A stretch of DNA of 34,863 bases, taken from the NCBI GenBank assembly GCA_017617635.1, contig JAFZVW010000062.1, forward strand, positions 1 through 34,863, in the 5' to 3' direction. Position numbers and translations under genes: made by a program. The notes under the pieces are model-generated. The model was not told the DNA's origin, did not search any database, and was given only the letters and a program-made list of their open reading frames with translations. This document shows, piece after piece, positions 1-34,863 of the stretch (within the stretch, counting starts at the first letter, position 1; the number at the start of each line of letters is the position of its first letter). Source of the stretch: Bacteroidaceae bacterium. Its GTDB lineage: Bacteria; Bacteroidota; Bacteroidia; Bacteroidales; Bacteroidaceae.

Positions 1-1589
1 ATGATGACAGAAACGCCATGGTAGTTGATCTCTTCGCGGATGATGCGGGTAATTTCGGGCATATTCTTGGGTAGGGGAACTACCACATGCAGATGCTCTG
101 GCTCTACACCAAGACCCAGGCAGATGGCCTCGAACTTGTTGGTACCGGCACTGTCCTGACCGCCAGTCATGGCGGTGGTGAGGTTGTCGGAGATGATAAC
201 GGTGATGTTGGCTTTCTCGTTGACAGCGTCCAAGAGGCCAGTCATACCGCTGTGGGTGAAGGTGGAGTCGCCAATGATGGCAACGGCTGGCCACTGACCT
301 GCATCGGAGGCTCCCTTGGCCATTGTGATGCTGGCTCCCATATCCACGCAGGAATGGATAGCACGGTAAGGGGGCAGGAAGCCGAGTGTGTAGCAACCGA
401 TGTCACCGAAGACACGGGGATTCTCGTACTCTTTCAGCACTTCGTTCAATGCAGTATATACATCGCGGTGACCGCAACCCTGACACAATTCTGGGGGACG
501 AGCGACAACCAAAGGACTCACCCCCGACCCCTCTCTTGTAGCGAGGGGAGTATTTACCCCAACTTTGGAGAGCGCAGCGGCCACGCAATCGGGAGTTAAT
601 TCACCGGTACGGGGAAGTTCGCCGGTGAGACGACCCAGGATATTCCGGCTCTCGAAGACACCACGGACCTGCTCCTCGATGAAAGGCTGACCCTCTTCTA
701 CAACCATTACCTTCTCGCAGCTGTCCAACAGCTGACGTACCAGGCGCTTGGGCAAGGGGTATTGGGAAATCTTCAAAACAGGAAGCCCCTTCCCGGCCTC
801 CCCGAGGGGAGGAGTATTAAGCGTTTCCTTAACATAATTGTATGCAATACCACTGGCGATAATTCCCAATGGGCACTTCCCCTCCCCTCGTGGAGGTAGG
901 GAGGGGGCCAGGTTGAACTTTGATTTTGCGGCATCTTCCTCCAGTTGTGCCTGCTGAGCGGTAACCTTGTCGTTACGCTTACGGGCATTGGCTGGGAGCA
1001 GCACCCAGTTGGCAGAAACGGCATTGTAGTTCATCTCGTTCTGCTGACGCGGAACGTCAGCACACTCGACCACAGCACGGGAGTGTGCCATACGGGTGGT
1101 AACGCGCATCAGAACGGGCAGGCACTGCTGCTCGGAATAATCGAAGGCAGCCTCCATCATATCGTAGGCTTCCTGCTGGTTCGATGGCTCGAATGTGGGA
1201 ATCAGGGCAAACTTACCGTAGAAACGGCTGTCCTGTTCATCCTGAGAGGAGTGCATGGACGGGTCGTCGGCAACGAGTACCACAACGCCGCCGTTAACAC
1301 CCGTCATACCGCTGTTGACGAATGGGTCGGCACAAACGTTCAAACCTACGTGCTTCATGCAAACCATGGCACGCTTGCCCATGAAGGACATACCCAGTGC
1401 GGCCTCCATGGCTGTCTTCTCGTTGGTACACCAGCGGCTGTGAACATTGCGTTCCCTTGCCAGTCGGTTACCTTGTATGAATTCTGTAATTTCCGTAGAT
1501 GGGGTACCGGGATAAGCGTATACGCCGGAAAGTCCGGCATGCAGCGCACCCAGTGCAATGGCCTCATCGCCTAAAAGAAGTTTTTTCAT
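1..1589 (-). CDS. iorA: Indolepyruvate ferredoxin oxidoreductase, alpha subunit (3' end outside window)
   Basis: Oxidises aryl-pyruvates such as indolepyruvate to aryl-acetyl-CoA with ferredoxin as partner; a cytoplasmic TPP and Fe-S enzyme working with IorB. The frame is open from ATG at 1589 to the left edge, 529 codons without a stop. It begins MKKLLLGDEAIALGALHAG, followed by the pyrimidine-binding part (YPGTPSTEI, MKHVGLNVCADPF, DDPSMHSSQDEQD). The TPP-binding part comes later: PPELCQGCGH, then GDSTFTHSGMTG with ISDN downstream. The C-terminal ferredoxin domain expected in this family is not reached. Three short segments rich in Pro, Gly, Arg and Glu (near residues 228-237, 257-268 and 344-359) are encoded by G/C-rich palindromic repeats and look inserted relative to the family as I remember it. 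The start is supported by a TAnnTTTG element about 37 bases upstream. Confidence 0.93.
   Translation of the reverse strand, partial: MKKLLLGDEAIALGALHAGLSGVYAYPGTPSTEITEFIQGNRLARERNVHSRWCTNEKTAMEAALGMSFMGKRAMVCMKHVGLNVCADPFVNSGMTGVNGGVVVLVADDPSMHSSQDEQDSRFYGKFALIPTFEPSNQQEAYDMMEAAFDYSEQQCLPVLMRVTTRMAHSRAVVECADVPRQQNEMNYNAVSANWVLLPANARKRNDKVTAQQAQLEEDAAKSKFNLAPSLPPRGEGKCPLGIIASGIAYNYVKETLNTPPLGEAGKGLPVLKISQYPLPKRLVRQLLDSCEKVMVVEEGQPFIEEQVRGVFESRNILGRLTGELPRTGELTPDCVAAALSKVGVNTPLATREGSGVSPLVVARPPELCQGCGHRDVYTALNEVLKEYENPRVFGDIGCYTLGFLPPYRAIHSCVDMGASITMAKGASDAGQWPAVAIIGDSTFTHSGMTGLLDAVNEKANITVIISDNLTTAMTGGQDSAGTNKFEAICLGLGVEPEHLHVVVPLPKNMPEITRIIREEINYHGVSVI
514..560. repeat. G/C-rich palindromic element, copy 1, inside iorA
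   Basis: CCCCTC at 528-533 is complementary to GAGGGG at 543-548 with a 9-base spacer. It shares the block CGAGGGGAG followed by TATT with copy 2 and has the same orientation on the plus strand. Read on the minus strand it stays in the iorA frame and adds residues of the type NTPLATREGSG without a stop. Confidence 0.7.
781..820. repeat. G/C-rich palindromic element, copy 2, inside iorA
   Basis: CCTCCCC at 797-803 and GGGGAGG at 806-812 form a perfect inverted repeat around GA. In the iorA frame it encodes NTPPLGEAGKGL, between the YNYVKE and LPVLKISQYPLPKR segments that are normally close together in IorA. Confidence 0.75.
876..912. repeat. G/C-rich palindromic element, copy 3, inverted, inside iorA
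   Basis: CCCCTCCC at 879-886 and GGGAGGGG at 899-906 are complementary arms. The reverse complement aligns with copy 2 (GCCCC, CTCC, CGAGGGGAGG blocks), so this copy lies in the opposite orientation. It is again in frame and encodes residues of the type APSLPPRGEGK. Confidence 0.72.
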
Positions 1590-1625
1590 ATATCTGAGTT
1601 TTCTGAAAATATTCCAATCAGGCGA

Positions 1626-1633
1626 CAAAGGTA
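1626..1633 (-). promoter_or_regulatory. Predicted -7 element for iorA
   Basis: On the minus strand this reads TACCTTTG, matching the Bacteroidota TAnnTTTG -7 consensus, 36 bases before the iorA start codon. No convincing -33 TTG is seen. Prediction from sequence only. Confidence 0.55.
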
Positions 1634-1685
1634 CTATTTTTCTTGAAAATGTATGCTTTTTGGAAGTTAAAAGTGTAGAAACGTG

Positions 1686-2186
1686 TTATTTTACTTTGCT
1701 TTCCCCAACCCATTCAAGGAACCTGGTCATTGCGGTCCGGGTTGCGGTCCGGGTGTTTTCCTCGCGTGTGGAGTGGGGGAGACATAGCTCGAAGGCGCAG
1801 GTATCTGTAGGGCTTGCAAATCCGATGCAGACGGTTCCTGAGGGAACACGGTCATTTCCTTCGCCGGTATATCCCGTTGTGGCTATTGCGTAGTGTGTGT
1901 TGAATCTCCTGCGACAGGCATCGGCCATGCGGAGGACTACTTCCTGGCTGACAACATCGTGTTTTTCAATCATTTGAGGTGTTACGTCCAGGTATTGCTT
2001 CTTTATCCGGTTCTGGTATGCTATGATACCTCCCTGATAATATGCGGACGAACCGTCGACACTGGTTATCGTAGCTCCTATCCGGCCGCTTGTACAGCTC
2101 TCGGCAGTACTGATTGTTGCATTGTTCTGTTGCATGAATAGCTTTAGCCTGAGCGCAAGCCTGATATCAAATTTGTCGGCAGTCAT
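1686..2186 (-). CDS. pncC: CinA C-terminal-type amidase (nicotinamide-nucleotide amidase)
   Basis: Expected to deamidate nicotinamide mononucleotide to nicotinate mononucleotide in NAD recycling. The 166-residue protein consists only of the CinA C-terminal (PncC) domain and lacks the N-terminal MoCF-like domain of long CinA proteins. Family marks are STAESCTSGRIGATIT near residues 25-40, SSAYYQGGIIAYQN, KHDVVSQEVVLRMA and IATTGYTGEG with PSGTVCIGF. It begins at ATG 2186, just downstream of a TAnnTTTG element, and ends about 100 bases before the iorA start on the same strand. iorA has its own predicted promoter, so the two need not share a transcript. The C-terminal part is somewhat shorter than I expect for the domain, but all main motifs are present. 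Confidence 0.9.
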   Translation of the reverse strand: MTADKFDIRLALRLKLFMQQNNATISTAESCTSGRIGATITSVDGSSAYYQGGIIAYQNRIKKQYLDVTPQMIEKHDVVSQEVVLRMADACRRRFNTHYAIATTGYTGEGNDRVPSGTVCIGFASPTDTCAFELCLPHSTREENTRTATRTAMTRFLEWVGESKVK

Positions 2187-2211
2187 GTTGTTTTTGTGTT
2201 GTTATATGAAA

Positions 2212-2219
2212 CAAAAGTA
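2212..2219 (-). promoter_or_regulatory. Predicted -7 element for pncC
   Basis: The minus strand reads TACTTTTG, a TAnnTTTG match 25 bases before the pncC start codon. It is back to back with the predicted promoter of the export operon at 2284-2291. Confidence 0.55.
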
Positions 2220-2283
2220 ATAAATATTATCGGTATAGGCATTATTAGTGAAACTATTATTTGGGTGTGTTAATGATTTTGTA

Positions 2284-2291
2284 TATTTTTG
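2284..2291 (+). promoter_or_regulatory. Predicted -7 element for the TolC/HlyD/ABC-2 operon
   Basis: TATTTTTG matches TAnnTTTG, with TTG at 2261-2263 as a possible -33 element (20-base spacer). It lies 22 bases upstream of the ATG at 2314. This argues against the longer upstream start at 2248, which would lie before the promoter. Confidence 0.6.
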
Positions 2292-2313
2292 CACGCGAAG
2301 ATTTGATTTGGAA

Positions 2314-3810
2314 ATGAAAATGAATATCAAAAAGTTTTTGTTGTTTGTTGCATCCATGCTGGCAGGCTATGGGGCATATGCGGACGATGTTTTGTCGCTG
2401 GACAGTTGTCGTGCGCTTGCCTTGCGTAACAACAAGGAGCTGAAGATGGCCGGAGAGAAAATCAATATGGCTCACTGGAACCGGAAATCAGCGGCAACAA
2501 ACTATCTTCCCAAGGTTGATGCCATGGGTAGTTACATGTACACGAGTCGCGAAATATCGCTGCTGAGCAATGAACAGAAGGCGACGTTTAACGGTCTCGG
2601 TGCCATTACTGCGAGTGCAATTGAGCAGATGCAGCCTGTAGTGATACAGACATTGCAGCCTATAATTCAGAACCTGAGTCCTGAGGTGCAGGCAAAGATA
2701 CTGGCTGGCATTCAGGGTATGGGACAGAAGCTGGCAGCAGGTGCAGGACAGTTGGGGCATGCTGTTACCGAGGCTTTCCATACTGATACGCGTAATGCCG
2801 GTGTGCTGAGTGCGATGCTGACACAGCCATTGTACATGGGCGGCAAGATACGCGCCTATCACAAGATAACGAAGTATCAGGAGGAGCTTGCCAGGAACGG
2901 CTATGACCTGGAGCAGCAGAATGTTATCGTTGCCGTAGATGAGACTTATTGGAAGATTATCCAGCTGACGAGCAAGCGTAAGTTGGCGCAGAGCTATCTG
3001 GAGCTGGTGCAGAAGCTGGAAAGCGACGTTGATCAGATGGTCAAGGAAGGCTTGGCTACGAAGGCTGACGCTCTGAGCGTGAAAGTGAAGGTTAATGAGG
3101 CTGAGGTGTCTATCATTCAGGCAGACAATGGTATTTCGCTGCTGAAGATGCTGATGGCGCAGCAGTGCGGGCTTGAGGATTTTGACTTTATCTTGGCTGA
3201 CGAGAACCGTTCGGATTTCAGTTTGAAGAACAAGACGGTTGCTGATGAAGATATTGCAGTCGCTCAGCGTACTGAACTGAAACAGCTGGCGCTGGCAAGT
3301 GACATTTATGACCAGAAGGTGAAGATCGTGCGTAGTGAGTTTTTGCCAAAGGTTGTCCTGACGGGCGGCTATGTGGCTACGAATCCTTCGCTGTTTAATG
3401 GTTTCAAGAAAGAGTTTGAGGGAGTTTGGGCTGTAGGTGTTGCCGTAAATGTTCCTATTCTGACTTGGGGAGACCGTTTTTACAAGGTGCGTGCTGCAAA
3501 GGCAGAGGCTAACATCCAGCGTCTGCGTATGGACGAGGTAAGTGAAAAGATACGATTGCAGGTGAAGCAGTCACAGCAGCGTCTGGAAGAGGCGGAGCAT
3601 CGCCTGGAGGTGGCTGACAAGAGTCGTGCTGTAGCGGATGAGAACCTGCGCTATGCCAACTATGGCATGAAGGAGGGTGTGATGCCGTTGAGTAATGTGT
3701 TGGCTGCACAAACGGCCTGGCTGAGTGCCCATGATACGTATCTGTCCTCGCAGATTGACCTGTTGCTGGCTGATTTGTATCTGCGCAGGAATATGGGAGC
3801 AATAGATTAA
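2314..3810 (+). CDS. TolC-family outer membrane efflux protein
   Basis: Outer-membrane exit duct of a tripartite exporter. From ATG 2314 the protein has 498 residues and a signal peptide (MKMNIKKFLLFVASMLAG, cut near AYA). It continues with LSLDSCRALALRNNKELKMA, the usual start of the first TolC helical repeat. Long helices and a second repeat follow (KIRLQVKQSQQRLEEAEHR), ending with a helix of the type LLLADLYLRRNMG. ATG 2320 is an equally possible start. An in-frame ATG at 2248 would add 22 residues before the signal peptide and would begin upstream of the predicted promoter, so it is rejected. It is the first gene of an apparent operon with the HlyD-like adaptor 27 bases downstream and two ABC-2 permeases. 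The substrate cannot be told from sequence. Confidence 0.92.
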   Translation: MKMNIKKFLLFVASMLAGYGAYADDVLSLDSCRALALRNNKELKMAGEKINMAHWNRKSAATNYLPKVDAMGSYMYTSREISLLSNEQKATFNGLGAITASAIEQMQPVVIQTLQPIIQNLSPEVQAKILAGIQGMGQKLAAGAGQLGHAVTEAFHTDTRNAGVLSAMLTQPLYMGGKIRAYHKITKYQEELARNGYDLEQQNVIVAVDETYWKIIQLTSKRKLAQSYLELVQKLESDVDQMVKEGLATKADALSVKVKVNEAEVSIIQADNGISLLKMLMAQQCGLEDFDFILADENRSDFSLKNKTVADEDIAVAQRTELKQLALASDIYDQKVKIVRSEFLPKVVLTGGYVATNPSLFNGFKKEFEGVWAVGVAVNVPILTWGDRFYKVRAAKAEANIQRLRMDEVSEKIRLQVKQSQQRLEEAEHRLEVADKSRAVADENLRYANYGMKEGVMPLSNVLAAQTAWLSAHDTYLSSQIDLLLADLYLRRNMGAID

Positions 3811-3837
3811 GGAAATAACGGAATAAAGTAAGATATT

Positions 3838-4818
3838 ATGTCAAAGAATTCAAAATCAACATCTATTATAGTTGTTACATCGTTGTTGCTGATTGTGCTG
3901 GTTGCTGTCATTGCCGTGGGTTTCCTCTTGCCTAAGAATGAGGAATTAATCCAGGGTGAGGCGGAAACGAGTGAGTATCGCGTTAGCTCGAAGGTGCCTT
4001 CGCGTGTCTTGGAACTGCGTGTGGAAGAAGGCCAGATGGTAAGGAAGGGGGATACGCTGGCCATAATGGAGGCTCCAGAGGTTGAGGCTAAACTGACACA
4101 GGCAACTGCTGCCCGCAGTATGGCTGAGGCTGTAGAGGCCAAGGCTCAGAACGGTGCACGTCGTCAGGAGATTCAGGGTGCATACGAACTGTATCAGAAG
4201 GCTAAGGCGGGCTTGGAGATTGCCGAGAAGACGTATCAGCGTGTTGAGCGTCTGTTTGAGAATGGTGTCTTGCCTGAACAGAAGCGTGACGAGGCAAAGG
4301 CTCAGTACGATGCTGCAAAGGCAACAGTCGTTGCTGCAGAAAGTCAGTATGAGATGGCTAAAGAGGGTGCTCGTGTTGAGGATAAGGCTGCCGCAGTTGC
4401 ACAGGTAAGCCGTGCACAGGGTGCTGTTGACGAGGTTAACTGCTATGTTGGTGAAACGGTGTTGACAGCTGCTGAGGACGGTATGGTTACAGAGATCTTC
4501 CCTCATGTGGGTGAGTTGGTGGGCAGTGGTGCTCCTATCATGAATGTTGCTATGGTTGACAAGGTTTGGTTTACCTTTAATGTTCGTGAGGATAAGTTGC
4601 ACAGGTTCAGTAACGGTAAGGAGTTTGATGTGTTTGTGCCTGGTATTGACAAGACGATAAAGGCCAGGGTAACGCGCATCAAGAATGTCGGCAACTTTGC
4701 TGCATGGAAGGCAACAAAGGCATTGGACGGTATTGACCTGAAGGTATTCGAGGTGCGTATTACGCCGGTGGACAAGGAAGAGGGTATCGTGTCCGGCATG
4801 AGCGGGGTGATAAAGTGA
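3838..4818 (+). CDS. HlyD/EmrA-like membrane fusion protein
   Basis: Periplasmic adaptor expected to link the two inner-membrane permeases to the TolC-like duct. The protein has 326 residues and one N-terminal membrane anchor at about 9-31 (IIVVTSLLLIVLVAVIAVGF). The first half of the biotinyl-lipoyl-like domain contains SSKVPSRVLELRVEEGQMV, then KGDTLAIME. A coiled-coil hairpin rich in Ala, Glu, Lys and Gln spans about 85-200, and the second lipoyl half has LTAAEDGMVTEIFPHVGELV. A beta-barrel region follows (VWFTFNVREDKLHRF). The coding strand has an unusually long open frame on the reverse strand, which I take as a composition effect of the repetitive coiled coil. Confidence 0.92.
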   Translation: MSKNSKSTSIIVVTSLLLIVLVAVIAVGFLLPKNEELIQGEAETSEYRVSSKVPSRVLELRVEEGQMVRKGDTLAIMEAPEVEAKLTQATAARSMAEAVEAKAQNGARRQEIQGAYELYQKAKAGLEIAEKTYQRVERLFENGVLPEQKRDEAKAQYDAAKATVVAAESQYEMAKEGARVEDKAAAVAQVSRAQGAVDEVNCYVGETVLTAAEDGMVTEIFPHVGELVGSGAPIMNVAMVDKVWFTFNVREDKLHRFSNGKEFDVFVPGIDKTIKARVTRIKNVGNFAAWKATKALDGIDLKVFEVRITPVDKEEGIVSGMSGVIK

Positions 4819-4840
4819 AAAGTGAAGAGTGTTTAGTGGT

Positions 4841-6022
4841 ATGTCGATAGAGAGTGTACTGACAAAGATTTGGCTGATAGCTCATCGTGAGATGCATCTT
4901 TTTGCGCGTAGGCCTATGTTTCTGTTCAGTATGATTATTGTGCCTGTTACGAGTATCATTCTGTTTACTACGGTAATGGGTGACGGACTGCCTGTAAATC
5001 TGCCTGCCGGATTGGTGGACGAAGATGATTCGTCGATATCGCGTTCCTTGGTGCGGACAATGGATGCTATGGCGGAAACGGAACTGGTGGCAAGGTATCC
5101 TTCGTTTTCCGAGGCCCGACATGCTATGCAAAGGGGTGAGATATACGCATTCTTCCATATCCCGAAGGGTACTGCGGCAAAGGCTTTGTCACAGCGTCAG
5201 CCGTCTATTGCGTTTTATACGAACGAGGCATTCTTTCTGCCTGGCGCATTGCTGATGAAGGAGATGTACCTGTCGAGCGAAATGATAGGCATGAGCGTGA
5301 ATCGCAGTACTATGACGGCTAAGGGTAATACCATGAGGCGTGCTATGGTTTCGGTTCAGCCTGTTGCATTGGAAACGCATCCCCTGGGTAATCCGTGGAT
5401 CAATTATGCCATACTGCTTTGTAATATCATTCTGCCCGGTGTACTGATACTGTGTATATTGCTGAGTACGTCATATACGATAGGCATCGAGTGGAAGATG
5501 GAAACTCATCTGGACCTATACCGTATGGGTAGTCAGAATCCTGCCATTATAATGATTGGCAAGCTATTGCCTCAGACATTGCTGTATATGCTGATATTCC
5601 TGTTCATGGACGTGTATCTGTACAAAATATTGTGCTATCCATGTCATTGTGCATTCTGGAACATGGTATTAGTCGGCTGGCTGACGATTTTTGCAGCGCA
5701 GGGTTTGGCAATCTTTGTCTTTGCCCTGTTTCCGGGAATGATGCGTTTCGCGATGAGCGTGTGTTCGCTGATAGGTGTCGTATCGATGTCGATATCGGGA
5801 TATAGTTTCCCGACATTGGCTATGGACGAGTATTTGCAGTATATCGTCAATATTTTCCCGTTGCGTCATTATTACCTTATATATGTGAACCAGGCACTGA
5901 ACGGCTATTCGATTCTATATGTGTGGGCCAATGTGGCTGCGTTGATGATTATGATGTTGTTGCCGCTTCTGGTTTATAAGAGGTATAATAAGGTATTCAC
6001 GAATTATAAATACAAGCCGTAA
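4841..6022 (+). CDS. ABC-2 type transporter permease
   Basis: Inner-membrane permease of the ABC-2 class, like the YhhJ/YbhR permeases that pair with HlyD adaptors. From ATG 4841 it has 393 residues. There is an N-terminal membrane segment (FLFSMIIVPVTSIILFTTVM), a large periplasmic domain of about 150 residues (LPAGLVDEDDSSISRSLVRT onward), and a C-terminal bundle of about five membrane segments. An upstream GTG at 4829 would add four residues and is less likely. It lies 22 bases after the adaptor gene and is followed by a second related permease. No ATP-binding subunit is encoded next to it. Confidence 0.88.
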   Translation: MSIESVLTKIWLIAHREMHLFARRPMFLFSMIIVPVTSIILFTTVMGDGLPVNLPAGLVDEDDSSISRSLVRTMDAMAETELVARYPSFSEARHAMQRGEIYAFFHIPKGTAAKALSQRQPSIAFYTNEAFFLPGALLMKEMYLSSEMIGMSVNRSTMTAKGNTMRRAMVSVQPVALETHPLGNPWINYAILLCNIILPGVLILCILLSTSYTIGIEWKMETHLDLYRMGSQNPAIIMIGKLLPQTLLYMLIFLFMDVYLYKILCYPCHCAFWNMVLVGWLTIFAAQGLAIFVFALFPGMMRFAMSVCSLIGVVSMSISGYSFPTLAMDEYLQYIVNIFPLRHYYLIYVNQALNGYSILYVWANVAALMIMMLLPLLVYKRYNKVFTNYKYKP

Positions 6023-6044
6023 AGCGGCTGATTATAAGATACAG

Positions 6045-7262
6045 ATGTTACAGAAGTTTCTGAGAATTGTCAGCATTGCCGGACATGAACTGTATGAGAT
6101 CATGCATGACCAAGGTGTCCTTACGTTCATTTTGTTCCTGCCTTTGGCTTATCCCTTGGTATATGGTGCGATATATCATAACGAGGCAATGATGGATGTG
6201 CCTACTGCTGTAGTTGATGATTCGCAGAGCAAGACTGCGCGGGATTTTGCACGTCGCCTGGATGCCACGCAGGGTGCAAAGGTGATTCAGTTCTGTACGG
6301 ATATGGATGAGGCGGAGGAACTGATGCGGCAGATGAAGGTCTTTGCCATAGTGCATATTCCTGAGAGTTTTGAGCGGGACATACAGAGGGAACGGCAGAC
6401 TCGTGTGGGATTGTATATAAACATGGCTTCGTCGCTGTATTACAAGAGTGTCGTTCTTGCAGCGAATATGACGGTGCTGGATATGAACAAGGATATCTCG
6501 CTTAACTATCTGGGAGCCGGCACAAAACAGCAGAACAGGGTTTCAAGACAGCCAGTACAGTATTACTATACGCCATTGTATAATACACAGAGTGGTTTTG
6601 CAACATTTATCATGCCTCCTGTCCTGATGCTTATACTGCAGCAGACTTTGTTGCTGGGAATCGGTATGAGCATGGGTAGGGCCCGTGAGACGTATCGCAG
6701 GAATTTGCATACCTTGCACCAGTTGTATCAGCGGCCGGTGGAGATAATAATAGGCAAAAGCATTCCGTATTTTGCGCTGTACCTGATTATGGCTGTTTAC
6801 ATGTTTACGTTTATAACCAGGTTCTTCGGTTTACCTGCCTTGGGCGATTATGTTACGTATCTGGCTGTGATTGTCCCATATCTGCTTGCTTGTATCTTTT
6901 TGGGTACGGTACTTTCGTGTCTGATATACAGGCGCGAGGATTGTATTATGATATTTGTCGCGCTCAGTGTGCCTATGCTGTTTGTGAGCGGTGTTGTGTG
7001 GCCTGCCAGCCATGAACCTGCTTTCTGGAGATATGTGAGTTATTGCATTCCTTCTACATTCGGCATGCATGCTTATGTGCGTATACATAGCATGGGGGCT
7101 TCGTTTGCTGATGTGTATCCTGAATTCCGTGCCCTGTGGATTCAGGCAATAGTGTATTTTGCTATTGCGTGTCTGCTGTACCGTTGGCGTCTGTCATTGG
7201 TGAAGAAGAAACTGATTACTCTGTTCGAGGGTGACTATGAGAATGAACGACTGGCGATATGA
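6045..7262 (+). CDS. ABC-2 type transporter permease, second of a pair
   Basis: A 405-residue inner-membrane protein built like the preceding one: membrane segment near residues 25-45 (VLTFILFLPLAYPLVYGAIY), periplasmic domain starting DVPTAVVDDSQSKTARDFAR, then several C-terminal membrane segments. It probably forms a heterodimeric channel with the 4841-6022 product. The start ATG is 22 bases after the previous stop. Its stop overlaps the start of the GNAT gene in an ATGA arrangement at 7259-7262, which suggests translational coupling. Confidence 0.88.
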   Translation: MLQKFLRIVSIAGHELYEIMHDQGVLTFILFLPLAYPLVYGAIYHNEAMMDVPTAVVDDSQSKTARDFARRLDATQGAKVIQFCTDMDEAEELMRQMKVFAIVHIPESFERDIQRERQTRVGLYINMASSLYYKSVVLAANMTVLDMNKDISLNYLGAGTKQQNRVSRQPVQYYYTPLYNTQSGFATFIMPPVLMLILQQTLLLGIGMSMGRARETYRRNLHTLHQLYQRPVEIIIGKSIPYFALYLIMAVYMFTFITRFFGLPALGDYVTYLAVIVPYLLACIFLGTVLSCLIYRREDCIMIFVALSVPMLFVSGVVWPASHEPAFWRYVSYCIPSTFGMHAYVRIHSMGASFADVYPEFRALWIQAIVYFAIACLLYRWRLSLVKKKLITLFEGDYENERLAI

Positions 7263-7681
7263 TGATTACAGAATTGACATCCTATAGTCCTGATGAATAT
7301 GCGCAAATAGCGAAGTTGATGGGACAACTGAGCCAGAGGTGTGTGTTTGATGAGAAGAAATTGCGTGCTGTGACAGAGGATGCAAATTGTCATTTGTATG
7401 TTTGTACCGAGGGCGGGATTATTGCCTGTGCCACGTTGTGTGTCTATGTCTCTCCCACAGGACGCAAGGCTTCGGTCGAGGATGTCGTCGTCAGCGAGAA
7501 TTGCCGCGGAAGGCATATTGGCAGGGATCTTATGTTGTATGTTTTGGAACGTGCACGTGAATTGGCACCGATTGAGTTGCATCTGACATCCAAGCCTGCA
7601 CGTGTTGCGGCGAATGCCTTGTATAGGAGTGTCGGTTTCCTGAAGAAGGAGACGAATGCGTATCAGATGGTAATGGAATGA
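7259..7681 (+). CDS. GNAT-family N-acetyltransferase
   Basis: Acetyl-CoA-dependent acetyltransferase of unknown substrate, 140 residues, cytoplasmic. The GNAT core is visible: a strand ASVEDVVVSENCRG, then the acetyl-CoA loop CRGRHIGRDLM near residues 80-90, and the C-terminal motif ANALYRSVGFLKKETNAYQM. Its start overlaps the permease stop (ATGA) and its own stop overlaps the next start (ATGATAAG, 7678-7681). It is therefore likely translated together with its neighbours. A second in-frame ATG at 7262 is possible. Confidence 0.87.
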   Translation: MMITELTSYSPDEYAQIAKLMGQLSQRCVFDEKKLRAVTEDANCHLYVCTEGGIIACATLCVYVSPTGRKASVEDVVVSENCRGRHIGRDLMLYVLERARELAPIELHLTSKPARVAANALYRSVGFLKKETNAYQMVME

Positions 7682-9015
7682 TAAGAAAACTGAGTGATAT
7701 AGATCCTGTTCCCATTGTGCATGGTTCAGCAGAGAAACATGTTCTGGTGGATAGTAACGAATCAGGCTGTTCGATTACTCAAATTGCAATTACTGATGTT
7801 AAACGTGGTGAGGTCATTTTTGCACATATGCATACTGACATACAGGAGGGCTTCTATATCCTGGAGGGTGAGCTGAGTGTGGTGTTGGACGGCAAGAAGA
7901 CTGTATGTGGCAAGGATACGTTTGTGTACGTGGATAAGTGTACATGGCATGAGATGACTGCTTTGCAGGATTCTCGCATAATGTCTGTCGGTTGTGTTGT
8001 CGAGGCTTCGCGTAACAAGTTGTATCCGATGTTGTTCAAGCCAAACTGCAAGACTTTGGTTTGGGGTACTGAGGACTGGACGGTTTCAGGTGTGGAGGGA
8101 AACGAGTCGGTTGTCGAGAACGGTACATGGGCCAATTACAGACTTAATGACGTTATAAGGCGTCGTCCGGCAGAGATTCTGGGCAAGAAGACGGCCATGG
8201 ACTATCATGACAGCTTGCCTTTGCTGACAAAGATTATTGATGCCAAGCAGGATTTGAGCATTCAGGTCCATCCGGATAATGAGATGGCTGAAAGGGAACA
8301 CCACAAGTCCGGCAAGAGCGAGATGTGGTATATACTGGATGCTAAGCCGGGGTCGTTCCTGTATGCCGGTCTTAAGCAGCATGTGACTCCTGATGAGTAT
8401 AGGCAGCGTGTGGCGGACGGGACAATCTGTGATGTGCTGAGCAAGCATTATGTCAGCAAGGGTGATGTGTTCTATCTGCCTGCCGGTCGCATACATGCAA
8501 TATGCGGTGGTATAAAGCTGGCGGAAATACAGCAGTCAAGTAACATTACCTACAGGATTTATGACTATAACCGTCCCGGATTGGACGGTAAGCCCAGGGC
8601 ATTGCATACCGAATTGGCGTCAAAGGCTATTGACTATACGGTATATCCTGAATATCGTACGGAGTCGCGTGATAGCGGCTATACGGCCTCGGAACTGTTG
8701 AATACGCCTTTCTTCAGTATAAATGTCGTGCAGACGGCGTTTGAGCATCATCGCAATATGATGAAGTATGATTCGTTCGTGATACTTATGAATCTGGAGG
8801 GGGATTGCAATGTAAGGATCCGCACGACAGGGGACGTGGTGCCGCTGGCTGCAGGTGCCTCATGCTTGATACCGGCTGCTATTGCTGACTATTATATCAC
8901 TCCAACATCGTTTTCAAAGGATGGTGTCGTGCAGACGACGAAGGTATTGGAGGCATTCATCAACAATCATAAGACAATAGGCAGGATAATCAGCGATTTC
9001 CTGCGTATCAAGTAA
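7678..9015 (+). CDS. manA: Cupin domain fused to class I mannose-6-phosphate isomerase
   Basis: Expected to interconvert mannose 6-phosphate and fructose 6-phosphate with a bound divalent metal. The 445-residue protein has two parts. Residues about 1-115 form a separate cupin (HMHTDIQEGFYILEGELSVV, then WHEM). Residues about 118-445 match a short bacterial class I phosphomannose isomerase of about 320 residues, with metal-site motifs LSIQVHPDN (Gln, His), KSEMWYIL (Glu) and FYLPAGRIHAICGG (His). The extra N-terminal cupin is not part of the standard enzyme. It resembles small sugar-binding or regulatory cupins, but its role is unknown. ATGA overlap with the GNAT gene. The gene ends 19 bases before the convergent TonB receptor gene. 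Confidence 0.88.
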   Translation: MIRKLSDIDPVPIVHGSAEKHVLVDSNESGCSITQIAITDVKRGEVIFAHMHTDIQEGFYILEGELSVVLDGKKTVCGKDTFVYVDKCTWHEMTALQDSRIMSVGCVVEASRNKLYPMLFKPNCKTLVWGTEDWTVSGVEGNESVVENGTWANYRLNDVIRRRPAEILGKKTAMDYHDSLPLLTKIIDAKQDLSIQVHPDNEMAEREHHKSGKSEMWYILDAKPGSFLYAGLKQHVTPDEYRQRVADGTICDVLSKHYVSKGDVFYLPAGRIHAICGGIKLAEIQQSSNITYRIYDYNRPGLDGKPRALHTELASKAIDYTVYPEYRTESRDSGYTASELLNTPFFSINVVQTAFEHHRNMMKYDSFVILMNLEGDCNVRIRTTGDVVPLAAGASCLIPAAIADYYITPTSFSKDGVVQTTKVLEAFINNHKTIGRIISDFLRIK

Positions 9016-9034
9016 ACGGAAATGTTCCTGGGGG

Positions 9035-11416
9035 TTAGAAATCCACGCTGACCCTGAAATTGAAGAGACGGCCTGTAAGGTAGTTTGGTACTGCGTATTG
9101 GTTGCTGTTGACGTCAGTTACCCAATAGTATCCGCTGACATTGTCGAATCCGAAGATGTTTAGGCAGTCGATACCCAGCCATATATTCTTGATGCTGTTG
9201 CAGCGGCTCAGATGACGGTCTTCGTTGTTGAGGGCACGATAGCTGAGACCGACATCGACACGCTTGTATGCCGGTGAACGGAATACGTGTTTCTCCAAAC
9301 CGGTGTGTGGTGCTCCGTGTGGCAGACCGCCAGAGAATACTGCTCGCAGATTCATCTTCCACTTTGTTGTGTGCGGGAAGTAATCGGTAAAGAACATATT
9401 GAGGCTCCACAGTTGGTCCGTGGGTTGTGGTATGCTTTGTCCGTTAAGTGTCATGCGTGCTCTCATAAGTGAGAATGTGAGCCATGAATCGGTGCCCGGT
9501 ACGAACTGACCATACAACTTGAAGTCTATGCCCATGACGTTGCCTGTTGCACAGTTGTAGCCGTAATAGACGACTTTTGTGTTATTTACGGTATATGGGT
9601 TAAGACGGTCCTGTGCCTTATAGTACACTTCGGTGCTGAACAGGAATGGCCGTGTGCCGAGCTTGAAGCGGTAGTCAATTGCACCAATTACCTGGAATGA
9701 CCTTTGACTCTGAATGTCGCGGTTGATCTGTATGATTGTGTTCTTTCCGTATGTCACTGTGTCCTTCAGCTCCTTGTAAAAAGGTCTCTGGTAATATAGT
9801 CCTGTGGCAAGACGCAGTGTCAGGTTGTCGTGACTCTTGGGAATGTAGCCAAGGCTGATGCGTGGAGAGCATAGGAATTCCCCGTTAAGCGTCCAGTATG
9901 ACATGCGCATTCCGTAGTTGAGGCTTATGATGCTTTTGGATGTCTCGCGACGATATGTATCCTGTAGATACATTTCGATGTGGCTTGACTTGATGGTGTT
10001 ATTGCCCTGCAGGTTGTATATTACCTCCAGCTTGTCCGGTGTGTGCGGCATGCTGTACCCACTGGAATCGCGATACTCCCACTGGCGTGACTGTTCGTCC
10101 ACGTATTCGTGTCTGTACAGGAAACCGGCCATGACATTATGCTTATTAGTCTTGTACTGATAGTCTGCACGCAGCGTATGCTGACTGCTTCGCAGAAAGT
10201 CACGTGCATGCTCCATGTATGTACCTACAGCAAGGTTGCTGCCAATCTTGGTGTTGTATAGCCAGTATTGTCCCTGAATATCGTATGTGACGCGTTCGTT
10301 TGTCTTGAAATAGCTGTATCCGAAGGTGAGTGAGCTTTTTTTGTTGAACTGGTGCCTTGCAGTGCCGCTGAGCATATATGTCTGGAACAGGTCTTGCTCC
10401 CAGCCGTCAAAATATACCATGAAGTTGTTGACGTTATCCATGGTCCCGTAGCTGGTGTTTCGTGTTTTTGGGGTGAATTTGTAGTTGTTCTGCGATATAT
10501 ATCCCATAACGTCTACGGTCCATTTGTCTGTGGGCTTCCAACTGAGGTATGCCTGATAGTCAAGGAAATTGGGACTGTATTCGCTGTTGTCCTGCATCGC
10601 TCCGAGCATGTAGGCATTTGTTTTGTATCGCAGGCTGTTGGTGAAGCTTACCTTTTTGTTCCCGTATCCCATGTAGCCGCTTGCACCGAGCAGGGATGCG
10701 GATATGTTTCCTTCCCAGGATTTTGGCTTTTTGTATGTTATATCCAGTACGCTGGACATCTTGTCACCGTAGCATGCCTCGAAACCTCCGGCACTGAAAT
10801 TAACCTTTTCAACCATGTATGGATTGATGACCGAGAGTCCTTCCTGTTCACCGGTATGCATCAGTAGCGGACGGTATATCTCTACACCGTTGACATATAC
10901 GCAGTTTTCGTCAAAAGAGCCACCGCGTACGTTGTATTGGCTGGATAGTTCGTTGCGCTGTGTTACACCTGCCTGTGTCGCTACGAGTTCCTCGACGGCA
11001 TTGCCTGTGGTTGAGGGCATGGTGTTGAGTTCGGTGGTGGTGACCTGGGTATTCTGGTTCATCTGCCTGCGAATCTCACGCACCTCAACTTCGCTGAGTT
11101 CGTGCCCTCCGTCGTACATGACTATATTGAGGGTGAGATTTCCCTGTGGCTTGCGCAGTACGCGAGTGCGTTTTCTGTAACCCATCATCTGATAGGTGAT
11201 TACAACGGAATCAGCCGTGTGGAAGGACAGTTTGTATTCGCCGTTGATATTGGCAGTCGTACCTGCAGCCTGACCCTGTACATTGATGAGACAGAAACTG
11301 ACAGGCTCGTTCTTTTCGTCAATGACGCGACCTTTGAGATGTACCTGTATAGTGTCCTGTGCTCCTGCCAGAATACAGATGAATAATGCTATAATATATA
11401 GTAAGAAACGCTTCAT
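9035..11416 (-). CDS. TonB-dependent receptor with carboxypeptidase-regulatory-like domain
   Basis: Outer-membrane, TonB-energised uptake receptor of 793 residues; ligand unknown. It has a signal peptide (KRFLLYIIALFICILAGA), then a CarboxypepD_reg-like beta domain at about 25-105 (VHLKGRVIDEKNEPVSF). The plug at about 115-235 includes VRGGSFDENCVYVNGVEIY and GGFEACYGDKMSSVLDITY. A 22-strand-type barrel follows, ending FNFRVSVDF with the terminal Phe usual in outer-membrane barrels. No SusD-like partner or sigma/anti-sigma pair is adjacent, so it is not a standard polysaccharide-utilisation pair. It is transcribed divergently from the DUF2520 group. Confidence 0.93.
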   Translation of the reverse strand: MKRFLLYIIALFICILAGAQDTIQVHLKGRVIDEKNEPVSFCLINVQGQAAGTTANINGEYKLSFHTADSVVITYQMMGYRKRTRVLRKPQGNLTLNIVMYDGGHELSEVEVREIRRQMNQNTQVTTTELNTMPSTTGNAVEELVATQAGVTQRNELSSQYNVRGGSFDENCVYVNGVEIYRPLLMHTGEQEGLSVINPYMVEKVNFSAGGFEACYGDKMSSVLDITYKKPKSWEGNISASLLGASGYMGYGNKKVSFTNSLRYKTNAYMLGAMQDNSEYSPNFLDYQAYLSWKPTDKWTVDVMGYISQNNYKFTPKTRNTSYGTMDNVNNFMVYFDGWEQDLFQTYMLSGTARHQFNKKSSLTFGYSYFKTNERVTYDIQGQYWLYNTKIGSNLAVGTYMEHARDFLRSSQHTLRADYQYKTNKHNVMAGFLYRHEYVDEQSRQWEYRDSSGYSMPHTPDKLEVIYNLQGNNTIKSSHIEMYLQDTYRRETSKSIISLNYGMRMSYWTLNGEFLCSPRISLGYIPKSHDNLTLRLATGLYYQRPFYKELKDTVTYGKNTIIQINRDIQSQRSFQVIGAIDYRFKLGTRPFLFSTEVYYKAQDRLNPYTVNNTKVVYYGYNCATGNVMGIDFKLYGQFVPGTDSWLTFSLMRARMTLNGQSIPQPTDQLWSLNMFFTDYFPHTTKWKMNLRAVFSGGLPHGAPHTGLEKHVFRSPAYKRVDVGLSYRALNNEDRHLSRCNSIKNIWLGIDCLNIFGFDNVSGYYWVTDVNSNQYAVPNYLTGRLFNFRVSVDF

Positions 11417-11473
11417 ACTGTTATATAACGTAAAAATGGTTCGTTTTCTTGTGCATTATGACTGTTTTTTTGC

Positions 11474-11481
11474 TATCTTTG
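11474..11481 (+). promoter_or_regulatory. Predicted -7 element for the DUF2520-kdsC-maf group
   Basis: TATCTTTG matches TAnnTTTG, 19 bases before ATG 11501. TTG at 11449-11451 is a possible -33 element, with a 22-base spacer that is slightly long. Confidence 0.6.
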
Positions 11482-11500
11482 CGCGTGTAAATTTACAAAT

Positions 11501-12220
11501 ATGAAAACAGCATTGGTTGGCAGAGGTCGTGTCGCAACACATTTGAAGGATGCTTTGCTCCTGGCCGGGCATGGTGTCCAGATGTGTGGAGGCAGGGAAG
11601 GACTGGAGCCTGTTGCTGAAGACGTTGATGTTGTTGTCATAAGTATCAGTGATGATGCCTTGCCCTGTATCTCGGAATCCATTGTACTGGGTAATGCTGA
11701 TACCCTGGTCGTGCATACTGCAGGAAGTGTCCCGATGGATGTATTGCCGTATAGGCATCGTGGTGTGCTTTATCCAATGCAGACATTCAGTATGAACCGT
11801 GAGGTTGATATGCGTGAGGTTCCTTTGTTCCTGGAAACAGCAATGACTGAGGACATGGCTGTTCTGGAGCAGCTGGCATGCAGTATTTCGGATAGGGTTA
11901 TGCCTTTGGACGGTGAACACAGAAAGCTGCTGCATCTTGCTGCTGTATTGTGTTGTAACTTTACAAATCATCTGTTTGACCTGACTGCAGGTTTACTGGA
12001 GCGAAACGGCATACCGTTCAGTATGATGCTTCCGCTTATAGATGAGACTGTGGGGAAGGTTCACCAGATGCATCCGCACAATGCTCAAACGGGGCCTGCT
12101 GTACGTGGCGATGATAAAGTCATGGCTGCTCATCTTGCTATGATTGATGACCCTTATTTGCATGATATATATGACTTATTGAGTAAATCTATTGGACATT
12201 ATGATAAATTACGACCTTAA
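11501..12220 (+). CDS. Rossmann-like and DUF2520 domain protein
   Basis: A 239-residue protein with an N-terminal NAD(P)-binding-like fold (MKTALVGRGRVATHLKDALL, a G-x-G-x-x-A loop) at about 1-110. A C-terminal DUF2520 helical domain contains GEHRKLLHLAAVLCCNFTNH and NAQTGPAVRGDD. The overall form recalls short-chain dehydrogenases of the 6-phosphogluconate or pyrroline-carboxylate reductase type, but the substrate is not known. Its 3' end overlaps the kdsC-like gene by 20 bases. It opens a tightly packed group with KdsC-like phosphatase, Maf and a lipoprotein. Confidence 0.85.
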   Translation: MKTALVGRGRVATHLKDALLLAGHGVQMCGGREGLEPVAEDVDVVVISISDDALPCISESIVLGNADTLVVHTAGSVPMDVLPYRHRGVLYPMQTFSMNREVDMREVPLFLETAMTEDMAVLEQLACSISDRVMPLDGEHRKLLHLAAVLCCNFTNHLFDLTAGLLERNGIPFSMMLPLIDETVGKVHQMHPHNAQTGPAVRGDDKVMAAHLAMIDDPYLHDIYDLLSKSIGHYDKLRP

Positions 12221-12719
12221 AAAGATAAAACTGATAGTATTTGACGTTGACGGAGTACTGAGTGCCAATACGACTCCACTGGCAGCTGACGGACAGCCTC
12301 AGCGCAGTGCCAATGTCAAGGACGGATATGCAGTTCATCATGCAGCCAAGGTTGGATTGAAGATTGCTATAATTTCCGGCGGTTTCAGTGAGACCGTACG
12401 TGAAAGGTACGTAAAGCTAGGATGTCAGGATGTGCACATTGCAGTAAGCCGTAAGATTGAGGTTTATGATAATCTGCTTGAAAAATATTCACTGAAAGAC
12501 GAGGATGTCCTGGTCATGGGTGACGACATTCCTGATTACGAGATGATGAGGCGCTGCGGATGTCCGTGTTGTCCGCGTGATGCTTCTGCCGAGATTCGTA
12601 ACATATCTGTGTACGTGAGCCACAAGGACGGTGGCATGGGCTGTGCCCGTGATGTGATTGAGCAGGTGCTGAAGGCTCAGGGCCTGTGGATGAATGATAA
12701 CATGTCTTTTGTCTGGTAA
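12201..12719 (+). CDS. kdsC: KdsC-like HAD phosphatase (probable KDO 8-phosphate phosphatase)
   Basis: Small HAD-superfamily phosphatase of 172 residues from ATG 12201. It carries motif I FDVDGVLS with Asp15 and Asp17, motif II IISGG, and motif III MGDDIPDYEMM. The lack of a cap domain and the length match KdsC, which removes phosphate from KDO 8-phosphate in lipopolysaccharide core synthesis. The exact substrate is inferred from family. A TTG nine bases upstream (12192) is an alternative start but ATG is preferred. It overlaps the preceding gene by 20 bases, and its stop overlaps the Maf start as TAATG. Confidence 0.83.
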   Translation: MINYDLKKIKLIVFDVDGVLSANTTPLAADGQPQRSANVKDGYAVHHAAKVGLKIAIISGGFSETVRERYVKLGCQDVHIAVSRKIEVYDNLLEKYSLKDEDVLVMGDDIPDYEMMRRCGCPCCPRDASAEIRNISVYVSHKDGGMGCARDVIEQVLKAQGLWMNDNMSFVW

Positions 12720-13360
12720 TGAGGATAATACTGGCTTCTAACTCTCCCCGCAGAAGGGAACTGCTTGCAGGACTTGACCTAGACTTTGAGGTACTGGTCA
12801 TGAAGGGTATAGACGAGTCATACCCTGAAGGTCTTGGTATGCGGGAGACTGCTGAATACATCTCGTACAAAAAGGCGGAGGCATATACACTGTCAGAGGA
12901 CGAGCTGCTGATAACCGCTGATACTATTGTATGGCTTGACGGTGAGGTTCTGGGTAAGCCAAAAGACGAAACAGATGCCGTATGTATGCTGCGTAAGCTT
13001 AGCGGCAAGACACATCAGGTTATAACGGGTGTTACATTGCGGTGGAATGGTTCAGGGGAAACGGGTAGTTCAACTTTCAGCTGTGTAACCGATGTTACAT
13101 TTGCAGAACTGAGTGATTGGCAGATCAAGTACTATGTTCAGAAGTATCATCCGTTGGACAAGGCTGGTGCCTATGGTATTCAGGAATGGATTGGATACGT
13201 CGGGGTAACGGGTTTGAAGGGCTCGTACTATAATGTCATGGGATTGCCTGTACAACGACTTGTCGAGGAGATGAGGAAAAGAGGTTTGGTGAAGGATGGA
13301 CGATGTACGATGTACGATGGACAATGTACAATGGACGATTTGAAAAAATATAATATATGA
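12719..13360 (+). CDS. maf: Maf-family nucleotide pyrophosphatase
   Basis: Cytoplasmic house-cleaning pyrophosphatase that hydrolyses dTTP, UTP or modified nucleotides. The 213-residue protein has the Maf marks ILASNSPRRRELL at the N-terminus, ITADTIVWLDGEVLGKPKD near 60-80, GKTHQVITGV near 97, and DKAGAYGIQEWIG near 145. The normal C-terminal helix (VQRLVEEMRKRGLV) is followed by about 20 extra residues (KDGRCTMYDGQCTMDDLK and on). These are encoded by an array of 7-base repeats, so the tail is probably an addition. The start overlaps the preceding stop by one base, and its stop overlaps the start of the lipoprotein gene. Confidence 0.92.
   Translation: MRIILASNSPRRRELLAGLDLDFEVLVMKGIDESYPEGLGMRETAEYISYKKAEAYTLSEDELLITADTIVWLDGEVLGKPKDETDAVCMLRKLSGKTHQVITGVTLRWNGSGETGSSTFSCVTDVTFAELSDWQIKYYVQKYHPLDKAGAYGIQEWIGYVGVTGLKGSYYNVMGLPVQRLVEEMRKRGLVKDGRCTMYDGQCTMDDLKKYNI
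13293..13341 (+). repeat. 7-base tandem repeat array at the 3' end of maf
   Basis: Seven consecutive 7-base units: AGGATGG, then ACGATGT (13300), ACGATGT, ACGATGG, ACAATGT, ACAATGG and ACGATTT. The array is coding and forms the C-terminal tail of Maf. Similar 7-base periodic arrays lie at 23402-23432, 25464-25484 and 31832-31867. Confidence 0.8.
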
Positions 13361-13920
13361 TGAAGAAACTGATTTTGTTGATGAGCTTTGTGCTGGGAAT
13401 GTTCTCGGTATCTTCGTGCAGTACGGATTATGATGTTGTGCCGCCAAGTTGGAAAGGCTTTGACTATAAGGTGCTGAAGGCTGGTACTGGAGAGGAAACT
13501 GAGCGTGGTGAGATAGGTCCTGGTGACAAGGTTCGTGTCTATTGCTGGCGCAAGAGCAACGGTGTCCTTACAGGTCAGGTCAAGGGTAAAATAGTATTCA
13601 AATGGACAACCCAGGCAGACGGCCCTTCTGTTGTTACTGAAATGACTGAGGATGTTAAGACTCCCGTCAATGACGACTATGATGGTTGGAAGGACTATTC
13701 GTATGCTGATTTTGAGATTCCAGACGGCGGCCCTTATGATTTCCGTAAGGCAGAAGTAACATGTAACCTGTATTTCGAGTGTTTCGGACAGAATGTAAGA
13801 TGGGATGACCATACCAGTCATGTAGATCCATATATAGGTTCGATATACACTATTAACTGCATTGCAACATACGGTTCCGCCTGTACTACGGAAGATGTTT
13901 TGCTGTGGAAGTCTAACTAA
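13357..13920 (+). CDS. Lipoprotein of unknown function
   Basis: A 187-residue predicted lipoprotein with signal KKLILLMSFVLGMFSVSSC, lipid-carrying Cys at residue 21 (20 if the second ATG at 13360 is used). The mature part begins STDYDVVPPSWKGFDYKVLK and contains AGTGEETERGEIGPGDKVRV, which faintly recalls the entry strand of FKBP-type proline isomerases. Beyond that I see no catalytic motif and do not assign a function. It overlaps the Maf stop and is likely cotranscribed with it. Confidence 0.75.
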   Translation: MMKKLILLMSFVLGMFSVSSCSTDYDVVPPSWKGFDYKVLKAGTGEETERGEIGPGDKVRVYCWRKSNGVLTGQVKGKIVFKWTTQADGPSVVTEMTEDVKTPVNDDYDGWKDYSYADFEIPDGGPYDFRKAEVTCNLYFECFGQNVRWDDHTSHVDPYIGSIYTINCIATYGSACTTEDVLLWKSN

Positions 13921-13948
13921 TACAATGTATAGAGGATAATTACACACC

Positions 13949-15148
13949 ATGAAAACAATTAAGGAGATATTTCGTATTGGCATAGGTCCCAGCAGCAGTC
14001 ATACCATGGGACCGCGAAAGGCAGCAGAGTTGTATTTGGAACGTTTTCCTGATGCAGAAGGGTATCGTGTGACTTTGTATGGTTCCCTGAGTGCAACTGG
14101 CAAGGGACATATGACTGACCGTGCCATATTGGATGTCCTTACGGAAGAGAAGACGGAAATAGTATGGAGCAAGGAGTTTCTTGATTTCCATCCCAATGGC
14201 CTGATGTTTGAGTGCCGTGAAGGTGGCAGGTTTACAAATTCCTGGACGGTGTTCAGCATAGGTGGCGGTGCTTTGGCTGAAGAGGGTAAGAGCACTATTT
14301 CGTTACCTGAGCTGTACGATCTGAACACAATGACCGATATTCTGCAATACTGTGAATGGAGTGGAAAGTGTTACTGGGAATACGTTGAAGAGCGTGAGGG
14401 TAGTGAGATATGGGATTTCCTCAGGGAAGTATGGGAGGTTATGAAGGCGGCGGTTGAACGTGGCTTGGATGCCGAGGGTGTCCTGCCAGGTCCTTTGAAC
14501 CTGCGACGCAAGGCTGCTTCGTACTATGTAAAGGCTACTGGCTACAAGGATAATCTGCGTACTCGCGGTCTCGTGTTCGCATATGCATTGGCTGTAAGTG
14601 AAGAGAATGCTTCCGGCGGGCGTATTGTCACTGCACCGACATGCGGATCGTGCGGTGTACTGCCCAGTGTGCTGTATCATTTGTGGAAGAGCCGTGATTT
14701 TTCCGAAAACCGTATACTGAAAGCACTTGCAACAGCAGCCTTGTTTGGTAATGTTGCCAAGACTAACGCTTCGATATCAGGTGCAGAAGTAGGTTGCCAG
14801 GGTGAGGTAGGTGTTGCATGTGCTATGGCTGCTGCAGCTGCCAATCAGTTGTTTGGCGGTAGTCCTGCACAGATTGAGTATGCTGCGGAAATGGGACTTG
14901 AACATCATCTTGGCATGACGTGTGATCCTGTATGCGGATTGGTTCAGATTCCCTGTATAGAAAGAAATGCCTATGCTGCAACACGTGCTCTTGACGCCAA
15001 TATCTACAGTACATTTACCGATGGTATCCACCGTGTTTCATTCGACAAGGTTGTAGATGTAATGAATCAGACAGGTCATGATCTGCCCAGTGTCTACAAG
15101 GAGACAAGCGAGGGCGGTCTTGCCAAGGACTATACACAAATGCAATAG
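13949..15148 (+). CDS. sdaA: L-serine ammonia-lyase, iron-sulfur type, single chain
   Basis: Converts L-serine to pyruvate and ammonia using a [4Fe-4S] cluster; cytoplasmic. The 399-residue protein is the single-chain form. The beta domain is at about 1-150 (IGPSSSHTMGPRKAAELYLE) and the alpha domain at about 170-397 (ASGGRIVTAPTCGSCGVLPS). Cys283, Cys325 and Cys336 have the spacing expected of the cluster ligands (42 and 11 residues apart). It begins 28 bases after the lipoprotein stop; no TAnnTTTG element is clear in that gap, so it may be read through from upstream. Confidence 0.95.
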   Translation: MKTIKEIFRIGIGPSSSHTMGPRKAAELYLERFPDAEGYRVTLYGSLSATGKGHMTDRAILDVLTEEKTEIVWSKEFLDFHPNGLMFECREGGRFTNSWTVFSIGGGALAEEGKSTISLPELYDLNTMTDILQYCEWSGKCYWEYVEEREGSEIWDFLREVWEVMKAAVERGLDAEGVLPGPLNLRRKAASYYVKATGYKDNLRTRGLVFAYALAVSEENASGGRIVTAPTCGSCGVLPSVLYHLWKSRDFSENRILKALATAALFGNVAKTNASISGAEVGCQGEVGVACAMAAAAANQLFGGSPAQIEYAAEMGLEHHLGMTCDPVCGLVQIPCIERNAYAATRALDANIYSTFTDGIHRVSFDKVVDVMNQTGHDLPSVYKETSEGGLAKDYTQMQ

Positions 15149-15196
15149 ACGATAGCCTGCAATAATTTTTATAATTGATTAATATATTTTCTGAAT

Positions 15197-16045
15197 ATGG
15201 CAAAAGATAAAGGAATCGAGACTTATGTCCTGGACAGTATCCTGGATTTGAATGCGACAAACGTATGGAATGTCAGTGAGCACGAAATCAAGCGTGCATG
15301 GGATGACGAACAGGATGATGGCAGTTTTTCGTTAAGCGAGGACAAATTGTTGAATATTATCCGTTTGTGCTTCGAGGTTGTTCATTACGATGTGAACGAC
15401 CAGCGTGAATGTGAAAAGTATGAGAATGGTGAATGGGTAACTTTCCAGCATTGCAATAAGAAGAAGGGGTGGGTTGCAATTCGCCGCAAGCATATCACGC
15501 GTCTGTCTGATTTAAGCTACGAGAATGTCAGACATATAACCGCTGCAACTCTTCTGGAGCTGATTGACCGTAACTTTGGCGGTGGCTGGGATAGTATTTC
15601 CTTGAGTCAGAAGGATATTATCCTGAGTGCATTCGATATTAGCAATACAACACTGCCTGCAAAGCGTCTGCATATGGAAGGCGGTACATTGGACAAGAAG
15701 CTGGCTCAGGGTTTCGAGGTTCTGGAAATTGAGAAGGGCACCTGGATAGAGGCTATTTTTGCCAAGAAGAAGGAACCTGTAGCTAAGCTGCATCTCAACG
15801 ATGACAAATATGATGAAGACGGCAATCTGCGCAAGGGGCCTGCCAAGGGTTATGACGATGATGACGAGGATGCACCGGATGTTGATAACGAGAACCTGAA
15901 CGATGATGTTGATGACAGCATGGATGACGAGCAGCTGGACGAGACGTTCTACAGTAATTTCTCCGAGGGTGTGAATCCTTCAGGTGACGGTGATGGCGAA
16001 GATGAGGATTTGGGTAATCTGAATATTGACAGTGACGAGGAATAG
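15197..16045 (+). CDS. Conserved-looking protein with acidic C-terminal tail, function unknown
   Basis: A 282-residue protein that I do not recognise. Residues 1 to about 205 look globular and soluble (ETYVLDSILDLNATNVWNVS, RHITAATLLELIDRNFGGGW, LAQGFEVLEIEKGTWIEAIF). Residues about 216-282 are dominated by Asp and Glu and appear disordered. There is no signal peptide or membrane segment. It lies 48 bases after sdaA and 33 bases before the TamA-like gene on the same strand. The acidic tail could bind basic proteins or mimic nucleic acid, but nothing in the sequence decides this. Confidence 0.75.
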   Translation: MAKDKGIETYVLDSILDLNATNVWNVSEHEIKRAWDDEQDDGSFSLSEDKLLNIIRLCFEVVHYDVNDQRECEKYENGEWVTFQHCNKKKGWVAIRRKHITRLSDLSYENVRHITAATLLELIDRNFGGGWDSISLSQKDIILSAFDISNTTLPAKRLHMEGGTLDKKLAQGFEVLEIEKGTWIEAIFAKKKEPVAKLHLNDDKYDEDGNLRKGPAKGYDDDDEDAPDVDNENLNDDVDDSMDDEQLDETFYSNFSEGVNPSGDGDGEDEDLGNLNIDSDEE

Positions 16046-16078
16046 AATCCTGCGTTTGTTTATCTGAATTCCCTTCTG

Positions 16079-18346
16079 ATGAGGATACTATCTGTAAAGT
16101 ACCTTTTGCACTGTGTGGCTGCAGGTATGTTTTGCCTTGCATTGTTGCCGTCGTGCAGCAGTAAGAAGTATCTTCAGGAGGGAGACCATCTTTTGACAGA
16201 TGTGCGTGTCCGGTCCGACAGTGCCCATGTCAATGTGTCTTCGCTTTCGGGATATGTGCGTCAGCACCCTAATCAGCGTTGGTTTTCTGCCGTCAAGGTA
16301 CCCTTGGGAATCTACCTGATGAGTAATCCGAAAAGCAGCAGCGCTTTTCAGAAATTCATCCGCCGTATGGGAGAGGCTCCCGTAGTGTATGATTCCTTGT
16401 TGAGCATGCGTTCGCAGCAGAATATCCAAGATGCCATGCGCAATATGGGATATCTGCATGCACGTGTTGACCGTGTCGAGACAATAAAGGGACATAAGAT
16501 AAAGGTCAAGTATCTGGTTCATCCAGGTGTACGTTATTATGTGGATAGCATAGATACGGAATTTGAAGATACTTCGCTGATTGAACGTGTTCGTGAGATA
16601 GAACATGAAACCCTGCTCAGAAAGGGTATGGCATTTGATGCAAATGTGCTGAACCGTGAGCGTTCCCGTATTATGTCCCATCTTCAGAATTGCGGATATT
16701 ACAAGTTCAACCGTGACTTTATAAATTTTGTCGTCGATACACTCGGAAGTCCCAGGGATGTGCATCTGAAGATGATAATCCAGAAGTATCGGGACAACGA
16801 GCATCGTGAACCTGTTTCGCATCCTCTGTATACTATCGGCACTGTACGCTTCACATACGATCGTGCCAATGGAAATAAGTTGTGGATAAGGGAAAACGTC
16901 CTGAACAACAGTCACAGCCTGTTTGAGGGTGAATTGTATCGCGAGAAGAATGTGGCAGACACATATTCGCGACTTAATCGTATGGGTGCCATTGCTGCCA
17001 CAAATGTGCATCTTGCAGAGAATGCTGATGACAGCACTGTCTTGGATGCACAGATCAAGATAACTCCTGCCAGGTTGAACAGCATACAATTGTCACTGGA
17101 CGGCACAAATACAGCAGGTGATTTAGGAGCTGCAGTACAGCTGACCTACCAGAACAGGAACGTATTCCATGGCTCAGAATTGTTTTCCATAAAGTTTCGT
17201 ACTGCTTTCGAAGCCATACGTAATCTGCACGGTTATGAAAACCAGAATTTTTTCGAGTACAATATTGAGGCTGGCTTGACGTTTCCTGACTTTAAGTTCC
17301 CTTTCCTTTCGCGTGCATTCCGGCGCAGGGCACAGGCTTTCAGCGAACTTAGCATTGCATTTGACAGCCAGAACCGTCCTGAGTTCCATCGCCGTGTATT
17401 GACAACTTCGTGGAAATACCGATGGGGACGCGGTGGAGGAAGGCATAGTCACAGGGTTGACCTGTTTGACCTGAACTATGTGTTCATGCCATGGATCAGT
17501 GAGACTTTTTATGAAAAGTATATAGCAAATCCCGAGAGCCGTAATGCTATTATTGCATACAATTACCAAAACCTGTTCATATTACGACTGGGATATAAAT
17601 ACAAATATTCCAGTGTAGGTGTCGCTACACCTGCGGGCATTTATGGCAAGAATGCATATACTTTAAGCCTGAATCTGGAAACTGCAGGTAATCTTCTGGA
17701 TTTGATATGCAGTATGGCAGATACCAAGAGAGATTCCCAGAATCATCACAAGCTGTTTAATGTCGCCTATGCCCAGTATGCCAAGTTCGATTTTGATATC
17801 AGCAAGAGTATTTGTTTATCCCGTCGCTCTTCGTTGGCTTTCCATTTTGGCCTGGGTATTGCATATCCGTATGGCAATAGTGATATCCTTCCGTATGAGA
17901 AGCGTTATTTCAGCGGTGGCGCAAACAGTGTACGCGGATGGAGCGTGCGTGAGTTGGGACCAGGTAAGTTTATCGGTACAGACGGCCAGATTGATTTCAT
18001 TAACCAGACAGGTGACTTGAAACTGGATATGAATGTAGAACTACGCACACATTTGTTCTGGAAACTGGACGGTGCGTTGTTCATAGATGCAGGTAATATA
18101 TGGACTCTGCGTGATTATAAGGACCAGCCGGGAGGACAGTTCAACTGGAGCACTTGTTGGGAGCAGATAGCCGTTGCCTATGGTTTGGGACTCCGTCTTA
18201 ACTTCAATTACTTTATTTTACGTTTTGACGGTGGTATGAAGGCTATCAACCCTGCGTTTGACGACAGTGAACGCCACTATCCCTTGATTCATCCCAATTT
18301 CAAGCGTGACTTTACCTTCCACTTCGCAGTAGGCCTGCCGTTCTAA
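16079..18346 (+). CDS. BamA/TamA-family outer membrane lipoprotein (TamL-like)
   Basis: A 755-residue outer-membrane assembly protein of the BamA/TamA superfamily. The signal ends in a lipobox (LALLPSC, Cys26), giving mature CSSKKYLQEGDHLL, the hallmark of the Bacteroidota lipid-modified TamA relatives. POTRA-like repeats occupy about 35-330 and a 16-strand-type barrel about 340-755, with the typical YFSGGANSVRGWSVRELGPG segment and terminal FHFAVGLPF. It may take part in outer-membrane or surface protein insertion. Its stop overlaps the MutS2 stop by four bases on the opposite strand. Confidence 0.9.
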   Translation: MRILSVKYLLHCVAAGMFCLALLPSCSSKKYLQEGDHLLTDVRVRSDSAHVNVSSLSGYVRQHPNQRWFSAVKVPLGIYLMSNPKSSSAFQKFIRRMGEAPVVYDSLLSMRSQQNIQDAMRNMGYLHARVDRVETIKGHKIKVKYLVHPGVRYYVDSIDTEFEDTSLIERVREIEHETLLRKGMAFDANVLNRERSRIMSHLQNCGYYKFNRDFINFVVDTLGSPRDVHLKMIIQKYRDNEHREPVSHPLYTIGTVRFTYDRANGNKLWIRENVLNNSHSLFEGELYREKNVADTYSRLNRMGAIAATNVHLAENADDSTVLDAQIKITPARLNSIQLSLDGTNTAGDLGAAVQLTYQNRNVFHGSELFSIKFRTAFEAIRNLHGYENQNFFEYNIEAGLTFPDFKFPFLSRAFRRRAQAFSELSIAFDSQNRPEFHRRVLTTSWKYRWGRGGGRHSHRVDLFDLNYVFMPWISETFYEKYIANPESRNAIIAYNYQNLFILRLGYKYKYSSVGVATPAGIYGKNAYTLSLNLETAGNLLDLICSMADTKRDSQNHHKLFNVAYAQYAKFDFDISKSICLSRRSSLAFHFGLGIAYPYGNSDILPYEKRYFSGGANSVRGWSVRELGPGKFIGTDGQIDFINQTGDLKLDMNVELRTHLFWKLDGALFIDAGNIWTLRDYKDQPGGQFNWSTCWEQIAVAYGLGLRLNFNYFILRFDGGMKAINPAFDDSERHYPLIHPNFKRDFTFHFAVGLPF

Positions 18347-20880
18347 GTCAATTCGACAACGGTTATTCCAGCGCCCCCGAACCTTACATCCTCGTCACGT
18401 GCAGAACGTACCTGTGGCAGAGTGTTCAGGTATTGACGAACCAATTGCCTGAGAATGCCATTGCCTGTTCCGTGCAGAATGCGTACGCGTCCGGCAGCAA
18501 CCAGAATGGCATCGTCCATATAGTGGGTAATTGTCTCAATGGCTTCGTCTCCCCGCATTCCGCGTATGTCAATTTCCGGATTGAAGTTCAGATGAGTTTC
18601 GCGTATGCGATTCTGCGTGTCGCGGCTTACATATGTTGCAAGGCGTACATCCTGCTTTGGGCTCTTTTGTACTTTGGCAGGTTCCAATTTGGAAACATCC
18701 AGGGTACTGCGGACCATACCGAACATAACAGTAATCTTATTGCCGTTGATTTTCTCGACAGTTCCAATTGCCGTAGTTCCCTTTATCTTAACTGGTTCTC
18801 CAATAGAAAAACAATCCTTCTGAGCCTTGTTCTGCAAAGCTCCAAGCAATCCGCTCAGCAGCGGTTGCTGCATTGACTGGCTGTTTTGTTCCTTTGCCTT
18901 ATCCTGACGACGTTGTTCCTGGCGCTTGCGACGTTCCTGTATTTGCCGCATCTTGCGCTCAATCATCTCGTCGTGTTCACTGCGTGTCGTGTCGTTAAGC
19001 TGCTCGCGGAATTCATTCAGTTCACTCCTGATTTCGCGTGTGCGTTCCTTTTCTGCCTGTGCCTCACGGATTTCACGTATTGTGTTTTCGACCACGGCAT
19101 TCGAGTTCTGAATTATTTCCTCAGCTTGCTGGCGTGCTCCCTGGATGATTTCCTTGCGCTTCTTTTTCAGATCCTCCATCTCCTGTTCGTAACGCCGGAT
19201 AGTTTCGTCCATCTGTTTTTCCTGCGAATGGATAGTCTGCCGTTTACCCTCCCAGTACCGCTTGTCACGCACAATATCCAAAAGATATTTGTCGGCATTT
19301 ACATAGTCCTTGCCTACAAGTTGAGTCGCATCCGCAATGACGTCCTCTGGAATTCCCGTCTTGCGTGCTATCTCAACGGCAAACGAACTTCCCGGATTTC
19401 CGATTTGCAATTGGAACAGAGCCTGCATTTTCTGCCTGTCATATAGCATTGCTCCATTTATCACACCTTCGTTTTCTTCTGCAAAATGTTTCAGATTCTG
19501 ATAGTGTGTTGTTATTATTCCGTAGCAATTATGTTGTACGAACCGCTTCAGAATAGCCTCGGCAATTGCACCTCCTATTGTCGGTTCCGTTCCTCCGCCA
19601 AACTCATCAATGAGAAGGAGTGTGGCGGGCGAGGCCATTTTCATCATGTTCTTCATGTTAAGCAGGTGGCTCGAGTATGTTGACAAATCATTCTCGATAC
19701 TCTGTTCGTCACCTATGTCTATTCCAAGTTTTTCGAAGATTCCCATGCGGCTGTTTTCACCGACAGGAACAGGCAGTCCGCATTGCAGCATGTATTGTAT
19801 CAGGCCTACGGTTTTCAGACATACGCTCTTTCCTCCGGCGTTGGGACCTGATATAATCAGTATGCGGTTTTTCTTATCCAGTTTTATGTCCAACGGAACT
19901 ATTTCCTTACCCTGGCGTTGTAAAGACAGTTTCAACAACGGATGTTGTGCCAATGTCCAGTCAATTAACGGATACCGTTGGATTTGCGGGCATATAGAAC
20001 CTGTCTGCTGTGCAAATTTTACCTTGGCACGGACGAATTCGAGGTCGGCCAGGAAGCTGAAAGCCCTCAGCAATTCCTTCGTGTTAGGGCGGACCAACAT
20101 GGTTATATGTTTCAGAATCTGGATAACCTCGCGCCGTTCCTCGCTTTCAAGTTCACGTATTCGGTTGTTTGCCTCGACGACTTCCTGAGGTTCGATAAAT
20201 ACTGTTTTGCCGGTAGCACTTTCGTCATGTACGATACCGTGCAGACGTCGTTTCAGTGCCGGACTTACCGGTATTACAAGCCGTCCCTCGCGGAATGTAG
20301 GCGTAACATCCTGTGCAACTAGCCCCTCGTCCTTAATTCCTTTCAGGATGCTGTGCAGGGTACGGTTTACACTTCCTTCACTTGAGCGCAGGTCATGACG
20401 TATACGTGAGAGTTCAGGACTTGCATCATCCTTGATTTTTCCGTATTGGTCAATAGTCTTGTCTATGACAGATGCTACGGCAATAAAGGTGAACACCCCA
20501 TTGGACAGTTGGCTCAGGGCGGGGTACATTTGCACGTTGTCCTTTTCGGTACGGATTATTTTCAGCCACGAGTGCAGAGTGTCCAGGGATTTTTTCAGTT
20601 TCCCCAGGTCATCTTCCTCGATATGTGTTCCTTCGATGCGTATACGTTGTATTGTCGGACGCAGGTCATAGAAGGACATCTCGGGAACTTCCGTGCTTTC
20701 TTCCAGAATGCAGGTTAATTCCTTCGTCTCCTTTTGATGCTGCGCTATCTTGTCGGCATCGGTTAGCATCTCCAGTTGCGACACTTTCTCACGACCCAAT
20801 TCGCTCTGACAGTGTTGTGACAGGAGATTCTTTATCTCGTCAAATCCTATTTTATATTCAAAATTGTCTGGATATATCAT
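18343..20880 (-). CDS. mutS2: MutS2 ATPase/endonuclease
   Basis: MutS2 proteins bind branched DNA and are linked to suppression of recombination and, in some bacteria, ribosome rescue. The 845-residue protein has the N-terminal core domains, then the ATPase with GPNAGGKS (Gly345-Ser352) and LLIDEFGGGTEP. A long charged coiled coil at about 515-640 follows, a KOW-like linker (FSIGEPVKIKGTTAIGTVEK), and a C-terminal Smr nuclease domain with EIDIRGMRGDEA and ILHGTGNG. An in-frame upstream ATG at 20919 lies inside the preceding gene, so ATG 20880 (MIYPDNFEYKIGFDEI) is preferred. It starts two bases after the S9 peptidase stop, indicating an operon. Confidence 0.95.
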   Translation of the reverse strand: MIYPDNFEYKIGFDEIKNLLSQHCQSELGREKVSQLEMLTDADKIAQHQKETKELTCILEESTEVPEMSFYDLRPTIQRIRIEGTHIEEDDLGKLKKSLDTLHSWLKIIRTEKDNVQMYPALSQLSNGVFTFIAVASVIDKTIDQYGKIKDDASPELSRIRHDLRSSEGSVNRTLHSILKGIKDEGLVAQDVTPTFREGRLVIPVSPALKRRLHGIVHDESATGKTVFIEPQEVVEANNRIRELESEERREVIQILKHITMLVRPNTKELLRAFSFLADLEFVRAKVKFAQQTGSICPQIQRYPLIDWTLAQHPLLKLSLQRQGKEIVPLDIKLDKKNRILIISGPNAGGKSVCLKTVGLIQYMLQCGLPVPVGENSRMGIFEKLGIDIGDEQSIENDLSTYSSHLLNMKNMMKMASPATLLLIDEFGGGTEPTIGGAIAEAILKRFVQHNCYGIITTHYQNLKHFAEENEGVINGAMLYDRQKMQALFQLQIGNPGSSFAVEIARKTGIPEDVIADATQLVGKDYVNADKYLLDIVRDKRYWEGKRQTIHSQEKQMDETIRRYEQEMEDLKKKRKEIIQGARQQAEEIIQNSNAVVENTIREIREAQAEKERTREIRSELNEFREQLNDTTRSEHDEMIERKMRQIQERRKRQEQRRQDKAKEQNSQSMQQPLLSGLLGALQNKAQKDCFSIGEPVKIKGTTAIGTVEKINGNKITVMFGMVRSTLDVSKLEPAKVQKSPKQDVRLATYVSRDTQNRIRETHLNFNPEIDIRGMRGDEAIETITHYMDDAILVAAGRVRILHGTGNGILRQLVRQYLNTLPQVRSARDEDVRFGGAGITVVELT

Positions 20881-20882
20881 TT

Positions 20883-23393
20883 TTACAGGTTCTTTTCTGG
20901 ATATAGGTCGTTCCACCAAGTGGGATCATCATGAAGCCATTTCTGGAACCAGGCCATAATGCTGTTATGCCACTTTATCCGCTTATGGTAGTCGGAAATA
21001 TAATGGTCCTCTCCATCCACTATGACAAATGCCGTTTCGCGTCCCAGAATCTTCAGCGCATTGAACATCTGGATACTTTCGCCTACAGGTACATTGGTAT
21101 CTGCGCTGCCATGCATGAACAGCAGTGGAGTGTGTATCTTGTCGGCATTGAAAAGCGGGGCATGTTCGGTATATAGCTGTACATTATTCCATGGATACGA
21201 GTTAGGTGCGGAGCATGCACTGTAGCTGTACCCCCAGTATCCTTCTCCCCAGTAGCTTGTCGGGTTCGATATACCGGCATGTGACACTGCCGCCGCAAAG
21301 ATGTCGGTCTGTGTCTGCAGATACTGAGTCATAAAGCCGCCATAGGAAGCTCCCAGACAACCTATCTTTTTCTCGTTAACAAAGGGATGTTCCTTGCAGA
21401 ACTGTTTTGTCCCGGAGATGATGTCACTGGCAGTATAATCACCATAGGCATTGGAATGGCGTGCACCGAATTCCTGCCCGAAACCGCTGCAACCGCTGGG
21501 CTGCAGAACGTATACGACGTAACCCATGGAAGCCCAGGCTTCGTAGTTATACGAGCTGTTCAGGTATCTGCCAACTGGCGAGCAGCCGCCATAATAGTAT
21601 ACCAGCATGGGATATTTCTTACTTGAATCAAAATATGGAGGCAAGTAATAACAGCCATATATGCTGTCCCCGCGTTCGGTTTTGAAAGTCCATGTCCTGC
21701 ATTCGCCTATACTGATGTCCGACATTGTCTTGGGATTCAGGTCATCCAGCAGAATCTGCCTGCCGTTTGAAAGATCCGTTACCCAGCTGCGTTCTGCTGT
21801 CGTCGCGCTTTGCCCTACATAAGAAATCACGGCTTTGTTGCCGGCCATGTCCCATCCGCTGAACACATAGTTCTCGTTCAACTTGAGCCTTGCCCAGTTG
21901 TATTCTCCATTTTTCTTGGATGCTCGCGGATTAAGACGGAAGATGCCCATCTCGTCCTTGTCCTCGCAATAGGCATATATACAACCGTCAGCCTTCGACC
22001 AGCACACAGAAGTCACACTTGGATTGAAATGTGCCGTAAGTGGAGTGAACTGACGCGTTCCGATATCGTAGAGAAACAGGTCGTGGTCGAAGATATTTGG
22101 AATCATGCCGTCGGGACATACATTGCCAATGCCTCCAAATGCTTCAGCGCTTCCCCTGAACAGTATCTGTGTCGCATCGGGTGAGAATGTTGCGCCGTTC
22201 ACAAAACCGTCACATGTGTATATTGTATCCGTCATACCGGTATTCAGGTCCATCAAATAGCAGGAACTGAAACTAAACGGGCGTCTTGTAACATCATCCC
22301 AGTAAGAAGTCACAATGATTTTGTTTCCGTCGTCACTGACAATACCGCCTGTTGTTTGCGTTCCCCTTGTCAACTGCCTGATTTCTCCTGTCTTGACATC
22401 GATTATTGACAAGTTGTAGCGGTTTCGCCATCCCTTGATGCGATCATCTGGCATAAGAATCTGGTGAACATCACTGTTCTTCTCACGAGGCCCTTCGACA
22501 CATTCGCTTACCAGCATCTTTGTATCTCCCGCACAGAATTGTACACTGTTTTTTCCTGTATATGTGAATAATGGCACACAACGGCCGCTTTGTACGTCCT
22601 TATATTTATATACAATGTGATTTTCCCGGTCCTTGCTTGTTGTAATATATCTGTCGTCCTTTGCTGCCCATTGCATAAAATCATCTGCATTATACCGGTT
22701 TCCCGTACGTGTATCAATGATTTCCTTTGTCCAGTCGCTGTTGCCATCCAGTTTTGTGATATATTTCTGCTGATAGACATATCGTCCGGTAGCACTGATA
22801 TGAGTCATGCCGATATGCTCGTTCGACATCTGGTCCTCGAAACTGTAGTACCTCTTTCCAGTGGGATTTATTTCCGTGTAGCATTCCTTCAGGCTGTCTG
22901 CACGTTCAACCATAACCTGGATACGGATGGTATCAGCATCATCGCCTGTTTCCTGCAGTTTCACGACACATTCATGACGTCCTGCTGACAGCGAAATGCT
23001 GTTGTTGCGGTTTGTTCCGTCAACATACAGACGGTTCCTGCCTTTCGTGCTGATGCAGAAAGACATCTTCTGGTAGCGTGTGTTCTGTACTGTGAAGCCA
23101 AGCAGGTATATGCCTTTGCCCTTGATTGTAATCAGTGAGTCTGCTGTATTTTCTGCAGATAATGTCCTTGCAAATGAGCTTTTCCATAGGTCCAGGTTCA
23201 AGTCAGTATCCCATGCAACATCCTTCTCGTCATAGTTTTGTCCCTCGGCATTAGTCTTGGTCGTGAACATTATGCCTGTGGTGGAGTAGGGGCCTGCGAC
23301 TTTTACGCTTTTGACAGTCAAAGTGTCAGTCATACCTGCGTTTGCGGCAATTGCAGATATCATCAGTATTGTTACCCAGAAAAAACGTTTCAT
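20883..23393 (-). CDS. S9-family prolyl oligopeptidase (dipeptidyl peptidase IV-like)
   Basis: Secreted serine peptidase of 836 residues, probably periplasmic, releasing dipeptides from peptides. Signal peptide MKRFFWVTILMISAIAANA is followed by a beta-propeller region (repeats with YDIGTRQFTPLTAH and similar) and a C-terminal alpha/beta-hydrolase domain. Nucleophile Ser683 lies in GASYGGFM, Asp in HGSADTNVPVGES, and His in DGEDHYISD. The start at 23393 is chosen because it begins the signal peptide directly; 23396 is one codon earlier and 23420 would add an unlikely leader. It lies 33 bases after the RelA/SpoT stop on the same strand. Confidence 0.92.
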   Translation of the reverse strand: MKRFFWVTILMISAIAANAGMTDTLTVKSVKVAGPYSTTGIMFTTKTNAEGQNYDEKDVAWDTDLNLDLWKSSFARTLSAENTADSLITIKGKGIYLLGFTVQNTRYQKMSFCISTKGRNRLYVDGTNRNNSISLSAGRHECVVKLQETGDDADTIRIQVMVERADSLKECYTEINPTGKRYYSFEDQMSNEHIGMTHISATGRYVYQQKYITKLDGNSDWTKEIIDTRTGNRYNADDFMQWAAKDDRYITTSKDRENHIVYKYKDVQSGRCVPLFTYTGKNSVQFCAGDTKMLVSECVEGPREKNSDVHQILMPDDRIKGWRNRYNLSIIDVKTGEIRQLTRGTQTTGGIVSDDGNKIIVTSYWDDVTRRPFSFSSCYLMDLNTGMTDTIYTCDGFVNGATFSPDATQILFRGSAEAFGGIGNVCPDGMIPNIFDHDLFLYDIGTRQFTPLTAHFNPSVTSVCWSKADGCIYAYCEDKDEMGIFRLNPRASKKNGEYNWARLKLNENYVFSGWDMAGNKAVISYVGQSATTAERSWVTDLSNGRQILLDDLNPKTMSDISIGECRTWTFKTERGDSIYGCYYLPPYFDSSKKYPMLVYYYGGCSPVGRYLNSSYNYEAWASMGYVVYVLQPSGCSGFGQEFGARHSNAYGDYTASDIISGTKQFCKEHPFVNEKKIGCLGASYGGFMTQYLQTQTDIFAAAVSHAGISNPTSYWGEGYWGYSYSACSAPNSYPWNNVQLYTEHAPLFNADKIHTPLLFMHGSADTNVPVGESIQMFNALKILGRETAFVIVDGEDHYISDYHKRIKWHNSIMAWFQKWLHDDPTWWNDLYPEKNL

Positions 23394-23401
23394 CATATAA
23401 T

Positions 23402-23432
23402 AATTATGAAAATTATGCATTATGAATTATGA
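23402..23432. repeat. 7-base repeats between the RelA/SpoT and S9 peptidase genes
   Basis: AATTATG at 23402-23408 and 23411-23417, then ATTATGA at 23419-23425 and 23426-23432. The stop codon of the RelA/SpoT gene (23427-23429 on the minus strand) lies within the last unit. Confidence 0.65.
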
Positions 23433-25352
23433 ACGTGTTACGTTCTTCACACCCTTTACTGTCTTCAGTTTCCGAATCAGATTCTGCAGGCGCCCTACAT
23501 CGTCAAGCATTACTGTCAGTGTGCCGCTGAAAAGTCCGTCCACAGAGTCAATGGATATACTTCGCAGCAGGATTTTCTCCTCTTTTGATATTATACTTGT
23601 GATATTGTTTATTATTCCCAGGTCGTCGTTGCCTATAACCCGTAATGTAATAGGGTACTGGCTTCCGCCTTTTCCTGCCCATTCGGCACGTACAATCCTA
23701 TATCCGAACCGTTCGCGTAACTGTTTGGCATTGGGACACGTTGTACGGTGTATCTTGATTCCGCCGCCGCTTGTGACAAAACCGAATACTTCATCACCAT
23801 ATACAGGCTGACAGCATTTAGCCATTTGAAAATCAATACCTTTCAGGCTGCGGTCAATCACCAGTACGTCAGCATTGTGGTGTGCCTGCTCAGTATCCGG
23901 CTTGTTCAATACAAAATCAGTTGCCTTGCTTCTTTCTGCTGAAATACCACCGCTTTCAGGCTTGGGCACGGGGTTCAGTCTTGCAGAGTAGTCTTCCAGT
24001 ACGGTGTTGACATCAATTCTGTTCTCTGCCAGGGCCTCATAGAAATCAGTAACTATCTTATAGCCCATCCCCGTAATGGTATGCATCAGTGTCGGCTCGT
24101 CGTATTCCAGTTTGCGGTTTTTCATTTTACGCTCCAACACCTCCTTGGCCATCAGCGCCTGACGGAACTGCATTTCCTTCAGGCTCTGGCGTATCTTTGC
24201 CTTGGCCTTGCTGCTGGTCGCAATATTCAGCCAGTCCTGTTTAGGCGTCTGTGCCGCACTTGTCATTATTTCCACCTGGTCCCCGCTCTGCAGCACATGC
24301 TTTATGCTCACAGCCTTACCGCCTATGCGGCCTCCTGTGCAGCGGTTACCAAGGCCCGAATGTATATGATACGCAAAGTCCAGAATGGTTGAACCTGTTG
24401 CCAGTTTATGCAAATCACCCTTGGGTGTGAAGACGAATATTCCGTCGTCCTTTGACTCCTTTACTCCCTTGTAACGCCAATGGGCAGCCAATCCGTGTTC
24501 GGCAATATCATCCATCCTCTCGGTACGAATCTGTACCTCTACCCATTTTTCCTCAGGACCCAGGACTGTAATGTGCAGGGACTCGTATCCATTGTCCTTG
24601 GGTACGCTCAGCCAGTCACGCATACGCTTTGGATTGCTCTGATACATGTCCGTGATTATACTGAACACCTGCCAACAGTCCTGTTTCTCCTTTTCCAATA
24701 TCGAATTCAGGATAATCCTGATAGCAAACAGGTCATAGACACCGTCAACACCCACATGCTGCTTGTTCATCTTCTGCCAGATACTGTGAATGCTCTTGGT
24801 GCGTCCCTTCATGTGGAAGCGAAGTCCGGCTTCCATCAGTTTCTTCTCTATGGGACCTATGAATCGCGCAATGTATTTGTCACGGCTTTCCTTAGTCTCG
24901 TTCAGCTTGTCCTTTATATAGTAATATGCATCGTGTTCAAGATATTTCAGCGACAAGTCTTCCAGCTCACGCTTCAGGTTGTAAAGGCCCAACTGATGAG
25001 CAATATGTGCCCACAGATATCCGGCCTCCTCTGCTTCCTTGCGTTTCAGGTCCAGATTCTCTATGTCACGGATACTGCGCATCAATGCAACGTGAAACGA
25101 TATTAGAGTCATTATATGCTTCATGTCGCCGACTTCACTCATTATCAGGGCACGAAGGTTCTCGTCCTGGATGTTTGCAGATTTGCTCTTAAGGTTCTCG
25201 ACCTTGGCTACAGCACGTCTGACAGGTGAGTCCTCGACCTCCATCTGCCTGATAATTTCAGCACTGTCTTCCAGCTCACCTTGCAGGATTTCCTCGGTAA
25301 GCTTCAAGACACTTCTGATGTCTAATCCCATTTGTGTGCAAATCTCAAACAT
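23427..25352 (-). CDS. relA: RelA/SpoT homologue, probably (p)ppGpp synthetase with degenerate hydrolase domain
   Basis: Stringent-response enzyme making (p)ppGpp from ATP and GDP or GTP. The 641-residue protein has a synthetase domain at about 170-295 (KGRTKSIHSIWQKM, VDGVYDLFAIRII, NGYESLHITV, VEVQIRTERMDDIAEHGLAA). A TGS domain lies at about 303-365 (IFVFTPKGDLHKL), and a C-terminal ACT domain from about 566. The N-terminal hydrolase region is short and lacks the HDxxED signature: the aligned segment near residues 9-24 reads GLDIRSVLKLTEEILQ. Long homologues usually carry about 70-100 more N-terminal residues. The start at 25352 fits a TAnnTTTG element 24 bases upstream, so the short form appears genuine. 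Confidence 0.9.
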   Translation of the reverse strand: MFEICTQMGLDIRSVLKLTEEILQGELEDSAEIIRQMEVEDSPVRRAVAKVENLKSKSANIQDENLRALIMSEVGDMKHIMTLISFHVALMRSIRDIENLDLKRKEAEEAGYLWAHIAHQLGLYNLKRELEDLSLKYLEHDAYYYIKDKLNETKESRDKYIARFIGPIEKKLMEAGLRFHMKGRTKSIHSIWQKMNKQHVGVDGVYDLFAIRIILNSILEKEKQDCWQVFSIITDMYQSNPKRMRDWLSVPKDNGYESLHITVLGPEEKWVEVQIRTERMDDIAEHGLAAHWRYKGVKESKDDGIFVFTPKGDLHKLATGSTILDFAYHIHSGLGNRCTGGRIGGKAVSIKHVLQSGDQVEIMTSAAQTPKQDWLNIATSSKAKAKIRQSLKEMQFRQALMAKEVLERKMKNRKLEYDEPTLMHTITGMGYKIVTDFYEALAENRIDVNTVLEDYSARLNPVPKPESGGISAERSKATDFVLNKPDTEQAHHNADVLVIDRSLKGIDFQMAKCCQPVYGDEVFGFVTSGGGIKIHRTTCPNAKQLRERFGYRIVRAEWAGKGGSQYPITLRVIGNDDLGIINNITSIISKEEKILLRSISIDSVDGLFSGTLTVMLDDVGRLQNLIRKLKTVKGVKNVTRS

Positions 25353-25376
25353 CTTTATCTGGCGAATTTAGTCGGG

Positions 25377-25384
25377 CAAATTTA
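25377..25384 (-). promoter_or_regulatory. Predicted -7 element for the RelA/SpoT gene
   Basis: The minus strand reads TAAATTTG, a TAnnTTTG match 24 bases before ATG 25352. It supports the short N-terminus of the protein. Confidence 0.5.
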
Positions 25385-25463
25385 CAAAAAAATCTATATT
25401 TTGTTGGAAGTGATAATCATTATTTATAACTTTATGCCACAAAATAACTATAAAATCAGCCTA

Positions 25464-25484
25464 TAACCGCTAACCGCAAACCAA
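25464..25484 (+). repeat. 7-base repeats upstream of the DUF4301 gene
   Basis: TAACCGC at 25464-25470 and 25471-25477, followed by a diverged unit AAACCAA. It lies in the divergent spacer, 22 bases before the DUF4301 start. Confidence 0.55.
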
Positions 25485-25505
25485 TTTAAATCCAATACTA
25501 TTTCT

Positions 25506-27023
25506 ATGTTAACAGAACAAGACAGAGCGTTGCTTGCCAAGAAAGGCATCAGCGAGGAGCAATTGAATTGCCAGCTACACAATTTCGAGACAGGTTTCCC
25601 ATATCTTAAGCTCAAGGCTGCAGCCAGTGTTGAAAACGGTATTCTGCGTCCGGATGACGAAGCAAAGGAAAGTTATGTGCAAATCTGGAAACAGTACAAG
25701 CAGGAGGGACATAATATTACAAAATTCGTACCTGCCAGCGGAGCTGCCAGCCGTATGTTCAAAGCCATGTTCGAATTCCTGGATGCCGACTATGATATTC
25801 CCACGACAGAATTTGAGAAGAAATACTTCCAGAATATAGAAAAGTTTGCATTCTATCAGGCATTGGATGATGCATGCCAGGTTCTTGAGGGTAAATGCAT
25901 ATCGGCACTGATAGATGAAGGCAATTACAAGGCAGTTGTTGCAGCTATGCTTGATGCAGACGGTCTTAACTATGGACAGTTGCCAAAGGGCCTGCTCCAG
26001 TTCCATTCATACGAGGACTGCGTACGTACTCCGTTGGAGGAACACCTGGTCGAGGCAGCACTGTACGCTACTTCTCAGGGAGAGGCCGAGGTACACTTTA
26101 CGGTCAGCACAGAACATAAGGCTCTGTTCGAGCAGCTTGTTGCAGACAAACTAACTGAATATGAGAAAGAATATGGAGTCAAGTTCAATGTAAGCTTTAG
26201 CGAGCAGAAACCGATGACCGATACCGTTGCAGCCAATATGGACAACACTCCGTTCCGTAATGACGACGGTTCATTGCTGTTCCGTCCGGGTGGTCACGGT
26301 GCCTTAATCCAGAATCTGAATGACTTGGACAGCGACGTTGTGTTCATTAAGAATATTGATAACGTTGTTCCTGACCGCCTTAAGGATGAAACAACCCTGT
26401 GGAAACAAATCATTGCGGGTGTTCTTGTTGATGCACAGCGTCAGACATTTGCATATCTTCAGCTGTTGGATAGCGGTGACTACAACCACGATGACATCGA
26501 GAATATGATACGCTTTGTACGGCACACACTGTGTACGGATTACGATGATATCAAGAACATGGAAGATGCCGAGCTTGTATGCTATCTGCGCAAAAAACTC
26601 AACCGCCCCATTCGTGTATGTGGCGTAGTGCAGAATGTCGGTGAACCCGGCGGCGGTCCGTTCCTTGCCTACAATCCCGATGGCAGCGTCAGCATGCAGA
26701 TACTGGAGAGCAGCCAGATAGATCAGAATAATCCCGAATACCTGAAGATGTTCAGCGAAGGCACACACTTCAATCCCGTTGATCTCGTCTGCGGTATTCG
26801 CGACTATAAGGGCAATAAGTTCAATCTGCCCGATTACGTTGATCCTGCAACAGGCTTCATATCATACAAGAGCAAGAACGGTCGTGAGTTAAAGGCACTC
26901 GAATTACCAGGATTGTGGAACGGCGCCATGAGTGACTGGAATACAATTATGGTAGAAGTTCCACTGGGTACCTTCAACCCCGTAAAGACAGTAAATGACC
27001 TGTTACGCGAACAGCACCAGTAA
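25506..27023 (+). CDS. DUF4301 domain protein
   Basis: A 505-residue cytoplasmic protein matching the DUF4301 family of Bacteroidota, function not established. Family features visible: N-terminal LTEQDRALLAKKGISEEQLN, then FPYLKLKAAASVENGI, FVPASGAASRMFKAMFEFL near residues 76-95, and RPGGHGALIQNLNDLD with FIKNIDNVVPD near 262-290. The PASGAASRM loop and the later Asp-containing strand recall sugar-nucleotide transferase folds, but that is only a resemblance. It stands alone between a divergent RelA/SpoT gene and a strong terminator hairpin. Confidence 0.85.
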   Translation: MLTEQDRALLAKKGISEEQLNCQLHNFETGFPYLKLKAAASVENGILRPDDEAKESYVQIWKQYKQEGHNITKFVPASGAASRMFKAMFEFLDADYDIPTTEFEKKYFQNIEKFAFYQALDDACQVLEGKCISALIDEGNYKAVVAAMLDADGLNYGQLPKGLLQFHSYEDCVRTPLEEHLVEAALYATSQGEAEVHFTVSTEHKALFEQLVADKLTEYEKEYGVKFNVSFSEQKPMTDTVAANMDNTPFRNDDGSLLFRPGGHGALIQNLNDLDSDVVFIKNIDNVVPDRLKDETTLWKQIIAGVLVDAQRQTFAYLQLLDSGDYNHDDIENMIRFVRHTLCTDYDDIKNMEDAELVCYLRKKLNRPIRVCGVVQNVGEPGGGPFLAYNPDGSVSMQILESSQIDQNNPEYLKMFSEGTHFNPVDLVCGIRDYKGNKFNLPDYVDPATGFISYKSKNGRELKALELPGLWNGAMSDWNTIMVEVPLGTFNPVKTVNDLLREQHQ

Positions 27024-27063
27024 TCAAGACTAAACGAAAATCAATAATCCCATGCCAACGTAT

Positions 27064-27106
27064 ATCCGCACTCGCTCATGAAGCCCGTGCGGATTTTTTT
27101 TTTTTT
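27064..27106 (+). terminator. Intrinsic terminator after the DUF4301 gene
   Basis: ATCCGCAC at 27064-27071 pairs with GTGCGGAT at 27087-27094, loop of 15 bases, followed by a run of 13 T (27094-27106). The stem and loop are nearly identical to the terminator at 28135-28172. Confidence 0.88.
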
Positions 27107-27259
27107 GATTTATTTCCTGCAAGTATCTGGATTTTAGAAGAAAAATAAATATATTTGTATCGAAATCAAGGATTTTGGGAGAATACTTTAACAAGCAATT
27201 AAACCACAGCATAAATTAAGATTAACGCACAACAAGCGCAGACCAAAAATAGCAAAAGA
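27107..27259. other. Spacer and 5' leader of the dinD-like gene
   Basis: Between terminator and dinD start codon. It holds the predicted -7 element at 27150-27157 and an A-rich leader of about 95 bases. No further gene or strong hairpin is seen. Confidence 0.5.
27150..27157 (+). promoter_or_regulatory. Predicted -7 element for the dinD-like gene
   Basis: TATATTTG matches TAnnTTTG and is followed by GTATCGAAATC. The helicase promoter at 28215 is followed by almost the same bases. No LexA-type box could be recognised with confidence. Confidence 0.55.
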
Positions 27260-28120
27260 ATGGATATCCAGAAAATACATCAATACAAGTCGTCCTTCGA
27301 TTTGATTGTCAAGAAAGTAAAAGATGACGATGGTAATAGCATCGAAGTGTGGTTCGCACGCGAATTACAGGATGTGCTAGGATATGCCCGTTGGGAGAAT
27401 TTTGTTACTGCCGTCGGTCGAGCTATTGAATCATGTAAAACACTGGGAATCAACGTTGATGATCATTTTCGTGAGGTCACGAAAATGATAGCTTTGGCCA
27501 AGGGTGCACAGCGTGAAGTTCAGGACTTTATGCTCACCCGATATGCCTGTTACCTGATAGCTCAGAACGGCGATCCGAAGAAAGAAGAGATTGCATTTGC
27601 CCAAAGCTATTTCGCCGTGCAAACCCGTAAAGCCGAACTCATTGAAGAACGTCTGAATGAGATTGCACGTCTGAACACCCGTGAGCGACTGCGCACATCA
27701 GAGAAGCAGCTGAGCCGGAATATTTTCCAGCGAGGAGTTGACGACCGTGGTTTCGGACGCATCCGCTCCAAAGGTGACCAGGCCTTGTTTGGCGGTTTGA
27801 CAACGGAACAGATGAAGAAACGTCTCGGCATCAAGAGTGGAGCCTTGGCTGATCGTCTGCCTACTCTTACCATTGCTGCCAAGAATCTTGCTACAGAGAT
27901 GACCAACTACAACGTGGAGCAGAAGGACCTCTATGGAGAGAAGGACATTACGGCAGAGCATGTACAGAACAACCGTAGTGTTCGTGGAATGTTGGGACAA
28001 CGAGGCATCAAGCCCGAATCGCTACCACCAGCAGAAGACATCAAGAAGGTAGAGCGTCGTGTAGCAAAAGACGAGAAGGAAATGCAAAAAGAATCACAAA
28101 AACTACCTAAAGGGGAATAA
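27260..28120 (+). CDS. dinD: DinD-like DNA damage-inducible protein
   Basis: A 286-residue protein of the DinD family, SOS-induced in E. coli, where DinD acts on RecA filaments. The N-terminal BRO/KilA-like part includes VWFARELQDVLGYARWENF and FREVTKMIALAKGAQREVQD. It continues with the family segments LTRYACYLIAQNGDPKKEEI and FAQSYFAVQTRKAELIEERL. The C-terminal half has RGFGRIRSKGDQALFGGLTT and ends in a Lys/Glu-rich helix. Such genes often sit beside restriction or phage-defence genes, as here. It is bounded by two near-identical terminator hairpins and has its own predicted promoter, so it looks like a self-contained cassette. Confidence 0.9.
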   Translation: MDIQKIHQYKSSFDLIVKKVKDDDGNSIEVWFARELQDVLGYARWENFVTAVGRAIESCKTLGINVDDHFREVTKMIALAKGAQREVQDFMLTRYACYLIAQNGDPKKEEIAFAQSYFAVQTRKAELIEERLNEIARLNTRERLRTSEKQLSRNIFQRGVDDRGFGRIRSKGDQALFGGLTTEQMKKRLGIKSGALADRLPTLTIAAKNLATEMTNYNVEQKDLYGEKDITAEHVQNNRSVRGMLGQRGIKPESLPPAEDIKKVERRVAKDEKEMQKESQKLPKGE

Positions 28121-28134
28121 AAGAAGGACTATCT

Positions 28135-28172
28135 ATCCGCACTCGCTTATGAAGCCTGTGCGGATTTTTTTT
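28135..28172 (+). terminator. Intrinsic terminator after the dinD-like gene
   Basis: ATCCGCAC at 28135-28142 pairs with GTGCGGAT at 28158-28165, followed by eight T. It differs from the hairpin at 27064 by two C/T changes in the loop, so the two are probably copies of one element. Confidence 0.88.
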
Positions 28173-28214
28173 GATATAATTTTCATTCCATCATCAACTT
28201 TTCCTTAAATTTTA

Positions 28215-28222
28215 TATCTTTG
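28215..28222 (+). promoter_or_regulatory. Predicted -7 element for the helicase transcript
   Basis: TATCTTTG matches TAnnTTTG and is followed by GTATCGAATTC. Transcription would begin close to 28229, giving a leader of about 280 bases before the helicase start codon. Confidence 0.6.
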
Positions 28223-28228
28223 TATCGA

Positions 28229-28511
28229 ATTCACGCCCTGAGCGCAGGGCGGCAGTAAAATCTTAATAGAAAATAACAAAGCGTTTGCTTTTATTCGGAA
28301 AAGCTTTACGAATCTAGCACATTCAAACAAGTCCAAACCGAAAGAATAAGTTGCAAGCGTCTATGCATAGGCATGGACGTGACTTATCTGGTTTGGTGGG
28401 CTAGTGCTAGAGCCTGTAAAGCATGGATGAGAATATCGTTCATGCTTTCTTTATGCTCTATCATTGCCTACCTCCGAAGATAAGCAATACGCCTAAAGCT
28501 ATTGCATAGAT
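28229..28511 (+). ncRNA. Candidate structured leader or small RNA upstream of the helicase
   Basis: About 283 bases between a predicted promoter and the helicase start. Visible pairings: CGCCCTG 28234-28240 with CAGGGCG 28245-28251; AAAGC 28278-28282 with GCTTT 28287-28291. A nested long hairpin follows: CTAGCAC 28314-28320 with GTGCTAG 28404-28410, CCAAACC 28333-28339 with GGTTTGG 28390-28396, ATAAGT 28346-28351 with ACTTAT 28382-28387, and CGTCTATGC 28358-28366 with GCATGGACG 28371-28379 (one G-U). Then AAAGCATG 28418-28425 pairs with CATGCTTT 28441-28448, and GCAATA 28484-28489 with TATTGC 28500-28505, six bases before the start codon. I do not recognise a named RNA family. It could be a cis-regulatory leader or an independent RNA; an overlapping 36-codon frame (28373-28483) is less convincing. 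Confidence 0.6.
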
Positions 28512-31500
28512 ATGGCAGAAACACCTATCTCCTCTCATTTCTTTACGAATAGAGAAGGAAATACCTTAATGAAGGAGTTTGAAGGAATACTTTCAAACAA
28601 TCCTCAAATCAAGTACCTTGATGCCGTTGTAGGTTTTCTTCGTGCATCTGGTTATTTTTCCCTGCGACCTTTCTTGGATAATATCAACAAGGTTCGTATT
28701 CTGATTGGCATCGATGTTGACAAATACATCGCACGTGCACATCAGAAAGGAGAAATGTTCTTTGGAGCAGAAGAGGAGGTAAAAGAAGAATGTCTGCGAC
28801 TTTTGAAGAAGGACATCGAACAGTCCCATTATAACAAGAAGGTAGAAGATGGAATTTTCCAGATGCTACAGGATATGATAGACGGCAAGTTGGAGTTACG
28901 TGCACATCCATCCAAGAAGATTCATGCCAAACTTTATATCCTCTATCCTGACAATTTCAATCAGCACACCTTTGGTGCAGCAATTACCGGCAGTAGTAAT
29001 TTAAGCGGCAACGGGTTAGGTGTCGGTGATGATAAACAATATGAGTTCAATGTCAAACTCACCCAATACGACGATGTGGCCTTTGCAAAACATGAATTCG
29101 AACTGCTGTGGGAAGAAGCAAAAGGCGTACCTATCAATGCCGAGGACTACAAGGATACCATTGACGATACCTACCTGAAAGGCGATGTTACCCCTTATGA
29201 GCTTTACATCAAGATGCTGATGGAGTATTTCTCCGACCGCGTTATGCAGGTAGACCTGGACGACCCATTCGATATACCTCCCGGCTATGACAAGTTCGAA
29301 TACCAGATGGATGCCGTCATCGAGGGATATCAGAAAATGATTCGTTACGATGGTTTCTTTCTATCTGATGTAGTTGGTCTTGGCAAGACAGTCATTGCCA
29401 CTATGATAGCCAAGAAATTCTTGATAGAGAATGGGCGTGACAACACCAAGATTTTGGTTGTATATCCTCCGGCAGTTGAACAGAACTGGAAAACTACATT
29501 CCGGGACTTTGGTATTGACAAATACACACAATTTATCTCGAATGGCAGTCTCTCGAAGATTCTGGATGACGAGGACTACAACTACTGGAATGCAGAAGAG
29601 TATGATTTGGTTTTGGTCGACGAGGCGCACAAATTCCGCAATTACACCACAGGCGCATTCCAGCAGCTACAGGAAATCTGCAAGATGCCACGTCTTGAAA
29701 CAGGTAATATTCGGGGTTACAAGAAAAAGGTGATGTTGATTTCTGCAACCCCAATGAACAACTCGCCAATAGACCTGTATTACCAGATACTGATGTTCCA
29801 GGACCCCCGACATTGTACAATTGACGGAGTTCCCAATTTGACATCGTTCTTTTCGCCGCTTAATGTGGAATTCCGCAGATTAAGGAAACAGGAAAACTTT
29901 GATATCCGTAAGTTCAAGAAACTGGCAGAACGAGTGCGAGACAGAGTTATCAAACCTTTGACCGTACGTCGTACCAGAACGGACATTGAAAGCATACAAC
30001 GCTATAACAAGGATGTGAACGGATTCCCAAAGGTGGCAGAACCTATCAAAAAGGAATACGAGTTGAACGACCACCTTGCCAACCTGTTTGAAAGGGCAAT
30101 GCAAGTCCTTGACAAAGAACTGACCTATGCCCGTTATCAAGCCATTGCCTACCTGAAGCCTGAAGCATCAAATGGATTATATGACAATGCAGAGGTAATC
30201 AGCCGCAGCTTGGCTGGCATACGGAAGAACGGTTTGGTAAAACGACTGGAGAGCAGTTTCTATGCATTCAAGATATCCGTTGAAAACTTCCGTAAGGCAA
30301 ACGAGAATATGATTAAGATGTGGGAGAATGACAAGATTTTCATCGCTCCCGATATGGATATCAACCTCCTGTATGAAAAAGGCCTGACAGAAGAAGAAAT
30401 CGAGGAGAAACTGAACGAGAAAGCCGAGGTTAACCCAAAGAATGCTGTATTCAAACGCGATGATTTCAATCCTGCATATATTGATATGCTCAATAAAGAC
30501 CAGGAACTTCTCGACCAGATGTGGCTGGAATGGGAGTATATAGATGATGATGACGATTCGAAATTTGCCAAGTTTGCAGATTTGTTAAAGAACGAACTTT
30601 TCAAGAAAAGCAGGAATCCAGGTGGCAAACTTGTTGTATTCTCCGAGTCAGTAGATACAATAGAATATCTGGAGCGGCGCATCGGTCGTGATGATGTCCT
30701 TGTAATATCTGCTAAAAACCGTGGTTCTCTATTCAAGACAATTCGCGAAAACTTTGATGCAAAATACGACAAGGAGAAAAAGAATGACTACAATATCATT
30801 CTTACCAGCGACGTCTTGGCAGAGGGCGTCAATCTGCATCGGTCAAACATAATCATCAACTACGATACACCCTGGAATGCAACACGTCTGATGCAACGCA
30901 TCGGGCGCGTAAATCGTATAGGTTCACAATCGGATACAATTTATAACTATGTGTTCTACCCATCCCGGCAGGGTAACAAGGAAATCAAGTTGAACCAGAT
31001 TGCCCTGAGTAAGATACAGACTTTCCACACAACCTTTGGCGAAGATAATCAGATATATTCTACCGATGAGATTATCGACAGGGATTTGGATAAATTATTC
31101 AAGGAAGGCATCAAGCGTGAACAGGAAGACCGCAATCTGGAACTTCCCTTCTTCGAGGAACTCCGCAATCTTTATCAGCAGAACCGCAAGGAGTACAAAC
31201 GCATAGAGAAATTATCTCTCCGCAGCCGTACCGGTCGTGAATCTCGTGAGATAGAAGGAGTTTCACTTTCGGGCGACTCGTTGGTATTCCTTAAAACCAA
31301 TTTCCGCAAACTCTTCTATCTGGCCAATGACAATAAGATAGACGAGCTGTCAGTTTTGGATGCTTTCAAATACTTCAAGGCAGAACCAGACGAGAAACCT
31401 GTTCCACGTCTGGAAAATCATCACGAACATGTAGAAAAAGCACTAAACGAATTCAATAGGATTAAGGAACAGGAACTGCACGAGGAGGAATCCAATCAAA

Positions 31501-31841
31501 ACCAGCGCAGCAACCTGGGTGCACAGGTAACAACTGCAATCAGCCTGCTTAACAGCATATTGTCTAAGATTATTGATGATGACGAAACGCGTCAGAAAAT
31601 TATCCAGCTCAAAAAGTTGGTTGAACGCGGAACCATAACTCTGATAGCAAAACGTCTGCAACGCATTCAGAAAGACTTGCAACGTCAGGGAGCCAGCAGG
31701 GCCAAACTAACATTTGATGATGCCAAGAAGCAAGTCCTGGAAATGGCCAACAAATACAACACTTATTATCGGGAGAGTCAGCGTGCAGAGGAAGAAACGG
31801 CTGCTATTATCATTCTCTCGGAATCGTTCAGTAAATCGTAA
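28512..31841 (+). CDS. PLD-nuclease and SNF2-type helicase fusion, defence-associated
   Basis: A 1109-residue protein expected to translocate on DNA and possibly cut it. The N-terminal PLD-like domain at about 10-190 has HAKLYIL (His138, Lys140) and ITGSSNLSGNG (Asn163). The SNF2-like helicase has GLGKT (Gly289-Thr293), VDEAH (Asp370-His373), SATPMNNSP, then a long helical insert. The second helicase half has TSDVLAEGVNLHRSN and QRIGRVNRIGS (from Gln795). A charged helical tail of about 170 residues follows. This architecture is found in helicases paired with adenine methyltransferases in restriction-like and DISARM/BREX-related defence loci. The methyltransferase gene starts 28 bases downstream; the structured stretch upstream may control it. 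The stop codon lies within a 7-base repeat. Confidence 0.88.
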   Translation: MAETPISSHFFTNREGNTLMKEFEGILSNNPQIKYLDAVVGFLRASGYFSLRPFLDNINKVRILIGIDVDKYIARAHQKGEMFFGAEEEVKEECLRLLKKDIEQSHYNKKVEDGIFQMLQDMIDGKLELRAHPSKKIHAKLYILYPDNFNQHTFGAAITGSSNLSGNGLGVGDDKQYEFNVKLTQYDDVAFAKHEFELLWEEAKGVPINAEDYKDTIDDTYLKGDVTPYELYIKMLMEYFSDRVMQVDLDDPFDIPPGYDKFEYQMDAVIEGYQKMIRYDGFFLSDVVGLGKTVIATMIAKKFLIENGRDNTKILVVYPPAVEQNWKTTFRDFGIDKYTQFISNGSLSKILDDEDYNYWNAEEYDLVLVDEAHKFRNYTTGAFQQLQEICKMPRLETGNIRGYKKKVMLISATPMNNSPIDLYYQILMFQDPRHCTIDGVPNLTSFFSPLNVEFRRLRKQENFDIRKFKKLAERVRDRVIKPLTVRRTRTDIESIQRYNKDVNGFPKVAEPIKKEYELNDHLANLFERAMQVLDKELTYARYQAIAYLKPEASNGLYDNAEVISRSLAGIRKNGLVKRLESSFYAFKISVENFRKANENMIKMWENDKIFIAPDMDINLLYEKGLTEEEIEEKLNEKAEVNPKNAVFKRDDFNPAYIDMLNKDQELLDQMWLEWEYIDDDDDSKFAKFADLLKNELFKKSRNPGGKLVVFSESVDTIEYLERRIGRDDVLVISAKNRGSLFKTIRENFDAKYDKEKKNDYNIILTSDVLAEGVNLHRSNIIINYDTPWNATRLMQRIGRVNRIGSQSDTIYNYVFYPSRQGNKEIKLNQIALSKIQTFHTTFGEDNQIYSTDEIIDRDLDKLFKEGIKREQEDRNLELPFFEELRNLYQQNRKEYKRIEKLSLRSRTGRESREIEGVSLSGDSLVFLKTNFRKLFYLANDNKIDELSVLDAFKYFKAEPDEKPVPRLENHHEHVEKALNEFNRIKEQELHEEESNQNQRSNLGAQVTTAISLLNSILSKIIDDDETRQKIIQLKKLVERGTITLIAKRLQRIQKDLQRQGASRAKLTFDDAKKQVLEMANKYNTYYRESQRAEEETAAIIILSESFSKS

Positions 31842-31867
31842 ACAGTAAATTGTCTAATCGTAAATAA
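31832..31867 (+). repeat. 7-base repeats at the helicase 3' end and in the spacer
   Basis: TAAATCG (31832), TAAACAG (31839) and TAAATTG (31846), then TCTAATCG (8 bases) and TAAATAA (31861). The helicase stop codon is the first three bases of the second unit, and the array ends two bases before the methyltransferase ATG. Confidence 0.6.
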
Positions 31868-31869
31868 CC

Positions 31870-34863
31870 ATGATTAACTATAAAGAAGTCATCGAATCTC
31901 GCTATAATCGTCAGAACTGGCAGACACTCCTGCATGATATATTCGGCAGTAAGATAAAGTTTTGGAGCACTCCATCAACTGTTTACACCAGCAGCCAGTT
32001 TGCAAAACAGGCTCTTTGGCTTGGTACAATTACATTAAGTGACGAGCAAACCATTTCCGTCTACGAAGTGGAACTATCCGACAGCGTGGATATAGAACGC
32101 AATCGACGCGGCATCCGTGACATGTTGTTGACAGATTGGCGCAACAACGGCAATGCAGGAGCTTTTATGTTCTGCTATCGCAAGAACGAAAGTGTACTTC
32201 GTTTTTCGTATGTCAGCGAGTCATGGACTTTTGCAGAAGACGGAAGCTATCAGAAGGAATCTACCGACACCAAACGCTTTACCTATCTACTGGGCGAAGG
32301 ACATCGAAGCCGCACGGCTCAGCAGCAATTCGAGAAACTGAAAACAAGTGCCCTGTCCCTAAAAGACCTGACGAAAGCATTCTCGGTAGATGCCGTCAGC
32401 GACATGTTCTTTAACGACTACAAGAAAATATATGCAGATATAATCTTCTACATCACGGGCAAGCGAATGGTGAAGAAGGGGAATAAGTGGGAAGAAGTAA
32501 AAGAGGGCAGAGCATGCAGAAAGATACTGGATGAATTCACCGTTTTCCCCGACCCTGAGAAGGCTGTACGTGATTACGTTAAGAAACTCATGGGACGACT
32601 GGTATTCCTACAGTTCCTGCAGAAGAAAGGTTGGATGGGAGTACCTCTCAATAAAGAATGGGGTGAAGGCGACAAGGAATTCGTACAAAACCTCTTTGCC
32701 AAAACCGAAGACAAGGACCACTTCATAGACAATGTCCTTGAAAAGATATTCAATGACCTTAACACAGAACGCGAAGACGACAAGTCAAAGAATTATCGTT
32801 TCAAGATACCATATCTAAACGGTGGATTATTTGAACGTGACGAAACTGACAAGACCAATTTCCCTCTGCCTGCAAAGTATATGCAGGACATGCTCGACTT
32901 CTTTGCATCCTATAACTTCACTATCGACGAGAACGATCCTGATGATGCAGAAGTAGGGGTTGACCCAGAGATGCTTGGCCGTATCTTCGAGAACTTGTTG
33001 GAGGACAACAAAGACAAGGGTGCTTTCTATACGCCCAAGGAAATCGTAAGCTATATGTGTCGAGAGTCTTTGATTGCCTATCTGCAGACAGATATCGAGA
33101 AAGAGGAGCAGAAAGAAGCTATTCGCCAATTTGTAACAACACACCAATTCGTACCGCATCTGCCGAGCGACACACTTGATATGTTGAAGAACGTCAAGAT
33201 CTGCGACCCTGCTATTGGTTCAGGTGCATTTCCAATGGGTTTGTTAAAGGAACTCTATCTATGTCGTACAGCACTTGAGGGCATTGACCAAAACAAGGCT
33301 GCAGAAATCAAGAAACATATTATCCAGCAGAATATCTATGGTGTGGACATAGAAAAAGGTGCCGTAGATATTGCCCGCCTCCGCTTCTGGCTCTCGCTGA
33401 TTGTTGATGAAGAAACTCCGCAAGCTCTGCCAAACCTTGACTTTAAGATTATGCAGGGCAATTCGCTGTTGGAGCAGTACAAGGGTGCAGATCTGTCCAC
33501 TATGACAGAAAAGACAGAGATGGACAGTTTGACTTTCTTTGATGGTATGATAGATGTGTATCGCAAAGACCTTCGCAAAATGCTTGCGGAATACTACAAC
33601 TGTACCGACCACAAAGAAAAGAAATCTCTTCGTGCACGTATTGTAGATAATGTAAAGCAACAACTTCGCGAGCAAAGCATCAACGTTGACTTTGGCGACT
33701 TCGACCTCTCTGGAAACAACCAGTTCTTCCTTTGGCACACTTGGTTCTATGATGTATTCTCGCAAGGAGGATTTGATATTGTGATAGGGAATCCACCGTA
33801 TGGAGAACTAAGAGATTTGGATGAAGAAGAACAACAAACCACTAGACTTTCGAAGTACTATAAGTATGCAAAGGGTGGGCGCATAAATCTTTTTCAGTTC
33901 TTTTATCCTCTCGCGTTAGATATAACTCGTAATGGTGCCATTTCTTCTTTTATTGTACAGAATTCACTAATGGCCGAAGAAACTACAGCCGCAAATAGAG
34001 ACCTAATATTAAATCGAGCGTGCATAAGACACATGGATTCATTCCCTGAAAGGTATAATGTAAATAAGAGGGTGTTCAAAGATGTAACAATGAGTGTTTG
34101 TATTTGTATTGTTACAAAGCAAATTATAGATGATTATACCTTTACAATAGACGTGTGGAACGACAAAGAAATGTGTGATGGTAAGCATCTTGCTATTAGA
34201 AAGAGTGAAATTGTATCACTTTACCCTGATTCATTCATTTTGCCATCATGTACTCAAGAATCGTTATCAATTCTGATTAAGATTAGGAACAAGGCTAACT
34301 ATCATATTTCTGCTCATGCAGGCGAAATAGATATGACGAAGTTCAGACCTTTATTCACTCAAAATGTGAGTGGTATAAGAATTATAACTGGTTCAAATAT
34401 TGGCTCATATTTTATTGCTGAAGACGGATCACTTGGAAAAAACATCTTAGCTCCTGTTAAAATATTAGATAGTCTACAGAGATTAGAAACAATAAAAAAG
34501 AATAGAATTGTACTGCAAAGAATAACAGGAGTTAATGCAAAAAAACGATTTATAGGTGGAATGTTGAGTAGTTCGTTGTTGTGTGCGAATTCTACCAACT
34601 ATATAAGCAGTTTAGACAATCAAATAAATCTCTACTATTTATTGGGAGTGTTGAATTCACGACTAATGACCTATTTCGACAAACTAACAAATACAAATGC
34701 TAATATAACAGCAAAGGTCTTATTCAATTTGCCGATAGTTCGTGACAAAGAAGACCATCCTATAATTGATATGGTTAAAAATATTCTTGAAGTGAAGCAT
34801 ATCAATCCCTCTGCTGACACCTCCTCAATAGAATCTGAAATCGACCAACTTGTTTATCAACTC
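31870..34863 (+). CDS. Eco57I/PglX-like N6-adenine DNA methyltransferase (3' end outside window)
   Basis: Large class I adenine methyltransferase expected to modify host DNA for the defence module. The frame is open for 998 codons from ATG 31870 (MINYKEVIESRYNRQNWQTL) to the right edge with no stop. The N-terminal domain runs to about 440, with RIFENLLEDNKDKGAFYTP just before the catalytic part. The SAM-binding motif I is DPAIGSGAFPMG from Asp446 and the catalytic motif IV NPPY is Asn641-Tyr644. After motif IV comes a target-recognition-like region (RIVLQRITG, LYYLLGVLNSRLMTYF). This C-terminal third is visibly richer in A and T than the rest. No clear nuclease motif was recognised in the part seen, so it may act with the upstream helicase rather than as a type IIG enzyme. 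Confidence 0.9.
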   Translation, partial: MINYKEVIESRYNRQNWQTLLHDIFGSKIKFWSTPSTVYTSSQFAKQALWLGTITLSDEQTISVYEVELSDSVDIERNRRGIRDMLLTDWRNNGNAGAFMFCYRKNESVLRFSYVSESWTFAEDGSYQKESTDTKRFTYLLGEGHRSRTAQQQFEKLKTSALSLKDLTKAFSVDAVSDMFFNDYKKIYADIIFYITGKRMVKKGNKWEEVKEGRACRKILDEFTVFPDPEKAVRDYVKKLMGRLVFLQFLQKKGWMGVPLNKEWGEGDKEFVQNLFAKTEDKDHFIDNVLEKIFNDLNTEREDDKSKNYRFKIPYLNGGLFERDETDKTNFPLPAKYMQDMLDFFASYNFTIDENDPDDAEVGVDPEMLGRIFENLLEDNKDKGAFYTPKEIVSYMCRESLIAYLQTDIEKEEQKEAIRQFVTTHQFVPHLPSDTLDMLKNVKICDPAIGSGAFPMGLLKELYLCRTALEGIDQNKAAEIKKHIIQQNIYGVDIEKGAVDIARLRFWLSLIVDEETPQALPNLDFKIMQGNSLLEQYKGADLSTMTEKTEMDSLTFFDGMIDVYRKDLRKMLAEYYNCTDHKEKKSLRARIVDNVKQQLREQSINVDFGDFDLSGNNQFFLWHTWFYDVFSQGGFDIVIGNPPYGELRDLDEEEQQTTRLSKYYKYAKGGRINLFQFFYPLALDITRNGAISSFIVQNSLMAEETTAANRDLILNRACIRHMDSFPERYNVNKRVFKDVTMSVCICIVTKQIIDDYTFTIDVWNDKEMCDGKHLAIRKSEIVSLYPDSFILPSCTQESLSILIKIRNKANYHISAHAGEIDMTKFRPLFTQNVSGIRIITGSNIGSYFIAEDGSLGKNILAPVKILDSLQRLETIKKNRIVLQRITGVNAKKRFIGGMLSSSLLCANSTNYISSLDNQINLYYLLGVLNSRLMTYFDKLTNTNANITAKVLFNLPIVRDKEDHPIIDMVKNILEVKHINPSADTSSIESEIDQLVYQL

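Follow-up and report, generated by a model that had tools for sequence, protein, structure and literature searches.

The window analysed here, a stretch of 34,863 nt from a Bacteroidaceae bacterium, contains a leader of about 280 bases (28229–28511), which forms the 5′ UTR of a defence-gene message and precedes the helicase ATG at 28512. Judging from sequence comparison and computed folds, we consider it probable, at roughly two chances in three, that this leader is a cis-acting riboswitch-like attenuator, to which a translational gate would be added in the branch preceding R-M genes. A sequence-only reading of the same stretch had suggested a leader controlling the downstream gene, and it looks so, given a structured RNA in the 5′ UTR. 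The promoter, the first hairpin, and the genes of the operon are as follows:

28215–28222, + strand: TAnnTTTG promoter box TATCTTTG (sequence; position conserved in relatives)
28234–28240/28245–28251, + strand: 5′ hairpin P0 (minimum-energy fold; comparable hairpins noticed by eye in numerous leaders of set A)
28512–31841, + strand: PLD (HKD) and SNF2 helicase gene (Pfam; PADLOC C3a139, E 3.2e-37)
31870–34863, + strand: type IIG-like methyltransferase gene, truncated where the contig ends (PADLOC REase_MTase_IIG, E 9.9e-74)

Assignment of the window operon to DISARM was rejected: the helicase scores 146.5 bits with DrmD, against an NCBIfam cut-off of 610. Upstream, the leader adjoins a DinD (DNA damage-inducible protein D) gene (27260–28120), which is above the NCBIfam cut-off and is PADLOC candidate PDC-S13.

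Leader fold and distribution of relatives

The minimum-energy fold of the + strand of 28229–28511 has −104.5 kcal/mol; dinucleotide shuffles average −68.2 (sd 4.75; z −7.64), and none of the 200 was as stable; for the − strand, the same test gave z −3.37. Together with the covariation described below, this bears out the proposal of a structured RNA. All parts of a four-tier nested repeat noted earlier at 28314–28410 are present: 28314–28320/28404–28410 (7 pairs), 28333–28339/28390–28396 (7), 28346–28351/28382–28387 (6, with a seventh pair, U-G 28352/28381), and 28358–28366/28371–28379 (9, one U-G). Its placement between the TAnnTTTG promoter (28215–28222) and the helicase start (28512) was also correct. 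The whole-leader minimum-energy fold contains the three inner tiers and lacks the outer one; in terms of the helices listed below, the full-length minimum-energy fold of the window has P1, P4–P6, and P7- and P8-kind pairs, without P2 and P3.

A search with Rfam release 15 (4227 models) gave no match to the window at the gathering score, in line with the earlier failure to find a named RNA family. At E up to 1, searches of 5 and 13 further loci gave a tRNA and chance-level matches, none of them at the leader element. A search of open-access literature, including PMC9723704, PMC8040213, PMC2864571, and PMC7366714, found no named RNA recognisable as this leader; PMC8040213 may include it among its candidates, or PMC9723704 among its structured 5′ regions. 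The Bacteroidetes motifs Bacteroidales-1, Bacteroides-1, Flavo-1, and Bacteroid-trp, named in PMC2864571, are likewise structured RNAs of the same phylum. Those of them with Rfam entries were in the searched library, which left the window unmatched at the gathering score and the leader element unmatched in the 5 and 13 loci at E up to 1.

A blastn search with the 283-base leader revealed copies in 12 of 61 genomes, its own genome counted. The core motif AATAARTYGCAARYGYCTRTGC occurs in 77 stretches of GTDB genomes, all titled Bacteroidia or a subgroup; the carriers are mostly Prevotella, Prevotellaceae, or Bacteroidaceae, and are of ruminant origin where the source is given. No exact match of this motif was found in viral contigs, and phage and plasmid records did not match the leader at blastn E 1e-5. 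A covariance model, R1, was built on helices P2–P6. With the own genome counted each time, it matches in 181 of 399 genomes (22 of 30 genera) of the family, in 58 of 247 genomes (50 of 174 genera) of an order sample, and in 9 of 247 genomes of a phylum sample. The own genome has three copies: one in the window, one (C41) before a cytosine methyltransferase gene, and one (C38) before a gene resembling, by eye, those of loci L024 and L141. One copy (L073) belongs to Prevotella sp. ne3005, whose record bears no MAG or uncultured label.

Three sets of relatives were used. Set A comprises 75 non-identical close copies and three divergent ones, 77 of which were used in alignments; sets B (60 matches) and C (41 matches in 40 loci) were picked non-randomly among the matches listed for R1. 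A 100-sequence alignment was a selection from all three. Among members with 260 nt of upstream sequence, a TAnnTTTG match lies 60–140 nt 5′ of helix P2 in 68/74 (A), 51/59 (B), and 20/38 (C), and such matches are 4.7 to 7.5 times commoner in the flanks than in mononucleotide-shuffled flanks. By eye, an ACATATT-like stretch recurs in many members about 15–20 nt 5′ of AGCGTTTGCT, right before the P1 5′ strand.

Several features of individual copies can be noted. Multiple copies per genome were seen in loci L200–L212 (8, 9, and 4 matches in genomes G052, G597, and G494, respectively), some of them near contig ends. In L200, L205, and L207, small PIN-like and HEPN-like genes (N-termini by eye) end 57–87 nt 5′ of the copy, as in gene cassettes. 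The copies of G597 differ almost wholly in the sequence of P2 and P4, and their P5 and P6 are hardly altered. In L022 and L070, from two contigs of Prevotellaceae UBA4332, identity in the outer parts of the leader is 98% and 87%, but both strands of P3 and of P4 are exchanged together (71% and 64% identical, respectively), as if recombination had swapped the inner domain. Close copies in L044, L085, L011/L092, and L017/L074 lack the P1 3′ strand or end after the core, and some precede non-R-M genes; these may be degenerate or re-used leaders.

Covariation of the core domain and a putative kissing loop

The core domain is composed of the following elements (percentages are paired cells; those of P2, P4, P5, and P6 refer to the 100 members):

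28303–28309/28416–28422, + strand: helix P2, closing the putative four-way junction (98.2%; 7/7 pairs covary under the tree-aware null)
28310–28312/28322–28324, + strand: hairpin K1, with one P3 strand in its loop (covarying pair 28310/28324; 93.5%)
28313–28320/28404–28411, + strand: P3, read as a kissing loop (99.4%; 6/7 model pairs and the added 28313/28411 covary)
28333–28339/28390–28396, + strand: helix P4 (97.3%; 7/7 pairs covary)
28346–28352/28381–28387, + strand: helix P5 (95.6%; conservation too high for significant covariation)
28358–28366/28371–28379, + strand: tip hairpin P6 (97.0%; no single pair significant)
28399–28401/28412–28414, + strand: hairpin K2, with the other P3 strand in its loop (covarying pair 28401/28412; 95.0%)

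On 77 close relatives, 91.8% of the P2–P6 cells are paired, versus 27–46% in slid controls. The level is 97.5% both in the 60 weaker matches, where 32 of the 37 pairs are changed on both sides, and in the 100 mixed sequences, where 33 are; the latter contain 1011 doubly changed cells versus 273 in shuffles, all these counts coming from related members and hence not being independent observations. Since the 60- and 100-sequence alignments had been fitted to the covariance model, a tree-aware null, in which the substitutions of each column are re-placed on the tree, was run as well. With the 100 sequences, 24 of 8646 column pairs have E ≤ 0.05, and 20 of these belong to the 37 proposed pairs: 7/7 in P2, 6/7 in P3, 7/7 in P4, and none in P5 or P6, whose columns hardly vary. 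The check for compensatory changes that the sequence-only reading had recommended has come out in its favour, with strong covariation. An earlier tree-aware test on 70 close relatives, which left out L017, L011, L044, L085, and L016 (without 3′ parts) as well as the divergent L012, L015, and L018, gave four pairs at E ≤ 0.05, three of them at least 80% paired.

Two of the four further significant pairs extend P3 and P4, and the two others (28310/28324 and 28401/28412) are new. They are flanked by near-invariant AA/UU and GG/CC, which gives the two 3-pair stems K1 and K2. As each P3 strand sits in the loop of a 3-pair stem, the best reading of P3 is a kissing loop of 8 pairs, with P2 closing a four-way junction of P2, K1, P4, and K2. 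The description of the nested repeat is corrected in one respect: its outermost tier, P3, is probably a loop–loop contact of two small hairpins and not a plain stacked tier. The purine riboswitch has two hairpins with mutually pairing loops beside a helix junction. The leader appears to resemble it in the putative loop–loop pairing of two hairpins beside a junction. It differs in that the junction is four-way, the hairpin stems have 3 pairs each, and the loops make a contact of 8 pairs whose sequence varies.

In the covariation alignment, G-U cells (272) are far above A-C cells (21); therefore, it is the + strand that acts as RNA. This asymmetry bears on the idea that the element is a mobile repeat or a recombination site, folded as DNA. 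Such an element could account for multiple copies per genome, some near contig ends, and for outer and inner leader parts that seem to recombine; nevertheless, the excess of G-U and the constant order of promoter, element, and start codon make it very improbable.

A leader-peptide attenuator, in which ribosomes on a short leader ORF set the switch, is more improbable still. An ATG at 28423 does open a 28-codon frame with a stop at 28509, beside the helicase ATG; however, across the 63 members of set A that have the motif, the length of this frame varies from 11 to at least 50 letters (stop counted), and 25 compared readings agree only in the first few residues, which overlap conserved RNA. This candidate was rejected, as no conserved short ORF was found in set A. 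The stretch also does not look protein-coding, the pattern named beforehand as speaking against an RNA, since its single candidate upstream ORF differs between relatives in both frame and length.

Tail, closing helix, and the proposed switch

Beyond the core, the following elements were recognised:

28438–28452, + strand: tail GTTCATGC, then a U-rich run at 28446–28452 (complementary to the P6 3′ strand, 28371–28378)
28421–28445, + strand: local hairpin before the U-rich run, with bases common to P2 (belongs to the most stable fold at the U run, −80.3 kcal/mol)
28280–28299, + strand: 5′ strand of closing helix P1 (cognate beats swapped, set B)
28473–28492, + strand: 3′ strand of P1 (minimum-energy fold; cognate versus swapped energies)
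28395–28401/28466–28472, + strand: P8, alternative to the K2/P2 region (minimum-energy fold; cognate beats swapped, sets A and B)
28408–28413/28455–28460, + strand: P7-type pairs, alternative to the K2/P2 region (minimum-energy fold; cognate beats swapped, sets A and B)
28484–28489/28500–28505, + strand: start-site hairpin, with bases common to P1 (sequence; start-region pairing supported in set B with strong P1)

Directly 3′ of P2, the tail repeats the 5′ strand of P5–P6. The P6 3′ strand has an 8-of-8 complement in the tail of 74/77 (A), 41/60 (B), and 39/41 (C) members, versus 12–15% of shuffled tails, and at least 5 T are present in the 8 nt after the tail in 75/77, 51/60, and 38/41, also in members without P1. 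When strands were swapped among related members, the cognate tail pairing was more stable than the swapped one in set B (−18.8 versus −14.7 kcal/mol; sd of swapped means 0.35) and set C (−19.1 versus −16.1; 0.31); the small margin in set A (−16.7 versus −16.2; 0.12), to be expected among members so alike, is not evidence for the pairing. As the tail copies the P6 5′ strand and runs into a U-rich stretch, the tip hairpin and a terminator-like hairpin can be mutually exclusive.

The window itself behaves differently. Folded to the U run, it has −77.6 kcal/mol with P2–P6 enforced versus −80.3 at best, so that the local hairpin at 28421–28445 competes with P2 at near-equal energy, and the tail–P6 pairing lies 17 kcal/mol above the most stable fold. 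An expression platform is found as pairing potential in the family, and in the window it is the local hairpin against P2 instead.

Members located before R-M genes extend beyond the U run. There, P7 and P8 re-pair the P2/K2 region, and P1 links the 5′ end with the end of the leader, its 3′ strand also forming the start-codon hairpin. In set B, where strands were likewise swapped among related members, cognate pairing is favoured for P1 (−18.2 versus −14.1 kcal/mol; sd 0.22), P7 (−15.7 versus −10.2; 0.27), and P8 (−10.4 versus −7.7; 0.25). The start hairpin was compared in the 43 set-B members whose P1 is strong, and the cognate strands again paired better (−10.2 versus −7.3; 0.36). The margins in set A are 0.5 for P1, 1.2 for P7, 3.0 for P8, and 0.8 for the start hairpin, and those in set C about 1.1–1.2 for P1, P7, and P8. 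Where P1 is weak (47 members of B and C), the cognate start hairpin did not beat swapped strands (−5.1 versus −4.8; 0.23). The start region of the window, folded alone, prefers pairs other than the start-site hairpin.

We propose that the leader, as the 5′ part of the helicase–methyltransferase operon message, would act in cis as an RNA switch. Since the tail copies the P5–P6 5′ strand, the P5–P6 3′ strand can pair either within the domain or with the tail. In the first state, RNA polymerase would read on; in the second, an intrinsic terminator would form. In the branch of the window, the local hairpin competing with P2 may serve as the intrinsic terminator, with a transcript end near 28452. 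After read-through, P1 would free the start codon in the R-M branch, so that transcription and translation would both be gated. The state would be chosen by a bound ligand or factor; the most likely trigger seems to be the binding of a metabolite or protein, by which the four-way junction would be stabilised.

Several observations count against an attenuator: the unfavourable tail–P6 pairing, the interrupted U run (TTTCTTT), and the lone fold without P2 and P3, all in the window, and the genes behind distant members, which have no one evident common function. The interrupted run would suit a leader that affects only translation or RNA stability, perhaps through protein binding, with a non-terminating U-rich run, and so would the better support for translational elements in the R-M branch. 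We regard this as distinctly unlikely given the U-rich run that follows the tail in most members of the three sets, even where P1 is missing.

Like attenuating riboswitches, the leader has a conserved folded 5′-UTR domain, here with covariation, and strands common to a terminator-like hairpin and, in one branch, to a start-codon hairpin. Unlike them, it is known from sequence alone, its P3 and P4 drift in sequence while staying paired, and the genes it precedes encode R-M systems and predicted secreted proteins instead of one pathway.

Genes behind the leader and possible significance

The first same-strand ORF was found within 600 nt in 74/78 (A), 59/60 (B), and 38/41 (C) members, starting 40–130 nt beyond the model end in 69/74, 46/59, and 29/38. 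This proximity is pertinent to the alternative of an independent small RNA, some 220 nt long, that would have its own promoter, end at the U run, and act in trans, its place before genes being secondary. The promoter box, the terminator-like end in many members, and the multiple copies per genome agree with such an RNA, whereas the regular spacing to an ORF and, in the R-M branch, covarying pairs that continue through the start codon make it unlikely. A guide or antitoxin-like RNA, suggested earlier, found no support; reverse transcriptases and RNA-guided effectors, the neighbours expected of a retron or guide RNA, are absent among the 25 families listed of 40 (A), 42 (B), and 30 (C) for the first downstream ORFs. 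Phage sensing, also suggested, gained no support and met no contrary evidence.

In set A, EcoRI-type methylases account for 55/74 first ORFs (PADLOC MTase_II, 55/74) and PLD domains for 4/74. The commonest families among the 59 of set B are PLD (10), SNF2 (7), and EcoRI-type, N6-methylase, and ResIII (5 each), and set C is mixed, with no family in more than 2 of 38. Genes that follow this leader architecture encode EcoRI-type, type I, type IIG, D12, and C-5 methyltransferases and PLD helicases. Since many of the members examined precede R-M genes, the opinion that long leaders are abnormal before restriction genes does not hold in this group. The leader is not restricted to defence genes: many genes behind distant members encode predicted secreted proteins.

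In sets B and C, R-M-like genes follow 38/50 members with strong P1 versus 5/47 with weak P1 (Fisher p 4e-11, on related loci, with a cut of −16 kcal/mol chosen after the values had been seen, and with gene classes assigned by motif patterns that miss some methyltransferases, as L166 and L174 compared with L141, similar by eye). Conversely, signal-peptide-like proteins follow 27/47 members with weak P1 and 6/50 with strong P1 under the same cut and classes. For this reason, the core switch seems to be of general use, with the P1 extension as a mark of the R-M branch.

R-M genes are tightly controlled, and the known controls are mostly proteins (C proteins, methylase autorepression). Restriction genes are regulated in both cases; in the present one, a single RNA fold stands before unrelated R-M types. 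More tentatively, and with less confidence than in the attenuator itself, this may be a phylum-scale RNA switch class with a fast-drifting kissing loop, in which one cellular signal, possibly infection or the cell envelope, would gate a regulon of unrelated R-M systems and surface proteins, the restriction genes having acquired an additional switch at the level of translation.

With no Rfam match, the leader stands for an orphan class of RNA that occurs in many Bacteroidales. As one RNA architecture stands before many R-M types, RNA control of defence operons becomes directly testable, with clear pairs to mutate. All this bears on how restriction systems turn on safely after cell entry and on whether they respond to infection.
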